The notes under the pieces were generated by a model. That model had not been told where the DNA came from and did not search any database. It saw only the letters and a list, made by a program, of their open reading frames with translations. Shown piece by piece: positions 1 to 64,000 of a stretch of DNA of 64,000 nt. The DNA is taken from positions 1 to 64,000 of the forward strand of contig JAHBUC010000007.1 in NCBI GenBank assembly GCA_019638275.1. Reading direction: 5' to 3'. Position 1 is the stretch's first letter, and each line of letters opens with the position of its first letter. This DNA comes from Cyclobacteriaceae bacterium. Its GTDB lineage: Bacteria > Bacteroidota > Bacteroidia > Cytophagales > Cyclobacteriaceae. The translations under genes and the position numbers were made by a program.

Positions 1-328
1 AGATGACCTTTGCAGTTGGGTTGTTTCGATTATCGAAGTCACCGAATGTTGTAACTGGTTCAAGTGGAAATTCAAGTTGGATTTTTAGAAGGAGGTCATA
101 CTTAATTAATAATTTCACTAAGCCTACTACTGTCATAATTTCTTCAAAGACTTGAGACATGTCATTAATCTTGCTTGAGTAAAATATTTTTACGTCTCTA
201 GTTTCGTGAAATATCGCAAGTTTTACATTGGCTCTAAAGAAGTCTGAAAACAAGTCACGAAAGCCAAAAGCATCCTTGTCGACTATTTTAGTTATTAATA
301 TTTTCTCCTTTTTGTTAAGCTGTCTCAT
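1..328 (-). CDS. Hypothetical protein, 3' end outside the window (cassette gene 1)
   Basis: An open frame runs without a stop from an ATG at 328 down to the window edge, about 109 codons, with the C-terminus missing. I recognise no family. The protein is rich in Lys, Phe and Ile and has no signal peptide. The start lies only 8 bp after the GTTGGCA end of the attC-like palindrome at 337-507, as expected for an integron-type cassette with almost no 5' leader. Base composition is AT-rich, like the next two genes and unlike the core genes from 1.8 kb on. Function unknown. Confidence 0.6.
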   Translation of the reverse strand, partial: MRQLNKKEKILITKIVDKDAFGFRDLFSDFFRANVKLAIFHETRDVKIFYSSKINDMSQVFEEIMTVVGLVKLLIKYDLLLKIQLEFPLEPVTTFGDFDNRNNPTAKVI

Positions 329-336
329 GCAATTGG

Positions 337-507
337 TGCCAACGTTTGTGTTTATGCAGTGTGGGGAATAGGAGGGCTTAAAAATGGAGCGAAGCGGAAT
401 GTTAAGCGCGACTTGCTCCGCAACTGTCCGCCTATAGCGGACTAAATTAAGAAATGAATTTGAATTAGCACACCGAACCCCGCAATTAGATAAACACAGT
501 GTTGGGT
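337..507 (-). repeat. attC-like recombination site A (imperfect palindrome, 171 bp)
   Basis: The outer arms are inverted repeats. TGCCAACGTTTGTGTTTAT on the left pairs with ATAAACACAGTGTTGGGTGC on the right, followed inward by GTGGGG against CCCCGC, with unpaired bases between the boxes. Read on the minus strand, the element starts with ACCCAAC (fits RYYYAAC) 8 bp after the stop of the 516-1034 gene and ends with GTTGGCA 8 bp before the next start codon. The middle carries a TTAAAAATGGAGCGAAGCGG block related to sites B and F. This matches the layout of integron attC sites; the assignment is inference. Confidence 0.65.
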
Positions 508-515
508 GCTGTTAC

Positions 516-1034
516 CTAACACGGATAATCTATCGCCCAGCTTTGTAGGAAACTTGTATAGCATTCATTTGTCCACCTCTCAATAATGTGCTTGAACAAT
601 TCGAGATACATCTCACGTGGTAAAGTTTCAATATTTTCTCTAATAAATTTTAGGTCTTGGTCAAAGTAAAATTCTATGTCCTTAGTTGGGTACTTAGGTT
701 TATGGAGCTCTATTACAGTTACTTTGAGTTTTTCCAAGAGTCCAATTAAGTCGTCATTGTCTGACTGTGGCGAAATGACTTTTATCAAACTGTCCTTTGT
801 TATGGATATTTGATTCAGTTTTTGAAACAAATCTTTAATCTCGTTATTGTCTTTTAATGAGTCTGAATTTGATTCCATTCTAATTCCCATTCGAATACAA
901 TCAAGTATTCTATTATTCTTTTGTTCATACTCAAGTCTTGAGTCGTTTAATTCTGAGTCAATAAGAATAAATTTTTTGTCATTCGTACTACATTGTCCAA
1001 AGAAGAGTAATAAAACTATTATAGTATTTCTCAT
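516..1034 (-). CDS. Putative lipoprotein of unknown function (cassette gene 2)
   Basis: 172 residues. The N-terminus MRNTIIVLLLFFGQC looks like a lipoprotein signal with the lipidated Cys at residue 15, so the product is probably an envelope lipoprotein. The rest is charged and mostly helical with no family I know. The ATG lies 17 bp after the GTTGGGT core of site B and the stop lies 8 bp before site A, so the gene fills the space between two attC-like sites exactly. AT-rich compared with core genes, which fits recent transfer. No promoter is visible; any expression would have to come from upstream. Confidence 0.7.
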   Translation of the reverse strand: MRNTIIVLLLFFGQCSTNDKKFILIDSELNDSRLEYEQKNNRILDCIRMGIRMESNSDSLKDNNEIKDLFQKLNQISITKDSLIKVISPQSDNDDLIGLLEKLKVTVIELHKPKYPTKDIEFYFDQDLKFIRENIETLPREMYLELFKHIIERWTNECYTSFLQSWAIDYPC

Positions 1035-1051
1035 TGTCGAAAGGTAATTGC

Positions 1052-1223
1052 ACCCAACGTTTGGGTTTGGGCAGTGGCGGGCTTAGGAGGCCTTAGCAAT
1101 GGAGCATCGCGGAATGCTAAGGCCGACAAGGTCGTCACAGTCCCCCGTGGGCAAACGTTGTAGCGAAGATAAAAACTTTATACATATACATCACCCCGCC
1201 ATTGACCAAACCTGGTGTTGGGC
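1052..1223 (-). repeat. attC-like recombination site B (imperfect palindrome, 172 bp)
   Basis: The best-formed site of the set. On the plus strand it opens with ACCCAAC (RYYYAAC) and closes with GTTGGGC (GTTRRRY). The arms CCCAACgtTTGGGTTTGG and CCAAACCTGGTGTTGGG pair, as do the inner boxes TGGCGGG and CCCGCCA, with an unpaired 4-base spacer (gcag against tcaa). The centre holds a second hairpin, GGCCTTAGCA against TGCTAAGGCC, around a GGAGCATCGCGG loop. The same centre recurs in site F at 55.3 kb. Confidence 0.72.
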
Positions 1224-1350
1224 GCTGGCCGTTTTGTCGACCGTTTATTTTTATAAGTCGTTGTCGGTTAGTCAAATCTTTTTAGCAAAACGTTGTTAAG
1301 TCCAGCCTTTACTTTATGGTCAAATGAACAGTGAATGCTTACTTTTGATT

Positions 1351-1701
1351 TTATGGACATGTGTCACACTTTAAGAAACCATATTTTAGTATTGTAGAAA
1401 CAGTAGTTAAACAAATCACTATCAGCCCGAGTAGCAAAAGTGTCAACGGTGCTGAAATTATTATTTTCCAGGTTAACCCAGTCTTTATTGTAAGGAAAAC
1501 TATCGTAAATACAAGGAGAATTACTAGGCACAACAAAAGTATTAGTATTAGATAAACTATGTCGGGATAGTATGTCCCTATGTAAGTAAATGTCATTGTC
1601 AGTATGGTACCTGCAATTGTTGTCACGGCACCAAAGGAAATAGCTTGGTTCGGTGTAGAAAATTTTACGCTGTACCTTATCTTGTCAATCGACCTTGTCA
1701 T
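1351..1701 (-). CDS. Small membrane protein of unknown function (cassette gene 3)
   Basis: 116 residues with about three hydrophobic segments (roughly residues 20-42, 48-70 and 80-103), so an inner-membrane protein with few soluble parts. No family recognised. The C-terminus has a CDTC motif that could bind metal or form a disulphide, but nothing else supports that. Its ATG lies about 37 bp after a lone GTTGGGCGC half-site at 1738-1746 and its stop lies 127 bp before site B, so it looks like the first cassette of this array. AT-rich. Confidence 0.6.
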   Translation of the reverse strand: MTRSIDKIRYSVKFSTPNQAISFGAVTTIAGTILTMTFTYIGTYYPDIVYLILILLLCLVILLVFTIVFLTIKTGLTWKIIISAPLTLLLLGLIVICLTTVSTILKYGFLKCDTCP

Positions 1702-1735
1702 AATCTACTCAAAATGTCAATCTGAATCTCACGGC

Positions 1736-1746
1736 TTGCGCCCAAC
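1736..1746 (-). repeat. Half-site of attC type bordering cassette array 1
   Basis: Reads GTTGGGCGCAA on the minus strand, matching the GTTRRRY end of sites A and B, but no inverted partner is found within the next 200 bp upstream. It marks the upstream edge of the array. The sequence just before it (ATGTATTCGGAT on the minus strand) resembles the flank of the equivalent half-site at 20181-20190. Confidence 0.45.
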
Positions 1747-1804
1747 ATCCGAATACATGCAATTGCACATACCTCGCTTATAAAAGTACTAAAATTCCTA
1801 CGCT

Positions 1805-2446
1805 TTAGTCTGCTCTTCCCTCCTCCAAATACCTCCCCACATTCCCATGAAACTCTTTCAACGCTTTGGTATGCAAGCCGGGGTAGAGTATGCGGTCGCG
1901 GAACCAGGAGTTGCTTTTGTAAAAGGTTTCGTGGGTTACCAGGGTGCCGTTTGTGCCGGTTTTGCTGAGCCGTATAAATTGCGAACCCTGCGATGCAGCA
2001 TTTTCAAGATAGCAAATGCGGATTAGCTTCTCAGTTTCGTTTACTTCCATTACTTCGTGCCCTACGCAAATGTTAATCATTCCGTTGAGTATGCAAAGGT
2101 TCAGGATAAGCACCTGCCCGGCTTGAAGGCCATCGTGTGTTTGTGTGTTCGGATAGGTGATGGAATTATTATAACGGGCGTATTGTAAGCCAAAGCGAAT
2201 CATGGAACCACTCCAAACGTGTGCAGGTGAAATGTTTTTGTAGGCATCCCAAACCAGGTGGATGTCGTGATTGAATTCAAATGTTTTTACATGGCGAAGG
2301 TAAGAGGGGTCGTGTGGATCGTAACAAATTGAGGTAAGCTTTGCAAAGTCACTTGCATGGGTAATTCCATAATCGGCCAGGAATTTTTTTACCTTCGGCC
2401 AGTCAATATTGTCGTGATTAATGTTGTCCACTGTTGTGTGTTGCAA
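1805..2446 (-). CDS. Hypothetical protein, possibly SRPBCC/START-like fold
   Basis: 213 residues, soluble, no signal peptide. The first 60 residues are polar. The rest alternates beta-like stretches and ends in a long helix-prone segment (KALKEFHGNVGRYLEE) of the kind that closes SRPBCC/START lipid-binding folds. That similarity is by eye and weak. The gene stands alone between cassette array 1 and a divergent gene at 2505. Core-like base composition, so it is probably the native neighbour of the array's insertion point. Confidence 0.6.
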   Translation of the reverse strand: MQHTTVDNINHDNIDWPKVKKFLADYGITHASDFAKLTSICYDPHDPSYLRHVKTFEFNHDIHLVWDAYKNISPAHVWSGSMIRFGLQYARYNNSITYPNTQTHDGLQAGQVLILNLCILNGMINICVGHEVMEVNETEKLIRICYLENAASQGSQFIRLSKTGTNGTLVTHETFYKSNSWFRDRILYPGLHTKALKEFHGNVGRYLEEGRAD

Positions 2447-2504
2447 GATTTAAGAAGTTATCCGAATTTTGAATTTAGCCTCAATATAGAAAAGTAAATT
2501 ACAT

Positions 2505-3122
2505 ATGCCCACCGACAAGCGCATTGATGCCTACATCGCCAAAGCCGAACCATTTGCATGGCCTATTCTTGAACACATGCGCGCGCTGGTGCACAAGGCC
2601 TGCCCGGAAGTAACGGAAACCATTAAGTGGGGTATGCCCTCGTTCGATTACAAAGGTCCGTACTTCAGCTTTGCGGCATTTAAAAAGCATTGTGCTTTCG
2701 GTTTCTGGAAAGCAAAACTCATCAAGGATCCCAAAAATTACCTTGGTCTCAACAAAGCAGAGGGCGGTGCGGCCATGGGCAACTTCGGTCGCGTAAGCAG
2801 CCTGGAGGATTTACCACCGGATAAGGTATTGCTCGATTTTTTCAAGCAAGCCAAAAAACTAAACGATGAAGGCGTGAAGCTTCCACCTAAAAAGAAAATT
2901 GCAGCGAAAGCTGTAAAGGCACCAGCCTACCTGTTGGATGCGCTCAAGAAAAATAAAAAAGCACATTTAACATTTGAAACCTTCAGCCCTTCCAATAAAC
3001 GCGATTACGTTGAGTGGCTCACCGAAGCCAAAACTGAAGCCACCCGCGAAAAGCGTTTAGCACAGGCCATTGAATGGATGGCTGAGGGTAAGCCGAGGAA
3101 TTGGAAGTATATGAAGAAGTAG
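2505..3122 (+). CDS. DUF1801/YdeI (OmdA) family protein
   Basis: 205 residues. Residues about 10-110 match the YdhG/DUF1801 fold, with the typical pattern of a PFAWPILEHMRALVH helix followed by TIKWGMPSF and SFAAFKKHCAFGF. Residues about 130-205 match the short YdeI/OmpD-associated C-terminal helix bundle (FSPSNKRDYVEWL, then KRLAQAIEWMAEGK). These are small cytoplasmic proteins of uncertain role; some YdeI members have been linked to peptide or bacteriocin resistance. Divergent from 2446 and convergent with the FtsX pseudogene that ends at 3161. Confidence 0.85.
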   Translation: MPTDKRIDAYIAKAEPFAWPILEHMRALVHKACPEVTETIKWGMPSFDYKGPYFSFAAFKKHCAFGFWKAKLIKDPKNYLGLNKAEGGAAMGNFGRVSSLEDLPPDKVLLDFFKQAKKLNDEGVKLPPKKKIAAKAVKAPAYLLDALKKNKKAHLTFETFSPSNKRDYVEWLTEAKTEATREKRLAQAIEWMAEGKPRNWKYMKK

Positions 3123-3162
3123 TTGCCAGTCTCCGGCAATTGGAGACCGGCAATAGGCAACT
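3121..3162. terminator. Nested inverted repeat between convergent genes
   Basis: Outer arms AGTTGCC and GGCAACT enclose an inner stem GTCTCC/GGAGAC. It sits between the stop of the plus-strand gene at 3122 and the stop of the minus-strand permease at 3161. It could act as a bidirectional terminator, although there is no clear T-run. Confidence 0.4.
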
Positions 3163-5598
3163 ATTCATACCTAAGCGTATTAGCCGGATTCGTCATAGCA
3201 GCTTTAAGCGTTTGTGAACTCACCGTAAGTAAAGCGATGGTAACTGCCACAAAGGCTGCCAGGGCGTACAACAGTACATTCATCTCAATGCGATAGGCGA
3301 AGGTGTTAAGCCATTTATCCATAAAGTACCAGGCTACCGGCCAGGCCACCACATTGGCTACCAGTACCAGCACAACAATTTCGCGCGACAGTAAGGTGAG
3401 AATGTTGGGAACAGAAGCGCCCAACACTTTGCGGATGCCAATTTCCTTTATCCGCTGCAGGGTATTGAACGTGGCCAACCCAAATAAACCCAGACAAGCA
3501 ATAAAGATGGCCAGCAACGAGAAGCCGGTAAACAATTGACTCTGTTTTGTTTCGGTTTGATACAGGTTGTTGTACCGCTCGTTCATAAATGTGTACTCAA
3601 ACAATTGATTGGGTAAAAATTCGCGCCATACTTTTTCAATGTGATTTAATCCATCCTGAAAATTAGTGCCCGCCACCTGGATGGAAAGGCTATTGTATGC
3701 CGGTTGCTGAATGAGAAAGATTATGGGGTTGATTGTCTGGTGCAGTGATTCAAAATGAAAATCCTTCACTACGCCAATTACTTTTCCGTTTACCCCACCA
3801 TACGAAAATTCCTGATCGATCAGTGAAGCAGGATCGTCAATACCCATCGCCACCAGGGCAGCTTCGTTTAATACATACCCTAAGGAATCATCGGTGCGAA
3901 CATTTTTTGAGAAGTTACGACCGGCTACAAACGGAATACTATAGGTATCGAAAAAGGTATGATCAACGCGAATGTAAGCAATGCGCGAGCCTACATTTTG
4001 GAGTGAATCGCCCTTGCGCATTTGTGCGCCCATCGAGTCAAGTAACCTGCCGGTAGGAATGCGCGAAGAGCGCCCGGCATTTTTTATGGATGAGTGTTCC
4101 GTAAGTGCATTGTAGAAGGCATCGAAGTTATTATTAAGGCTACCATAATAGGGCAACGTTATCACCTGATCTTTAGCGTAGCCCAGGTCTTTGTTGTTTA
4201 AATAATCAAGCTGACTAAAAATAACAGTGGTAGCAATAATGAGCACGATGGAAATAGAAAACTGGACCACAACAAGGGCCCTTCTTAATATGGGTTTGCC
4301 ACCCGATTGTTTGCCCTTCAAGATAACAGCAGGTCGAAATGCTGAGATCACGAATGCAGGGTACAAGCCTGCTAGTAAGCCAATGATGATTGTACCGCCA
4401 ACCATAGCCATAAGCAGCGTGGGGTTGCCCAAGAATGAAATGGATTTATCGGTGAAACCATTCAACCATTGCAATGCGAAATAACCTGAGCCAAGTGCAA
4501 TGGCGCAGGCAAAGAGTGAAATCAACACCGACTCACTCAGGTACTGATTCATGAGTTGTGTTTTTAAAGCGCCTGCCACTTTTCTGATGCCAACCTCTTT
4601 TGATCGTTTGGTAGCTTGTGCCGTGCTGAGGTTAATGAAATTAAAACCGGCAATCAGAATAATGAACAAGCCGATGGTGCCCATCAGGTATACTGTGTTG
4701 ATGTTTCCCGGAGGTTCCAGCTCATCATCGAGGTGGGAGTGCAGGTGTATGTCGGTTACTTTTTGAAGTTGTAAGCTGGTAACTCGTGAAGCCACAAAAT
4801 CGGGAGCTACGCCAAAGTTGGCGCGGGCAAACGTGCCGAAGTGTTATCGAGAAAATCCGGCAGCTTGCTTTCCAATGCTTTTGCGTCCTCGCCCTCTTTC
4901 AATAAAAAATAAGTGCCGAAAGCGTTATTACCCCAATTGGTTTCCAATCTCCTTCTGCCATATATGGTTGAGTCATTGAGCGTGCTGAATGAAATCAGGA
5001 AATCCGGATGGAAATGTGTTTGGGGTTTAAAGGATTTGTACACGCCCGTTATTTGTACCGGAAACCCAAACAACTCTAATGTTTTACCCTGAACCTGTGT
5101 GGAGCCAAAATATTTTTCAGCCATTGCTTCCGATAGCACCATGGTGCCGGGCTTTTCCAATGCTGTGGCTTTGTTTCCTTCTGTGAGGTTTACCTCCAGC
5201 ATATCAAAAATTTCCGGCTCGCTTATAAAGATGTTGCGCTCGCGAAATGATTTGTCTTCGTTGCCATCTTGCCGCAGCGTTACGGTGGTATTGATCGGCA
5301 GCATGCGAAATAAGTTTTCGATTTCCTGAAAATCGTTGCGCATGAGCATGCCGATGGGAGGGGCCACATTCGATAAGCGTAAGCTGGCATTGCCATCCTG
5401 ATCGTAGAAATAGCGCGTTACCCGATACAGCCTGTCGGCCTGGGGGTGGTGCTTGTCGTAACTCAACTCATCCACCACATAAAACGTGATCAATAGTGCA
5501 CTGGAAAGGGCAAGCGCCAGACCGGCAATGTTGATGAACGAGGTGAGTTTGTTTCGGAAAATAGAACGTAACGCAACTTTCAGGTAATTGACGAGCAT
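3161..5598 (-). pseudogene. FtsX/MacB-type ABC transporter permease, broken by a one-base frameshift
   Basis: Two frames together make one protein of about 810 residues, the normal length for this family. 5598-4807 encodes the first membrane segment and the first periplasmic domain (MLVNYLKVALRSIFRNK onwards). 4795-3161 encodes the rest: the first FtsX domain (TAQATKRSKEVGIRKVAGA), the second periplasmic domain and the last FtsX domain, ending in NPANTLRYE. The break is near 4845. Adding one base inside GATAACACTTC would restore a DKHFGTFARANFG reading through to the downstream frame. It is either a recent pseudogene or a sequencing error. Five intact paralogues lie in the window. Confidence 0.85.
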
Positions 5599-5708
5599 GG
5601 GTTTGGGATTTGGTTGAATACTCCGGTTTCGGGCCTTAGTTACAAAGACCGTGAAAGTTTTGGAAGGTTGCGTTTTTAGCTCGTAATAGGAATAAAAGTA
5701 ATCGGTAA

Positions 5709-5742
5709 CAATGACCGGCTGTTCGTTTTTGACCGGTCATTG
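5709..5742. terminator. Hairpin between the 5759-6991 gene and the FtsX pseudogene
   Basis: CAATGACCGG and CCGGTCATTG form a perfect 10-bp stem around a 14-base loop. On the minus strand it lies just after the stop of the lipoprotein gene (5759) and about 110 bp before the permease start (5598). It could be a terminator or an operator; there is no strong T-run. Confidence 0.4.
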
Positions 5743-5758
5743 TCCGGTTGTGTTATGT

Positions 5759-6991
5759 CTATGCTTCCGTGGCTTCTCTTACTTTCTTTGATTTTCTTTT
5801 ATCACCATAAATTCCTCTAAAAGCAAGTACTAATAAGGCTATTAATCCAATTCCTCCGCCAATTCCAACTACAGCGGCAAGCCCTTCATTTCCTGAGCAC
5901 GCAATACTACACGACAAAGCAGCTAAGCCGTAGATGGCAACTACAAATGTCATGAGCACCAATAAGGTTAACGCGGCTTTTGCTCCACCGCTTAGTTCTT
6001 TTTTAACTTCCTGTTGCAGTTCGCGCTTTTCTTTTCTTAACTCCTTTTTGTTTTTAACCAGGTGAAGCGATTTTTCTGATGCATTGGTTGATGTAAACGA
6101 ATAGACAACTTCTGAGTTGACTACCGGTTGTTGCGTAAGGTGGTAGTGATTTCCGGCATAAAGCATCATTACCGCACCAGAAGTAAACAAGGCAATGTCA
6201 TTTGCTTTTTGTGCGAAGTAAGAATGTGTAAATGAAAAGGCAGAATTTTTAAAGGGGTACAATAGATAAGAAGTGGTGAAGACCGACAGCGCTGCATAGG
6301 AAACGGTATCGCTGACAAAAACCTGTTGATCGTATAAGTGATGTCCAAGCGTTAATGCACTTAAACCTGTAATAACGTGCGTTCCGGCAATCAATCCGCG
6401 GGCTTTCCAGGGATTTTCAGCAGCCCAATAAGAAATTTTCTTCGACCGACTTTGTGCCAGGCTAAGCATCAGCAGACTAAACAATCCTGATGCACCCATC
6501 ATAATGGGAACTGAATTGTTAGTTAAAAAGCTATTTTCGGTAGCACGTGATTGCGAAGTCTCTGTTGAAGCTGGTAAAATCACCAACTCACCGGTAGCTT
6601 CTTTGGGTTCTATCTCATAAGAAGCGGTTTCAAGGTGAGGGGCCGATTCAGAAAAGATCATAGACTCTGCGTGCTGAATGGCTAAATGAAACTCAGGCTC
6701 TGCGATTGAAGCGTACAGCTCTTCAACCGGAAATGGACGCAGCCGGATCGACTCCACCAGCATTTCTGTTTGATGCTGAACAACCGGAAAGGCCTCCAGT
6801 TTTATTTCTCGTGAACTAAAGCTTTTTGGTCTGGCGCCCGGCTTTGGCGCCTTGGTTCTCTTTTCATGCAATACGAGGCATTGTTCTTCCACCGAGAGCA
6901 TATGGGTGGTGCTCAGCGGATTTGCACACGCTACCAACAACAGCAGGGTGCCGATTAGCAAGGATTTGAGGGGTTTTGGATTGGTTTTCAT
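5759..6991 (-). CDS. Membrane-anchored lipoprotein of unknown function
   Basis: 410 residues from the chosen ATG at 6991; an in-frame start 17 codons further upstream would spoil the signal. MKTNPKPLKSLLIGTLLLLVAC is a clear lipoprotein signal with the lipobox VAC. A soluble part follows (about residues 25-150), then four or five hydrophobic segments around 160-300, a charged Lys/Glu coiled-coil stretch, and two further hydrophobic segments near the C-terminus with a Gly-rich piece and a Lys-rich tail. I recognise no family. Related Bacteroidota proteins often look the same: a lipoprotein front with a small membrane bundle behind. Confidence 0.7.
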   Translation of the reverse strand: MKTNPKPLKSLLIGTLLLLVACANPLSTTHMLSVEEQCLVLHEKRTKAPKPGARPKSFSSREIKLEAFPVVQHQTEMLVESIRLRPFPVEELYASIAEPEFHLAIQHAESMIFSESAPHLETASYEIEPKEATGELVILPASTETSQSRATENSFLTNNSVPIMMGASGLFSLLMLSLAQSRSKKISYWAAENPWKARGLIAGTHVITGLSALTLGHHLYDQQVFVSDTVSYAALSVFTTSYLLYPFKNSAFSFTHSYFAQKANDIALFTSGAVMMLYAGNHYHLTQQPVVNSEVVYSFTSTNASEKSLHLVKNKKELRKEKRELQQEVKKELSGGAKAALTLLVLMTFVVAIYGLAALSCSIACSGNEGLAAVVGIGGGIGLIALLVLAFRGIYGDKRKSKKVREATEA

Positions 6992-7259
6992 GGCAAGTAG
7001 GTTAGGGTTTGAATACTTCGAAACCGATAACCGAAATAACACCGGTTAGGAGGATGTCCGGTTTCATTCTTTCCCTCGCGATAAAGTTTGGTTTTCGATT
7101 ATCGCAACAACTGATTCTTTACGCCCAGACCAGTTGCATTTTTTACAATTCTGCGTTGCGCTGTAACCTTTTTCTGACTTTCAAGTACTTCTTCACTGGT
7201 TGGCCATGCAACCTGTTACTAGTTGTATGGTCTTTTTCACGTTGTTAAACCCATCGTCC

Positions 7260-9617
7260 ATGCTCAAACACAGCCTCACACTTATTTACCGGAACTACGT
7301 CCGTGCAAAGGGATACTTCTTTATTAACCTGATTGGATTGGCTACAGGCCTTACCTGTACGCTGCTCATTTACCTGTGGGTGCGCGATGAACTGAACATG
7401 AATAAGTTTCATGAACACGATGCACGCCTGTACCAGGTTATGGAGCATCAACAATATGCCGATAACCTGATGACCACTTCCTCTACACCCGGAATTTTAT
7501 CGGAAGGGTTGAAGGATGAGTTTCCGGAAGTGGAATATGCCGCCACGCTTACGTGGGTAAATCCGTTTACGCTATCGGTAGGGGAGCACAGTGTAAAAGC
7601 AAAGGGATTTTATGTCGGGGCCGATTTCTTTCAGATTTTCTCATATCGGTTATTGGAAGGCCAACCCGACCAGGTATTGACAGATAAGCTATCCATTGTC
7701 ATTTCACGCGATATGGCAAAGAAACTATTCGACACGGATCAAAACCTGTTGGGCAAGGTAGTGGAGTTTCAGCATAAGAAGTCGTTTACAGTATCAGGTG
7801 TTTATGAAAATCTTCCTTCGTCATCTTCGTATCAATTTGATTTTGTGTTACCGTTTGAAGTATTCAAGGAAGAAAATCAATGGGTAACCGAGTGGGGTAA
7901 CAACGGCCCTTCCACCATGATCGTGTTGCGTGAAGGATCGGATGCTGCCGCTTTCTCTGATAAGATTAAAGATTACATCAAAGGAAAGAATGAGAAATCG
8001 AATGTAACGCTGTTTATTCAGAAATTTTCTGAACGGTACCTCTACGGCCGTTATGAAAACGGTGTGCAATCGGGAGGACGCATTGAATACGTAAACCTGT
8101 TTTCCATTATAGCGGTAGTTATTCTCATCATAGCATGCATCAACTTCATGAATTTGGCAACGGCACGCGCATCGCGCAAAGCCAAAGAGGTGGGCATTAA
8201 AAAATCAATTGGTGCGCAGCGGAGGTCATTGGTGTTTCAATACATCAGCGAGTCGATGGTGTTGACTGTGTTGGCGGTATTGCTGTCGTTGGCATTGGTT
8301 TGGTTGATCTTACCCCAATTCAATTCCATTACCGAAAAAAACATTTCTCTTTTGTTGACTGATCCGCAGTTGGTCTTGTGGCTGTTTGCGATAACGGTGT
8401 TTACAGGAATTATTGCAGGTTCTTATCCGGCCTTGTATTTATCGGGCTTTAAACCTGCTGCTGTGTTGAAAGGTGTGGTAAAGGGTTCATGGGGCGAGCT
8501 GTGGGCGCGGAAAGGATTGGTGGTGTTTCAGTTTGCAATTTCGGTTTTTTTAATTGTGTCAGTGTTGGTGGTGTACAAACAGGTTTCATTTGTGCAAAGC
8601 AAAAACCTGGGCTATACCAAGGAGCAACTCATTCAATTTCCGATTGAAGGCAAGGTTCTGGATAACCGCAAAACATTTCTGGAACAGGTAAGGAATATCC
8701 CCGGAGTTGTCAACGCTTCCGCCATCGGGCATTCTTTACTGGGCCGAAACAGCAACACAGGTGGATTGCAATGGGACGGCAAAAACCCGGAGGACATTAT
8801 TTTGTTTGAAAATATTCGCGTGGATTATAACCTGTTTGAAACCCTGGAGTTGGAATTCCTGGAAGGCAGGCCATTCTCGGAAGAATATGGAGCTGACAGC
8901 AGCAAAATCATTTTTAATGAAGCGGCTATTAAAGTGATGGGCCTGGATGAACCCATTGGTAAAACCGTGAAGCTGTGGCAGCAATACGATATGGAAATAA
9001 TTGGTGTGGTGAAGGATTTCCACTTTCAATCGCTGCACGATGTAGTGAACCCGGCTTTTTTTGCACTCACACCACAATACACCTGGAACATCATGATTCG
9101 CCTGGAGGCCGGTAAAGAAAAGGAAACGCTGGATGCGTTGCGTAATTTTTATGCTGACTTCAACCCTGGCTTTACCTTCGATTATCAATTTCAGGATCAG
9201 GAATATGCGCGCATGTATGCGGCTGAACAACGTGTGGCGTCTTTGTCGTTTTACTTCGCTTCGATGGCGATTGTTATTTCCTGTTTAGGCTTATTCGGAT
9301 TGGCTGCTTTTACAGCCGAACGCAGGCAGAAGGAAATCGGCATTCGTAAAGCATTGGGTTCTTCCTCTACCAATATTGTGTTGTTGCTCTCGGGTGACTT
9401 TACCCGAATGGTGTTGATTTCCATTTTAATTGGCCTGCCACTCAGTTATTGGTTGCTGGATCAGTGGCTGGAACGTTTTGCTTTTCACATCAGCCTGGAA
9501 GCGTGGTATTTTGTTGCCGCTGGTTTTCTGGCACTGCTGATTGCATGGCTAACGGTAGCCTCGCAGGCCATCAAAGCTGCTAATGTGAACCCCGTGAAGT
9601 GTTTGCGTACAGAATAG
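7260..9617 (+). CDS. FtsX/MacB-type ABC transporter permease
   Basis: 785 residues from the ATG at 7260; the 20 codons upstream lack family similarity. Order: TM1 (about 20-42), MacB-type periplasmic core (45-265), FtsX domain 1 with three TMs (ACINFMNLATARASRKAKEVG near 290), a second TM and core domain (410-640), FtsX domain 2 (LGLFGLAAFTAERRQKEIG) and the family ending NPVKCLRTE. Such two-FtsX permeases partner a separate LolD/MacB-type ATPase, which is not encoded nearby. Substrate unknown. It runs opposite to the other permeases in the window. Confidence 0.92.
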   Translation: MLKHSLTLIYRNYVRAKGYFFINLIGLATGLTCTLLIYLWVRDELNMNKFHEHDARLYQVMEHQQYADNLMTTSSTPGILSEGLKDEFPEVEYAATLTWVNPFTLSVGEHSVKAKGFYVGADFFQIFSYRLLEGQPDQVLTDKLSIVISRDMAKKLFDTDQNLLGKVVEFQHKKSFTVSGVYENLPSSSSYQFDFVLPFEVFKEENQWVTEWGNNGPSTMIVLREGSDAAAFSDKIKDYIKGKNEKSNVTLFIQKFSERYLYGRYENGVQSGGRIEYVNLFSIIAVVILIIACINFMNLATARASRKAKEVGIKKSIGAQRRSLVFQYISESMVLTVLAVLLSLALVWLILPQFNSITEKNISLLLTDPQLVLWLFAITVFTGIIAGSYPALYLSGFKPAAVLKGVVKGSWGELWARKGLVVFQFAISVFLIVSVLVVYKQVSFVQSKNLGYTKEQLIQFPIEGKVLDNRKTFLEQVRNIPGVVNASAIGHSLLGRNSNTGGLQWDGKNPEDIILFENIRVDYNLFETLELEFLEGRPFSEEYGADSSKIIFNEAAIKVMGLDEPIGKTVKLWQQYDMEIIGVVKDFHFQSLHDVVNPAFFALTPQYTWNIMIRLEAGKEKETLDALRNFYADFNPGFTFDYQFQDQEYARMYAAEQRVASLSFYFASMAIVISCLGLFGLAAFTAERRQKEIGIRKALGSSSTNIVLLLSGDFTRMVLISILIGLPLSYWLLDQWLERFAFHISLEAWYFVAAGFLALLIAWLTVASQAIKAANVNPVKCLRTE

Positions 9618-9655
9618 GGGAATCAACGTAAAAGTTATCGATAGAATTTTTTGAA

Positions 9656-9704
9656 ACACATAGACACATAGGGCACATAGGTTCTTTTAAGGTTTTCTAT
9701 GTGT
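9656..9704. terminator. Hairpin with CACATAG repeats after the 7260-9617 gene
   Basis: ACACATAG and CTATGTGT pair around a loop that itself repeats CACATAG. It begins about 40 bp after the permease stop, so a terminator role is plausible. CACATAG-rich pieces like this are scattered in many Bacteroidota intergenic regions. Confidence 0.35.
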
Positions 9705-9737
9705 ACCATTTGTCAATAAGAATTTATTGAAGTCCTT

Positions 9738-9859
9738 AGAAGTCATCTCAAAAATCTGTTTCAAATGTCAGCCTGAGCTTGTCGAAGGCTATTTCGAGTT
9801 ACCAAATCGGTTTCGACAAGCTCAACCTGACATTATGGGATATTTTTGAGATGACTTCT
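9738..9859. repeat. 122-bp intergenic palindrome (MITE/REP-like)
   Basis: The outer arms AGAAGTCATCTCAAAAAT and ATTTTTGAGATGACTTCT pair perfectly. Inside, TGTCAGCCTGAGCTTGTCGAA pairs imperfectly with TTCGACAAGCTCAACCTGACA. The GAGCTTGTCGAA core is a motif I know as a widespread intergenic repeat in Bacteroidota and other bacteria. It lies between convergent genes (9617 and 9862) and encodes nothing. It may be a non-autonomous mobile repeat that also serves as a terminator. Confidence 0.7.
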
Positions 9860-9861
9860 AG

Positions 9862-11517
9862 CTACTCTTTTACAGGTGGCACCAACTCATCTTTACCCGT
9901 CATCTGCCAGTGCCCTAAAGTTATGGGTATGTTGCCGATGGCATTTAACTCATCCATAAAATCTTTCAACACAAAAGGCTTGTTGACTTCCTCTTTTAGT
10001 TTGGCCACATCGGCCAATGTTTGCTCCAACAGGTATTTGCCGGTGATGTAACTTGTTCCGTAACCGGGCTGTCGTAAGTACAGGTGCTGTTCAAAAATAA
10101 GCAGATCCTTTTCGGTTTTCATCCAGCCACGTGGTGTGAATTCGCTGTGGATGGAACCTGCTTCTTCCATGGTCATTTCATTCGCATGGGCATACAATGA
10201 ACCGAGTCCGCGTGCGGCTCGTTGGGCAATCATGATGTACACGATTTCTTTTACCCGTGGATCATCGTCATACAAACCGGCTTGCATAAACATTTCTTCT
10301 ACTGCTGTGGCGGTACCTTCATTACGCGAATCAAATATGTTGTACAACAAGGGGCCTCGCCTGATTTCACTGGAATGTGGCTCCAGGTCCATGCGTGCCA
10401 ATTCGAACCAATGATAGAAATGCGAATACAGTGGCCGGGGGTCGTAATGCATGGTTATCACAAAAAAGTTTCGCTTTTCCTGCGGAACAAAGTTGCCGAG
10501 ATGAACGCGCAAGGCTGGCTCGAAGTACTCTTTAACCGTTACGATCTGATCATTTTGTAAAAACTTCATCAGGCTCTGTGCGCTTTTTTCGGCCAGTGCA
10601 TTAAAGGCTTCCGGAGAATTGGCAGCTGTTAGCGGTGGTAAATTTCTATTCCGATGTTCTTCCAATTTGAGGGAAGTCCACGCACGCGCTAACTCGCGTT
10701 TCAAAATCATGACTTCATCCTCCCATGTTAACGGAACCAGGTGAACGTTTTGCTGATACCACGTGTAATTTTCCTTTCCGATCCCAGATGGCCCGGTTTT
10801 GGAAGGGGCTTGTTGCTCCAGCCAATCTGCAAAATTGTTTGTGGAGACGACTGCAGCTTCAATAGCGCTCACCAGTTCAGCATCATCTTTAACACTTGCA
10901 CGATCAAGCAGACTTTTCAGATCATCAACTTGTGCGCGTATCGGGCGAATGCCGGCAACCCAAAGTTCGCGGGCATTACCGGTTAAGTTTTGTTTGGCTT
11001 GTTCGTTAAGTGATGGGATGACCTGTAGATCGTTTAAAAATTTCTTTTTTGCTTCTGCATCAAGCGGAAAGGAGTAGGTCCACACTTCGGTAGTAGCGTG
11101 GTGCGTGGGACCTTCGTGTGCAGGCACATCGCTGCGATGTATATACACCGAAGTATAGAAAGCCGGATCGCGCTGCCAGGGTTTTAAAACACGGTGATTA
11201 AAATCATAGCCATTCATCTCTGCCCACACCATACGCCAGTCTACCTGTTGTTCAATGGGCCATTGCGCGTAATCGATGGCAAGCAGTTGTGTTTGTAGTT
11301 TTTTAAATTCAGGCCACCGCGCCTCAAATGTTGCTGCGGTGTAATCGGGTGCGCCATCTTTCAGGGGAGGTTTCTCAAAATTTCGCCACTCGTGAAACAA
11401 CGTTACCAGGTCGTTGTAGTCAGTACTTTTCACAGCGTTTTTTTCAGGTTCAACTTTCGACTGGCAACTGATTAGTGCGATCAGAAAAAGTAAAAAGCAG
11501 GCTAATTGATTTTTCAT
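9862..11517 (-). CDS. DUF885 family lipoprotein, likely catalytically degenerate
   Basis: 551 residues. A lipobox (LIALISC) gives a lipidated Cys at residue 19. The remainder follows the all-helical DUF885 fold, related to M32/M3-like peptidases: the C-terminal third shows the family patterns [23 protein letters not shown] and [16 protein letters not shown]. The usual HExxPGHH zinc site that should precede them is not visible; that region reads [18 protein letters not shown] instead. So the family call is good, but peptidase activity is doubtful. Probably faces the periplasm. The promoter region upstream contains an 18-mer shared with 20223-20240. Confidence 0.8.
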
Positions 11518-11592
11518 AGGTCAGTGGTCGAATACATGCTTGGAGCATTCTTTACTCTAATATAGCAATACCTTTAGGAGTTTTGTGAGTCT

Positions 11593-11895
11593 TTACCGGT
11601 TTCTGATAAAATCGATAAAGAAGGGTATACCAAACAGAACATTCACCCCTATCAGCAACCAACACATAATGCGCAGGGCTGTAAATGCCTGTTTGAAGTA
11701 GATAATCAGAAAAGATATTTCATAGAGTACAAAAATCAGAATGAGCCCAAGGGCATACATGGCCATTAGGGCCTCACCAAGTCCGCCATGCACGGTGTCT
11801 TTAGAAGGTTGCCGGATGAAGTAGATGATGAAGGCGACATCCAGCATGACCAGTACCGTGGTACAGATCAGGGCAAATTTGTTAGACATGCCCAT
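11593..11895 (-). CDS. Small inner-membrane protein of unknown function
   Basis: 100 residues with three predicted membrane helices (about 8-28, 44-66 and 75-95). No family recognised. It starts 2 bp after the stop of the DUF202 gene (11898-12230), so the two are almost certainly one transcript and may work together in the membrane. Confidence 0.7.
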   Translation of the reverse strand: MGMSNKFALICTTVLVMLDVAFIIYFIRQPSKDTVHGGLGEALMAMYALGLILIFVLYEISFLIIYFKQAFTALRIMCWLLIGVNVLFGIPFFIDFIRNR

Positions 11896-11897
11896 GA

Positions 11898-12230
11898 TTA
11901 CTCTTCCTTTATTTTCTCGGGTGCTTCTGCATTCTTGCGATAGTAGTAATTACTTAACCTGTATTTGATTTGCAGGTAGCGGTAAATGCCAATGAGCAGC
12001 ATGATTACGCTAATACCCAGGGTAACATATCCAACCCAGCGTATCCTTTCAAAATCCCTTAATTGCAGGAAGGCTATCCCGCCAAGGATCATGTACAACG
12101 AACTGCGGATGTACGCCAATAGCGTTCGTTCATTGGCGAGTTTGGTTCGCTCCAATGCCAGGTAATCGCGGAGAATGATTTCATCTTTGTGTGTGAAGAC
12201 ATTGGTAAATAGCTTCAGTTGTCGGAACAT
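11898..12230 (-). CDS. DUF202 (YidH-type) membrane protein
   Basis: 110 residues. The conserved family signature LANERTLLAYIRSSL is present at about residues 31-45, followed by two hydrophobic helices (48-66 and 70-90) and a short charged tail. DUF202 proteins are small inner-membrane proteins of unknown role. It lies 25 bp downstream of the SLC13-family transporter and 2 bp upstream of another membrane protein, so the three likely form an operon. Confidence 0.85.
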   Translation of the reverse strand: MFRQLKLFTNVFTHKDEIILRDYLALERTKLANERTLLAYIRSSLYMILGGIAFLQLRDFERIRWVGYVTLGISVIMLLIGIYRYLQIKYRLSNYYYRKNAEAPEKIKEE

Positions 12231-12255
12231 GATTGCTTTTATTTTTAGTTACAAC

Positions 12256-14025
12256 TTACACTGGCCAGAAAAAAAGAATCAATGGAATGGCAACAGCAAT
12301 AACAAGAATAGTGAGCGGTAAACCAAGACGAAGATAGTCACTAAACTGGTATCCGCCCGGCCCCATCACCAAGGTGTTGGATTGATGCGCGATAGGCGTT
12401 AAGAACGAGGAGGAGGCGCCTACAGCAATGGCCATCAAGAAAGGATCAATGGATGCGTTTAGTCCATGCGCCACGCCAATCGCAATGGGAGCCATCAACA
12501 CTACAGTAGCGGCATTGTTGATGATTCCTGAGAGCAGCATGGTAACGGTTAGCAATAAACCTAAAATTGCCCATGCAGGTATAGCATTTGCTGCATGTAA
12601 GATATGCTCGGCAAGAATGGCAGCACCTCCGGAAGTTTCCAATGCTTCACCCACCGGCAGCATGGCACCCAATAAAATAATCACAGGCCAATCAATGCTG
12701 GTATACAGTTCCTTTAGGGGTAGTATGCCAAAGAGTATCATGGCACCGGCCGCGAGTGTGAAGGCAATGTGTACGGGTAATATTCCGGAAATCACCAGCG
12801 CAATGGAAACAGCAAAAACCGAAATGGATACCGCAATATTTTTTTGAAAGCCGATTCTCAGTCCTCGCTCTGCAAGTGGCAAGCAACCCATTGCCCGAAT
12901 GGATTCATCTATGGTTTGCGATCGGCCCTGAAGCATCAGTACATCACCTGCACGAAACGTAACATGGTCGAGCCGGTTGTGAATTCGTTTTTGTTTACGT
13001 GAAACGGCCAGCAGATTAACACCATACCGGCTGCGCATACGCATACCGGCCGTGGTTTGCCCGATCAAGGCACTGGTGGCCATAACAACAGCTTCCGTGA
13101 TCACCACGTTTTCTGAATCGGTTGCATCTTTCCGGAATTTCCGGTCGCCTACCAGTTTTAACCCGGTATCATCCACAAATGTTTTTAATGCATCCGTATC
13201 GCTTTCCAGGATGATGATATCACCATTCAATAATACCTCATCCACATTCGGTGCATGCATGCGCTTATTTTCCCGAACAAGTCCCAGTACCTGTATATCC
13301 GCTTTTGATTTTTTATACAGCTCACCCAGACTAATGCCATGTAATTTCGATTCGGTTACAACTTCCAGTTCTGTGATGTAGTCATCAATACGAAAAGATT
13401 CTGCTTTTGATTTTTGTCCGGATCGTTTGGGTAACAGCCGCCAGCCAATCAGCGACAAGAATAAAATACCAAGTAAAGAAAGGCCAATGCCCACTGGTGT
13501 AAAGTCAAACATGTCAAAGGGTTCACCCGAAGCTTTGGCCCGCAGGGAGGCAATGATGATGTTGGGTGGTGTACCGATTAAGGTAGTCATGCCGCCAAAA
13601 AGTGAACCGAACGCCAACGGCATGAGCAAATGCGATGGGGGATTACCACTTTTGCGCGCCAGGTTAAGCGTAACCGGCATGAGGATGGCAAGCGCGCCCA
13701 CATTGTTCATAAATGCAGAGGTAACCGCAACCAACAGGGTGAGTGCCAACAACTGTAGCGTAAGGTTACTGCCCACGCGACTGATCCATTTGCCGAGTGC
13801 ATCAATCACACCAGAATTGTCGAGGGCTTTGCCAATGATGAGCACAACCGCCACAGTAATTACAGCCGGGTGTGCAAAGCCTGAGAAAGCTTTTTCTGAA
13901 GGGATGGCACCAACCATTACTAAAACCATGAGCGCAAACAGCGCCACCAGATCATACCGAAATTTTCCCCAGATAAATAGTATCAGTACGAGAAGCAGCG
14001 TTACGAAAACGTAAATATGATCCAT
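12256..14025 (-). CDS. SLC13-family anion permease with two RCK_C (TrkA-C) domains
   Basis: 589 residues. An N-terminal half of membrane helices (1-180), two cytosolic RCK_C domains (about 205-290 and 300-380), then a second membrane half (385-589). Family signatures are seen: GGMTTLIGTPPNIIIAS near residue 145 and SSSFLTPIAHQSNTLVMGPGGY near 545, which form the two substrate-site loops of divalent-anion:sodium symporters. Likely substrates are sulfate or dicarboxylates; the sequence does not settle which. First gene of a probable three-gene operon. Confidence 0.9.
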   Translation of the reverse strand: MDHIYVFVTLLLVLILFIWGKFRYDLVALFALMVLVMVGAIPSEKAFSGFAHPAVITVAVVLIIGKALDNSGVIDALGKWISRVGSNLTLQLLALTLLVAVTSAFMNNVGALAILMPVTLNLARKSGNPPSHLLMPLAFGSLFGGMTTLIGTPPNIIIASLRAKASGEPFDMFDFTPVGIGLSLLGILFLSLIGWRLLPKRSGQKSKAESFRIDDYITELEVVTESKLHGISLGELYKKSKADIQVLGLVRENKRMHAPNVDEVLLNGDIIILESDTDALKTFVDDTGLKLVGDRKFRKDATDSENVVITEAVVMATSALIGQTTAGMRMRSRYGVNLLAVSRKQKRIHNRLDHVTFRAGDVLMLQGRSQTIDESIRAMGCLPLAERGLRIGFQKNIAVSISVFAVSIALVISGILPVHIAFTLAAGAMILFGILPLKELYTSIDWPVIILLGAMLPVGEALETSGGAAILAEHILHAANAIPAWAILGLLLTVTMLLSGIINNAATVVLMAPIAIGVAHGLNASIDPFLMAIAVGASSSFLTPIAHQSNTLVMGPGGYQFSDYLRLGLPLTILVIAVAIPLILFFWPV

Positions 14026-14108
14026 GCTGTGCGGTTGATTTCACGAATATAACCAATGCTTTTCAGGAGTCACGCTTTGTTTCTATCTTGTGTTGTAATT
14101 TCATTCCA

Positions 14109-14681
14109 ATGAAGGTCTTGTATGCCCCTGTTCTAGCACTCGTTATTGCCTGCACAACAAATTCAACGAAGCAAGCTGAAACGGAAATTTCTTTAGCCGA
14201 TACGGTGGTGATTGAACAACAGGATCAAGACCCGACAAGTTCTTCTGCAGAGATTGAAGATGATGCAGATTGTGTATGTGATGTAAGCGCCTATCTTGAC
14301 GACCCTGACGACAGCGGCACGAACATTCGCGCAACGCCTGGTGGAAAAATTATCGGGCAGTTGAAGTATGAAGAAGACTGCGGGTGCCTGACTGTACGAT
14401 TTGTGGAATCTAAAAATGGATGGATGAAATTGAGCGAAGGGGGTTGGGTATATGGCAAACTCTTTTCGGTTGATACACGCAATTATGCGTCTGGTGAAAA
14501 GGTTTATTTGAATGAATACCCTACGGATGAATCAGAAGTGGTAGCGGAGTTTGACCGCGAAAAGCATTTCAGTGTGAAAGGCTGTTGTGGCACCTGGCTG
14601 TTGGTTGAAGATGAGATGGGTAAATCGGGTTGGCTGACAGCCGATATGATTTGTGCCAATCCGCTAACGAATTGTTCGTAG
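14109..14681 (+). CDS. Lipoprotein with bacterial SH3-like domain
   Basis: 190 residues from the ATG at 14109, which gives a clean signal MKVLYAPVLALVIAC; the in-frame ATG seven codons upstream would lengthen it with polar residues. After an acidic linker, residues about 60-120 look like an SH3b domain (GTNIRATPGGKIIGQLKY, then WMKLSEGGWVYGKLF), and a second related segment follows (residues 130-180). SH3b domains in the periplasm often bind peptidoglycan peptides. Eight or so cysteines may form disulphides. Convergent with 14683, only one base apart. Confidence 0.75.
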   Translation: MKVLYAPVLALVIACTTNSTKQAETEISLADTVVIEQQDQDPTSSSAEIEDDADCVCDVSAYLDDPDDSGTNIRATPGGKIIGQLKYEEDCGCLTVRFVESKNGWMKLSEGGWVYGKLFSVDTRNYASGEKVYLNEYPTDESEVVAEFDREKHFSVKGCCGTWLLVEDEMGKSGWLTADMICANPLTNCS

Positions 14682-14682
14682 C

Positions 14683-15045
14683 TTACCGCTGGTAATAGAG
14701 GTAAATGGCATACCCGATCATGCCGCGCAGTTCCTGCTTATCCAGTTTGTGATAGGTGCTATGAAAATCTTCAGTCATCTGCTCCACGTTGAAATCCTCC
14801 ATTTCAGCATAGACTGAAGGCGTCTTTTTATAATACTTCGAGCCATCGGTTTTTGAAATTTCAGCATACAAATCGTTTTTGAATTGGCGGATGTAGTCCA
14901 CACGCTCCTGGCTGTAGGGGGTAAGTTTGTAATATTTCAAACTTTGTTTGATTTTCTTTTCTGTTTCCGATTTATCTGTAAACGAAAACTCGTAGGCGAG
15001 CTTGCCGAAGAGAATGTGGTCGTAGGATTTGGAGGTGGTGGGCAT
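14683..15045 (-). CDS. Hypothetical cytoplasmic protein
   Basis: 120 residues, no signal peptide, rich in Lys, Tyr and Glu, mostly helical by composition. No family recognised. The stop is one base from that of the convergent SH3 lipoprotein gene. The gap of 39 bp to 15085 upstream, where another minus-strand gene ends, allows co-transcription. Confidence 0.7.
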   Translation of the reverse strand: MPTTSKSYDHILFGKLAYEFSFTDKSETEKKIKQSLKYYKLTPYSQERVDYIRQFKNDLYAEISKTDGSKYYKKTPSVYAEMEDFNVEQMTEDFHSTYHKLDKQELRGMIGYAIYLYYQR

Positions 15046-15084
15046 AATTACTTTACTATGAAACCAGATTTTCTTGAGTCAGCT

Positions 15085-15507
15085 CTATTTGTTTATGATC
15101 GTTAATACGTACGCTGCTATAAAGCAAATCAATGCGAGGGTTATTCCTCTTGCAGGAATTTTAAACCAGTATCTCTTAGCCAGCCAGAAATAAAACCCCA
15201 TGGTTATAATGTTAAACAGAAAGAAAAAGTTACTGCCTTGAAGAGCGGAGAAATGTTCAACGGCTAAGTAACTATTCATTACACCAATGAAGATAGCCCC
15301 GCTGCTGTGGCTGGCATTAAATCCCATCCAGGCTTTCCACATCGTTGTTTGTTTTGTCAGCACGGGACTGGTTGCTTTCATTTCTTCAGCGAGTTCAGCT
15401 TTTCGGGGGAGGAACTTGTTGGAGAAAAATGTATAGAAAAGATGGGCTGCTCCTAACAGGCCAATGATAGCAGAACCTGAAATCCAAAGATATTTTGCGA
15501 GGGTCAT
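15085..15507 (-). CDS. Small membrane protein, LIC_13387-like
   Basis: 140 residues with four membrane helices (about 7-27, 68-88, 92-110 and 118-137). The N-terminal pattern GLLGAAHLFYTFFSNKF followed by a conserved WKAWMGFNASHSSG segment agrees with what I remember of the LIC_13387 family of bacterial membrane proteins of unknown role. The match is from memory and not checked. Confidence 0.65.
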   Translation of the reverse strand: MTLAKYLWISGSAIIGLLGAAHLFYTFFSNKFLPRKAELAEEMKATSPVLTKQTTMWKAWMGFNASHSSGAIFIGVMNSYLAVEHFSALQGSNFFFLFNIITMGFYFWLAKRYWFKIPARGITLALICFIAAYVLTIINK

Positions 15508-15593
15508 ATTACGAACGTAAAGTTTTTCAATCCGTCAAAGCTTTGATAAAGTTAACGTTGTGGATGAAAAGCACCAACAACGGCTGAGTATAG

Positions 15594-15779
15594 CTACACT
15601 ACCGATTTAATAAAGAGATATATCGATATCAGAACTGAAAAAACCCCAATGACTAATAATGAGATTCTAACCAAATATGGGTCTTTCCAATCAATTGGCT
15701 CCTCTTTTCCTAGTTTAAAAGAGATGATGCCTACCAAGAAAAGGAGTAATGCATAAAGGAGGTTTTCATTAATATCCAC
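15594..15779 (-). CDS. Very small membrane protein
   Basis: 61 residues: two hydrophobic helices (about 6-22 and 38-58) joined by a short charged loop (KLGKEEPIDWKDPYLVR). It sits 17 bp after the stop of the thioredoxin-like gene (15797), so it may share that transcript. No homologue recognised. The clean two-helix pattern supports a real gene, but its size keeps confidence low. Confidence 0.5.
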   Translation of the reverse strand: MDINENLLYALLLFLVGIISFKLGKEEPIDWKDPYLVRISLLVIGVFSVLISIYLFIKSVV

Positions 15780-15796
15780 CTGATTTTTGGGGTCTT

Positions 15797-17062
15797 TTAA
15801 AGTTTTTGAAGGAGAATTTTCTCGAGTTCTTCCGGTTTTGGGTCGAGGGATAGTATTGTTCCATCTTTATCCACCAATATCATAAGTCCTGTTCCGTTGC
15901 TGATTCCATACGTATTCCAGAGATTAAGTTTGTCATCCAGTTCAACTAAGTTCAGCCACGAGAAATTCTCTTTACTTAGTCGTTTTTTTACGGCATCGGT
16001 ATTTTTAAATTCCCGGGCAATACCTACAATTTTAAATCCTTTGTCTTTGTATTGTTCGTAAATCGGAACAACCATTCTGCTTTTTGCAATACACGGGCCA
16101 CACCAGGATCCCCAGAAGTCAATCAGGGCAACTTGATTTTGAATAACACTGGAGAGTTGAATGGAATCACCTTCAAGGCTTGGTGCCTTAAAGTCAATGT
16201 ATTGACCACCAATATGTATGGTACGAAGTCCTGCTACCTGTCTTTCAAGAAGCTTTGTGTAGATGTGCTCCGGATAGGTCTTTTGATAAAGCGGAAATAC
16301 ATTTGAAACGAGTTGGGCTACGAGTGGACTGCTCTTCATGAACATGTCTGCATCCTTCCATATAAGGTAGTAGGATGCTAATGAGACATTGGTTCTTATG
16401 TATTCATATTTTATTACATGTTCAGCTCTTGATAATGAATCATATGGATCCACAAATAAGCGCTTTGCTTTCTCGGTATAGCGAGCGTGCGTTTTCTGTA
16501 GCTCATCCATTTCCTGATAAATTAAAGCTTTGGCATCCTGGTCATTTGCTTTAGTGGCTTTGAGACGTTGCCTTAGTTCTTCATATGCTGCACTGTTGTA
16601 TTCATTCTTTTCAGTTAATTCTGTTTGTATTTTCATTAACTCGTTCATTCGTTTATCGAATAGCTGATTCGTGTATTGCTGATACGCTTTAAGCTCATCA
16701 TTCAGTTGGCCGCCTGTGATCGTATTACGTTCCCATTGATCCTTGGGATGGAGTTTGAATTCAACAATTCCGTTTGTTGGAAAAAAGGGGATGGCGATCC
16801 AGGTGCCCTGTTTGGCTTCGTCTTCAAATATCAATTCATAAGCTTCTGGCTCAGTGTATGAAAAGGTGTATTCAAATCTTCCTTTTTTGATCGGAATCTT
16901 TGTCTGATTTTCCTTGAATGAATTATATCCTTCTGAGTACCTATGGATAAGCAGAACTTTGCTGTTGCGATCAATGATTTCTCCTTTGATCGTGCATTGT
17001 TGCTGGGCAAAAGAACTTAGGGCAAATAAAAATAGAAAAGTAGACAGTGTTACGCCTTTCAT
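15797..17062 (-). CDS. Secreted TlpA-like thiol-disulfide oxidoreductase with DUF4369
   Basis: 421 residues. Signal peptide 1-19 (MKGVTLSTFLFLFALSSFAQ), DUF4369 beta domain about 22-110, a helical linker, and a C-terminal thioredoxin fold (about 285-415). The active site WCGPC stands after VALIDFWGS, and a cis-Pro equivalent is not obvious (SNGTGLMILVD at that place). Such proteins act in the periplasm of Bacteroidota in disulphide reduction or redox stress. A second paralogue lies at 40822-42285 with a different active site. Confidence 0.85.
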   Translation of the reverse strand: MKGVTLSTFLFLFALSSFAQQQCTIKGEIIDRNSKVLLIHRYSEGYNSFKENQTKIPIKKGRFEYTFSYTEPEAYELIFEDEAKQGTWIAIPFFPTNGIVEFKLHPKDQWERNTITGGQLNDELKAYQQYTNQLFDKRMNELMKIQTELTEKNEYNSAAYEELRQRLKATKANDQDAKALIYQEMDELQKTHARYTEKAKRLFVDPYDSLSRAEHVIKYEYIRTNVSLASYYLIWKDADMFMKSSPLVAQLVSNVFPLYQKTYPEHIYTKLLERQVAGLRTIHIGGQYIDFKAPSLEGDSIQLSSVIQNQVALIDFWGSWCGPCIAKSRMVVPIYEQYKDKGFKIVGIAREFKNTDAVKKRLSKENFSWLNLVELDDKLNLWNTYGISNGTGLMILVDKDGTILSLDPKPEELEKILLQKL

Positions 17063-17121
17063 TTGATTATTGGTTGCAGTTTTTTTGCATAGTGCCTTGG
17101 TATAGAAACAGCCCTTTACGG

Positions 17122-17331
17122 TCAGGGTTCTTTTTTAGTGAATAGTACTGTCTTCTCTTTAAGGGATATTTTTCCAACTTGATAGCCATAGCGGGTTAAT
17201 TCTTTTTTATAATTCAAGAATGAATGGTCTATTTCAATTCCTATGATTTTACCTATTTCATCAAAAGTCAATTTAACTTGAGACTTTCCCTTCTTTTGAA
17301 TATACTCCCACAGCGGATTGTATTTACTCAT
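17122..17331 (-). CDS. Small DUF7662-like protein
   Basis: 69 residues from the ATG at 17331 (MSKYNPLWEYIQKKGK). An upstream in-frame start would overlap the VOC gene and has no family support. The pattern SKY-P-LWEY followed by LTFDEIGKIIG and SFLNYKKELTRYGYQV resembles the DUF7662 family, small proteins often annotated near restriction or nucleic-acid functions; its role is unknown. It follows the VOC gene with a gap of 23 bp. Confidence 0.65.
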   Translation of the reverse strand: MSKYNPLWEYIQKKGKSQVKLTFDEIGKIIGIEIDHSFLNYKKELTRYGYQVGKISLKEKTVLFTKKEP

Positions 17332-17354
17332 CACCTGTTTTTTGTTGAACCTGT

Positions 17355-17750
17355 TCAGGAAAGAGAACTCGTTTGTGAGCTTACCGCCCAATAGTTACCA
17401 GCAAAATCATAGAATGAACCCCGGGTGTCAGGGTCGCCTTCCTTGTTCACAGGTTTTTCAATCACCTTACAGCCGTTCTCAATGGCGTTTTCAAAAGTTT
17501 TGAAAACGTCAGGCACATAGATATGCAGCATCGTCTTGTTGGCTTTATAATTTTCTGTACTATCGCTAATCATGAGTACGGTATCATCTAACAGCAGTTC
17601 GATATGCGCAATTTTTCCGTTTTCGTGATCGAATCTTCTTAATGTTTTGGCATCAAAAATTGCAGTCAGTAGATCCACCAATTTTTGAGCATGATCCACA
17701 ATCAGATAGGGTGAAAGCGAATTGTAATTGTCAGGTTTGTATGATTTCAT
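17355..17750 (-). CDS. VOC (glyoxalase/bleomycin resistance) family protein
   Basis: 131 residues covering two beta-alpha-beta-beta-beta modules of the vicinal oxygen chelate fold, as in PhnB-like proteins: SLSPYLIVDHAQKLVDLLTAIF at the start and GSFYDFAGNYWAVSSQ at the end, where DxxGNxW is the usual closing motif. It has the SPYLIV opening of PhnB-type glyoxalases. Substrate cannot be told. No signal peptide; cytoplasmic. Confidence 0.85.
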   Translation of the reverse strand: MKSYKPDNYNSLSPYLIVDHAQKLVDLLTAIFDAKTLRRFDHENGKIAHIELLLDDTVLMISDSTENYKANKTMLHIYVPDVFKTFENAIENGCKVIEKPVNKEGDPDTRGSFYDFAGNYWAVSSQTSSLS

Positions 17751-17767
17751 TTTCTGTCTGTTTATTT

Positions 17768-17848
17768 TTATTTATATCGGGTACTGGCAATAGCCTGTTT
17801 ATATTTTTCGTACTCCTCTCTTGTAAACCTATGGCTGCTTCTTGATCC
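17768..17848 (-). pseudogene. 3' remnant of an unidentified gene cut by cassette insertion
   Basis: Read on the minus strand right after the GTTGGATC end of site D, an open frame of 26 codons ends in TAA at 17768 and gives GSRSSHRFTREEYEKYKQ followed by AIASTRYK. The composition is that of a real protein C-terminus (regular helix, charged). No start codon exists within it, and its upstream part would lie where the palindrome now is. I infer that a cassette-type insertion removed or displaced the front of this gene. It could also be chance coding-like sequence. Confidence 0.4.
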
Positions 17849-17980
17849 AACAACGGTTTGGGTTTGTTTAGTGGCGGATAAATCCGGAGGATTTGTCCGC
17901 TACACGAATATAAATAAACTTGCTGACACTACAGGCGACTGTGTCGCCCGCCATTAAACAAACCCGGTGTTGCCGCCAGC
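17844..17980 (-). repeat. attC-like recombination site D (137 bp)
   Basis: Left arm CCAACAACGGTTTGGGTTTG, right arm CAAACCCGGTGTTGCCGCC; inner boxes TTTAGTGGCGG and CCGCCATTAAA pair. On the minus strand it begins with GGCGGCAACACCGGG 20 bp after the stop of the 18002-20158 gene and ends with GTTGGATC. The interior is of a second type, with an ATAAATCCGGAGGATTTGTCCGC hairpin-like block and a GGCGACTGTGTCGCC hairpin, shared with site E at 54.5 kb and different from A, B and F. Confidence 0.65.
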
Positions 17981-18001
17981 ACGTTAGGTCAATAGTGAAT
18001 T

Positions 18002-20158
18002 TTACTTTGAAGGATTAGTTACCACAATTCTAAAATAGTTGGTGCCACTCTTGTTTTCAATCCTCATAATATGGATTCCTTGCTGAAGACCACTAATGTC
18101 TATTTGACTCTGTCCAGTTACTGTCTTTTTTGTGAGGGATCGGCCGTCTAAAGAGTAAATTAGGATATCAGCAGAAGTATCCCCAGAATCAACATACAAG
18201 GTATGTCTAGCTGGATTAGGCCAAAACAGTACTTGAGGTATTTTGTTTTTTTCAATACTTGTAACTAATTCATCAATCTCAATAATAAGTTCATTTGAGT
18301 TGAAGATGCAGTCATTCTCTGCTTGTATTTGCAAATAATAGAGACCAGATTGATCTACTTTTAAGTTCGGATGAGAGGTAGTCGTAAATATCTCATTGTC
18401 TTTAAACCAGGTATAGGCCGTGACTCCTTGTAAAGGATTCAAGTATATGGTACCGTTATTGTAATAAATTTCTGGCTTTAGTTCAAAGATATCGAAGGTA
18501 AAGCTTCTGGAGTAGGAGCGAGTTAGATTATCAACCAATGATAGATTTAGCGTCTTTTCGCCACCATTATCAAATGTGTGAGTGAAATTAGGTTCTGTGT
18601 AATCCTCGGCTTCTATGGCTATTGTGAATTCATGAATTGTTGAGGTATATGTAAAATCAAAGAATTTGAATTCAAATGATATTGGAATGCCCGAGCATGT
18701 TCGATCAGTTTCAAAATAAATTGATTTGGAACTCAATTTTGAGACTAATGCATCACCTCTAAAAAATGAACAACCATTTGCAACAAAGGTCTCACCAAAG
18801 ATATTTGCCGTACAACCCCAGGCTCCACTCCAATAGATGTTCCCGGCATTGTCTATTTCAAGATCTAATCCCATACCAACATTTCCATGAAATTGGGCCC
18901 ATTGTATTTTGTCTTGATTGAATTTAATAAGAAACCATTTCTCAACTGAACTTTGTACCATTATATCCTCATACTGAAATATTTCGTTAGGAATTAGTCC
19001 GCCCAAAAGGTATAGATTACCTTCTTTATCTATATCTACATCCGCAATTGGTGAATTTGCTGTATAGAGATCATATGCTATTTGAAAAGTACCATCCAAT
19101 GCAAATTCTGTAGCAATAATGTATTGTGATACAGGAAAATCATTGATTTCAAAAGTAATACCGGGGCTATGATTTATAGCGATAATTCCAACGCTCTCAC
19201 TGCGTTGAAGCATTTTTATTGGGAAAATGGTTGTTTGATTTGGGCTGTCAATACTCTTAATCCAATCAATCGTACCAGTGGAAGTGTGTTTAACAAGGAA
19301 CATTGATCCTGTTGGGCTATAAAGAGAATCGTTTTCAGAAAAATAAATGCCTTCTTCATAGTATCCGCAAAAGTAAATTGATTCATCTTCATCAATTAAA
19401 AAGTCTACAGCTGTATGGTACCTTATTGGTAAGCTGAATGATGATGGATAATAAGTAAGTTTTCGTAACCAAGAGATATTCCCTGATTCATCAAAATGTG
19501 TCAAAAAGGGATTTCCGTTGGTAAATACAAATGTGGAATTATCAATAAAGACCGAAGAATCACTATAGTTATAGTACATGTCAGCTAATACAATAATATC
19601 ATTGCTTTTAGTGACTTCAATTTTTATGGGAAATATTTCAGATCCACTGAGGAATGCTTTAGACCAAAGGAATTCTCCAAGGGAGTCGTATTTAACAAGT
19701 ATTGTACTTGGCAGGGAATGTGGATCGCTTGAATTATAGGAACTTACTACTGTGTTATTAAAATTGAGCGTTCCCTTAAAGGAATAGAGTAGATAAATAT
19801 TACCTTTTTTATCTATTTCAATACATTTAGGGTCTGCATAACCGTCTTGGACGATTGATCTGTGGAATAGAATCTTACCGTTCTCATCCATTTTGGTAAA
19901 ATATGTAGTTGAATTGAGGTTATTGTATCGATCAATTTTAACTGTATCGATATATCCATCTTCCGTTTGAAATATTGGATCATATAGACTGAGCACTCCC
20001 GTTGAATAAATGTTGCCTCTATTGTCTGGCTTTATTATTGGTTTTGATTCTGTATGAGGCCCCTTGATAATCGTGAACCAATCTGGTTGCAGATCCTGAG
20101 ACAGAACGGGATTCATTGAAACGATCAATATAATTAAGTACTTAATTAGTCCTCTCAT
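18002..20158 (-). CDS. Large secreted protein with type IX secretion (type A) C-terminal domain, in a cassette
   Basis: 718 residues. Signal peptide 1-20 (MRGLIKYLIILIVSMNPVLSQ), then about 450 residues of repeated beta blades with G-NIY-GxxxG patterns (SBBP-like propeller), a PKD/Ig-like part, and a Por secretion tail from about 640 (FWPNPARHTLYVDSG, ending IMRIENKSGTNYFRIVV). The tail directs export through T9SS. The ATG lies 23 bp after the GTTGCCGCCA half-site and the stop 20 bp before site D, so this one long gene has the position of a cassette gene. AT-rich compared with neighbours, unusually large for a cassette. Confidence 0.85.
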   Translation of the reverse strand: MRGLIKYLIILIVSMNPVLSQDLQPDWFTIIKGPHTESKPIIKPDNRGNIYSTGVLSLYDPIFQTEDGYIDTVKIDRYNNLNSTTYFTKMDENGKILFHRSIVQDGYADPKCIEIDKKGNIYLLYSFKGTLNFNNTVVSSYNSSDPHSLPSTILVKYDSLGEFLWSKAFLSGSEIFPIKIEVTKSNDIIVLADMYYNYSDSSVFIDNSTFVFTNGNPFLTHFDESGNISWLRKLTYYPSSFSLPIRYHTAVDFLIDEDESIYFCGYYEEGIYFSENDSLYSPTGSMFLVKHTSTGTIDWIKSIDSPNQTTIFPIKMLQRSESVGIIAINHSPGITFEINDFPVSQYIIATEFALDGTFQIAYDLYTANSPIADVDIDKEGNLYLLGGLIPNEIFQYEDIMVQSSVEKWFLIKFNQDKIQWAQFHGNVGMGLDLEIDNAGNIYWSGAWGCTANIFGETFVANGCSFFRGDALVSKLSSKSIYFETDRTCSGIPISFEFKFFDFTYTSTIHEFTIAIEAEDYTEPNFTHTFDNGGEKTLNLSLVDNLTRSYSRSFTFDIFELKPEIYYNNGTIYLNPLQGVTAYTWFKDNEIFTTTSHPNLKVDQSGLYYLQIQAENDCIFNSNELIIEIDELVTSIEKNKIPQVLFWPNPARHTLYVDSGDTSADILIYSLDGRSLTKKTVTGQSQIDISGLQQGIHIMRIENKSGTNYFRIVVTNPSK

Positions 20159-20180
20159 GGCTCTTTATTTGTTAACGTAT

Positions 20181-20190
20181 TGGCGGCAAC
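20181..20190 (-). repeat. attC-type half-site bordering cassette locus 2
   Basis: Reads GTTGCCGCCA on the minus strand and is followed by ATACGTTAAC, while the far side of site D carries GTTGCCGCCAGCACGTTAGG on the plus strand. No inverted partner lies upstream. It marks the point where the cassette joins the chromosome. Confidence 0.45.
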
Positions 20191-20222
20191 TTCAAAATAC
20201 ATTCATTGAACATATTCCACCA

Positions 20223-20240
20223 CTAATATAGCAATACCTT
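20223..20240 (-). promoter_or_regulatory. 18-mer shared with 11557-11574 (possible promoter or regulator site)
   Basis: CTAATATAGCAATACCTT is found here and identically at 11557-11574, each time upstream of a minus-strand gene (18002-20158 and 9862-11517). Downstream similarity continues loosely (ATGTATT). It could be part of a promoter that drives the cassette gene. Inference only; no known consensus matches. Confidence 0.3.
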
Positions 20241-20244
20241 CCAT

Positions 20245-20269
20245 AAAAAAGGGCGGTTGCCCGCCCTTT
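20245..20269 (-). terminator. Rho-independent terminator of the 20290-21606 gene
   Basis: On the minus strand, 20 bp after the stop at 20290, a GC-rich stem GGGCGG-GCAA-CCGCCC is flanked by AAA and TTTTTT. Strong stem, short loop and a T-run of six give a textbook intrinsic terminator. It insulates the cassette locus from transcription of the upstream gene. Confidence 0.85.
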
Positions 20270-20289
20270 CACCCCACAGGAGAACAACG

Positions 20290-21606
20290 CTAATTCTCCT
20301 TACCCATCTTAATCAATCGCTCAACATCGTTGTTAACGGCCAGTATTAGCAGGCAGGTAGCCGTGCAGAATACCGGACTGGTAATGCAGTGGTGCCCGTT
20401 CCAGCTGCCGTCATTATTCTGGATTTTCACCAGGCGGCCGCTCATGTTGTCGTACCAGGTTTTCCAGGTTTGGTCTTTACCGATAATCATGCCTTCGCCG
20501 GTTTGGAGGTAGCTTAAAAACTCCTCGCCACCGTTGTTGCCAAAGCCATCCAGCACGTCATCACGTTGCGCGGTTTGTTTGGCCGAATTGTACACTTCGT
20601 AGGCAGTTGAATACCGTATGGCTTCATCTTTGGTGAACCCAATCTTCTCCAGGTTTTCAGCAGATGGTGCTGCACTTTGCGAAAGTTTACCGTTGCGTTT
20701 GGCCTCTTCCATTTCTTCCTGCACCCTGCGCGCTTCTTTGGCGCTGGCACGTGTTGAACCCGATACGGAGTAAAGCACAATGCCTGCACCACGGTCGGTA
20801 CGTGATTGACCGGTTTTTGCATCGTAATTTCCTTTCTGGAATTCGCGGGCTTTCTTCAACGCGTCTTCGTCTACGTTGGCGCCAGTAGCTTGCGCGGCTT
20901 CAAGTGCGGTGGTGGCAAACGATGATTGCAACACACCTGCCCAACCATCACCGGCCATGCTGCCGTCACGATCTTGTGCGCGTTGTATTTTGGCCACGCA
21001 CGTGTTCAGGTTTTTCTTTACGCGTGCCTGCAGGGCCTTGTTGTGCTCCGTGTGCTCCACCATGTTCGACAAAAACTGTGAGGCCAGCACTACATCAATG
21101 TTGGCGCCCAGCTTGGATTGAATTTGTGTGCCGGTAAGTTCGGTAATGTTGTAGGTGGCCGCAGGTGATTGTTCTACCGAGCGAAGAATATACTCAAGCG
21201 CTTTGCTAAGTTGTGTTGCATATTCGCCTTTGGTGAGTGTGCTGCCGCTGCGCAGAATGGCCATGGCTACCATGCTGGTTGTGGCCGGGTCGGTTTGTAC
21301 GGCATGCGGGTCCATAATGTTCTGCCGCGAATGACTGCCGGCACCCCAGCCACCGTTTTCGTGTTGCGCTTTGGTGAGCCAGGTAAGGCCGCGGTTTACA
21401 GCCAGTACAACTTTTTCGGGTGTGTTGTACAACAAATGGTTGTAGGAACTTTCTTCACCCATAACGGTGCGAAACACACAACCTTTTGGGATTTCGCGTA
21501 AGGTGCTGTGTGTTGACGAGCGCGTTTCTTTCAGGGTGAAGGCGGCTAATGAAAACACGAGCGCACCCGTACCCAGAATAAGCGGAAGGAATCTGAACTT
21601 CTTCAT
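20290..21606 (-). CDS. Secreted prenyltransferase/squalene-oxidase-repeat (alpha-alpha toroid) protein
   Basis: 438 residues from the ATG at 21606. Signal or anchor helix 1-23, then alpha-helical repeats of the terpene-cyclase-like toroid: LTWLTKAQHENGGWGAG near residue 75 and LVKIQNNDGSWNGHH near 395 are QW-type repeats, with SFATTALEAAQATG between. The catalytic DxDD of squalene cyclases is absent and the protein is exported, so it is not a terpene enzyme; toroids in the periplasm often bind or crosslink protein. Function unknown. Ends at a good terminator. Confidence 0.75.
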   Translation of the reverse strand: MKKFRFLPLILGTGALVFSLAAFTLKETRSSTHSTLREIPKGCVFRTVMGEESSYNHLLYNTPEKVVLAVNRGLTWLTKAQHENGGWGAGSHSRQNIMDPHAVQTDPATTSMVAMAILRSGSTLTKGEYATQLSKALEYILRSVEQSPAATYNITELTGTQIQSKLGANIDVVLASQFLSNMVEHTEHNKALQARVKKNLNTCVAKIQRAQDRDGSMAGDGWAGVLQSSFATTALEAAQATGANVDEDALKKAREFQKGNYDAKTGQSRTDRGAGIVLYSVSGSTRASAKEARRVQEEMEEAKRNGKLSQSAAPSAENLEKIGFTKDEAIRYSTAYEVYNSAKQTAQRDDVLDGFGNNGGEEFLSYLQTGEGMIIGKDQTWKTWYDNMSGRLVKIQNNDGSWNGHHCITSPVFCTATCLLILAVNNDVERLIKMGKEN

Positions 21607-21722
21607 ATGCATTGTATTTGAGTTACAATGCCTGAGATGCAGAGGGAGTCACGATTCCATAAAGTGTTTTTAGAAAAATATCCTATGCATCTGATTGGCG
21701 CCTTCTTTAGCCCTTGTTTTTG

Positions 21723-21825
21723 GCCTCACCCATCTAAAGGCTTGCCTGCTGAAGACTTGAATGGCCCTCTCCAGTGGAGAGGGCAGTACGACCGTTGATG
21801 TAGCGGTTGCTTAGACGGGTGAGGC
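21723..21825. repeat. Palindromic intergenic repeat (MITE-like), 103 bp
   Basis: The outer arms GCCTCACCCATCTAA and TTAGACGGGTGAGGC pair with one mismatch. Inside lies a perfect hairpin, GCCCTCTCCA/TGGAGAGGGC (21764-21784). It occupies the gap between the permease operon and the toroid-protein gene and encodes nothing. The CCCTCTCC...GGAGAGGG core is common in Bacteroidota intergenic repeats. Confidence 0.6.
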
Positions 21826-21861
21826 TAAATTGACAAGAAGAGTTGTGAGAATGGTAATTAC

Positions 21862-24294
21862 CTACTCACTCCTCAACGAATCCACCGGGTTGCCCATGGC
21901 GGCACGCAACGCCTGGAAGCTGATGGTAAACAATGCGACCACCAACGCCAGCAATCCCGCGCCTCCAATAATCCACGGATTAAAATCAATGCGGTACGCA
22001 AAGCCCGATAGCCAATACTCCTGCAACAGGTACAACGTAAGCGGTATCGCCAGTACAAAAGCAATAATGATTAGCCGTGCAAAATCTTTACTCAGCAGTA
22101 ACACCAACTGACTTACCGAAGCGCCCATCACTTTTCGCACACTGATTTCCTTGGCGCGCTGTTCGGCCGAATAAGTGGCCAGTCCCAACAGACCGAGGCA
22201 CGCAATGATGATGGCCAGTCCGGTGAAGATGATGAACACCTGGCCCATGCGTTCTTCCGCTTTATATTTTGCGGCAAAGTTTGTGTCGAGGAAGCTGTAC
22301 TCGAAGGGGGCCTGTGGCGCATATTTTTTCCAGATGGATTCAACCAACTCAATGTTGCGTTTAATATTCTCAGATGAGAACCGGATGCCAGCTTCGAAGT
22401 TAGGTTCTCCACCCAATATAATGATCATTGGCCGTATGTTGTTTTTCAGCGACTCATAGTTGAAATTTTTGATCACGCCAATTACTTCCAGTTCATTTCC
22501 TTCCAGGGTATTGAAGCGTGAAAGAATCTTTTTGCCTTCATGGGTATCCCAACCAATCTGGCGCAACGCAGCTTCATTGATTAAGCATGCTGCTGTATCG
22601 GTTTTGAAATCGCGTGAGAAAAAGCGACCAGCGGCCAGTTGGTAGCCCATGGTTTCCAAGGCATCGTGGTCGGTTACATACACCGTTAACATTTGATCTT
22701 GCCCGGTATCTACAATCCGGAATGCAGAATTCCAGTCGACATTAGGAGGCATCCGGTTAACGAACGTAATACTTTCTATTTCTGCGTATTGTTTTAATTC
22801 ATTTTTAAAGGCTTCACCATTCTTGTCGAGATTCATGGTGTGAAGCAACGTCATGATGTTGCGCTTATCGAAACCCAGGTTTTGTTGTTGCACAAATTTG
22901 AGTTGTTGAAATACCATGAGCGTAGAAATAATTAACCCAATAGAAATGAAAAACTGAAATACCACCAGGGCGTTGCGAATACCCGAGCTCTTAAAGCCTG
23001 CCCGCACCTTACCTTTCAGTACTTCGGCTGGCTTAAAGGCGGTGAGGTAGAAGGCGGGGTAACTTCCGGCCAATGCACCGATTATTAAGGTAAACACAAA
23101 CAGGCCGCCAAGAAACAACGGATTGAGCAACGATGTGAACAGGATATTTTTTGCAGTAATGACATTGAAAAAATTCAGCGACAGCGACACGAGCGTTAAG
23201 GCAAACACAACCGCCAATACGGTATACAGGTACGACTCCATCATAAACTGCGCAATGAGTTTGTGTCGCAGTGCCCCAATGGTTTTGCGAATGCCCACTT
23301 CTTTGGCACGATTAGCTGCACGTGCTGTACTCAGGTTCATGAAGTTGATACATGCCAGCACAATCAGAAACACGGCAATCATCCCAAATAAATAAAGGTA
23401 CCGGATGTTGCCATTGGGCTCAAGTTCATCCGATAATTGCGAGCGCAGGTGGATGTCTGTAATGGGTTGTGATTCAAAGCGCACAAAGCTGCCACTGGCT
23501 TCCAACTGTGCCATGCTCATCTGCAGAAACATTTCAATTTCCTTTGCGATGTAGGTGTTGACAAAGTAGGTGTACTTGTCATTTACATCTTCAATGGTTG
23601 TGTTGGGCCTGATTTTGAAATAGGTTACAACAGCACTGTTCAGCCACATCGGATAATTCAATTGATTCCATGTGGTGATGGATAGCATAAAATCAAATTT
23701 GAGGTGCGAGTTATGCGGAACATCGGCTGCAATACCCGTTACTTCAGCTTTTGTTTCACCCTGACTGCCCACAAAAAACATTTTACCAATCGGTGAAAGA
23801 TCGCCCGGCCCGGTATAGCCAAAATATTTTCGGGCTGCGGATTCAGAGATGACCACTTTATTCGGACCGTTTAAGGCTTCTTTCGGATTTCCGGCTATCA
23901 GTGGAAAGCTGAAGAAGTTGAAAAAGTTTGAGTCGGCCAACAGAAAGCGATTCTCCGTAAATGTTTTGTCATCAAACCGAACAGGTATGGTACTCCACTT
24001 GGTTATCCGCACCACAGATTCAACAGCCGGCACATCCTTCAGCATGGCCTCCGACATGGGCAGGCCGGTATATACGGTTTTAAATTCCTGGTCATTTAAT
24101 CTGGCCGTCATAACACTCCGGTACATACGGTCAGCATCGGTATGAAAACGATCATAGCTAACTTCATCGGCAATGTAGAGTATGAGCAAGAGCGTGCTGG
24201 TAATGCCCAGAGTAAGACCAAACAGGTTTATAGCCGAGTAAACTTTCTGGCGGCTAAGAATGCGTAGGGTGGTGATGATGTAATTGCGAAGCAT
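21862..24294 (-). CDS. FtsX/MacB-type ABC transporter permease (4th of tandem set)
   Basis: 810 residues, full family length, with two FtsX domains (around 285-410 and 690-805) and two periplasmic cores. Typical anchors: MLRNYIITTLRILSRQ at the start, ACINFMNLSTARAANRAKEVG, ALVVFQFFISIGLIISTL, LGLATYSAEQRAKEISVRKVMGAS, and the tail NPVDSLRSE. It follows the preceding permease by 18 bp and so is the last gene of a four-permease operon running from 31563. Confidence 0.92.
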   Translation of the reverse strand: MLRNYIITTLRILSRQKVYSAINLFGLTLGITSTLLLILYIADEVSYDRFHTDADRMYRSVMTARLNDQEFKTVYTGLPMSEAMLKDVPAVESVVRITKWSTIPVRFDDKTFTENRFLLADSNFFNFFSFPLIAGNPKEALNGPNKVVISESAARKYFGYTGPGDLSPIGKMFFVGSQGETKAEVTGIAADVPHNSHLKFDFMLSITTWNQLNYPMWLNSAVVTYFKIRPNTTIEDVNDKYTYFVNTYIAKEIEMFLQMSMAQLEASGSFVRFESQPITDIHLRSQLSDELEPNGNIRYLYLFGMIAVFLIVLACINFMNLSTARAANRAKEVGIRKTIGALRHKLIAQFMMESYLYTVLAVVFALTLVSLSLNFFNVITAKNILFTSLLNPLFLGGLFVFTLIIGALAGSYPAFYLTAFKPAEVLKGKVRAGFKSSGIRNALVVFQFFISIGLIISTLMVFQQLKFVQQQNLGFDKRNIMTLLHTMNLDKNGEAFKNELKQYAEIESITFVNRMPPNVDWNSAFRIVDTGQDQMLTVYVTDHDALETMGYQLAAGRFFSRDFKTDTAACLINEAALRQIGWDTHEGKKILSRFNTLEGNELEVIGVIKNFNYESLKNNIRPMIIILGGEPNFEAGIRFSSENIKRNIELVESIWKKYAPQAPFEYSFLDTNFAAKYKAEERMGQVFIIFTGLAIIIACLGLLGLATYSAEQRAKEISVRKVMGASVSQLVLLLSKDFARLIIIAFVLAIPLTLYLLQEYWLSGFAYRIDFNPWIIGGAGLLALVVALFTISFQALRAAMGNPVDSLRSE

Positions 24295-24312
24295 GGTATG
24301 TAATAAATGGAA

Positions 24313-26685
24313 TTATTCGTTTCGTAAGCTGTTAACCGGGTTACTGGTGGCTGCGCGTAAGGCCTGTGTGCTCACAATAATCAGTGAAACAATCAGGGCG
24401 GATAATCCCGCCAGCGGAAATACCCACCAGGCAATATTGATGCGGTAAGGGTATTGTTCTAAAAACCCGGAAAGGAACCACCAGGCCAGTGGTGCAAAAA
24501 ACACAAAGGCAATAATCACCAGGCGGGAAAAGTCTTTAGAAATGAGCAACACCAACCCGGTTACGGTGGCGCCCAATACTTTTCTGATGCTTACTTCTTT
24601 CGAGCGTTGTTCGGCTGTAAAGGCAGCTAGTCCGAATAACCCCAATGCGGTAATGGTAAGCGCCAGTGCGGCAAACACTTTAGCCAGGTTGCTGATCAGG
24701 TTAATCGATGAAAATTTCTTTTCAAACTCCACATCAGCAAAGCGGTAGGCAAACGGGTAGGTGGGGTTTAAGCGTTTAAATACATCTTCCACTTTGCTGA
24801 TGGATCCGGGCAAGTCGGCAGTTTTCTCCAGGCGAATGGTGATGGTACTGGTCCAATCGGGAATGAAGGCAGCCATCATGGGCGAAACCGGTTCATAGGG
24901 AGAGCTCATAATTACATTTTCAATAACTCCGATGATGGTCAGTTCACCGCCATTCATGCTCAGGGTTGCACCAATGGGTTCTTCCAATTGCATCATTTCA
25001 ACGGCTGCCTGATTGATGATGACAGCTGAGGAATCGCTTGCAAACTCAGGCGAAAAGTCACGGCCTTCCAGCAATTTCATGCCCATGGTTTTAACATAAT
25101 CGTATTCGGTGGCAATGGTGCTGAATACAACACGCGTTCCGGGTGCCATACCGGGCCACTCTACAATGTTGTTGGAAAAGATGGAGGTTATTGGACTGTT
25201 GGATTTGGTAACGCTTTTTACTGCCCCGGTACCCAATAGTTCATTTTTGATGGTTTGGTAATTCGTTTCAAGCTCACCGTTCGTCCATACCATCATCAGG
25301 TTTTCCCGATCATAGCCGATCTCGCGATCTTTTACGTGCATGATCTGTTGGTAAATAACAATGGTACCGATGATTAAAAAGATGGAGAAACCGAATTGCA
25401 GCGTTACCAAAATTTTACGCGGTAAGCTGGCATATTTTCCGGTTTGAATTTTTCCTTTTAAAACCTTTACCGGTTGAAACGATGATAAATAGAAGGCCGG
25501 GTAGCTACCTGCCAATGTGCCGGTAATTAAAATCAAGATACCTGCACCAGCCCACAAGTATGGATTGTTATAGTCAATGAGGAGTTTCTTGTTCACCAAC
25601 GTATTGTACATCGGTAAAGAAAGTTCCACCAATACAACGGCTACCAGAAAAGCAAACGCGGTGATCAGAAGAGACTCGCCTAAGAACTGAAAAACCAGTT
25701 CCTTTTTTCTTGAACCGATGCTTTTACGAATGCCCACCTCACGTGCACGTTTTTCTGAGCGTGCCGTGGCGAGGTTCATGAAGTTGATGCAGGCAATGAT
25801 GAGTACAAAAATGGCAATAGCACCAAATAGCTTTACGTATTCAATCATACCACCTACTACCTTGCCATTTTCGAATTTGGAGTATAACCTCAAATCCGTG
25901 ATGGGATGTAGAAAAACTTCCGGGTTGGGTAAGGTATCCGGTGTATTTTTTAGTACAATATCCCGTATGGAGGCGGTAACTTCTTCTTGTGTGCTACCCG
26001 GTTCAAGCTCCACATACATTTGAAAGGAATTGTTTTGCCAATTATCACGAGAATTCCGAACCCACTGCATAATGGATTCATAATAGGCGAAGGGGATCAG
26101 GTAATGATAATTTGAAAATGAGGTTTGATCAGGAAAGTTTTTCATCACTCCGGTAACTTTCAACTCCCGGTTATTATCCAGTTTCACAAATTTGTTCAGG
26201 GGGTCTTCATCGCCAAACAGGGCTTTGGCAACACTTTCTGTTAACACAATTGAATTCTGGTCATTTAATGCCGTGTTTACATCACCCTGTATCAGCGGAA
26301 AAGTGAACATCTTTAAAAAGTCCTCACTAACGGCAAGTCCAACTTTGGTGATTTTATTTTCATCAACGGTGAGTAAAAACCCTTCGCCCCAATTGGTAAT
26401 AACCGTGTGTTTGATTTTTGTTGAGTGTTCCGGAAGCGCTTCTTTAAGCGGATAGGGGAGTGCAATTTGTGATCCTCTTTGCCCTGAGAAGGTTTGGTTC
26501 ATCATTACCTTGTACAGGTTTTCCTGCTTCTCATGAAAGCGATCAAACTGGTATTCATCGGCAATCCACAGCATGATTAAAATGCTGCAGGCAATGCCGA
26601 TGGACAGGCCGAAGATGTTGATAAATGAATACGTAATGTTTCGTTGAAGATTACGCAGGGCGATTTTAAGGTAGTTCAGGAGCAT
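24313..26685 (-). CDS. FtsX/MacB-type ABC transporter permease (3rd of tandem set)
   Basis: 790 residues with the full two-core, two-FtsX plan. Signatures: MLLNYLKIALRNLQRN, ACINFMNLATARSEKRAREVG near 300, LGLFGLAAFTAEQRSKEVSIRKVLGAT near 690, and NPVNSLRNE at the end. Spacing to both neighbours is 18 bp. Among the six copies here it shares the MxxATARS/ExRAREVG pattern more closely with the 7260 copy (impression by eye). Confidence 0.92.
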   Translation of the reverse strand: MLLNYLKIALRNLQRNITYSFINIFGLSIGIACSILIMLWIADEYQFDRFHEKQENLYKVMMNQTFSGQRGSQIALPYPLKEALPEHSTKIKHTVITNWGEGFLLTVDENKITKVGLAVSEDFLKMFTFPLIQGDVNTALNDQNSIVLTESVAKALFGDEDPLNKFVKLDNNRELKVTGVMKNFPDQTSFSNYHYLIPFAYYESIMQWVRNSRDNWQNNSFQMYVELEPGSTQEEVTASIRDIVLKNTPDTLPNPEVFLHPITDLRLYSKFENGKVVGGMIEYVKLFGAIAIFVLIIACINFMNLATARSEKRAREVGIRKSIGSRKKELVFQFLGESLLITAFAFLVAVVLVELSLPMYNTLVNKKLLIDYNNPYLWAGAGILILITGTLAGSYPAFYLSSFQPVKVLKGKIQTGKYASLPRKILVTLQFGFSIFLIIGTIVIYQQIMHVKDREIGYDRENLMMVWTNGELETNYQTIKNELLGTGAVKSVTKSNSPITSIFSNNIVEWPGMAPGTRVVFSTIATEYDYVKTMGMKLLEGRDFSPEFASDSSAVIINQAAVEMMQLEEPIGATLSMNGGELTIIGVIENVIMSSPYEPVSPMMAAFIPDWTSTITIRLEKTADLPGSISKVEDVFKRLNPTYPFAYRFADVEFEKKFSSINLISNLAKVFAALALTITALGLFGLAAFTAEQRSKEVSIRKVLGATVTGLVLLISKDFSRLVIIAFVFFAPLAWWFLSGFLEQYPYRINIAWWVFPLAGLSALIVSLIIVSTQALRAATSNPVNSLRNE

Positions 26686-26703
26686 GTGTTTAACTAAATT
26701 ATA

Positions 26704-29091
26704 TTATTCGTTTCGTAATGCGTTTACCGGATTGGCCAATGCAGCTTTCAGGGCCTGAAAGCTAATCGTTAGTAATGCAATGAGTATAGAGGCTGCACCA
26801 GCTGCGATAAAAATCTGCGGACCAATTTTAATGCTGTACTGAAAATCCTGCAGCCACTTTTGCATTACAAAATAGGAAGTAAAGCTTGCCAGCACAAAAG
26901 AGATAACAATGAGTACAATAAACTCAGCTGAAAGTTTGTATAAGATATTTCCATTGCTGGCGCCTAATACTTTGCGAATGCTGATCTCTTTCTGGCGCTG
27001 CTCGGCCGTGAAAGCGGAGAGTGCAAATAGGCCCAGCCCTGCAATGATCATGGCCAGTACGGTAAAGTGTGTAAACATGCTGGCAAATGCCTGTTCGTTC
27101 CGGTACAGGTTGGCGAACTGCTCATCCAGGAATGCGTATTCGAATGTTGTTCCGGAATTAATGTTCTTCCAGGTAGTCTCGATAAAGGCAATGGTGCTTT
27201 TTATGTTCTCAGCGTTTACCTTAATGGCCATGGAAGGGTTGTTGGTATTGTACACCATGAACAAGGGCTCAACTTTATGGCGGATGGTGGCAAAATGAAA
27301 GTCTTTGACAACGCCCACAACATTGTAATAGGTTACATCAGTTGGGTTCGGTCCTGACTGCAAGCCGATTTTTTTACCTACCGCATCCGGCCATTCCAGC
27401 AGACGTGTCATTTCTTCGTTGATGATGATGGAAAGTGAGTCGTTATAATCGAGGGAAAAATTTCTTCCGCTGGCCATGTCCATACCCAGAGTAGGAATGA
27501 AGGTGTCATCGATGGACATGACGCTTACAATAAAATTGGTTTCGTTGCTGAAGCCTTCCGGCTGTATGCCGGTGCGCCCAAGTTGCTGACCAATTCGGGT
27601 AGAGGATGAGCCTACCGACAGCACATCGGTATTGCGTTGAAGTTCTGTTTTAAGTGCAGATGCATTGCTCAGGTTTTGTCCGTTTTGAGCTAGCGTAATA
27701 ATCTGATCACGTTTGTAACCCAGATCAGCAGTGTAAATGAAATTCATTTGTTGGTACACAATGCCGGTGCCCACCATCAAGGCGATGGAAATAGTGAATT
27801 GCAACACAACAAGCGCTTTGCGTAACCGTGTTCCGCTGGCTGAATTTTTGAACGCACCTTTTAATACCACTACCGGCTTAAAGCCCGACAGTACAAATGC
27901 AGGATATAACCCAGCCACCAATCCAACCAAAATGATCAGCCCGATGAACACCGAAATATTTTCGGGTTGAAAGATGACGTTCACGTCAGCAAAGCGCTGG
28001 TAAATATTATTCAGTGTTGGGGTGATGATCAATACAATAGCCAGGGCAAGAAAACCGGCCAGTGCAGTAACCACTATGGATTCGGTGAGGTGTTGCCCGA
28101 TGAGTTGTGCGCGCACCGCACCGATTACTTTGCGCATCCCAACTTCCTTGGCACGACCGGTTGATTTTGCCGTAACCAGGTTGGTGAAGTTAACGGCAGC
28201 AAGCATGAGGATGAGCCCTGCAATAATGGAGAGCACATACACATTCAACACATCCGATTTGTTGGCGTTGCTTTCAAAGAGAATTTCTTTTGAATGCAGG
28301 TGAACATCAGGCATGGGTTGAACAACCGGTGTAAAGAATTCAAAGGCGTTATTCTTTTTGGCAATCGCCTGGAGTTTTGGATTCAGTTCATCAGGGTTTG
28401 TTGGACGATCCAATAATAAATACGTGAATTGGTTAATGCCCTGCCACGATTGTAAAAACTGTCGGTAGCCTTCTTCATCTTGTGAAGGTGTCATTGAGCG
28501 CAGCAAATCAAATTGAATGTGTGAATTTTTAGGAGGATCAGCCACCAACGCCACTACATGTAAATCCAGGTTTTGATTCAGTCGCACCACTTTGCCGATC
28601 GGGTTTTCTTTTCCGAACAATCGCGTTGCCAACGTTTGGGTAATGGCAATGGTGTTGGGTTCGTCCAGCACACCCTCTTTTTTTCCATCAATAACCTCGA
28701 AGTCAAAAATTTCAAAGAAGGAAGATTCTGTACGGAAACCGGCATCGCACCGCAGCAGGTTATCTTCATAACTCAGGTCGAGCCTGCCACCACCACTGAT
28801 GCGTACACTGTTGATTACTTCAGGGATTTCTTCCTCAACAGCAGGTCCTAAGGCAGGTTGCGTTACCCCAACGAGTTTGCTGCTCACACCTTCAGCGCTA
28901 TCGATGGTGAGTACGCGTGCAATATTTTTGTAATTTTTATGGAATGTATCGTAGGACAGATCCTCCTGAACAAACAGGTAAATGACCAATGAAGCCGCAA
29001 GCCCGAAGGCCAGGCCTGCAATTTTAATGATGGAGTATCCTTTTTGCTTCAGCAGGTTTCGAATGGCAATGAGGAAATAACTTTTTAACAT
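26704..29091 (-). CDS. FtsX/MacB-type ABC transporter permease (2nd of tandem set)
   Basis: 795 residues, intact. TM1 near 20-42, periplasmic core with FEIFDFEVIDGKKEG, FtsX domain 1 with AAVNFTNLVTAKSTGRAKEVGMRKVIGA (this copy has AVNFTN where siblings have CINFMN), second core ALVVLQFTISIALMVGTG, FtsX domain 2 and the end NPVNALRNE. Lies 18 bp before the next permease and 21 bp after the previous one. Confidence 0.92.
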   Translation of the reverse strand: MLKSYFLIAIRNLLKQKGYSIIKIAGLAFGLAASLVIYLFVQEDLSYDTFHKNYKNIARVLTIDSAEGVSSKLVGVTQPALGPAVEEEIPEVINSVRISGGGRLDLSYEDNLLRCDAGFRTESSFFEIFDFEVIDGKKEGVLDEPNTIAITQTLATRLFGKENPIGKVVRLNQNLDLHVVALVADPPKNSHIQFDLLRSMTPSQDEEGYRQFLQSWQGINQFTYLLLDRPTNPDELNPKLQAIAKKNNAFEFFTPVVQPMPDVHLHSKEILFESNANKSDVLNVYVLSIIAGLILMLAAVNFTNLVTAKSTGRAKEVGMRKVIGAVRAQLIGQHLTESIVVTALAGFLALAIVLIITPTLNNIYQRFADVNVIFQPENISVFIGLIILVGLVAGLYPAFVLSGFKPVVVLKGAFKNSASGTRLRKALVVLQFTISIALMVGTGIVYQQMNFIYTADLGYKRDQIITLAQNGQNLSNASALKTELQRNTDVLSVGSSSTRIGQQLGRTGIQPEGFSNETNFIVSVMSIDDTFIPTLGMDMASGRNFSLDYNDSLSIIINEEMTRLLEWPDAVGKKIGLQSGPNPTDVTYYNVVGVVKDFHFATIRHKVEPLFMVYNTNNPSMAIKVNAENIKSTIAFIETTWKNINSGTTFEYAFLDEQFANLYRNEQAFASMFTHFTVLAMIIAGLGLFALSAFTAEQRQKEISIRKVLGASNGNILYKLSAEFIVLIVISFVLASFTSYFVMQKWLQDFQYSIKIGPQIFIAAGAASILIALLTISFQALKAALANPVNALRNE

Positions 29092-29112
29092 ATAGAGATG
29101 GTGTGTGAGACT

Positions 29113-31563
29113 TTATTCGTTGCGAAGAGATTTTACAGGGTTGGCCATGGCCGCCTTAATTGATTCAAAACCAACGGTAAGCCAGGCGATTATCAGCGAG
29201 ATGATGCCGGTGATAATGAACACCACCACATTCAATTCGATTTTGTACGCGAATGACTGAAGCCATTTGTTCATGGCATAATACCCAACGGGTGCTGCGA
29301 TCACCAGTGCAATAATTACCAGGATCACGAATTCTTTCGAGAGCATTCCAACAATGCTGCTCACAGAACCGCCCAGCACTTTTCGGATGCCGATTTCTTT
29401 TACTTTGCGTTCGGCTATGTAGACTGATAACCCGTACAAACCGAGACAGGAAATGATGATGGCTAAGCTGGTAAATACAAATATGATTTTTGAAACGCGC
29501 TGGTCGTTTTGGTATTGACGCTTCACGCTATCACTTAAAAAGTCTGCTTCAAACGGAGTGCGCTGAACCAACTCCTTCCACTTCACTTCCATTTGTTGAA
29601 TGATGTGCTGGTAATTCTGCGGGCTTACGGAGGCTATGATAAAATTGTAATTTCCGCGATTGGCCGGTATCCAGAATATAAGCGGATTAATGGATTCATG
29701 AAGTGAAAATTGATGGAAGTCGTCAACCACGCCAATAATTTCATGCGTAAAGGTTTGTCCTTGCCATTCCGAAAGTAAATGTGTTCCCAGGGCTTCTTCA
29801 AGCGGAATGTTCAGTGTTTGCAGACTGGCCTTATTTACCATGATTTTACGATGGGGATGTTGATACGAAAAGCTGTCGGTTTCATAGACTGGTGTTCGGC
29901 CAGCCAATAATTTGATGTCCAGCAAATCGAAATAGTTTTCATCAACTACCGTGTTGCGGTGTATGATCCCCCGATCTTGCGATGATCCTTTCGGGTAAAC
30001 GGCAAAATCACTCAGCATAGGAGTAGAAGGTAAACTGCGTGCTGCGGATATTTTCTCAACACCGCCAATTTGAGCAAATAGATTTTTCAATTGAAGATAT
30101 TGTTGTTTCGCTTCGTGGGTGCGCAACGGGATCATGATTTTGTATTCCGGATCAAAACCCAGTGGTTTGCTTTGAATAAAATTCAGTTGACGCTGAATGA
30201 TGACAATGGAGGAGATTAACGTGATGGAAATGACAAATTGAAATACAACCAAACTCTTTCGTAAGAAATTAGAACTACCGCCACTCAGGCGTTTATCTTT
30301 TAAAACAATAGCCGGCTGAAATGACGAGAGGAAAAATGCCGGATAACTTCCTGCAACCAGTGCCGTAACAATACCAATGAGCAACATGATGCCCAGAATA
30401 AACGATATGTTAATCGATTGCAGGCTTAGCGCCTTTTGGGTAAGGTCATTGAAGAAGGGTAAGGTTATTTGTACCAGGATCAATGCCAACAGCAATGCCA
30501 GTAAAACAATGGTCATGGATTCGCCTAAAAATTGACGGATAAGATTTTGACGTGTGGCCCCCAACGATTTACGCACGCCCACTTCACCGGCACGTTGTGA
30601 AGCCTTAGCCGTTGTCAGGTTCATGAAGTTGATGCAAGCCAGCAGCAAAATAAATATCCCGATCGAACCCAGTATATATATGTATTCAATGTTGCCCGCC
30701 TCGGCCATACCGAATGAATTTTGAAAATCGGAATGGAGATGAATTTTGTCTAATGGTTGCAGGTACATCTCTTTTTGTAGTCCGGCATTCTTTAAGTCTG
30801 TGCCTGAATGTCTTTCAATCAAGGCCGGAATTTTTTCCTCCACCGTGTTGAGCGAAGTGTTTGGTTTCATCTTCACATAGCTGATAATAAAATTCTGCCA
30901 GGCCCAGGTAGTTGTTGTGTTAATGAAATTGCCCATGGGGTGCCCGTTCATGCTCATGTAAAAAGAAGCATTGACGTGCGAAGGTTTGGGATTTGGTTTG
31001 AGTACGCCACTGATAAACAGTGTATCGGTATACTGACCACTGCTGATGATGATGGATTTATCTAACGCCTCGGTCTTTCCAAAAATCTTTTCAGCCAGTT
31101 CAGCCGTAACCACAACGGTGTTTGGTCGATCTAGCGCGGTTTGCGGATTTCCTTCCTGAAACTCAAAGGAGAAAACATCGAAGAATGTGGAGTCTGCCAG
31201 GTACCCCATCTTTTCGTAGAATAGGTTTTCTTCATACCGGATGAGGTGTTGTTCTACTTCCGGAATGGGAACTAAACGGGCGGCCGTTTCCACTTCCGGA
31301 AATTCCTGCGCCAACGCCATGGCCACCGGGGGTGAGGTGCGTGGAAATGACTCTGTGTTTCCATCGCGGGAGAAGACACTGTAAATGCGGTAAATGCGTT
31401 CGTGATCTGTAAAGTGTTGTTCATAGCTGAATTCATCATGGATGTAGAGAACCAGCAAAACACAACAAGCCATGCCAACAGCAAGACCGCCAATATTGAT
31501 CATGGAGAAGGCTTTATGCTTGAGCAGGTTTCGAAGGGCGATGGCTAAGTAATTGCGGAACAT
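29113..31563 (-). CDS. FtsX/MacB-type ABC transporter permease (1st of tandem set)
   Basis: 816 residues, the longest intact copy and the promoter-proximal gene of the four-permease operon. Signatures: MFRNYLAIALRNLLKHK, ACINFMNLTTAKASQRAGEVGVRKSLGA near 310, LVVFQFVISITLISSIVI near 430, LGLYGLSVYIAERKVKEIGIRKVLGGS near 700, and NPVKSLRNE at the end. No ATPase partner is encoded in the operon, so a shared LolD/MacB-like ATPase elsewhere in the genome is needed. Role may be lipoprotein, peptide or drug extrusion; unknown. Confidence 0.92.
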   Translation of the reverse strand: MFRNYLAIALRNLLKHKAFSMINIGGLAVGMACCVLLVLYIHDEFSYEQHFTDHERIYRIYSVFSRDGNTESFPRTSPPVAMALAQEFPEVETAARLVPIPEVEQHLIRYEENLFYEKMGYLADSTFFDVFSFEFQEGNPQTALDRPNTVVVTAELAEKIFGKTEALDKSIIISSGQYTDTLFISGVLKPNPKPSHVNASFYMSMNGHPMGNFINTTTTWAWQNFIISYVKMKPNTSLNTVEEKIPALIERHSGTDLKNAGLQKEMYLQPLDKIHLHSDFQNSFGMAEAGNIEYIYILGSIGIFILLLACINFMNLTTAKASQRAGEVGVRKSLGATRQNLIRQFLGESMTIVLLALLLALILVQITLPFFNDLTQKALSLQSINISFILGIMLLIGIVTALVAGSYPAFFLSSFQPAIVLKDKRLSGGSSNFLRKSLVVFQFVISITLISSIVIIQRQLNFIQSKPLGFDPEYKIMIPLRTHEAKQQYLQLKNLFAQIGGVEKISAARSLPSTPMLSDFAVYPKGSSQDRGIIHRNTVVDENYFDLLDIKLLAGRTPVYETDSFSYQHPHRKIMVNKASLQTLNIPLEEALGTHLLSEWQGQTFTHEIIGVVDDFHQFSLHESINPLIFWIPANRGNYNFIIASVSPQNYQHIIQQMEVKWKELVQRTPFEADFLSDSVKRQYQNDQRVSKIIFVFTSLAIIISCLGLYGLSVYIAERKVKEIGIRKVLGGSVSSIVGMLSKEFVILVIIALVIAAPVGYYAMNKWLQSFAYKIELNVVVFIITGIISLIIAWLTVGFESIKAAMANPVKSLRNE

Positions 31564-31693
31564 GGCACGTTTGGGTTTGTCCCTGCTCTTACTAAATTCT
31601 TGCCATCCTTAAAACGCCCAAAGTGGGTTCAATTTGGCTTTTTAGAGAATTTTAAACGGTCAGTACTGAACAGAATCGTCCGCTATCGGGCAA

Positions 31694-33655
31694 TTACCGC
31701 TCGTCTTCCCGGTCGCGCTTAATCTTTACGATCGCAGGCGGCCCAACCTGTATCGGGGCCTTTTCCAACTCCAGGTTGGCGGCCTCAATACCGTAGTGGG
31801 CCTCGGTAGAAAGACTGAACTTCTTCAAAAGTCGATACCCCTGAATGATCAATCGATCAAAGTTGGATATCTCACTATCGGGTGAAGCCCACGATTGAAT
31901 GATGACGAATTTGAAATCGGCTGTCTGGCTGTATTTATGTAACGAAGGGTACGGACTGATCAGGTCAATCTCACCTGAGTCGGCCATTTCGTGTACAATT
32001 TTATTGAACAATAAGTTAATGCGGTGATCGGCTTTGAACCCCAGTTTGATGCGCACGAAGAAGCATCTTTTAGGAATAATGGTATCAACGGAATATTTGC
32101 TGGTAAATGGACTGTCAACGGTATCCACGTGAAGGAACCAATACACATCGGCACGCTTGGGCCGTTTGCGGAACATCGAATAAATAATATTCGAGTCGAT
32201 GTAGCGCTTACTATCGGCCACAGCCAGAAATACCAGGTTGGTAGATTCTTTGGGAATGGTTTCATCGGCTTGAAGATCTTTGATCATCTCCACGTAATGT
32301 TTCAGGTCGACAAACTCGGTATGCCGTGTACGCAACCTGCGGGCACGCAATTGAACAAATAATACAAGGAACAACGCGCCCGCAATGATAAATGCAAACC
32401 AACCGCCATGACTGAACTTGCTCAGGTTGGAGATGAGGAACATGAACTCAAGCGAAAAGAACAGCAGGGCCAATCCGATGGCCCGAACGGTGGATTTTCG
32501 TGAAAGCGAAAAATAATAGACCAACAAGGAAGTGGTCATCAACATATCAATGGTAATGGCCAATCCGTAGGCGCCTTCCATCGCAGCAGACTCCTTGAAG
32601 TACAGCACCACCATGATACAACCCAGCATTAAAATCCAATTGATAGAGGGAATATAAATCTGTCCTTTGATCTGGCTTGGATAGCGTACGCGTGTCATCG
32701 GCCAGAGCTTTAGTTTCATAGCTTCGTTCACCAGTGTAAACGTACCTGAGATCAACGCCTGGCTTGCAATAATGGCAGCCATGGTAGCAATCGTTATTCC
32801 GAATGGCAGGAACCACTCGGGCATGATGGCATAGAAAGGAATTTGTTCGCCCAGTGTAGAACCTTCATGCTGAAGCAACCAGGCGGCTTGCCCAAAGTAG
32901 TTAAGCAGCAAAGCTGTTTTTACAAATGCCCATCCAACGCGAATATTTGATTTGCCGCAATGTCCGAGGTCGGAATACAACGCTTCTGCCCCGGTTGTAC
33001 ACAAGAACACGGCACCTAAAATCCAAAAACCACCTGGGTATTGGGCAAGCAATTCAAACGCATAAACAGGATTGATTGCTTTAAGTACAATCGGATTTTG
33101 AACAAGTTGAATAGTGCCCAATGTACCGATGGTTACAAACCAGATCGTCATGATTGGCCCAAAGGTCTTGCCGACAACCCCGGTCCCGAATTGTTGGAAC
33201 ACAAACAGACCGATCAGAATGACTATTACAATTTGAATGATGGGCAAATCAGGATTGAAAATTTTTAACCCCTCAACTGCTGAAGATACACTGATGGCGG
33301 GAGTAATAAAGCCATCTGCAATGAGCGTAGCACAACCAATTATGGCGGGATATACTACCCAGCCCGCTTTATACCTGCGTACCAATGCATACAAAGCAAA
33401 AATTCCACCTTCACCTTTGTTGTCGGCATTCAACGCCATGTAAATGTACTTGATAGTGGTTACCAGTGTGAGCGTCCAGAACACACAGGAGAGACCCCCC
33501 AGTATCAGTGTTTCTGAAAGTTCATGTTGGCCCGCGATAGCGCGGAACACATAGAGGGGTGAGGTGCCGATGTCTCCGTAAATGATGCCAAGTGAAATCA
33601 GTACACCGGCAGCGGAGAGCGGAGTTTTGTGTTTATGGTATGATTCTAAAGCCAT
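31694..33655 (-). CDS. kup: Kup-type potassium uptake transporter
   Basis: 653 residues. The family start GIIYGDIGTSPLYVFRA at about residue 24 and ALNADNKGEGGIFALYALVRR near 75 are diagnostic for KUP/HAK/KT transporters. Twelve membrane helices to about 440, then a cytosolic C-terminal domain of some 200 residues. It takes up K+ with protons, mainly in low-K+ or acidic conditions. The stop at 31694 follows a short gap from the permease operon upstream end, which has its own start at 31563. The next gene upstream, NDH-2, ends 33 bp before its start, so they may be co-transcribed. Confidence 0.95.
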   Translation of the reverse strand: MALESYHKHKTPLSAAGVLISLGIIYGDIGTSPLYVFRAIAGQHELSETLILGGLSCVFWTLTLVTTIKYIYMALNADNKGEGGIFALYALVRRYKAGWVVYPAIIGCATLIADGFITPAISVSSAVEGLKIFNPDLPIIQIVIVILIGLFVFQQFGTGVVGKTFGPIMTIWFVTIGTLGTIQLVQNPIVLKAINPVYAFELLAQYPGGFWILGAVFLCTTGAEALYSDLGHCGKSNIRVGWAFVKTALLLNYFGQAAWLLQHEGSTLGEQIPFYAIMPEWFLPFGITIATMAAIIASQALISGTFTLVNEAMKLKLWPMTRVRYPSQIKGQIYIPSINWILMLGCIMVVLYFKESAAMEGAYGLAITIDMLMTTSLLVYYFSLSRKSTVRAIGLALLFFSLEFMFLISNLSKFSHGGWFAFIIAGALFLVLFVQLRARRLRTRHTEFVDLKHYVEMIKDLQADETIPKESTNLVFLAVADSKRYIDSNIIYSMFRKRPKRADVYWFLHVDTVDSPFTSKYSVDTIIPKRCFFVRIKLGFKADHRINLLFNKIVHEMADSGEIDLISPYPSLHKYSQTADFKFVIIQSWASPDSEISNFDRLIIQGYRLLKKFSLSTEAHYGIEAANLELEKAPIQVGPPAIVKIKRDREDER

Positions 33656-33688
33656 TACCTGTTGAACGAATGTACTAAAATTATTTTA

Positions 33689-34993
33689 TCAGCTCACACC
33701 GTCTTTATTCCGACTGATGATCAGTCGGTTACTCTTGTCGTATGAAAAGTAACTGACAAACCACGTAAACATTACAAAGAATTTATTTCGAAAACCGATG
33801 ATGTACATCAGGTGTACAAACATCCAAACAAACCATGCAAAGATGCCTTGAAATTTAAAGCCCTTTACATCTACTACAGCACGGTTGCGACCAATGGTTG
33901 CCATGGAACCTTTATCGAAATACGAGAACGGCTTCATTTCTTTTTTTGACATGAGCCGTTTCAGGTTTTTGGCCAGGAGCCGGCCTTGCTGAATAGCCGG
34001 TGGTGCCATCATCGGGTGGCCTGCTGGGTAATCTGCATCGCCCTCCATAACGGAAGCATCGCCAATGGCAAAAATATTTTCATGCCCGATAACTTTATTA
34101 AACGTATCCACGCGAATTCTACCGGCACGAGTCACAGCACTTTCGTGTAACCCTTCAATGGGCTTACCTTTTACGCCTGCCGCCCACACCATTGTTCTGG
34201 AGATAAGTTTTTCTCCGGTGTTTAAGATCACTTCATACCCATTGTAGGATTTCACCGCGCAGTTCAGGTGTACTTTCACGCCCATGTTCTGCAAATATTC
34301 CAACGCTTTCTCTGACGCATCTTTCGACATGCCATTGAGCAACCGCGGGCCGGCTTCTACCAAATGCACATCCATGTGGGTAAACTCCAGTTCTTTATAA
34401 TCTTTCGGGAAAACGTGCTTTTTTAATTCGGCTAAAGCGCCTGCCAACTCCACACCGGTTGGTCCACCGCCAACAATCACATAATCCATCAGGCTGTTCA
34501 TCAGCTCAACATCATCGGTGAGTAACGCCATTTCCATGTTGCGGATGATTTTGTTACGCAACTGAATGGCATCGATGATGCTCTTCATGGGGATGGCGTG
34601 CTCCTCTACATCTTTTAGCCCATAATAATTGGTAGTGGCTCCGTTTGCAATTACCAGGTAATCGTATTTGATACCACCGATGGAGGTTTCGATGTAATTC
34701 TCTTCGGGTTTAATCGAGATCACTTCGCCCATGCGAAAGAAGAAGTCCTGTTGTTTGGCGAAACGTTTCCGGAAGGGGAAAACGATGGAGCTGGTTTCCA
34801 AACCGGAGCTGGCTACCTGATATAACAAGGGCTGAAACGTGTGGTGGTTATACCGGTCGAATAATACTACCTGGGCTTTGGCTTTCTTTAACCCTTTGGC
34901 AACTTCGAGGCCACCGAATCCGCCTCCGATAATGATTATTCGGGGTTTTCCGAGGTCGGCAATACGCGTGCGCGCAGTAGTTGGGTTGGACAT
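33689..34993 (-). CDS. ndh: Type II NADH dehydrogenase (NDH-2), membrane-bound
   Basis: 434 residues. FAD-binding IIIGGGFGGLEVAKGL at 19-34, NADH-binding VIVGGGPTGVELAGAL at about 172-187, and an FAD contact ENIFAIGDASV near 310, all in the pattern of NDH-2. The C-terminal 60 residues hold amphipathic and hydrophobic stretches (FAWFVWMFVHLMYIIGF) that anchor the enzyme to the inner face of the inner membrane, where it passes electrons from NADH to quinone without pumping protons. Confidence 0.93.
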   Translation of the reverse strand: MSNPTTARTRIADLGKPRIIIIGGGFGGLEVAKGLKKAKAQVVLFDRYNHHTFQPLLYQVASSGLETSSIVFPFRKRFAKQQDFFFRMGEVISIKPEENYIETSIGGIKYDYLVIANGATTNYYGLKDVEEHAIPMKSIIDAIQLRNKIIRNMEMALLTDDVELMNSLMDYVIVGGGPTGVELAGALAELKKHVFPKDYKELEFTHMDVHLVEAGPRLLNGMSKDASEKALEYLQNMGVKVHLNCAVKSYNGYEVILNTGEKLISRTMVWAAGVKGKPIEGLHESAVTRAGRIRVDTFNKVIGHENIFAIGDASVMEGDADYPAGHPMMAPPAIQQGRLLAKNLKRLMSKKEMKPFSYFDKGSMATIGRNRAVVDVKGFKFQGIFAWFVWMFVHLMYIIGFRNKFFVMFTWFVSYFSYDKSNRLIISRNKDGVS

Positions 34994-35138
34994 GAATTAA
35001 CGTGGCGGTCCGTAAAACGGGTCAAATTTAAGCGGTTTATGGTACGGTAAAAACACAATCGAATAAAGTTATTTACCGGTTGTAGGTTTGTTTAACGTGG
35101 TGACTTATCCCAAGAAAAATAATATGCATTCGCAACCG

Positions 35139-35165
35139 TTTGAATGGCGCAGAGGTGTATTTTTG
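35139..35165 (+). promoter_or_regulatory. Bacteroidota-type promoter candidate for the 35201 gene
   Basis: TTTG at 35139-35142 and a perfect TAnnTTTG-type box TATTTTTG at 35158-35165, 36 bp before the ATG. The spacer of 15 bases is shorter than the usual 19-21, so the upstream box may be fortuitous. Confidence 0.4.
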
Positions 35166-35200
35166 TATTTACCTAAATCACCTATAACGCATACGGTTCT

Positions 35201-35944
35201 ATGAAAAACTTTCTTTGGGCTATTCCCGCAGTCGCACTTCTTGCCTCATGCGGTGCAAATGAAAAAGCAGATCTTCAGGCACAAGTTGACTCCCTTCGGG
35301 TTGAGTTGGAAACCTCACAACGCATGACAAACACGTTAGTGGAAGTTGGCGCTTTGATGGATTCCATTGATGCCAACCGCCAGTTGTTGCGTATCAATAT
35401 GGTGGAAGGTACCACCTATGACGATTACACCTCGCGGATGAAAGACCTGAACAAGTATGTGAAGGATACGGAAAAGAAAATTGCTGATCTTGAAAATGCA
35501 TTGAAGAAATCACAAGGCAGCGCCTCAACCTATGCCAGGCAGATTAAAAAACTTAAGAGCGACCTGGAAGCCAAAACAACGGAAATCATTGCCCTTCAGG
35601 AACAGGTTGAAAAATACAAGAATGAAAATCAGAACCTGATTAACCTGGCTGAACTACAAAGCGCGGAGATAGCAGACAAAGAAATTCAAATCTCGACAAA
35701 GGAACAGGAGCTTGCCTTGATTGAAGCCCGTATACAAGAATTGATGATCCAATCGAAAGTAAGTGAGGCAGACGCATATTACGCACGTGCCATGGCTGTT
35801 GAAGAAGCAGCAAACCGAACCAAGCTTGCACCACGTAAGAAGAAAGAGACACTGGAAGAGGCACTTGAGCTTTATAAAAAGTCACTCTCGTTAGGCAAGC
35901 AGGAAGCACAAGCCAAAATCAACGAGATTCAGAAGAAGCTTTAA
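35201..35944 (+). CDS. Coiled-coil lipoprotein
   Basis: 247 residues. Lipobox LLASC gives the lipid-anchored Cys at residue 17. From about 22 to 200 the sequence is almost pure heptad coiled coil (LQAQVDSLRVELETS, then long runs of E, K, Q and L). The last 45 residues (RAMAVEEAANRTKLAPRKKKETLEEALELYKKSLSLG) resemble a single TPR-like hairpin. It probably anchors or spaces something in the periplasm. No named family recognised. Confidence 0.8.
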   Translation: MKNFLWAIPAVALLASCGANEKADLQAQVDSLRVELETSQRMTNTLVEVGALMDSIDANRQLLRINMVEGTTYDDYTSRMKDLNKYVKDTEKKIADLENALKKSQGSASTYARQIKKLKSDLEAKTTEIIALQEQVEKYKNENQNLINLAELQSAEIADKEIQISTKEQELALIEARIQELMIQSKVSEADAYYARAMAVEEAANRTKLAPRKKKETLEEALELYKKSLSLGKQEAQAKINEIQKKL

Positions 35945-36013
35945 GCATTAGAAAGCAACACGCCATCGTGTGCAAGGTTGAGTGCTCACGTGTGTGTATT
36001 GCTTATTGAAGTG

Positions 36014-36976
36014 TTACTCCAACCCAATCAGGTAAACGGTATATACAATATACCCCACAAACAAAATCACCGCTTCCCAACGGTCAAGTTTGCGTGTGTT
36101 CAGCGTAAACATAAAAATCATCAGAAGTACAGTGGCGGCAGTGAGCACATAAATATCAAAATTCAATGCCGTATTAAACTTTACTGGGTTAATCAATCCG
36201 GTTACTCCCAAAATCAGGAAAATGTTAAAGATATTGGAGCCCACCACATTGCCGATGGCGATATCCGTATTTTTGCGGTAGGCTGCTACAGCCGAAGTCG
36301 CCAACTCGGGTAGTGAAGTTCCTGCAGCCAGAATGGTGAGCCCGATTAATTTCTCACTTAATCCGAAGTGCTGGGCCATCAACACCGCATTGTCTACAAC
36401 AAGTTTTCCGCCACCCACCAACATAATCAATCCTAAAACAAAAAAGCCAACCGATTTCCAGTTGCTGTAGATTTTGATTTCGGTAGTTTCTTCATAGTCG
36501 CTGGCCTGCTTCATGGTGCGATAGATGTAGAAAAGAAAGAGACAGAAGAAACCAATCAAAATACTTGCATCAAGTCGGCTAAGTATGTTTGGTTCAGTAC
36601 CCCACAACCGGAAATCATTCACCAACAGGTAAAGCACCAGGGCTGCAAAAAGTGACATGGGCACTTCGTATGAAATGGTTTTGCGTTGAACAACGAGTGG
36701 GTAAATCATTCCTGAAAGACCAAGAATCAATAATAAATTGAAGTTGTTACTGCCGATTACGTTTCCAAAAGCAGCATCGCTTTTTCCGCTGACTCCTGAA
36801 ATGACATTCACGACCATTTCGGGCATGGAGGTACCGAAAGCCACTACCGTAAGACCGATGGCCAGGTTTGAAACATTAAATTTTTTAGCGATGGAGGAGG
36901 CGCCATTAACAAGAAAATCTGCACCTTTTACTAAAATAACGAATCCAACAAGGAGCAGAAGAATAGCCGGGCCCAT
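36014..36976 (-). CDS. CaCA-family calcium/sodium (or proton) antiporter
   Basis: 320 residues, ten or eleven TMs. Two inverted alpha repeats each carry the ion-site motif: VAFGTSMPEMVVNVISG at about 45-61 and AAGTSLPELATSAVAA at about 205-220, followed by IAIGNVVGSNIFN. This places it with YrbG/YfkE-like exchangers. The paralogue at 37045 lies 68 bp upstream on the same strand. Confidence 0.92.
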   Translation of the reverse strand: MGPAILLLLVGFVILVKGADFLVNGASSIAKKFNVSNLAIGLTVVAFGTSMPEMVVNVISGVSGKSDAAFGNVIGSNNFNLLLILGLSGMIYPLVVQRKTISYEVPMSLFAALVLYLLVNDFRLWGTEPNILSRLDASILIGFFCLFLFYIYRTMKQASDYEETTEIKIYSNWKSVGFFVLGLIMLVGGGKLVVDNAVLMAQHFGLSEKLIGLTILAAGTSLPELATSAVAAYRKNTDIAIGNVVGSNIFNIFLILGVTGLINPVKFNTALNFDIYVLTAATVLLMIFMFTLNTRKLDRWEAVILFVGYIVYTVYLIGLE

Positions 36977-37044
36977 AGATTTTGCTTGGTAAATCTTTTA
37001 AAGATAAAGCAATATCATATCAATTATAAAAGGCCCTGACGGAA

Positions 37045-38037
37045 TTAATTTCTCATGATCAGGTAGTAGGTATACCCGATGTACATCAGCAGAAAAATGA
37101 AGGCTTCCCAGCGGTCTACTTTATTCCGTTTAAGGGTAAACATGGCCAGCAACAGGGCCAGGGTGCCAATGCCCAGTACGTACAGGTCGGTGTTCAGTAC
37201 CGCATGTTCAAGGTGTGTTTCGTGCTGATGGGCCGGGTATTCAATGGGGCTGATAATACCGTTTATAGATAGAATCAGGAATATGTTAAAGATGTTGGAG
37301 CCCACCACATTACCGATAGCGATGTCGGTTTGTCTTTTTAAAGCAGCCACTACTGTTGTAGCCAGTTCGGGTAATGAAGTGCCAACCGCCAGTATGGTAA
37401 GGCCAATTAACTTTTCACTCAAACCAAAGTGTTGTGCAATGCCCACAGCATTTTCAGTAACCAGGTACCCGCCACCAATCAACATGGCAATACCGCCAAT
37501 GACCATAATTATTGAAATTCCGGTTTTGTATTGCTTTATCGATTCTGCTTCAGTGTCGTCTGTTTTGGTTTTTAATGAGCGGTAGATGTACACCAGAAAA
37601 ACTAAAAAACCAGAGAACAGGATGAGGGCATCTACACGACTCAGGAAGTTGCTGGATTCACCCCGAACCACCTGATCGTTTACCAACAACCACACGATAA
37701 AAATTCCTGATAATGAAAAGGGCACTTCATACTTTACCGATGATTTTTGAACAACCAATGGATAGATAAGTCCTGTTACGCCCAGAATAAACAACAGGTT
37801 AAACATGTTGCTGCCGATGATGTTTCCGAAAATAGCTTCGTTTCTACCGGCCGTTGAGTTGATGATGTTCACCGTCATTTCAGGGGCAGAGGTGCCAAAG
37901 GCAACTACGGTTAACCCGATTACCAGGGTTGAAACATTATACCGTTTGGCAAGCGATGATGCTCCTGCAACCATAAAGTCAGCGCCCTTAATCAGGATGG
38001 CGAAACCACAAACAAGTAGGAGGAGATTCAGGAACAT
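37045..38037 (-). CDS. CaCA-family calcium/sodium (or proton) antiporter, paralogue
   Basis: 330 residues, same plan as the next gene downstream: VAFGTSAPEMTVNIINST near 45 and AVGTSLPELATTVVAAL near 210, with IAIGNVVGSNIFNIFLIL. The middle cytosolic loop differs (KTKTDDTEAESIKQYK), so this is an older tandem duplication. It starts 27 bp after the stop of corA, which suggests a cation-handling transcript corA-CaCA-CaCA. Confidence 0.92.
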   Translation of the reverse strand: MFLNLLLLVCGFAILIKGADFMVAGASSLAKRYNVSTLVIGLTVVAFGTSAPEMTVNIINSTAGRNEAIFGNIIGSNMFNLLFILGVTGLIYPLVVQKSSVKYEVPFSLSGIFIVWLLVNDQVVRGESSNFLSRVDALILFSGFLVFLVYIYRSLKTKTDDTEAESIKQYKTGISIIMVIGGIAMLIGGGYLVTENAVGIAQHFGLSEKLIGLTILAVGTSLPELATTVVAALKRQTDIAIGNVVGSNIFNIFLILSINGIISPIEYPAHQHETHLEHAVLNTDLYVLGIGTLALLLAMFTLKRNKVDRWEAFIFLLMYIGYTYYLIMRN

Positions 38038-38064
38038 GGATAGGGAAATTTGTAAGCGGCTAAG

Positions 38065-39108
38065 TTAAAACCATTTTTTAAACCGGAAATACACCAACAT
38101 GCCTATGGCCAGCACCAGCATGATCGCCCAAATAAGCGGGTAACCGTAGGTCCACTCCAGTTCGGGGAAATGCCTGAAGTTCATCCCATACACGCCCACG
38201 ATAAACGTAAGGGGAATGAAGATGGTGGAAATGATGGTTAGTACTTTGATAACCTTGTTCAATTGGTTGTTTTGTGTATTGATGTGAATATCCATCAGGC
38301 TTGAGGTAAGATCTTTGTAGGTATCAAGCGAATCGAGCAAGTGTACCACGTGATCATACACATCATCAAAATAGCGCAGATTCTCTTCTTCGATAAAATC
38401 ACTTTTATCCTTCACCAATTTTGAAAGTGCATCGCGCAACGGATAAACGGCTTTGCGCAAAAAGATGAGCTCCTTTTTTAATTTTTGGATGCGCTGAAAG
38501 GTATGCTCCGATTGGTTTTCACTGAGGTTCTCTTCTATTTCTTCGATCTGGTTGCCAATCGCGTCCAATACATTGTAATAGTTATCAACAATGATGTCAA
38601 TAAGCCGGTATAACAGGTAATCGACTTTCTTCTTGCGCACACGGCCTTGATCCAATCGGATTCGTTCACGAAAGAAGTCAAATAAGTCGCCTTCTTTTTC
38701 CTGAAACGAAATCAGGTAATGACTGCCCAACACAAAACTGATTTGTTCGTATTCGATGTTTTCACCATTGATGCTGTACAGCATTTTTAAGGTGAAGTAT
38801 AGGCAGTCGTCATATTCTTCAGTTTTGGGGCGCTGATCGTTCAGTACATCGTCAATCAGCAAGGCATGAAGATTAAAATGTGCCTGGAGTTTTTCCGTTA
38901 TGTCGGTGTCAAACAGCCCATCTACATTAACCCAGTTAATCCGATCGGGATTGATTTTTTTGAGCAGTTCTTCCAATGCTACGCCATCAGCTCTTTCGTA
39001 ATGCTCCCGATCATAACAGATTAATTCAAGGATTACCGAGGGTGTTGCTTGTGCTGGCTGGTCGGAAGTATGCGACATTTTTTCTGGACTGGCGGTTAGG
39101 CCTTCCAA
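38065..39108 (-). CDS. corA: CorA-type magnesium/cobalt transporter
   Basis: 347 residues. Cytosolic domain to about 280, long stalk helix, and two C-terminal TMs. The family signature GMN is present in VGVYGMNFRHFPELEW at about residues 306-321, with the acidic periplasmic loop just after, and the protein ends in the basic tail FRFKKWF. A Mg2+/Co2+/Ni2+ channel of the inner membrane. Divergent from the polyprenyl synthase gene across 86 bp. Confidence 0.95.
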   Translation of the reverse strand: MEGLTASPEKMSHTSDQPAQATPSVILELICYDREHYERADGVALEELLKKINPDRINWVNVDGLFDTDITEKLQAHFNLHALLIDDVLNDQRPKTEEYDDCLYFTLKMLYSINGENIEYEQISFVLGSHYLISFQEKEGDLFDFFRERIRLDQGRVRKKKVDYLLYRLIDIIVDNYYNVLDAIGNQIEEIEENLSENQSEHTFQRIQKLKKELIFLRKAVYPLRDALSKLVKDKSDFIEEENLRYFDDVYDHVVHLLDSLDTYKDLTSSLMDIHINTQNNQLNKVIKVLTIISTIFIPLTFIVGVYGMNFRHFPELEWTYGYPLIWAIMLVLAIGMLVYFRFKKWF

Positions 39109-39194
39109 TATAGTATGCGAAAGGGGAATTTTTACTTCGAAAGCCCGTAAATCCTATTTTGAAAGCCCTTTTGGGCATTGTATTATTGTGCCGC

Positions 39195-40169
39195 ATGACA
39201 CTAAAGCTGGAGGATATTAAGGCGCCCATCGCTCGCGAAATGGACGAATTCGAGCAGAAGTTCAGGGACTCCATGAAAACCCGTGTTATGTTGCTGGATC
39301 GCATCATGAATTACATCGTGAAGCGTAAGGGAAAGCAAATGCGGCCCATGTTTGTGTTTCTCAGCGCTGGAACGTGCGGCCTGATTAATGACTCAACATA
39401 CAGGGGGGCTGCCCTGATTGAACTGCTGCATACAGCAACCCTGGTTCATGACGATGTAGTGGATGATGCCAATTACAGGCGCGGTTTTTTCTCCATCAAC
39501 GCGTTGTGGAAAAACAAAGTAGCCGTACTGGTAGGCGACTTTCTGCTATCAAAGGGATTGTTGCTCTCGGTGGAGAATAAAGACTTTCACTTGCTGAACA
39601 TTGTATCGAATGCCGTGCGAGAAATGAGCGAAGGGGAGTTGATGCAAATGGAGAAAGCCAGGCGGTTGGACATAACCGAAGATATCTATTACCAGATCAT
39701 CAGGCAGAAAACGGCATCGCTTATTGCTTCTTGCTGTGCCGTTGGTGCAAGCTCCGTCAGCGCAACGGACGAGGTGGTTCAGACCATGCGTTTGTTTGGC
39801 GAAAAGATTGGCATGGCCTTTCAAATCAAAGATGATTTGTTCGATTACGGTGAGGCTGAAATCGGTAAGCCGTTGGGTATTGATATAAAAGAGAAGAAGA
39901 TGACGCTTCCGCTAATTTACGCATTATCAAAAGCGGATTGGTGGGAGAAAAGAAAAATTATCAGCATTGTCCGCAACGAAAGCGAGAAACCAAAAAAGGT
40001 AAATGAGGTTATTGCGTTTGTCAAAAAATCGGGTGGCATTGAGTATGCCAACGCAGTAATGGAGAAATACCACCAGGAAGCGTTGCAACTTCTTGGCATC
40101 TTCCCGGAATCTGATTACAAGAAATCACTGATTCAATTGGTTCAGTTTACGATTGAGCGGAGTAAGTGA
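39195..40169 (+). CDS. Long-chain trans-polyprenyl diphosphate synthase (octaprenyl-type)
   Basis: 324 residues from the ATG at 39195; an upstream in-frame start would overlap the promoter. First aspartate-rich motif LVHDDVVDDANYRRG at about 78-92 and second motif FQIKDDLFDYGE at about 213-224, with GKQMRPMFVFL marking the IPP-binding part. It makes the isoprenoid side chain of menaquinone (length not deducible). In Bacteroidota the menaquinone tail supports NDH-2 and the rest of the chain. Confidence 0.92.
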   Translation: MTLKLEDIKAPIAREMDEFEQKFRDSMKTRVMLLDRIMNYIVKRKGKQMRPMFVFLSAGTCGLINDSTYRGAALIELLHTATLVHDDVVDDANYRRGFFSINALWKNKVAVLVGDFLLSKGLLLSVENKDFHLLNIVSNAVREMSEGELMQMEKARRLDITEDIYYQIIRQKTASLIASCCAVGASSVSATDEVVQTMRLFGEKIGMAFQIKDDLFDYGEAEIGKPLGIDIKEKKMTLPLIYALSKADWWEKRKIISIVRNESEKPKKVNEVIAFVKKSGGIEYANAVMEKYHQEALQLLGIFPESDYKKSLIQLVQFTIERSK

Positions 40170-40208
40170 TGTCGAAGCATGTCGTGTCGCAATGATATAA
40201 AATGAAGA

Positions 40209-40226
40209 ACCCTGCCGTAGCAGGGT
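40209..40226. terminator. Short hairpin between convergent genes
   Basis: ACCCTGC-CGTA-GCAGGGT forms a 7-bp stem with a tetraloop between the stops at 40169 (plus) and 40260 (minus). On the minus strand it is followed by TTCTTCATTTT, a weak T-rich tract, so it fits best as terminator of the 40260-40727 gene. Confidence 0.55.
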
Positions 40227-40259
40227 CCCTCGGATCTATAACCTAAACCTATTCAGGTC

Positions 40260-40727
40260 TCACAAAGCAGGAACGCGGTTCCTCCCCGCCTCCAGCACCG
40301 CGTAATCTTTCCATTCGCGATAGCTGTCCGGGTCAAGGGTTTCAATAGCTGGTCCGGTTCCTTGGGGTATAAAATTTCCTTCGTTGCTCCACCACTGTTT
40401 CGCCAGTTCTTTGGCTTCACTTTTATCTATTTCAAATAAGTTGATGCAGGAGTCAGAAACAATCCACGGCTTTTCAATGCTGCTGTATTTTTCAAAAATC
40501 AGGTTGCGCATTTGTGTGCCATTAGGCTGGTTGTTGAAATGCGAAACCGTGTACGACATGGTTTCAGGTTCTGTCATGATCATGTCCCAATATTTCTTTG
40601 AGGCCACTACCTGCGAGGTAGTTAACAGGTAGCCAAAGCCATTTTCAATGGCCTCGCGTGTAATCGGGCAACGGGCTTTCAGCTCTTTTTTAGGGGATTT
40701 GCCCAGGAGTTTGTTGAAGAATGTCAT
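40260..40727 (-). CDS. Hypothetical cytoplasmic protein
   Basis: 155 residues, no signal peptide. It opens with MTFFNKLLGKSPKKELKARCPITREAI and is hydrophilic with several Trp (KYWDMIM, AKQWWSNEG, YREWKDY). No family recognised. Lies alone between the polyprenyl synthase and a thioredoxin-like gene, with its own hairpin terminator. Confidence 0.7.
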   Translation of the reverse strand: MTFFNKLLGKSPKKELKARCPITREAIENGFGYLLTTSQVVASKKYWDMIMTEPETMSYTVSHFNNQPNGTQMRNLIFEKYSSIEKPWIVSDSCINLFEIDKSEAKELAKQWWSNEGNFIPQGTGPAIETLDPDSYREWKDYAVLEAGRNRVPAL

Positions 40728-40821
40728 GATTTTTTTGTCCTGTTTGTACTATAGATACTCCGATACCCCGGAATAGTTGCATATAGGACGCAAAAAATCC
40801 AAAAAAGTTACAAATGGTGCT

Positions 40822-42285
40822 TCAGGGTGATGATTTGCCTGCTTGTTGTTGCTTCTGAAAGCGTTCATAATTGGTAAGGAAGTTCTCCAGCCGATCGGCA
40901 GGGATCTTCTTCCCGATAATTTTCTTCTTCTCATCCAGAATGTAAAGGGTAGGCGTGGTCATGGCATCGTACAAATCGTGGTATGAACCTACGTAGGTGC
41001 GCGGTCCGTTCACCGTAATCCATTTCATGTTCATGGTTTTGATGTAGTCCTTCATCTTTTGCATGGAGGTATCGGCACTTACAGCAAACACTTCAACATC
41101 AAACTTCGCTTTGTTTTTTGCATAGAAGTCAACCAGCTTCGGAGTTTCAGTCTTGCAGGCTCCGCAATCCGGATCGAAGAAGTAAACAAGGGTGTACTTG
41201 TTCTTGATTTTGTACAATTCTTTTGGTTGAAGCGCTGCATCTTGCATGATGAGGTTAGGTGCAGTTTTTCCGATCAGGCTTTTGCGCAAACGATCTGCAT
41301 GGTCTTTCAGATTTTTCTTCAGCTTGTCGTTGGCCCAGAAATTCATTTCACCGGAAGCGAAATACGTGTCATTTAAATACACGAATATTTCATCCAAACC
41401 CATAAACTCGGGAGTCTGGTATTTCATTACGAGTGTCCATACCAGGTATTTGTACGTCTCCTGATTTTTCCTGGCTTTTGCGATCATCGGTTCAATCGCT
41501 TTCCTAATAGAATCGGCTTGCGGTGAAAAAAGCTTGTCGAGGTATTCGTTTACTTTCTGACTATAGATGGGTTGCGGCAAACGAATCAATGCATCGTCAC
41601 TCAAGTCGAAGTAATCAAAAAAATGTTCACGGTAATACCGCAGTTGAAAGGTAGAATCGATTGTTCCATCAGCGCGTTTTGGCGGCTCGGGTATGTCAAT
41701 GCGCTTGGTACTTTTTAATAAGCGGGCCGTCATGGTTTTCGGGTGGGCTTGGATCAGTTCGTTCTGATAGGCCATCACCTTATCGTTTACTTTACCGAAG
41801 GATTCGCGCGCAGCTTTTTTCTGATTCTCATCTTTCAAGGTACTGTCCTGAAGAATCTTAATAAACGGATCGGCTTCTTTGCCACGCTCCATGTTGAACC
41901 GTAGGTTTTCAAAAAACAACCGGTTGTCATCATCATTTTTCACCACCATGTTTTTAACATAGTCATCGGTTGATGTTTCAAGTGTGAAGTGTTGGTTGTT
42001 TCCTACTACAAGATCAAACAGGCGTATTTTATCCAAAACCAAAAAGTATACACCCTGTGGCAGCGCCTGGGCCTTCTTGAATTTGAATTGCCCGGAAGCA
42101 TTCACCCTGGCCGTATCACGCACATAGGTGCTTTCCGCGTAATAATATCCCAGATATACCGTTGTGTCTTTCAGTCCGTTAACCTTGAAGTTTAGCTCAT
42201 AACCCGGCTTTTGCTGGGCCATACTCATGATCGAGGTATATAATAATATAAGGAGTGTACTAATCTGTATGCGCATAACCTTCAT
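40822..42285 (-). CDS. Secreted thioredoxin-like protein with DUF4369/DUF5106-type domains
   Basis: 487 residues from the ATG at 42285 (MKVMRIQISTLLIL); the next ATG, three codons on, is also possible. Signal peptide, DUF4369-like beta domain (about 25-110), helical middle (DUF5106-like, 130-320) and a thioredoxin fold (about 325-475) with the active site CGAC in FFDPDCGACKTETPK. A cis-Pro is seen in TTPTLYILD. Periplasmic thiol-disulphide chemistry is likely. The paralogue at 15797-17062 has WCGPC. Confidence 0.85.
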   Translation of the reverse strand: MKVMRIQISTLLILLYTSIMSMAQQKPGYELNFKVNGLKDTTVYLGYYYAESTYVRDTARVNASGQFKFKKAQALPQGVYFLVLDKIRLFDLVVGNNQHFTLETSTDDYVKNMVVKNDDDNRLFFENLRFNMERGKEADPFIKILQDSTLKDENQKKAARESFGKVNDKVMAYQNELIQAHPKTMTARLLKSTKRIDIPEPPKRADGTIDSTFQLRYYREHFFDYFDLSDDALIRLPQPIYSQKVNEYLDKLFSPQADSIRKAIEPMIAKARKNQETYKYLVWTLVMKYQTPEFMGLDEIFVYLNDTYFASGEMNFWANDKLKKNLKDHADRLRKSLIGKTAPNLIMQDAALQPKELYKIKNKYTLVYFFDPDCGACKTETPKLVDFYAKNKAKFDVEVFAVSADTSMQKMKDYIKTMNMKWITVNGPRTYVGSYHDLYDAMTTPTLYILDEKKKIIGKKIPADRLENFLTNYERFQKQQQAGKSSP

Positions 42286-42407
42286 TTTCAGCATTCAATA
42301 TTATTACTATTTCGGCTTTGAGGCAATTTGTATGCCGATAACCTTCATTCGCTGCGGGTGGTTCCCGTAACCCCCGTTAAGTGTCAACATGCATTCATTG
42401 CACCGTT

Positions 42408-42423
42408 TATTTTTATAGTTTTG
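42408..42423 (+). promoter_or_regulatory. Bacteroidota-type promoter candidate for gldA
   Basis: A TAGTTTTG box (TAnnTTTG) at 42416-42423 lies 14 bp before the ATG of gldA, with ATTG about 15 bases upstream of it. The spacer is shorter than the usual 19-21 bases and the leader would be very short, so this is a candidate only. Confidence 0.4.
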
Positions 42424-42437
42424 TGCCCCGTCAAACT

Positions 42438-43364
42438 ATGTCGTTAACCGTTCAACACCTTACCCGATTTTACGGACAGCAACGCGCTGTGGATAACGTA
42501 TCGTTCTCGGTACGCGAAGGTGAGATTGTCGGGTTTCTCGGTCCCAATGGTGCGGGTAAATCCACCACCATGAAAATTGCCACTACGTATTTGCCACCTT
42601 CGGAAGGTACGGTGCGGGTAGGAGAGTGGGATGTTCAGGAAAATCCGATGCAGGTGAAACGCATCATCGGGTATTTGCCAGAGCACAATCCATTGTACCG
42701 CGATATGTATGTGCACGAATACCTGCGTTTCATCGGCAGTTTGTATGGGTTGCGGGGCCAGACGTTGAAGCATCGCGTGAATACTATGGTTGAGCAGTGT
42801 GGACTTACCCAGGAGCAGCACAAAAAAATTGACATGCTCTCGAAAGGCTATCGCCAGCGTGTTGGCCTGGCACAGGCGCTAATCCATGATCCACAGGTGT
42901 TGATTCTGGATGAACCGACTACGGGCCTCGACCCGAATCAATTGGTGGAGATCAGAAAGCTTATCAAAGAAGTAAGCAAAAACAAAACGGTTATTTTTTC
43001 TACGCACATCATGCAGGAAGTACAGGCCCTGTGCGACCGTGTGATTGTAATAAATAAGGGAAGGGTAGTGGCCGATGATTTATTGCAAAACCTGGTGCGT
43101 GGCGGAGCAGACGCTATAGTTATTCAGGTTGAATTTGACCGCGCTGTGCCGGTTGATGACTTGCGCGCACTAACGGGTGTGGCCAATGTTGAAGTGATGA
43201 GTGACACCCTGTTTCGGATAACATCTGAACAAGCGAAAGACGTTCGACCTGAAATTTTTAAATATGCTTCCGAGAAATCGGTTTCGTTAATCGGACTCAA
43301 GCAGGAAGAAAATTCCCTTGAGCATGTTTTCAGACTTTTAACTTTACCTCCCTCGGAAACATGA
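42438..43364 (+). CDS. gldA: GldA, ATPase of the gliding-motility ABC transporter
   Basis: 308 residues from the ATG at 42438; 19 upstream codons lack family similarity. Walker A GPNGAGKST at 35-43, signature LSKGYRQRVGLAQAL near 135, Walker B VLILDEPTTGLDP near 155, and a GldA-type C-terminal part ending in the LEHVFRLLTL segment. With GldF and GldG it forms the ABC transporter required for gliding in Flavobacterium, although other gliders lack it. Its stop overlaps the GldF start (ATGA at 43361-43364), so the two are translated together. Confidence 0.93.
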   Translation: MSLTVQHLTRFYGQQRAVDNVSFSVREGEIVGFLGPNGAGKSTTMKIATTYLPPSEGTVRVGEWDVQENPMQVKRIIGYLPEHNPLYRDMYVHEYLRFIGSLYGLRGQTLKHRVNTMVEQCGLTQEQHKKIDMLSKGYRQRVGLAQALIHDPQVLILDEPTTGLDPNQLVEIRKLIKEVSKNKTVIFSTHIMQEVQALCDRVIVINKGRVVADDLLQNLVRGGADAIVIQVEFDRAVPVDDLRALTGVANVEVMSDTLFRITSEQAKDVRPEIFKYASEKSVSLIGLKQEENSLEHVFRLLTLPPSET

Positions 43365-44089
43365 TCAGCATCTTATCACGTGAGTTTAACGGATTTCTGA
43401 ATTCACTGATTGCCTATATGGTAATTGGAGTGTTCCTCACAGCCATTGGGTTGTTGATGTGGGTGTTTCCGGAAACTTCAGTGCTGGAGTATGGCTATGC
43501 CGATATGGACACGCTGTTTTCGCTTGCTCCGTATGTGTACATTTTCCTGATTCCCGCCATCACCATGAAAAGCTTTGCGGAAGAAAAGCGTGGCGGTACC
43601 ATGGAGTTGCTGTTAACACGACCGCTCTCCGATTGGGATATCATCCTCGGAAAGTATCTGGCTTCCTTCTTGTTGGTTGTATTCTCTATTCTGCCAACAC
43701 TGGTGTATTATTTCTCCGTTCGTGCGTTGGGCGATCCGGTGGGTAATGTTGATACGTCAGGTGTGATTGGTTCATACATCGGGTTGATTTTATTGGGTGG
43801 TGTGTTTTGTTCGGTAGGGATTTTTGCTTCTTCCATCACACCCAATCAAATCGTGGCTTTTATTGTTGCCGCATTTTTGAGCTTCCTGTTGTTTTCGGGG
43901 TTTGATTCGCTCTCGGCTTTGAATACCTGGTCGGCCTGGGTGTTGGTGATCAAGCAGTTCGGTATTCTGTACCACTATGAATCCCTTGGCAAAGGACTGA
44001 TTGATAGCCGTGATTTGATTTATTTCTTCAGCGTGGCCTTTTTGTTTTTGTTGCTAACCAAAACGGTAATCGGTTCACGGTCATGGTAA
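43361..44089 (+). CDS. gldF: GldF, membrane subunit of the gliding-motility ABC transporter
   Basis: 242 residues with six TMs, an ABC-2-type permease. Family features: ISILSREFNGFLNSLIAYMV at the start, VYIFLIPAITMKSFAEEKRGGTMELLLTRPLSDWDII at about 60-100. It overlaps GldA by four bases and GldG by seven. Confidence 0.92.
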   Translation: MISILSREFNGFLNSLIAYMVIGVFLTAIGLLMWVFPETSVLEYGYADMDTLFSLAPYVYIFLIPAITMKSFAEEKRGGTMELLLTRPLSDWDIILGKYLASFLLVVFSILPTLVYYFSVRALGDPVGNVDTSGVIGSYIGLILLGGVFCSVGIFASSITPNQIVAFIVAAFLSFLLFSGFDSLSALNTWSAWVLVIKQFGILYHYESLGKGLIDSRDLIYFFSVAFLFLLLTKTVIGSRSW

Positions 44090-45765
44090 TGAAAAGCAAA
44101 AAAACAGGCGACTTTCTATTGCTGGCCAACGGCCTTGTGTTAGTTATTTTACTAAACCTTATTGCTGTTGATTATTTTTTCCGGATTGATCTTACCGAAG
44201 AGAAGCGTTACTCCATAAAGCCTCAGACACAACAATTATTAAGAGACCTTAGCGATGATATTTATGTTGAGGTTTACCTCGAAGGTGAATTGAATGCCGA
44301 ATTCAGGCGACTGCGGAATGCCATTCGCGAAGTACTGGACGAGTTTCGCATTTATTCTGGTAATAGAGTAAAGATCTCATTTGTCGATCCGACTACGGCC
44401 ATCAGTCAGAAGGCCCGTAATGAATTTATTCAAGACCTGGCCTCAAAAGGTGTGCAGCCTACCCGTGTGGTGGAACAAAAAGATGGACAGACTTCAGAGA
44501 AATTGATTTTTCCGGGGGCTGTTATTGCTTATGGCGGAATGGAAGTTGGTGTAACGGTACTGAAGGGAAATAAAGCACGAACGCCTGCTGAAGAGATCAA
44601 CCAATCGATAGAAGGACTCGAATACGAATTTGCCAATGCTATTTATAAACTTACCAATGTTGATCGGAAGCGGATTGGCTTTATTCACGGCCATGGTGAA
44701 TTGGATAGCTTGTTTATCGCAAGTTTTAACAATGCGCTGTTGGATGTTTATGATGTGTATAAGGTGAACCTGAAACGCAAGCAAGCGCTAACCGATTATG
44801 ACGCCTTAATCATAGCAAAACCTACTCAGCCTTTTTCTGAGCAAGACAAGTACAAACTCGACCAGTATATAATGAGTGGTGGTCGTGCCTTGTTTTTGCT
44901 GGACAGGCTTGAGGCTTCCATGGACAGTGCTTCACGTGAAGATTACTTTGCATTCCCTTACCAATTGCGCCTCGATGATTTACTGTTCAAATACGGTATT
45001 CGCATCAATGCCGATTTGGTTCAGGATCGCAATGCAGGTTTATATCCGGTTGTAACCGGCCAGCAAGGGGGTAAGGCGCAAATGCAACTAATGGATTGGC
45101 CTTTCTTTCCGTTGATTAACCGATATGCCGATCATCCCGTCACCCGCAACCTGGATGCTGTGATGATGAAGTTTGCAAGCAGTATGGATACCGTTAAAGC
45201 AGTTGGTATCACCAAAACACCACTGGCTTTTACATCGGAATTCTCCAGGCGCGTTAACGCACCGGTGCCGGCAAGTATCAATGAAATCAGAAGAAACGTG
45301 AAGCCGGAATCTTTTTCATCCGGAAATATTCCGGTTGCTTATTTGCTGGAAGGTAAGTTTACGTCTCTATATAAGAATCGTTTTTTGCCGGAAGGTGTCA
45401 GTCAGGAAAATTTTAAACCTGACGGAGAGGAAACCAAGCTTGTTGTGGTATCTGATGGCGACATGGCCCGAAACGATGTGAATCCGAGAACCGGAAATCC
45501 GCAGCAGCTTGGATTGGATCCGTTTACCAATTACACATTTGCCAACGAAGAATTTTTGTTGAATGCAGTAGCCTATTTGGCTGATGAGAATGGCTTGATA
45601 AAGACGCGATCAAAGGAAGTTAAAATCAGGCCGTTTAATAAAGAGAAGCTTCGGGTGGAGAAGACCAAGTGGCAACTCATTAACCTGGTATTACCTGTAG
45701 TGTGTTTGATTTTATACGGATTAGTTTCAGCATACCTGAGAAAAAGAAAATACAGTAAGGCATGA
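44083..45765 (+). CDS. gldG: GldG, auxiliary component of the gliding-motility ABC transporter
   Basis: 560 residues. N-terminal TM (about 12-33), a long periplasmic ABC-type auxiliary domain with the opening RIDLTEEKRYSIKPQTQQLL, and a C-terminal TM (about 535-555). The GldG family matches throughout (SEKLIFPGAVIAYGGMEVGVTVLKG, IGFIHGHGELD). Its stop overlaps the next gene by four bases. Confidence 0.92.
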   Translation: MVMKSKKTGDFLLLANGLVLVILLNLIAVDYFFRIDLTEEKRYSIKPQTQQLLRDLSDDIYVEVYLEGELNAEFRRLRNAIREVLDEFRIYSGNRVKISFVDPTTAISQKARNEFIQDLASKGVQPTRVVEQKDGQTSEKLIFPGAVIAYGGMEVGVTVLKGNKARTPAEEINQSIEGLEYEFANAIYKLTNVDRKRIGFIHGHGELDSLFIASFNNALLDVYDVYKVNLKRKQALTDYDALIIAKPTQPFSEQDKYKLDQYIMSGGRALFLLDRLEASMDSASREDYFAFPYQLRLDDLLFKYGIRINADLVQDRNAGLYPVVTGQQGGKAQMQLMDWPFFPLINRYADHPVTRNLDAVMMKFASSMDTVKAVGITKTPLAFTSEFSRRVNAPVPASINEIRRNVKPESFSSGNIPVAYLLEGKFTSLYKNRFLPEGVSQENFKPDGEETKLVVVSDGDMARNDVNPRTGNPQQLGLDPFTNYTFANEEFLLNAVAYLADENGLIKTRSKEVKIRPFNKEKLRVEKTKWQLINLVLPVVCLILYGLVSAYLRKRKYSKA

Positions 45766-46697
45766 GCGGTGCAGAAAATAGAAACCGGAATTTATTGATC
45801 TCACTTGTCGTGCTAAGTGTGGTCACGTTTGCCTGGTATTGGTACGCTCAGCGCGATCGTTCGGTTGTGAATAAGGCGTTGTTCCGGGTTGATCGATTGG
45901 ATGAGGTCGATCAGGTTGTACTGGAGCGCGAATCAGATCAGGTTGTGTTGAAATTTGATGGTGCCCGTTGGCTGGTGAATAATGAAGTGGCCGATCGTAA
46001 TCTCATTGATGTATTGTTTGCTACGCTTCAGCAAGCACAGCCGATTCGACCGCTTGCTCAGTCGCAACAAGATTCGGTTAAACAGAAACTGCAGGCTGAA
46101 GCTGTTCAGGTTCATGTGATGACTGGTGAGGAAGTATTGAAGTCTTTTGTAGCCGGAGGAAACGCCCGCAAAACGCAGGCTTATTTTTTTCTGCCGGATG
46201 AAGACGTTTACCTGGTGGCCATACCGGGTTATCGCGTTTATGTTTCCGGGATTTTTGAATTGGATATAAATGGCTGGAAGGACAAGCATGTTTTTCAGAT
46301 CAACTGGCGCAATTTTCAAAGTCTGACCGCCAGCTTTCCCCGATCACCAACCGATGATTTTAAGGTAAGCTTTAAAGATGGTTTTTTTAACGTAGAAGAA
46401 TTACCGGCAACGGATACTACACGCTTAAATGACTACCTGGATGCAGTGTCATTTTTAACAGTTGATTCATACGTTGCAAACGATGCCTTTCGCGACAGCC
46501 TGCGTTCGGCACAACCTGCGCTAACCATTTCGTTGCGCGATGTGGCAAACCGGTCGTTTGTGCTCAGCCTGTACCCCGATCCGCGCGATCCATCAAAAAT
46601 TGCGGGCATAATTGACAGCGCCCAGCTGGCCTGGTTCGATCGCAGGCTGTTGGAGGGGATCCTGAAAACACGCAGTCATTTGGCACCCCAAAAGTGA
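45762..46697 (+). CDS. DUF4340-domain membrane protein, last gene of the gld operon
   Basis: 311 residues. One N-terminal TM (about 10-28), then a periplasmic part with the DUF4340 pattern (VDQVVLERESDQVVLKFDGARWLVNNEVADRNLIDVL). It follows gldG by ATGA overlap, a linkage I know from other Bacteroidota, so it probably acts with the Gld transporter. Function unknown. Confidence 0.85.
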   Translation: MSGAENRNRNLLISLVVLSVVTFAWYWYAQRDRSVVNKALFRVDRLDEVDQVVLERESDQVVLKFDGARWLVNNEVADRNLIDVLFATLQQAQPIRPLAQSQQDSVKQKLQAEAVQVHVMTGEEVLKSFVAGGNARKTQAYFFLPDEDVYLVAIPGYRVYVSGIFELDINGWKDKHVFQINWRNFQSLTASFPRSPTDDFKVSFKDGFFNVEELPATDTTRLNDYLDAVSFLTVDSYVANDAFRDSLRSAQPALTISLRDVANRSFVLSLYPDPRDPSKIAGIIDSAQLAWFDRRLLEGILKTRSHLAPQK

Positions 46698-46791
46698 GGT
46701 TACTGGCGCAAAAAGTGAATTTTAGCGCGTTTCCAAAATTGTCTTTTCTTTATAACTTTACCGCGTTTAATACTAAATCAACAACCACGAA

Positions 46792-47916
46792 ATGAAATTC
46801 ATCGTCAACTCTGCTTACCTGCTCAAGCAGCTATCCAATATCAATGGAGTGATCACCACCAACCCGGTTGTGCCCATCCTGGAAAACTTTCTGTTTGAGT
46901 TGGATAAAGGAAGCCTCACGGTTACCGCTTCCGACTTGCAAACATCGATGATTACCGAATTGCAGGTAGAGTCGAAAGAGCGGGGTAACATTGCCGTTCC
47001 GGCCCGCATCCTGCTGGAGACATTAAAAAACCTACCTGAACAGCCGGTAACCTTTTCGATTGATGAGTCGACCTACAGCGTAGAGATCATTTCGGACAAC
47101 GGCCGGTATAAACTTTCCGGTGAAAATGCCACCGACTTCCCGAAGGTTCCTTCGGTGAGCAATGATTTCTCAGCAGAAATTTCTTCTGAAGTACTGGCCC
47201 GTGCCATCAACAATACCATTTTCGCTACCAGCAACGATGAGTTGCGCCCAGCCATGACGGGTGTGTATGTTAACCTGGGCGAGAAAAACGCAACGTTTGT
47301 TTCAACAGACGGTCATCGTTTGGTGCGCTACCGCAGAGCAGATATTAAATCCGATAATGGCAACGCCATCATCATTCCACGCAAAGCGTTGAACTTGCTG
47401 AAAGCAACCTTGCCGGGAGAAAACACTCCGGTAAACATCGACTTTAATTTATCGAATGCGTTCTTCAAATTTGGAAACATTCGTATGATCTGTCGCTTGA
47501 TTGATGAGCGCTTCCCGGATTACGAAAATGTTATCCCTACGCAGAATCCGATCAAGATGACGATTGGGCGCGCGGATATTCTGAGCGCCATGAAACGTAT
47601 TTCCATTTACGCCAACAAGACCACACACCAGGTTCGGTTGAAAATTACCGGAAGCGAGCTACAGATTTCTGCTGAAGACCTTGACTTCTCCAACGAAGCG
47701 AACGAACGCTTATCATGTGAACATGAAGGTGAGGATATTGAGATCGGATTCAACGCAAAGTTTCTCATTGAGATGTTGACGAATATTGATGCCGATCAGA
47801 TTCGCCTGAACATGTCGGCACCGAATAAAGCAGGCGTTATCCTGCCATCTGAGCAAGACAAGAGTGAAGACATACTGATGCTGGTGATGCCGGTGATGTT
47901 GAACCAATATGTGTAA
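46792..47916 (+). CDS. dnaN: DNA polymerase III sliding clamp (beta subunit)
   Basis: 374 residues, full length, three clamp folds (about 1-120, 128-245 and 246-374). Family features: MKFIVNSAYLLKQLSNI at the start, ATFVSTDGHRLVRYRR in the middle domain, and the C-terminal LPVMLNQYV-like end (LVMPVMLNQYV). It encircles DNA and tethers polymerases. It is not next to dnaA or recF here but follows the gld operon by 94 bp, so probably has its own promoter. Confidence 0.96.
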   Translation: MKFIVNSAYLLKQLSNINGVITTNPVVPILENFLFELDKGSLTVTASDLQTSMITELQVESKERGNIAVPARILLETLKNLPEQPVTFSIDESTYSVEIISDNGRYKLSGENATDFPKVPSVSNDFSAEISSEVLARAINNTIFATSNDELRPAMTGVYVNLGEKNATFVSTDGHRLVRYRRADIKSDNGNAIIIPRKALNLLKATLPGENTPVNIDFNLSNAFFKFGNIRMICRLIDERFPDYENVIPTQNPIKMTIGRADILSAMKRISIYANKTTHQVRLKITGSELQISAEDLDFSNEANERLSCEHEGEDIEIGFNAKFLIEMLTNIDADQIRLNMSAPNKAGVILPSEQDKSEDILMLVMPVMLNQYV

Positions 47917-47927
47917 TGATTCAGAGT

Positions 47928-47975
47928 TCAAGATTCAAAATTCTCGATTTATTGTTACCGAATTTTGAATCTTGA
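47928..47975. terminator. Bidirectional terminator between dnaN and the YfcE-like gene
   Basis: TCAAGATTCAAAATTC and GAATTTTGAATCTTGA form a perfect 16-bp stem around a 16-base loop. It lies between the convergent stops at 47916 and 47985 and has T/A-rich flanks on both sides. Confidence 0.6.
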
Positions 47976-47984
47976 CTTTTGAAA

Positions 47985-48488
47985 TTATAGTGCTCCTCGT
48001 TTACCGAGTTCAATCACTTCCAGTTTTTTGATTTCCTTTTCTTTCAACTCAAAGCGCACCAGCGTTTTGATGTGATGAAAGCCCTGGTTTCCCGCAGCTC
48101 CCGGATTGATATACAGCATGTTATTATACTTCGGATCTTTTTTGATGCGTAGTATGTGTGAATGTCCGCAGATGAAGATATCAGGTATACGGCCTGTTAA
48201 AATCTTCTTTATCCGTGGATTGTAGTTTGGCGGAACACCACCAATATGTGTCATCCAGATGGTAAGCCCTTCAATGGTAAACCACAAGTCTTCCGGCAAC
48301 TTTTGCTGAAGTGGCCGTTCATCAATATTACCGAACACGACCCGTACGGGTTTGAACAGCTCCAACTGTTTTAACAGGGTTTCATCACCAATGTCGCCAG
48401 CATGCCAAACCTCATCACAGTTTTTGAAATGTTCAAAAACAGCTTGGTCAAGGAAACCATGCGTATCTGAAAGCAGACCTATCCTCAT
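47985..48488 (-). CDS. YfcE/MJ0936-type metallophosphoesterase
   Basis: 167 residues. Metal-site motifs are complete: GLLSDTHG at 4-11, HAGDIGD at about 28-34, GNID at 53-56, MTHIGG at about 79-84, and CGHSHI near 110. Members are phosphodiesterases on small or model substrates; the natural one is not known. No signal peptide. Confidence 0.92.
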   Translation of the reverse strand: MRIGLLSDTHGFLDQAVFEHFKNCDEVWHAGDIGDETLLKQLELFKPVRVVFGNIDERPLQQKLPEDLWFTIEGLTIWMTHIGGVPPNYNPRIKKILTGRIPDIFICGHSHILRIKKDPKYNNMLYINPGAAGNQGFHHIKTLVRFELKEKEIKKLEVIELGKRGAL

Positions 48489-48614
48489 AGTATCCTCTCT
48501 AAAATGCCTTTTGTAACGATAAACTTACCAGTCATAAAGATTGGCAATTTTTTAACAATTCGGATGTAACCAGTACATGGGTTTCAGAGTATCTATACAC
48601 ATCTTCCAAACCTC

Positions 48615-51065
48615 ATGAAACACCTGACCGCCCCACTTGTTATACTTTGCCTGCTTGGCTCAGTATTTACGACATTGGCAACCGATAAGAAAGAATTTAA
48701 GGCTAAGCGGGTAGAGGATGCTCCCCGCATTGACGGCATCCTGGATGATGCGGCCTGGCAGGAAGGTGGAGAGCAGGCTCAATTCTTTCAGTTTTCGCCC
48801 AGCAATGGCAAGCTTTCTGATTTTAAAACCACGGTATTGCTAACCTATACCGACCGGGCTATTTATGTGGCGGCCAGAATGTATGATCCGGAGCCAAAAA
48901 AGATTTTACGTGAGTTTGGCTTGCGCGATGATGGTGACCGGAATGCGGATGCCTTTGGCTTTCTGATTGACCCGTACAACAGCGGCATAAATGCGTTTAC
49001 CTTTTTTGTAACGGCAGCCGGTGTGCAGGCAGATTTTCTGCTGACCGGAAGTAATTTTGATTCAAGCTGGGATGCCGTGTGGAAAAGCGCCATGAAGATT
49101 GATGATGAAGGCTGGGTTGTGGAACTGGAGATCCCCTATTTTGCCATTCGCTTTCCCAAGCAGGAAGTGCAACACTGGAGCGCCAATTTCTACCGCAGGG
49201 TACAACGCATTCAGGAAGAATCGTACTGGAACCTGGTTGATAACGGAATTCAGGGAACGGTAAATCAGTTTGGTGTACTTACCGGGCTGGAAAACATTCA
49301 ACCACCGCTTCGTCTTTCTTTCTCCCCATATGTTACTTCCATTTATACACACGATGGCCATGCCGGTGCCGGTAAGTTTTCGTTTGCCGGAGGTATGGAT
49401 TTGAAGTATGGCTTGAATGAAAGCTATACACTTGACATGAGCCTGATACCAGACTTCAGCCAGGTACAGTCGGATAACATTGTGTATAACATTTCAGCTT
49501 TTGAAGTAATGTATAATGAAAACCGGCAGTTTTTTACGGAAGGTACGGAGTTGTTCAGCAAATCGAATCTCTTTTACTCCAGACGCATCGGACAAACATT
49601 CGGTTCGATTCAGTATGATGCTGAAACCGAAGAAGTAGTAAGTGCACCAACGGCAGCCAACCTGATTAATGCAACAAAAATATCCGGCAGAAATAAAAAA
49701 GGCCTTGGGCTTGGCTTCTTCAATGCCATCACCAATCGCACGCATGCCAAAATCCGAAATAAAGAATCGGGTGAAGAGCGTGAGCAACAGGTTGACCCGC
49801 TAACCAATTTCAATGTGCTGGTGGTTGACCAGAACCTGAAAAATAATTCCAACATCAATTTTACCAACACCAGTGTTATCCGCGGAGATGGCGGTCGGGA
49901 TGCCAACGTAACGGCTGTGCGTATGAGCCTTCGCGACAAATCCAATACGTACCAGGTCAGTACGTATGCGGCTGTAAATGCCATTATCCAGCCTGATGAA
50001 AAGACGGATGTTGGGTATAAGTACTTTGTTGAGCTGGCTAAGATAAGTGGTGTGTGGCAATACGGCCTGGGGCGCAATGTTGAAAGCGATAACTACAACA
50101 TCAACGACCTGGGTTTTTTACAGGCGCCAAATGAGATATCGCATTATGGATGGTTGCGGTACAATATTCTCAAGCCGAAAGGCATTATCAACACCATGCG
50201 CAGTAACTTGAATCTATTTCATGAGCATTTATATGAACCGAACACGTTTACCGTATTTCAATCCAATGTGAACATCAATGCGCAGTTCAAAAACTTCTGG
50301 TGGGCTGGATTTAACCTTGGAGGCCGACCGGTTACAACGTATGATTACTTTGAGCCACGAGTTAAAGGTCGTTATGTCAGTCTTCCGGAAAGTTTCAATT
50401 TTAATTTTTGGGTAGAAAGCGACAGCCGAAAGCCCTTACAAGTAAATGGTTACACCGGTCAATGGCACCGGCCGGAGTGGGAACAAACATTCAGGTGGTG
50501 GGGCATATATTTCCGTTATCGTGCCAACAATAAACTTTCATTCAATACAGAAATTAATTACGAACGCGGTAATGGACGTGGGTTTGCTACAAAGTTGTAT
50601 GATGAAGAGGCTAATCTTTCCGACATCATTTTTGGTGCACGCGATATGTTGATCACGAGCAACATTGTGGGGTTGAACTACACCTTTAACAACAAGATGG
50701 GGCTGACACTTCGTGTACGCCATTATTGGTCGAAGGTACAGTATGAAAAGTTTTTTAGCTTAGGTGCGGATGGCGAACTGAATGATACAGCCTACGAAGG
50801 TTTAAACAATGACGGCTCGCCCGCACACGATGGTAACTTCAACGCCATGAATGTCGATCTGGTATATTTCTTTCAGATTGCCCCGGGTTCATTTTTGAAT
50901 TTTGTTTGGAAGGACGCGATACACAAATTCACCAATAACACCGACCCCGATTATTTCACAAATGTGCGTGACGTATCCAGATCGCCCCAGGTAAACAGCA
51001 TCTCGCTACGGCTAACCTACTTTATTGACTACCTCACGTTAAAGAAAAGCATCTCCAGGAACTAA
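48615..51065 (+). CDS. DUF5916 protein with CBM9-like N-terminal domain
   Basis: 816 residues. Signal peptide 1-22, then a CBM9/DOMON-like beta sandwich (about 30-210: APRIDGILDDAAWQE, LEIPYFAIRFPKQE), and a long beta-rich DUF5916 domain (about 230-816) predicted to be an outer-membrane barrel, ending in LRLTYFIDYLTLKKSI. Seen widely in Bacteroidota, function unknown; some versions are found beside carbohydrate genes. Divergent from the phosphoesterase. Confidence 0.88.
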   Translation: MKHLTAPLVILCLLGSVFTTLATDKKEFKAKRVEDAPRIDGILDDAAWQEGGEQAQFFQFSPSNGKLSDFKTTVLLTYTDRAIYVAARMYDPEPKKILREFGLRDDGDRNADAFGFLIDPYNSGINAFTFFVTAAGVQADFLLTGSNFDSSWDAVWKSAMKIDDEGWVVELEIPYFAIRFPKQEVQHWSANFYRRVQRIQEESYWNLVDNGIQGTVNQFGVLTGLENIQPPLRLSFSPYVTSIYTHDGHAGAGKFSFAGGMDLKYGLNESYTLDMSLIPDFSQVQSDNIVYNISAFEVMYNENRQFFTEGTELFSKSNLFYSRRIGQTFGSIQYDAETEEVVSAPTAANLINATKISGRNKKGLGLGFFNAITNRTHAKIRNKESGEEREQQVDPLTNFNVLVVDQNLKNNSNINFTNTSVIRGDGGRDANVTAVRMSLRDKSNTYQVSTYAAVNAIIQPDEKTDVGYKYFVELAKISGVWQYGLGRNVESDNYNINDLGFLQAPNEISHYGWLRYNILKPKGIINTMRSNLNLFHEHLYEPNTFTVFQSNVNINAQFKNFWWAGFNLGGRPVTTYDYFEPRVKGRYVSLPESFNFNFWVESDSRKPLQVNGYTGQWHRPEWEQTFRWWGIYFRYRANNKLSFNTEINYERGNGRGFATKLYDEEANLSDIIFGARDMLITSNIVGLNYTFNNKMGLTLRVRHYWSKVQYEKFFSLGADGELNDTAYEGLNNDGSPAHDGNFNAMNVDLVYFFQIAPGSFLNFVWKDAIHKFTNNTDPDYFTNVRDVSRSPQVNSISLRLTYFIDYLTLKKSISRN

Positions 51066-51200
51066 TACGATTGTGTTGATCAACGATTTATCGTGGCATT
51101 TCTTCCTTTTAGCGGAAAAATCGGGGATTCATACAGCCGGCCTTTACACTTTCGGATAGCGATTTTACTTTTAACGTTCACCGCTATAAAATGGGTTGTC

Positions 51201-51788
51201 ATGAATAAAGCATTACTCTTTCTTTTTCTTTTTGGATTGTCAACAGCATGGGCAAATGAGCCAGAGCAGAAAAAGCCAGATTTGCACCAACAATTTCAGG
51301 GTATCCGCGACAATTCAGAGTTTATTGATCCATTCCGCATGGTACGTGCATACCAGGTTGAAAATTTCTGGAAGGCCGTGCAGGACACCTTACGTGAGAA
51401 GGATGAGCACCTGTTAGCGGCTCAACAAAAAATTGCTGCGGTAGAGGGTGAAGTGGTTTCGCTGAAAAATACAATTAAGGAAAAGGATTCATCTGTGGAA
51501 GAAATGGCTTTTGCCGGTTCGCATATCGCTTTTTTGGGTTGGGATTTCTCCAAAGCAAGTTTTATCTGGATTGCGGTTTCGGTAACCATCGGGTTGATTG
51601 TCTTAATGGTACTTTTATTTATCGCATTTCGTACAGCGTTACAGGCCGCCCGCGAATCGCGAAACCTGTATAACGAGGTGAGTAATGAATTTGACACCTA
51701 TAAACGAAACACGGTTGAAAAAGAAGTGAAACTTTACCGTGAGCTTCAGGACTACCGCAATCGCCTTTCTGAATTAAAAAGTGCGTAG
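51201..51788 (+). CDS. Secreted or membrane coiled-coil protein
   Basis: 195 residues from the ATG at 51201; the upstream in-frame start adds 36 residues that do not look coding. Signal peptide MNKALLFLFLFGLSTAWA, coiled coil (about 75-110), one TM (about 122-142), and a second charged coiled coil to the end. In Bacteroidota, small proteins of this plan are sometimes labelled tRNA methyltransferase in error (from memory); nothing here supports a methyltransferase. Function unknown. Confidence 0.75.
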   Translation: MNKALLFLFLFGLSTAWANEPEQKKPDLHQQFQGIRDNSEFIDPFRMVRAYQVENFWKAVQDTLREKDEHLLAAQQKIAAVEGEVVSLKNTIKEKDSSVEEMAFAGSHIAFLGWDFSKASFIWIAVSVTIGLIVLMVLLFIAFRTALQAARESRNLYNEVSNEFDTYKRNTVEKEVKLYRELQDYRNRLSELKSA

Positions 51789-51791
51789 CAA

Positions 51792-52592
51792 TTATTGGTA
51801 AACGCGAACGTAATCTACTTCCATGCGTTGCGGCCAGATGGAGTCGTCAACGCCTTGCATGCCACCCCAATTACCACCCACGGCTACATTCATAATCAGG
51901 TGAAAACGTTTGTCGAATGGCCAGCCGTTATAATCATCAGTCGGGTCGCGTGCAACCGTGTGGTATAAGGTATCATCTACAAAAAAGTCAATCTTGTTTT
52001 CGCGCCAATCAATGGCGTATACATGAAACGCATCCTGACAATCGGCAACGGTGATGATGCCTTCTTTCTGAGTTTGTTTCAAGTGATTGTATTTTTCGGT
52101 ATGGATAGTTCCATGAACCACACCGGGGTCGAAACCTACGTGCTCCATAATATCAATTTCGCCTGAAGCAGGCCAGCCTCCGTACGACCAATCCGTGGAG
52201 AGCATCCAGATGGCCGGCCATGTGCCTTTACCACGTGGTAGTTTTGCTTTTACTTCAATGCGGCCATACAACCAATCGCCTTTGTTTTTCGAAACAATAC
52301 GCGTGGAGGTGTAGGCTTTTCCACCCAGTGAGTCTTTATGTGCTTCAATAATCAGTACTCCGTTTTCAACCCGCACGTTTTTTGAATTATTGGTGTAGTA
52401 CTGAAGTTCGTTGTTTCCCCAACCGCAAACATTCGGGCAGCCATCACCCAGGTCGTAATTCCATTTGGTGGTGTCGGGTGCTCCGGTGTAATCAAACTCA
52501 TCTGACCACACTAAAACAGTTTTTTGATTTGTACACGTAGCGAAACTCAGCAGTATAAAAAGGCCAACAAAAGAAACATGGAAAATTTTCAT
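51792..52592 (-). CDS. GH16 family glycoside hydrolase (laminarinase/beta-glucanase type)
   Basis: 266 residues from the ATG at 52592. Longer in-frame starts would run through the tRNA-Gly gene and are wrong. A lipoprotein-like signal (SFATC) is followed by the GH16 beta jelly roll. The catalytic motif SGEIDIMEHVG (GExDxxE) is complete, and WGNNELQYYTN and WPAIWMLSTDWSYGGWPASG are typical of the substrate cleft. It likely degrades beta-1,3 or beta-1,3-1,4 glucans at the cell surface. No SusCD pair or other polysaccharide genes are adjacent. Confidence 0.93.
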   Translation of the reverse strand: MKIFHVSFVGLFILLSFATCTNQKTVLVWSDEFDYTGAPDTTKWNYDLGDGCPNVCGWGNNELQYYTNNSKNVRVENGVLIIEAHKDSLGGKAYTSTRIVSKNKGDWLYGRIEVKAKLPRGKGTWPAIWMLSTDWSYGGWPASGEIDIMEHVGFDPGVVHGTIHTEKYNHLKQTQKEGIITVADCQDAFHVYAIDWRENKIDFFVDDTLYHTVARDPTDDYNGWPFDKRFHLIMNVAVGGNWGGMQGVDDSIWPQRMEVDYVRVYQ

Positions 52593-52642
52593 GACGAGTT
52601 GTTTAACGGGAGGATAAATATCCATAATTTTCATCACTATTC

Positions 52643-52715
52643 GCGGGAGTAGCTCAGCTGGTAGAGCGTTGGCTTCCCAAGCCGAAGGTCGCGGGTTCGA
52701 GCCCCGTTTCCCGCT
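52643..52715 (+). tRNA. tRNA-Gly (anticodon CCC)
   Basis: 73 bases with a full cloverleaf: acceptor stem GCGGGAG/TTCCCGC, D-stem GCTC, anticodon arm TTGGC-TTCCCAA-GCCGA reading CCC, T-arm GCGGG-TTCGAGC-CCCGT, discriminator T. No CCA is encoded. It reads GGG codons. On the opposite strand lies open reading frame that an ORF finder would join to the GH16 gene. Confidence 0.95.
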
Positions 52716-52740
52716 CATTATTTTGTATTAATCCCAATTG

Positions 52741-53721
52741 ATGAACCGAATCGATCGCCTTACTGCTATTTTAATTCAGCTTCAAACCAAAAAAGTAGTG
52801 AAGGCACAGGAAATTGCCGATCGGTTTGAAATCAGTCTGCGCACGGTTTACCGCGATGTGCAGGCCTTGATGGAGGCGGGTGTGCCCATTGGCTCGGAGG
52901 CAGGGAAGGGGTACTTCATTGTAGATGGCTATCATCTGCCACCGGTTATGTTTACGCAAGATGAGGCCAGTGCCATGTTGCTGGCCGGAAAACTGGTGGA
53001 GAAGATGGGCGATAAATCGGTACGCCAGGCATTTGATACCGCCTTGCAAAAAGTAAAGGCCGTGCTGAATGAAACCGAAAAAGATCACCTGCAAAACCTG
53101 GAACCACACATTGAAATTTATTTACGGTCGCGGTATGAGCACCGTGATCAGAACAGCTTTCCGGATCATTTTCTTACTGAAATACAACGGGCGCTGGCTA
53201 AAAAACAGGTACTCGTAATTGATTACTGCAATAATAAGGAAGAGGTAACAACGCGCGAGGTTGAACCCATCGGCATTTTTTATTACAGCATGACGTGGCA
53301 TTTGATTGGCTGGTGCCGGCTACGGAACGATTACCGCGATTTTCGTTCCGACCGGATTAAACATCTTGAAAATTCAGGCCAGGCGTTCGAAAGCCGCAAC
53401 CTGATGTCGCTGCAGGAGTATTTCAACACCATATTTCAGAATAACAGTTCGCTTATTCGTGTTTCAGTTTTATTCGACAAAGCTGCACTGGGTTTCCGCC
53501 CGATATTTGGCAGCATTTCACAAACTGATTTGGGTGACAGGCTTCGTGTTGAATTTATGATGGATAACCTACGGCACCTGGCGCACTGGTTGCTGATGTA
53601 TGGTAGTGCCGTTGAAATCGAATCACCCGATGAGCTTAAGACTATTATGACCGAACTGGTGGAGGAGTTGGCCGGACACTATAGTGGGCAGGTGATGACA
53701 GGGCTGGCTGGCAGGAGTTGA
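52741..53721 (+). CDS. YafY-like HTH/WYL transcriptional regulator
   Basis: 326 residues from the ATG at 52741. N-terminal helix-turn-helix of HTH_11 type (VKAQEIADRFEISLRTVYRDVQALMEAGVPI at about 20-50), middle part, and WYL domain (about 140-225) with EPIGIFYYSMTWHLIGWCRLRNDYRDFRSDRIKHLE. WYL regulators sense small ligands or nucleic acids and often repress; target unknown. Its stop is near cassette locus 3. Confidence 0.9.
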   Translation: MNRIDRLTAILIQLQTKKVVKAQEIADRFEISLRTVYRDVQALMEAGVPIGSEAGKGYFIVDGYHLPPVMFTQDEASAMLLAGKLVEKMGDKSVRQAFDTALQKVKAVLNETEKDHLQNLEPHIEIYLRSRYEHRDQNSFPDHFLTEIQRALAKKQVLVIDYCNNKEEVTTREVEPIGIFYYSMTWHLIGWCRLRNDYRDFRSDRIKHLENSGQAFESRNLMSLQEYFNTIFQNNSSLIRVSVLFDKAALGFRPIFGSISQTDLGDRLRVEFMMDNLRHLAHWLLMYGSAVEIESPDELKTIMTELVEELAGHYSGQVMTGLAGRS

Positions 53722-53771
53722 GCACAATCTGGCTATCACTACACACTGGAATTCGTATAGCATATATTTTT

Positions 53772-54491
53772 TTATCTACCGTTTATTTTCCAATTACTGG
53801 GTGGTATCAAACTACAATTTATTGGAGATACTTCATATTCATCTCCAATTTGTCTATCGGGTTTGTGTCGGGATTTTTGTTCAAGACTAATAAGTCGAAC
53901 AATAAGTTTTTCAGTACTATGAGCTTTCACAATTGCTATACCTCGTAAGCTTGACGCGTAATTTTTTTTAAAGGCAGCAAATACACTCACAACAATGGTA
54001 TCTCCAATAGGGAAGTATTTCATCAACTCTTCTACAGACGTAAAACTATCATGATCTCTTTTTAAGTCAGGGGCGGAAAAACCATCTTGCGGGGCTGTTT
54101 GCCAAAATGTTCTATATTTTATTGCTTCTTCCTTAATATTTAAAGGGAGTCCATTTAAATGTCGATGGTATGATTTTAGAATGATTGCAGACATATCGTC
54201 TGGATGCACGAAACCTGAGTCAAGAAGACTTTTTTTTAGATCACTATTTTTCCAGAGGCCCCAATTGTTTCGTATCCACATACCGAAACCATGATGAAGT
54301 CGTCCAGTGGAAATGTCCTCTGGCAAAGTTTTGAAGGTATACTTAGAGGTATCATCAAATATCTTGTCAAGATAGTCCCAGCATTGAGTTAGAGTTTTAG
54401 GCTTCCCAGTAAGGTTGTTGCTTTCTTGGCTCCAAACCGTGGACATAGAAAGACAAAAAAGTAAAAGTACTACAGGATTTTTATGTGTCAC
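53772..54491 (-). CDS. Secreted DUF6794-domain protein (cassette gene, locus 3)
   Basis: 239 residues. Signal peptide MTHKNPVVLLLFCLSMSTVWSQ, then DUF6794 (about 32-130: LTQCWDYLDKIF, GFGMWIRNNWGLW, HPDDMSAIILKSYHRHLNG). The C-terminal third is uncharacterised. The start codon is GTG at 54491 and falls at the very edge of site E, where a GTT core would be expected. The intact signal peptide supports it. It is the last gene of the array; no site follows its stop. Confidence 0.8.
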   Translation of the reverse strand: MTHKNPVVLLLFCLSMSTVWSQESNNLTGKPKTLTQCWDYLDKIFDDTSKYTFKTLPEDISTGRLHHGFGMWIRNNWGLWKNSDLKKSLLDSGFVHPDDMSAIILKSYHRHLNGLPLNIKEEAIKYRTFWQTAPQDGFSAPDLKRDHDSFTSVEELMKYFPIGDTIVVSVFAAFKKNYASSLRGIAIVKAHSTEKLIVRLISLEQKSRHKPDRQIGDEYEVSPINCSLIPPSNWKINGR

Positions 54492-54617
54492 TGTTTGGGT
54501 TTGTTTAATTGGCGGTAAAACCTTCGGATTTGTCCGCCTACACGAATATAAATAAACCTGTTGATACTACAGACGACACGGTCGCCCGCCATTAAACAAA
54601 CCCGGTGTTAGCGGCAG
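54491..54617 (-). repeat. attC-like recombination site E (127 bp, one end decayed)
   Basis: Arms TTTGGGTTTGTTTAATTGGCGG and CCGCCATTAAACAAACCC pair almost perfectly. The gene-side end GTTAGCGGC is intact on the plus strand (54607-54615), but the far end lacks the GTTGG core (it reads AAACAGTGAC on the minus strand). The interior resembles site D. The stop codon of the 54592 gene lies inside the arm, so that gene's last eight residues (PAANTGFV) are coded by the site. Confidence 0.6.
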
Positions 54618-55326
54618 GCTTTTCTGTGTCTGGTTTAATTACGTCTTCAAAGAAAATTAGATTATTAATGATTTGCCCTGTTATAACATCAACTGTCGCG
54701 ACATTTCTTCCATCAATTACTCCAAATGTGTCTGTATTTATCCACTTACAAGTCTTAGCAATTATTTTTATTGGGTCAAGCGGATAAGTATTTCTCTTGT
54801 CTATTAATTTAAATTCCTTGGTGTCATTTTGACTTTTGATAAGAACATAAAGTATTGACCTTTCTGTTGTCTTTATGATTTTCGGCTGGGCTGATATTTT
54901 TTTATTTCTTGATAATATAGGTTTGAATGGTACTTCGTATTGAAAATTACATTTTAGAATTTCATTATATGCATTTAAGAAAATCCTATTGTCCCATTTC
55001 TCGAAATCACCTATCTCAATAATCGAGTTATGAAGTATTTCGAGTATTTTAAGCAGTCTTTTTTCCTTGTTCAGTGTAATGAATCCATTGTCATTGAATT
55101 CAGTGTCATATATACAGATTGAACCAATAAACGTAGGCTTACTATAGACCTTTCGATTATTGAATTGAATACGAATAGCTGAAGTCTTAGGTGGTTTGTA
55201 TCCGTCAAGTTTTGTCAAATATAAGTCTGCTACAAAATTAAATTCGTATCTGAATGTCCATTGCTCAGGAGGCATTGGTATTTCTGTTCCATAGTAGTAT
55301 ATAGATATGTCAGATAGTCGTCTCAT
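54592..55326 (-). CDS. Hypothetical protein (cassette gene, locus 3)
   Basis: 244 residues, no signal peptide, Ile/Lys/Asn-rich, AT-rich coding. No family recognised. The ATG lies 9 bp after the GTTAGCGGC end of site F. The C-terminal end runs into site E, as happens with integron cassette genes. The frame is intact, so it may be functional. Confidence 0.65.
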   Translation of the reverse strand: MRRLSDISIYYYGTEIPMPPEQWTFRYEFNFVADLYLTKLDGYKPPKTSAIRIQFNNRKVYSKPTFIGSICIYDTEFNDNGFITLNKEKRLLKILEILHNSIIEIGDFEKWDNRIFLNAYNEILKCNFQYEVPFKPILSRNKKISAQPKIIKTTERSILYVLIKSQNDTKEFKLIDKRNTYPLDPIKIIAKTCKWINTDTFGVIDGRNVATVDVITGQIINNLIFFEDVIKPDTEKPAANTGFV

Positions 55327-55332
55327 AAGCTT

Positions 55333-55505
55333 GCCGCTAACGTCTGTGCTTGTGACGGGCGGGGTTTAGGAGGCCTTAGCAATGGAGCGAAGCGAAATGC
55401 TAAGGCCGACCAGTTGTAACCTGTCCCCCGTGACAATGCACATAAAGATAACGATAGTTATGAGGACACCGAACCCCCGTCTGGCACAAGCATTTTGTTG
55501 GCGGC
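55333..55505 (-). repeat. attC-like recombination site F (173 bp)
   Basis: Left box GCCGCTAAC with GTCTGTGCTTGTGACGGGCGGGG, right box ACCGAACCCCCGTCTGGCAC with GTTGGCGGC. The centre (TTAGGAGGCCTTAGCAATGG, then AATGCTAAGGCCGAC) is almost identical to that of site B 54 kb away, including the GGCCTTAGCA/TGCTAAGGCC hairpin. Confidence 0.68.
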
Positions 55506-55521
55506 TGGCACCAGTTCAAAA

Positions 55522-56007
55522 TTAATAAACCCCGGGTCTTACGTGTCCGTCATTGTCGGGTATGTACGCGTTTATCGTCCCGTGTTCTGATGTCCAGTCA
55601 GGCTCTACTATAATACTGAGTTTGTGTCCGAGTCTGTCGGCTATTTCGTTTTCCAATTCGTCCCAAGTATCTATGTAGAACCAGTCGTGTCTAAAGTCAT
55701 TTAGCTCCCAAATTCCTAGCCAAGGAGTGTCAGATTTTTTATTCCATTTTTTCCGGAGTTCTTGAATTAGATTTTTGTCGGAAAGTCCATGAATTATGTA
55801 TTGAAACTCAAAAAACAAAATCACCGAGTCTTTTTCCCTTCCTTTTTTTAATAGTTCCAGAAAGTCGGTTTTTGCTCGAATTATTTTGAAGTTTTTGTCG
55901 CCAGCTGCGTAAGCGTGTCGAATACAAATAAGAAGCTCTCCTTTATTGGCAAGTATGTCAAGTCCTGCGTTTATAAATTCTAAGTCGGTCGCTTTTTCGA
56001 ATTCCAT
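55522..56007 (-). CDS. Hypothetical protein (cassette gene, locus 3)
   Basis: 161 residues, soluble, acidic, no signal peptide. No family recognised; a run of Trp/Tyr/Asp residues in the second half (PWLGIWELNDFRHDWFYIDTWDELE). The stop lies 16 bp before site F and the ATG 17 bp after the lone GTTGGCGGC half-site at 56024-56032, again filling one cassette. Confidence 0.68.
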   Translation of the reverse strand: MEFEKATDLEFINAGLDILANKGELLICIRHAYAAGDKNFKIIRAKTDFLELLKKGREKDSVILFFEFQYIIHGLSDKNLIQELRKKWNKKSDTPWLGIWELNDFRHDWFYIDTWDELENEIADRLGHKLSIIVEPDWTSEHGTINAYIPDNDGHVRPGVY

Positions 56008-56023
56008 AAAAAGTTATGTGCTT

Positions 56024-56032
56024 GCCGCCAAC
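56024..56032 (-). repeat. attC-type half-site bordering cassette locus 3
   Basis: Reads GTTGGCGGC on the minus strand, identical to the core end of site F, followed by AAGCACATAAC before the first gene. No inverted partner upstream. The flank TAATGATTATATACTAAA on its upstream side resembles the flanks of the other two half-sites only weakly. Confidence 0.45.
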
Positions 56033-56108
56033 TTTAGTATATAATCATTAAATATATTTCTGTTATCTAAACCCTATAGCGCCTTGGCTTTTTTATACTT
56101 GACTAATC

Positions 56109-57107
56109 TCAAGCTTTTATTAGTTCAAGTGATTTCAAATGTGCATTGATCAGTTCAACTTCATCCTTGCTTAACTGAATGCTTGCTGCTTTCGCATTCT
56201 CCACAGCCTGCTTTGCATTGCGTGCACCTGCAAGGGCAATGGTAATGCCCGGTTGTTCGATGGTCCACCGTAGCACCAATTGACCAAGTGTGGCATTCTT
56301 TTCATCAGCAAGCGGCTTTATCTTGTCAAGGAATGCGTTTGTGCGCTTGATGTTTTCATCCGTAAAAAAGTAGGTGGCGCTGCGGTGGTCACCTTCATTG
56401 AAAGTATAGCCGGGTTTCATTTTTCCGGTGAGTAAACCGCGTTGCAACGGACTGTATGCCAAAATTCCTTTGTTGTGTTTCAGGCAATACGGCACCACTT
56501 CGGTTTCAATGTCGCGCTTCACCATGCTGTAGGGCACCTGGTTAGAGACCAGCTTTAGGGATTTCTCAGCCTCTTCCAGTTGGGCTGCATTGTAATTGCA
56601 CACTCCGGCATACCGAATCTTGCCGGCTTTAATTAATTGCTCCACAGCCCCCATGGTTTCATGGATAGGCGTGGTGCTGTCGGGCCAGTGTATTTGATAG
56701 AGGTCAATATAGTCGGTACCTAACCTGCGCAGGCTGTCTTCACATTCCTGAATGATGCTCTCTTTTGCAGCGTATTTATAAATGTCAATGTCCTTACCTG
56801 AATTGTCTTTGCTCTTGAAATAAAATTCACCTTTCGACAGGTTCCAGCGCAAACCAAATTTCGTCAGAATCTGCACCTTATCGCGCGGTAATCCTTTTAT
56901 GGCTTCACCAGTAATTTCTTCGCTTTCGCCTTGTCCGTAAACCGGTGCGGTATCAATGGCCGTTACGCCCACCTCATACGATGCCTGAATGGCCTTGATG
57001 GCTTCTGTGCGTTCCGTTCCGCCCCACATCCATCCGCCAGCAGCCCATGCACCAAAGGTGATTACCGGTAGTTTCAGGTCAGAATGGCCAAGGTTTCTGT
57101 ATTCCAT
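56109..57107 (-). CDS. Aldo/keto reductase family protein
   Basis: 332 residues forming a TIM barrel of the AKR superfamily. Catalytic tetrad elements seen: AIDTAPVYGQGESEEITG (Asp and Tyr) at about 50-67, ILTKFG with Lys near 83, and YQIHWPDS (His) near 142. The C-terminal end LAGARNAKQAVENAKAA binds NADPH. Reduces aldehydes or ketones; substrate unknown. The best match in memory is to YghZ/Tas-like enzymes. Confidence 0.92.
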   Translation of the reverse strand: MEYRNLGHSDLKLPVITFGAWAAGGWMWGGTERTEAIKAIQASYEVGVTAIDTAPVYGQGESEEITGEAIKGLPRDKVQILTKFGLRWNLSKGEFYFKSKDNSGKDIDIYKYAAKESIIQECEDSLRRLGTDYIDLYQIHWPDSTTPIHETMGAVEQLIKAGKIRYAGVCNYNAAQLEEAEKSLKLVSNQVPYSMVKRDIETEVVPYCLKHNKGILAYSPLQRGLLTGKMKPGYTFNEGDHRSATYFFTDENIKRTNAFLDKIKPLADEKNATLGQLVLRWTIEQPGITIALAGARNAKQAVENAKAASIQLSKDEVELINAHLKSLELIKA

Positions 57108-57157
57108 ATGTTTTTTTTATGGACAATAATAAAAACCTAAGTGAGAGAATGCTAATG

Positions 57158-58711
57158 TTAATTGTACAGAATAGTCAGCTCAACACGCCTGTTTTTTGCT
57201 CGTTCTTCATCGGTTTCATTATTGTTTAGCGGCTCGTGTATTCCTTTACCCTCTGTTACGATTCTGGATGGATCGACTCCCTGTTCAACAAGCCGGGTTT
57301 TCACAGCATTGGCGCGCTGAAGCGATAGTCGTTCATTAAATCGGGCCGAGCCGATGTTATCGGTATGGCCAACCAGTTTTATGCTCAGGTGTGGGTTATC
57401 AGTCAGCGCCTCGGCCAACTCATCAATATATGTAGCTGATTCTCCATCCAGATTTGCGCTATTGAATTCAAAGTTAAAATGTAACGTAACGCGTTCAATG
57501 ACGAGTGCTTCATGTTTTATTTTTCCTGCTTCGGCAAGTGCCAGCACAGAATCTTGTTTGTGTTGAAGGTTTTCTTTCAGTGCAGGTATTGGTTTAGGCT
57601 GTGTGCTCGTTGTTGAATCAGCTTTGAGGGTATTTGGTGTACTCGCATTTTGTTCTGCTTTCGGTCGGGTTGCAGTAACTGGTTGCTTCTTGCGTTCGGG
57701 CGTTTTATTCTTCCTTCTTGCGTTGGCTCTTGCTTTTAATCTGGGGTCTACCAGGCCGCGTAGCTCAACGCCAACTTCAAGGGCTCCAAGATTTCCAATA
57801 TTTTTTTTGAACAATGGAAAGTCATAACTGAATCCTACAGAAAAATTTTCTTTGTGAAATTGTGCGCCAATAATGCCCGATCTGCCCGGCACATATTTGG
57901 TAATGAAATCAACCCGGCCGGAAAGTGAGGGAGAGGAACTTAATTCATAGCTGGTTATGGCACCAATGTTAAAAAGGTTATTCAGGTGACTTCTTGTAAA
58001 TAATACTTCAGGAGTAAAGGCCAGCGGGCCGGATTTATAGACACGTATTCCAACTGCAGCCACTGCTGTTGATTTTAGTTGTGCTTGTGAGTCGAGAAAG
58101 AATGCTTGTGGTTTGTTGAAGTCAAAGAATGAGACACTCCAATAGGCCACACGATTGTTGTTTCTATCCACCTGTTGCCACTGGAGGCCAAGGCTCAATG
58201 TGAAAAAATTTAACCGCAATTGATTGAAATTTTCACCACTGTATAGCGATTCGTCAAAACCCCTGTCGGGGATGTACTGCATACCCGTATATAAGCCAGC
58301 CGGATTTACCTTTTGAATCTGGTATAACCCTTTCGCGCCAAAGGAAAGCGTTTGGTATTTGCTCAGGTAAACGTTAGTCGCGATTGATAAGGCAGCTTCC
58401 TGGGTATTGAAAATGCCGGCTACTCCTGAGCGGTCATCCATCAAGGTTAATCCTATTCCGCCCCAGCGCGTTCCATTTCTTGAACTTAAAAAGGGAAAGC
58501 TGGCTGAGGCCATGCTGCTTGCCAGGTTGAAGTCTGCCCCGGTTGACTGATTACGGTGAATGAAACTGAGTGTGGCATAATCGGAAGTGGCAACCGATGC
58601 CGGGTTGATGCGCTGTGCAGTGTAGTTGTATTGACTGAATTGAAAATATTGAGCATAGGAGTAGTGTGACCAACAGCATACAAGTAAGATCAGCAGTTTT
58701 CTCAGTATCAT
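57158..58711 (-). CDS. PorP/SprF-type outer-membrane protein fused to an OmpA domain
   Basis: 517 residues from the ATG at 58711, which overlaps the stop of the previous gene (ATGA). Signal peptide 1-20, PorP/SprF barrel (about 22-315: FSQYNYTAQRINPASV opening, FTPEVLFTRSH, GVELRGLVDPRL), a basic Lys/Arg/Thr/Pro linker (about 330-390) and an OmpA-like peptidoglycan-binding domain (about 400-517: LVGHTDNIGSARFNERLSLQRA, KNRRVELTILYN). Such proteins attach T9SS-B cargo to the outer membrane and cell wall; the cargo is probably the gene just upstream. Confidence 0.9.
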   Translation of the reverse strand: MILRKLLILLVCCWSHYSYAQYFQFSQYNYTAQRINPASVATSDYATLSFIHRNQSTGADFNLASSMASASFPFLSSRNGTRWGGIGLTLMDDRSGVAGIFNTQEAALSIATNVYLSKYQTLSFGAKGLYQIQKVNPAGLYTGMQYIPDRGFDESLYSGENFNQLRLNFFTLSLGLQWQQVDRNNNRVAYWSVSFFDFNKPQAFFLDSQAQLKSTAVAAVGIRVYKSGPLAFTPEVLFTRSHLNNLFNIGAITSYELSSSPSLSGRVDFITKYVPGRSGIIGAQFHKENFSVGFSYDFPLFKKNIGNLGALEVGVELRGLVDPRLKARANARRKNKTPERKKQPVTATRPKAEQNASTPNTLKADSTTSTQPKPIPALKENLQHKQDSVLALAEAGKIKHEALVIERVTLHFNFEFNSANLDGESATYIDELAEALTDNPHLSIKLVGHTDNIGSARFNERLSLQRANAVKTRLVEQGVDPSRIVTEGKGIHEPLNNNETDEERAKNRRVELTILYN

Positions 58712-61167
58712 CGAATCAATACAATTGAACCTGAATCTTTTCCATTGAGCAGTAGTTTGCCGCCATTCATGAGTTCCCCGTTTACTTTCCAATAATAGAC
58801 ACCTCCGGGTTGTAAAATTCCTTTAACGGATCCATCCCAACCTCGTTGAGTAGCTTCGGTCATATCTGTCGTGCTGTATACCGTATTTCCTTCGCGGTTT
58901 ATGATGGAGAATGAAAATTCTTTCACCTGACTCAGTCCGTAAATTTTCAATTGATCGTTTGTTCCATCCTGATTGGGTGTGAATAAATTGGGAATGAAGG
59001 CCTGCTGTTGTACTACCACCGTAACATTGGCCGATGCGGGACAGCCAATTGAATCGGTAACCGTAACTAAGTATGTTGTAGTTACCGCGGGCGATGCAAT
59101 AGGATTGGGTATGGTGGAATTATTTAATCCTGTCGCAGGTGTCCAAGTGTATTGAGTTCCTCCTGCGGCATTCAATTGAACTTCTTCTCCTTTTAAAATT
59201 TGAAACGATTGTCCGTTTAAGGTTACGACTGGTTTACTGATTTCAATGGTTGTTCGATGGATTTCGCTGCAGCCCTCGCCATCGGTTACAAAAAGTTTCA
59301 CTGTATCAACAGTGGTTACAATATAGGTAATTGCCGATTCATTTGACAGAAATCCATTTTTAAAGCTTGACCATTCGATCTGAGCCCAATTGCCACTGGC
59401 TTCAAATTCAAGTTGTGAATTTTCGCAGGCAAAGAGCGTGTCGTAATACTCGCGAACAACCGAATCTTTTCGTTCCATTAAGAATAGTTTGATCAATGAA
59501 CATACGGTATCGCGTTGTGGAATAAGGAAGAAGACGGTGTCTGTTGCTTCAGCGGTATACTCGTAAGTCGTGGCTTCACCCAGAAAACCTTTATCAAAAG
59601 AAAACCATAGTGCGGTGGTATCGGCCGTTAATGTTTTGCTTTCCGTTTTGCAAAGTGTGACTTCCTCCTCCAGAATTTCCAGGCAAAATTCACTTGACCC
59701 GTTGCAAATACCCTGACAATTGAGCACAGACCCGGAACACGAATATTCTCCGGTATGGTAAGCATTGTCAATGGATTGGATGTGATAGGCGTACTCCGGC
59801 TGATTAATGCCCTTGACGAAGGCGTAATTATCTGTTCCGTTATTTCCATGCGAAACCTGTAGCCTTCGTTTGTTTAGTAAATCAAAGTCACCGGATACCA
59901 AATCTTTATTCTGCGTTTGCAGTGTTAGATCATATGTTATTGATGACGAAGGGGTCGAATCATCTCCGGGTTTATCCCAATACATAAAAAGTCGGCCATA
60001 AAGAATTGCTGCAATTGGCGTTGGGGGAACCCCTGGAGGATTATTGACTGCAGAGATGGAGTTTTTATAGAAACTGATCGTGTATGTTGTTGTACCTGAC
60101 AGCTGAACCAAATCCAGGTCCCCATCATAGTCAAAATCTCCAAAACGTTGCGTGATTAAGTCATCAGATGGGAGCGGCTCAAGTGCTTCAGTTGCCAGAA
60201 AGATTTTATTGACAAGCGTTGTTGTTTGATTCTCACCCTGCACCTGGATGTCAACTTGGCCATCTGAGTCGAGATCAGCAGCAAAAAGTTGTTTAGGAAT
60301 AAAATCAAGTGAGGTTTTCTCTTCAATTGTAAAGTCACCGGTTTCGGTACTGGATACTGTAAGTACTATCCCTTCGTTGTTGGTATTGATTCCTGCTAGC
60401 ACCACATCAAATATTCCGTCATAATTAATATCGGCAAGCCAGGATGAAAGCTTAGCGATACCACCAATCACGGCACCTTCGGTGAAATTCATCTGTCTGT
60501 CATTAATCAAGATAGCATGGTAAGGTGAAGCATTTTCAAGTTCGCCAGAAATAAACAGATCATTCACTCCATCCTGGTTAAAGTCGTATGCTTCAATAAC
60601 GGTGGCGTGAACCTTAATGCTATCTTTTACCAACGTCCATGAATTTTGTTGAAGCTCAAAAACGGAAAAGAAGGGCCCATCCAAATTTGTTCCGCTGATG
60701 ATCAGCTCCTTTATTCCATTTTGATTCAGGTCTGCAAACTTGATAACAGAGCCGGCTATGGGCAATAAAGGCTCATCAAGAAGCGAAAAGTTAAAATCGC
60801 CATCACTGATCAGGGCGGTTGTGACGGGGTTATCACCTGAATTTCCGGAAAGAATAACATCAACCTGCCCATCCATATTAATATCAGTACATGAGGTTAT
60901 GGCATTTTTTATTCCGGTCTCAACAGGGTGTACAAATGAGAATTCAGCGTTTTCGTTTTTATAAATCAGGAACACGTGGTAGTCAAGTTGATCCGTGGCC
61001 TGAACCAAAAGATCAAGCTCACCATCATGATTTATGTCTAACCAGTGTATGCTTTTACCGGTAAACCCGGCCGGTAAATCCAGGCTTTGAACCTGCTGAA
61101 ACTGTTGCGCGGTGGAGCAGAATCCTTGAACCAGAATAGTTATCAGTACAAACAGTTTTTTCATCAC
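58708..61167 (-). CDS. Secreted FG-GAP/VCBS-repeat protein with T9SS type B sorting domain
   Basis: 819 residues. Signal peptide MMKKLFVLITILVQGFCSTAQ. About seven calcium-loop repeats of the D-x-N-x-D-G kind (DINHDGELDLL, DINMDGQVDVI, DFNQDGVNDLF, DFDYDGDLDLV) to residue 370, then fibronectin/Ig-like parts, and a gliding-motility-associated C-terminal domain (about 728-819: FIPNLFTPNQDGTNDQLKIYG). This is exported by T9SS and kept at the surface by PorP/SprF partners, here the next gene by ATGA overlap. Confidence 0.9.
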   Translation of the reverse strand: MMKKLFVLITILVQGFCSTAQQFQQVQSLDLPAGFTGKSIHWLDINHDGELDLLVQATDQLDYHVFLIYKNENAEFSFVHPVETGIKNAITSCTDINMDGQVDVILSGNSGDNPVTTALISDGDFNFSLLDEPLLPIAGSVIKFADLNQNGIKELIISGTNLDGPFFSVFELQQNSWTLVKDSIKVHATVIEAYDFNQDGVNDLFISGELENASPYHAILINDRQMNFTEGAVIGGIAKLSSWLADINYDGIFDVVLAGINTNNEGIVLTVSSTETGDFTIEEKTSLDFIPKQLFAADLDSDGQVDIQVQGENQTTTLVNKIFLATEALEPLPSDDLITQRFGDFDYDGDLDLVQLSGTTTYTISFYKNSISAVNNPPGVPPTPIAAILYGRLFMYWDKPGDDSTPSSSITYDLTLQTQNKDLVSGDFDLLNKRRLQVSHGNNGTDNYAFVKGINQPEYAYHIQSIDNAYHTGEYSCSGSVLNCQGICNGSSEFCLEILEEEVTLCKTESKTLTADTTALWFSFDKGFLGEATTYEYTAEATDTVFFLIPQRDTVCSLIKLFLMERKDSVVREYYDTLFACENSQLEFEASGNWAQIEWSSFKNGFLSNESAITYIVTTVDTVKLFVTDGEGCSEIHRTTIEISKPVVTLNGQSFQILKGEEVQLNAAGGTQYTWTPATGLNNSTIPNPIASPAVTTTYLVTVTDSIGCPASANVTVVVQQQAFIPNLFTPNQDGTNDQLKIYGLSQVKEFSFSIINREGNTVYSTTDMTEATQRGWDGSVKGILQPGGVYYWKVNGELMNGGKLLLNGKDSGSIVLIR

Positions 61168-61895
61168 TCTTTTGTTTTAACAGAGATGATTTGAAAGGTT
61201 ATGGGAATGGAAAGCTTACTGGATACAGGCTTTCCGTTCAATGTGGCCGGATTCCACAACGGCATATTTTCAATAAGCCTGATGGCTTCCAGATTGAGTT
61301 TCTCATCCGGTGAATTTTCAATGGTTATTTTCTCCGGCTTGCCCGTCACATTTATGATAAAGGATACTGTCACGACACCTTGGATGGAGTCGGCAAGGGC
61401 TTCCGGGGGATATTGTAAAGCGGTACTGAAGTAGGTGTATAGTGATCCGTATCCATTAACGGGTGAGGCCTGGTGATAAATGTGTTCAGGCTGTTCTGTT
61501 GCCTTCTCCTTAACTTCTGATTTTTTGTTCGCAGCAATTTTTGTTGGTGATTTATTTTCCAGAGGCTGAATAACAGGTTGCTTTTCTGCGTCTTGTTCAT
61601 CGTTAGCTGTTACGGGATCATCTTGAGCGGGTGTTGCAGGTTCCGGAGTGTCAGGTGTTCCTGTTATTTCCGAATCAGCGGTCTTTGCTTCGGGTATTCC
61701 ATCAACGTTAGTTCTCTCAGAAACCGCGTACCACAGCAATCCAATCAATACGATTCCCCCAACCCCAAGTAAACCTCTTTTCAGGAAAAGCTTGTTTCGA
61801 TTGGTCTGTGTAGCACTTGCATGCTTGCGAAGCAGCACATCGAAATCCATATACTGGAGTATTTCGCTGTCAGATACTTCTGGTCTTTTTTTCAT
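61164..61895 (-). CDS. TonB-like protein with cytoplasmic front, possible anti-sigma factor
   Basis: 243 residues from the ATG at 61895 (MKKRPEVSDSEILQYMDF); the ATG 8 codons upstream would overlap the sigma gene by 14 bp and is less likely. A short cytoplasmic part (about 1-40), one TM (about 44-62), an acidic Pro/Thr-rich periplasmic linker and a TonB C-terminal domain (about 155-243: YPPEALADSIQGVVTVSFIINVTGKPE). It sits between an ECF sigma gene and the T9SS cargo gene, so I infer a role in sensing or anti-sigma control; that is not proven. Confidence 0.75.
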   Translation of the reverse strand: MKKRPEVSDSEILQYMDFDVLLRKHASATQTNRNKLFLKRGLLGVGGIVLIGLLWYAVSERTNVDGIPEAKTADSEITGTPDTPEPATPAQDDPVTANDEQDAEKQPVIQPLENKSPTKIAANKKSEVKEKATEQPEHIYHQASPVNGYGSLYTYFSTALQYPPEALADSIQGVVTVSFIINVTGKPEKITIENSPDEKLNLEAIRLIENMPLWNPATLNGKPVSSKLSIPITFQIISVKTKE

Positions 61896-61905
61896 TATGG
61901 TAATC

Positions 61906-62475
61906 TTAATGTTTGGCATGTCCGATGAATAGTTTTTTCATTTTTTCAAGAATGCGATAGGTTCTAACCTTGGCGTAGTTTTCTGTAATGCCTAATATGT
62001 CGGCAACTTCTTTGAAAGGCCGGTTTTCCATAAACCTCAACTCAATCAGTTGAAGTTCTTCGTGCTTCAACTGCTTGAGTATTTCCGGTAGTCGTTGTTT
62101 CAGATCTTCCAAACCATCCTGCGCGAACATTTCTTCGTATAAGAAATCGGCAAGATCATCTTCCAACACCACTATGCGTGATCGCTTGGTTTTTCTGAAA
62201 TAATCGTTGCATTCGTTAATAGCAATGCGATACAGCCAGGCCGAGAAGGGTAATCCCCTGAAATTATATTTCCCAATATTCAACAGAGCCTTTAAAAAGA
62301 CCTGCGAGGTCAAATCGGCAGTCAGCTCCTTTTCTGCTGTACGATGGAGTATAAACAGGAAAATCGCCTTGTAATATTTTTCATAGAGCGGCTTAAAGGC
62401 AGCGGAATCCTCTTTTGATCGGAGGATGAGCACTTCTTCTTCGTTTGAGATTTTAGTCTGGTAGTCTTGCTCCAC
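61906..62475 (-). CDS. ECF-type RNA polymerase sigma factor
   Basis: 189 residues. Region 2 (about 20-95: FKPLYEKYYKAIFLFILHRT, DLTSQVFLKALLNI, FSAWLYRIAINECNDYFRK) and region 4 (about 125-185: LIELRFMENRPFKEVADILGITENYAKVRTYRILEKMKK) are typical of sigma-70 family ECF factors. First gene of the operon that continues with a TonB-like membrane protein, a T9SS-B secreted protein and PorP/SprF-OmpA, so it probably controls that operon and may also act elsewhere. Confidence 0.92.
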   Translation of the reverse strand: MEQDYQTKISNEEEVLILRSKEDSAAFKPLYEKYYKAIFLFILHRTAEKELTADLTSQVFLKALLNIGKYNFRGLPFSAWLYRIAINECNDYFRKTKRSRIVVLEDDLADFLYEEMFAQDGLEDLKQRLPEILKQLKHEELQLIELRFMENRPFKEVADILGITENYAKVRTYRILEKMKKLFIGHAKH

Positions 62476-62656
62476 GTGCTTATTGGGCCATTTTGAAGTC
62501 TAAATGACAATTCCATTTAAAAGATACACTTCCTGCATAAAAAAGCCGTGAAATTCTGGTAAGAATGTGCCCTTCGAGAACTGAAGAGATAAAATTTTCA
62601 AAACTATTTTTTTCTGTTGCCATAGGGCTGTCACCGGTCAATCGTTTTTTTGGTAC

Positions 62657-62770
62657 ATGATTCATGCAAAATCATCTACACCGTTTATTAAAGTTTTATG
62701 GCTAATAGCCGGAGTACTGATCGGAGTGTTGATCCTGGTGATTTTGCTTTCTGAACCGTTGTTAACCTAA
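62657..62770 (+). CDS. Tiny single-pass membrane protein (37 residues)
   Basis: An ATG at 62657 gives MIHAKSSTPFIKVLWLIAGV followed by LIGVLILVILLSEPLLT and a TAA at 62768-62770. One hydrophobic helix covers about residues 12-31. It lies 13 bp before the next gene, so it is probably co-transcribed. Too short for family assignment. Confidence 0.4.
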   Translation: MIHAKSSTPFIKVLWLIAGVLIGVLILVILLSEPLLT

Positions 62771-62783
62771 GTCAATTTAAATT

Positions 62784-62996
62784 ATGGATGTAATCGTGCT
62801 TTCAACCTCCGTTCAATCGCCAATTCAGGTAAAATCCCTGGCACCAGTACTGAACGAATTGGCCGGTCAGGGTAACTGGAATTTTGCATTGGACGATGTA
62901 GACCGGGTACTTCGCATTGTTTCAGATAAGATTAAACCTACCGATGCCGTGAAACTGTTGCGCAGTTGGGGAATTGATTGTAAGGAACTTGAATAA
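62784..62996 (+). CDS. Small protein with ferredoxin-like (HMA-type) pattern
   Basis: 70 residues, no signal peptide. The pattern VIVLSTSV-x-VKSLAPVLNEL and LDDVDRVLRIVSDKI-x-DAVKLLRSWGIDCKEL suggests the beta-alpha-beta fold of heavy-metal-associated domains, but the CxxC metal site is missing, so it is probably not a copper chaperone. Widespread in Bacteroidota as an uncharacterised small protein. Starts 12 bp before the next gene. Confidence 0.7.
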   Translation: MDVIVLSTSVQSPIQVKSLAPVLNELAGQGNWNFALDDVDRVLRIVSDKIKPTDAVKLLRSWGIDCKELE

Positions 62997-63008
62997 TTTA
63001 TAACCGAT

Positions 63009-63512
63009 ATGCGAAAAGTAATTTTAGGCGTAGCTGTAAGCCTCGATGGCTTTATTGAAGGTCCGAATGGCGAGTACGATTGGTGCCCGCCTCCCTCGAA
63101 AAATGAAATGGATAATTTCCTGGAGGGAATTGATGTAGTGTTTTTTGGGCGGAAGAGTTATGAATTGTTTGGCACGTCCGAGTATGCCAGCAAGACCTGC
63201 TATGTATTTTCCAATACGTTAACCGCTGTAAAGGGCAAGAATACCCATTTGCTTAGTGGCGATGTAGTGAGTGCAGTGAAGAAAATCAAGGCAGAGGAAG
63301 GGAAAAATATCTGGCTGTGGGGTGGCGCAAGCCTGACCACCACATTTATAAATGCAGGATTGGTGGATGAACTGTGGCTTGGCCTTGTGCCGGTAGTACT
63401 GGGGGCAGGCAAGCCGTTGTTTCAGGATATCAAAAAGCGTGAACTTTTTGAGTTCACCGAGGTAGACAAACAGCAAGGCTATCTTTCAATGAAACTTCGC
63501 TACAAAGGCTGA
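63009..63512 (+). CDS. RibD-C/dihydrofolate-reductase-like protein
   Basis: 167 residues of the RibD C-terminal fold: VILGVAVSLDGFIEGPNGEYDW at the start (NADPH-binding), VVFFGRKSYELF at about 43-54, and IWLWGGASLTTTFINAGLVDELWLGLVPVVLG at about 100-130. Such proteins are annotated as dihydrofolate reductase family; the natural substrate is usually not known, and it is not the essential FolA. No signal peptide. Confidence 0.92.
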   Translation: MRKVILGVAVSLDGFIEGPNGEYDWCPPPSKNEMDNFLEGIDVVFFGRKSYELFGTSEYASKTCYVFSNTLTAVKGKNTHLLSGDVVSAVKKIKAEEGKNIWLWGGASLTTTFINAGLVDELWLGLVPVVLGAGKPLFQDIKKRELFEFTEVDKQQGYLSMKLRYKG

Positions 63513-63537
63513 TGACGTTTCCGTTATCTTTGCCTCC

Positions 63538-64000
63538 ATGACGATGGAGGAAAGGGTACAGGCTGTTGAACAGGTTTTTGAGAAACTCGATCAGGAAATT
63601 GCACAGTTTCAGGGTTGGTCGGGCTTGCATTGTAAGTGGGGATGTGGTAAATGCTGTTTCAAGCCCGATATTGAAGCTACTATTCTTGAGTTTCTTCCGT
63701 TTGCGCATGCTTTGTATCATGCCGATCAGGCATTTGCGTGGCTGGAGAAACTAAAACAATCAAGCGGATCCATTTGCTTGATTTTAAATCCGACACAATC
63801 AGGTGCGGGCCTGTGCACGGAGTACAAGCATCGCGGATTGATTTGCCGCCTCTTTGGATTTTCTGCGCGCACCAACAAGCATGGAAGAAAAGAATTGGTC
63901 ACGTGTGAAATCATCAAAACCGAACAGGCTGATCAGTATACGCTGGCGCATGAGAAAGTAGAGCAGGAGAAAGAGTCAATACCGGTCATGCATCAGTACT
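63538..64000 (+). CDS. YkgJ-type cysteine-cluster protein, 3' end outside the window
   Basis: Open frame from ATG 63538 to the window edge, about 154 codons, C-terminus missing. The pattern CKWGCGKCC (at about 35-43), GLCTEYKHRGLICRLFGF and a further Cys (TCEI) matches the YkgJ family, with Cys-rich metal site (Fe-S or zinc). Begins 25 bp after the previous stop. Function unknown. Confidence 0.8.
   Translation, partial: MTMEERVQAVEQVFEKLDQEIAQFQGWSGLHCKWGCGKCCFKPDIEATILEFLPFAHALYHADQAFAWLEKLKQSSGSICLILNPTQSGAGLCTEYKHRGLICRLFGFSARTNKHGRKELVTCEIIKTEQADQYTLAHEKVEQEKESIPVMHQY

Follow-up and report, generated by a model that had tools for sequence, protein, structure and literature searches.

The first 1.75 kb of the window, by which we mean the whole stretch of 64,000 nucleotides analyzed here, contain ORFs at 2–328, 516–1034, and 1351–1701, all on the minus strand. 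An earlier note on this DNA had described an integron-like cassette array in which three minus-strand genes alternate with two attC-like palindromes. Genes and palindromes are real, as judged by the ORF list, the predicted folds, and a covariance model that places the palindromes at 335–509 and 1050–1225. The cassette borders can be read from the sequence as G|TT at 1746|1745, 1058|1057, and 343|342, which gives the following features:

1746–1801, minus strand: attI-like left flank, a conserved leader ending ...GTGCAATTGCATGTATTCGGATG|TT
1058–1745, minus strand: cassette 1, ending in site B; gene 1351–1701, 116 aa, no Pfam match
1050–1225, minus strand: site B, attC-like; covariance model E=3.8e-29
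343–1057, minus strand: cassette 2, ending in site A; gene 516–1034, 172 aa, no Pfam match
335–509, minus strand: site A, attC-like; covariance model E=1.4e-19
1–342, minus strand: cassette 3, truncated by the contig end; gene <1–328

The start codons lie near a GTT core as the note had claimed, although at ~12 and ~21 nt from the core TT rather than at 8 and 17, and the stop at 516 is 6 nt from the R'' arm and not 8 bp. The window is contig C19 from its base 1, and the array runs off the assembly, like repeat arrays. When we searched positions 1–1800 at the DNA level against 17 genomes of the genus, only sites A and B matched, in more than 60 places, and the cassette genes had no match elsewhere. 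An Rfam scan of the window returned tRNA only.

Sites A and B fold into L stems of 16–17 bp plus R arms. They align with 15 further copies from the genome (17 in total), and 13 of the 16 stem pairs show double compensatory changes; the palindromes thus pass the fold test that had been proposed for them, with covariation in the stems. Genome-wide, the covariance model finds ~45 copies, many of them clustered on contigs C18, C3, C17, C2, and C19, and close copies of site B (83–96%) occur elsewhere in the genome. The sites have AAC...GTT cores, an imperfect palindrome, and a G|TT exchange point. The L stems are gapless over 17 nt in ~227 of 242 distinct sites, so that the extrahelical base of a folded attC stem is absent, and an A.C pair (G.T on the bottom strand) occupies position 11 or 12 in ~214 of 237. 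For 194 of 205 sites the predicted fold of the bottom strand is the more stable one, and the free-cassette (circular) form is predicted to be 10 kcal/mol more stable on average than the array form.

A cassette unit begins with the TT of one GTT core and ends with the G of the following one. We compared the arms of 247 such units from the genome itself and four relatives and found that the opening ~16 nt of a unit are reverse-complementary to its own closing ~16 nt and not to those of its neighbor. The own-arm match per position is 93–98% at positions 4–9 and 84–92% at positions 12–16, and the two flanks (R'' and R') of a single array site match at the shuffled level only. At position 11, A stands against C on the top strand, equal to T against G on the bottom strand, in 216 of 221 cases. 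In the window, the own-arm inverted repeats lie at 1216–1232/1731–1747 in cassette 1 and at 501–517/1042–1058 in cassette 2, both at 88%. Arms 500–1000 bp apart can stay complementary only if they meet, and it is in the free, circular cassette that they do. The longest ORF runs in the direction of the array in 217 of the 247 cassettes, and cassettes at 86–98% nucleotide identity are found in different species. In many pairs of shared cassettes the right-hand junction is within a few nucleotides of G|TT; other pairs overrun this point or stop short of it because the neighboring sites are alike or of another type. In one relative (G001), several near-identical 468-bp cassettes stand in tandem and are repeated along the array (L109, G001:C1:2870332-2872000 and later).

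The array at the start of the window was inserted between 1746 and 1745, 62 bp past a conserved host gene (1805–2446). In G001 this host gene is followed, again after 62 bp, by the same flank, with another cassette to its right. Among sister species, the spot holds different cassettes in G001, G015, and G004 and appears empty in G016 and G009; the fixed synteny that would have spoken against mobility did not occur. The left flank resembles attI (CAATAGATAAACACAGCTG|TT in G015). The same chromosomal spot with varying cassettes and an attI-like flank makes the window array a secondary, integrase-less insertion point. Three further sites, not listed in the earlier note, lie in the window, at 17846–17977, 54484–54615, and 55333–55505, with these features:

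55341–56031, minus strand: cassette 4, of a second cluster; gene 55522–56007; inserted after an attI-like AT-rich flank at 56032
55333–55505, minus strand: site of cassette 4; covariance model E=2e-22
54491–55340, minus strand: cassette 5; gene 54592–55326; site 54484–54615, covariance model E=2.4e-13
17846–17977, minus strand: lone attC-like site downstream of a 718-aa gene (18002–20158); covariance model E=1.1e-14

The start arm of cassette 4, GTTGGCGGCAAGCAC, compares with its own end arm (reverse complement) GTTGGCGGCTGGCAC, and that of cassette 5, GTTAGCGGCAAGCTT, with GTTAGCGGCAGGCTT. The R' of the cassette 5 site is degenerate, with CAG|TG in place of CG|TT. Positions 54484–56031 on the minus strand thus form a second integrase-less cluster of two cassettes behind an attI-like AT-rich flank. 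The lone site at 17846–17977, also on the minus strand, has no clear upstream border.

The earlier note had found no integrase, which holds for the window and not for the genome: integrases lie on another contig, one of them heading the main array and the other, which is broken, beside a further array. The first is

C18:51829-53061 (L031:6830-8140), strand of the C18 array: IntI-like integrase of the genome itself, just upstream of the array

Its N-terminal domain is interrupted by an in-frame TAG near codon 29; the frame of its 313-residue core is intact, as are the integrases of its relatives. Immediately upstream of it is a tRNA-like sequence (L031). The second IntI-like integrase (L035:4918-6034, on G000:C18) is split into two frames beside an array that reaches the contig end. 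With a premature stop in one integrase and the other split, the cassettes of the window may have lost their mobility in this strain.

In four relatives within the Cyclobacteriaceae, arrays of 32–104 sites are headed by the same integrase, and within each array almost every site is on the same strand: 104 sites over 85 kb in G001 (all plus), 60 over 67 kb in G004 (all minus), 63 over 104 kb in G014 (60 plus), and 32 over 73 kb in G016 (all plus). In five genomes the integrase stop is followed by a conserved leader of ~110 bp and then, at G|TT, by a different first cassette; this attI ends in ...AAATATATTCAATAGCA.AA.CACAAA.G|TT or a near variant. At least three sites are present in each of the ten genomes with a close integrase, and some genomes of the same genus have sites and no close integrase. 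As intergenic palindromes in many copies, the sites could at first sight be dispersed repeats, such as terminators or REP-like elements, that flank orphan genes by chance. The strand uniformity of the long arrays, the attI junctions, the association with an integrase, and the different genes between similar sites all speak against this, and the G|TT-phased own-arm match refutes it; the palindromes bound genes, and hundreds of copies without a gene between them, which the note had named as a refuting case, did not occur. We give chance repeats a negligible likelihood.

The integrase differs from known integron integrases. Together with ~60 relatives, it has 15–21 residues where IntI1 and twelve IntI of the phylum have 58; the IntI patch (~40 residues, the I2 helix) is absent and the catalytic residues are intact. 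Its closest NCBIfam profile is the integron integrase TIGR02249, at 232.7 bits (below the cut-off of 265) vs. 173.3 for XerD, and the match skips positions 181–237. For the AlphaFold model of a relative (pLDDT 85), the best match in the PDB was 4a8e, an archaeal XerA (Z 21.1), with VchIntIA at Z 19.6. In a quick tree, the root of which is unsure, no patchless integrase falls within the single clade (SH-aLRT 98) that unites the 13 IntI. We considered whether the patchless type arose from IntI by recent loss of the patch, and this tree, with its unsure root, does not back that reading.

The closeness of the fold to XerA, the absence of I2, and a half-site that looks like an inverted-arm Xer-type core would fit a Xer- or Cre-like recombinase that acts on double-stranded cores, with the palindromes incidental or extruded as cruciforms. 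That reading has to contend with a complementarity of own arms that lie 500–1000 bp apart and meet only in the free cassette, a complementarity absent within array sites, as well as with stems that covary and a fixed A.C/G.T pair that makes sense only if the arms pair, and we regard it as improbable. The catalytic core without I2 is shared with XerA, XerC/D, and Xer-exploiting elements; unlike in Xer systems, there are multi-cassette arrays and folded attI/attC-like sites here.

Most of these integrases have an additional N-terminal domain of ~80 residues, with an invariant T..CWY in the closest set; it is missing in at least two array-linked integrases (L190 and L207). Its similarity to known domains is weak. 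Pfam HARP matched 4 of 23 sequences below the cut-off (E 0.0068 at best), the top Foldseek match was 4o66 at a weak E of 0.037, and a fold comparison by VIA, also weak, gave Z 6.6 over 56 residues to the XPB N terminus, and 4.0 to 4o66. DUF5710 matched the domain weakly in 9 of 23 sequences (alignment A6, L132:9929-10165). DNA structures are bound both by the HARP domain in SMARCAL1 and by the damage-recognition domain (DRD) in XPB. On these weak similarities, a HARP/XPB-DRD-like N-terminal domain may replace I2.

To see how far the association extends, one can turn to the 80 named loci with patchless integrases, where 56 of 56 covariance-model matches were on the integrase strand. A detector not trained on these sites found 66 in the 286 kb downstream of the integrases, a single one in the 635 kb upstream, and none in shuffles. 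Of the 36 patchless loci that extend more than 1.5 kb past the integrase on its downstream side, 27 have a site there. The combination of a patchless integrase and downstream sites occurs in Cytophagales, Flavobacteriales, Bacteroidales, Cloacimonadota, and others. In these FCB loci, too, the cassette arms were never matched at position 11.

An ordinary CALIN, in which a canonical IntI with a patch, since lost or located elsewhere, had moved the cassettes, would account for the integron-like architecture, and canonical IntI do occur in other classes of Bacteroidota, being present in 57 of 198 genomes of the phylum and nearly all of them outside this class. With that phylum search as the positive control, we found no canonical IntI at 1e-50 in the genome itself or in the relatives searched, and the array heads carry the patchless integrase instead. 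Moreover, sites beside patch-bearing IntI have a one-base bulge in 10 of 11 cases and the sites here do not, by which the CALIN explanation is already largely refuted and becomes highly improbable. Patch and extrahelical base, the latter being what I2 reads, thus go together: the canonical systems have both, and here neither is present. The earlier reading as an integron-like cassette array is strongly supported; judged by their sequence, the integrons here are not canonical, with no IntI patch in the integrase and no extrahelical base in the sites.

We put a probability of roughly 80% on the reading that positions 1–1.75 kb of the window hold integrase-less mobile cassettes at a secondary attI-like site and that an I2-less, IntI-like integrase exchanges their folded bottom strand at G|TT. 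The main platform of integrase, attI, and array would lie elsewhere in the genome, and the window cluster would belong to its system. From the comparisons above we infer that the integrase catalyzes the exchange on a single-stranded substrate, most likely by recombining, at G|TT, the folded bottom strand with attI or a further site. Once a cassette is free, its ~16-nt ends and the inner L arms would form two bulge-free half-sites, in each of which a near-invariant G.T wobble (top A.C) at position ~11 would replace the extrahelical bases. The wobble would set the strand choice, and the HARP/DRD-like N-terminal domain would help in recognizing the folded DNA. More tentatively, and with somewhat less than even odds, the system may represent a second, I2-independent route to single-strand cassette recombination that is Bacteroidota- or FCB-wide, with a HARP-like domain and a G.T wobble in each folded arm in place of I2 and the extrahelical bases and with the two ends of every cassette pairing over ~16 nt, and it could be a living relative of the postulated I2-less IntI ancestor.

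The closest known counterparts are sedentary chromosomal integrons such as the Vibrio superintegron, in which IntI acts with VCR/attC sites. They share with the system here long same-strand arrays with one gene per cassette, an attI with a G|TT junction beside the integrase, palindromic AAC...GTT sites, CALIN-like clusters at secondary sites, and cargo mostly of unknown function. Unlike in those integrons, the integrase here has no IntI patch or I2 helix, carries an extra N-terminal domain, and points into the array, and the sites have no extrahelical bases; their cassette-specific arms instead pair along ~16 nt, and position 11 holds a near-invariant wobble. The canonical integrons of other Bacteroidota classes and that of Salinibacter ruber M1 (PMC9024848) share the phylum and the combination of IntI and attC; unlike here, the IntI of those other classes keep the 58-residue patch region and the nearby sites are bulged.

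IntegronFinder 2.0 reported one complete integron in Bacteroidetes proper, in Salinibacter ruber (PMC9024848). Integron surveys seek patch-bearing IntI and find hardly any complete integrons in Bacteroidetes, and a large patchless class that recurs across the group could escape that criterion; we found no description of patchless integrons in the open-access literature, the scope of our search. A survey of tyrosine recombinases noted incomplete conservation of the IntI insertion in its integron-like subgroup. Escudero et al. (PMC7790495), who cite Messier and Roy 2001, state that cassettes cannot be captured without I2 and that this helix confers single-strand recombination. As I2 is described as necessary, an I2-free integrase that captures cassettes would contradict the current model, and the patchless class calls the rule that I2 is required for capture into question. 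The joint absence of patch and extrahelical base makes the I2 question testable, and the class would be a natural counterpart to laboratory-evolved IntI1 for studying the origin of single-strand recombination.

The cargo of the cassettes is diverse. We grouped 215 cassette ORFs into 166 clusters, 133 of them singletons and 14 found in two or more genomes. Among 130 cassette proteins searched with Pfam and PADLOC there were scattered families only and no common function, and scattered cargo families are usual for integron cassettes. The matches included SUKH, Fic, abhydrolase, and DUF families, with single matches to SIR2 and DISARM-like models.
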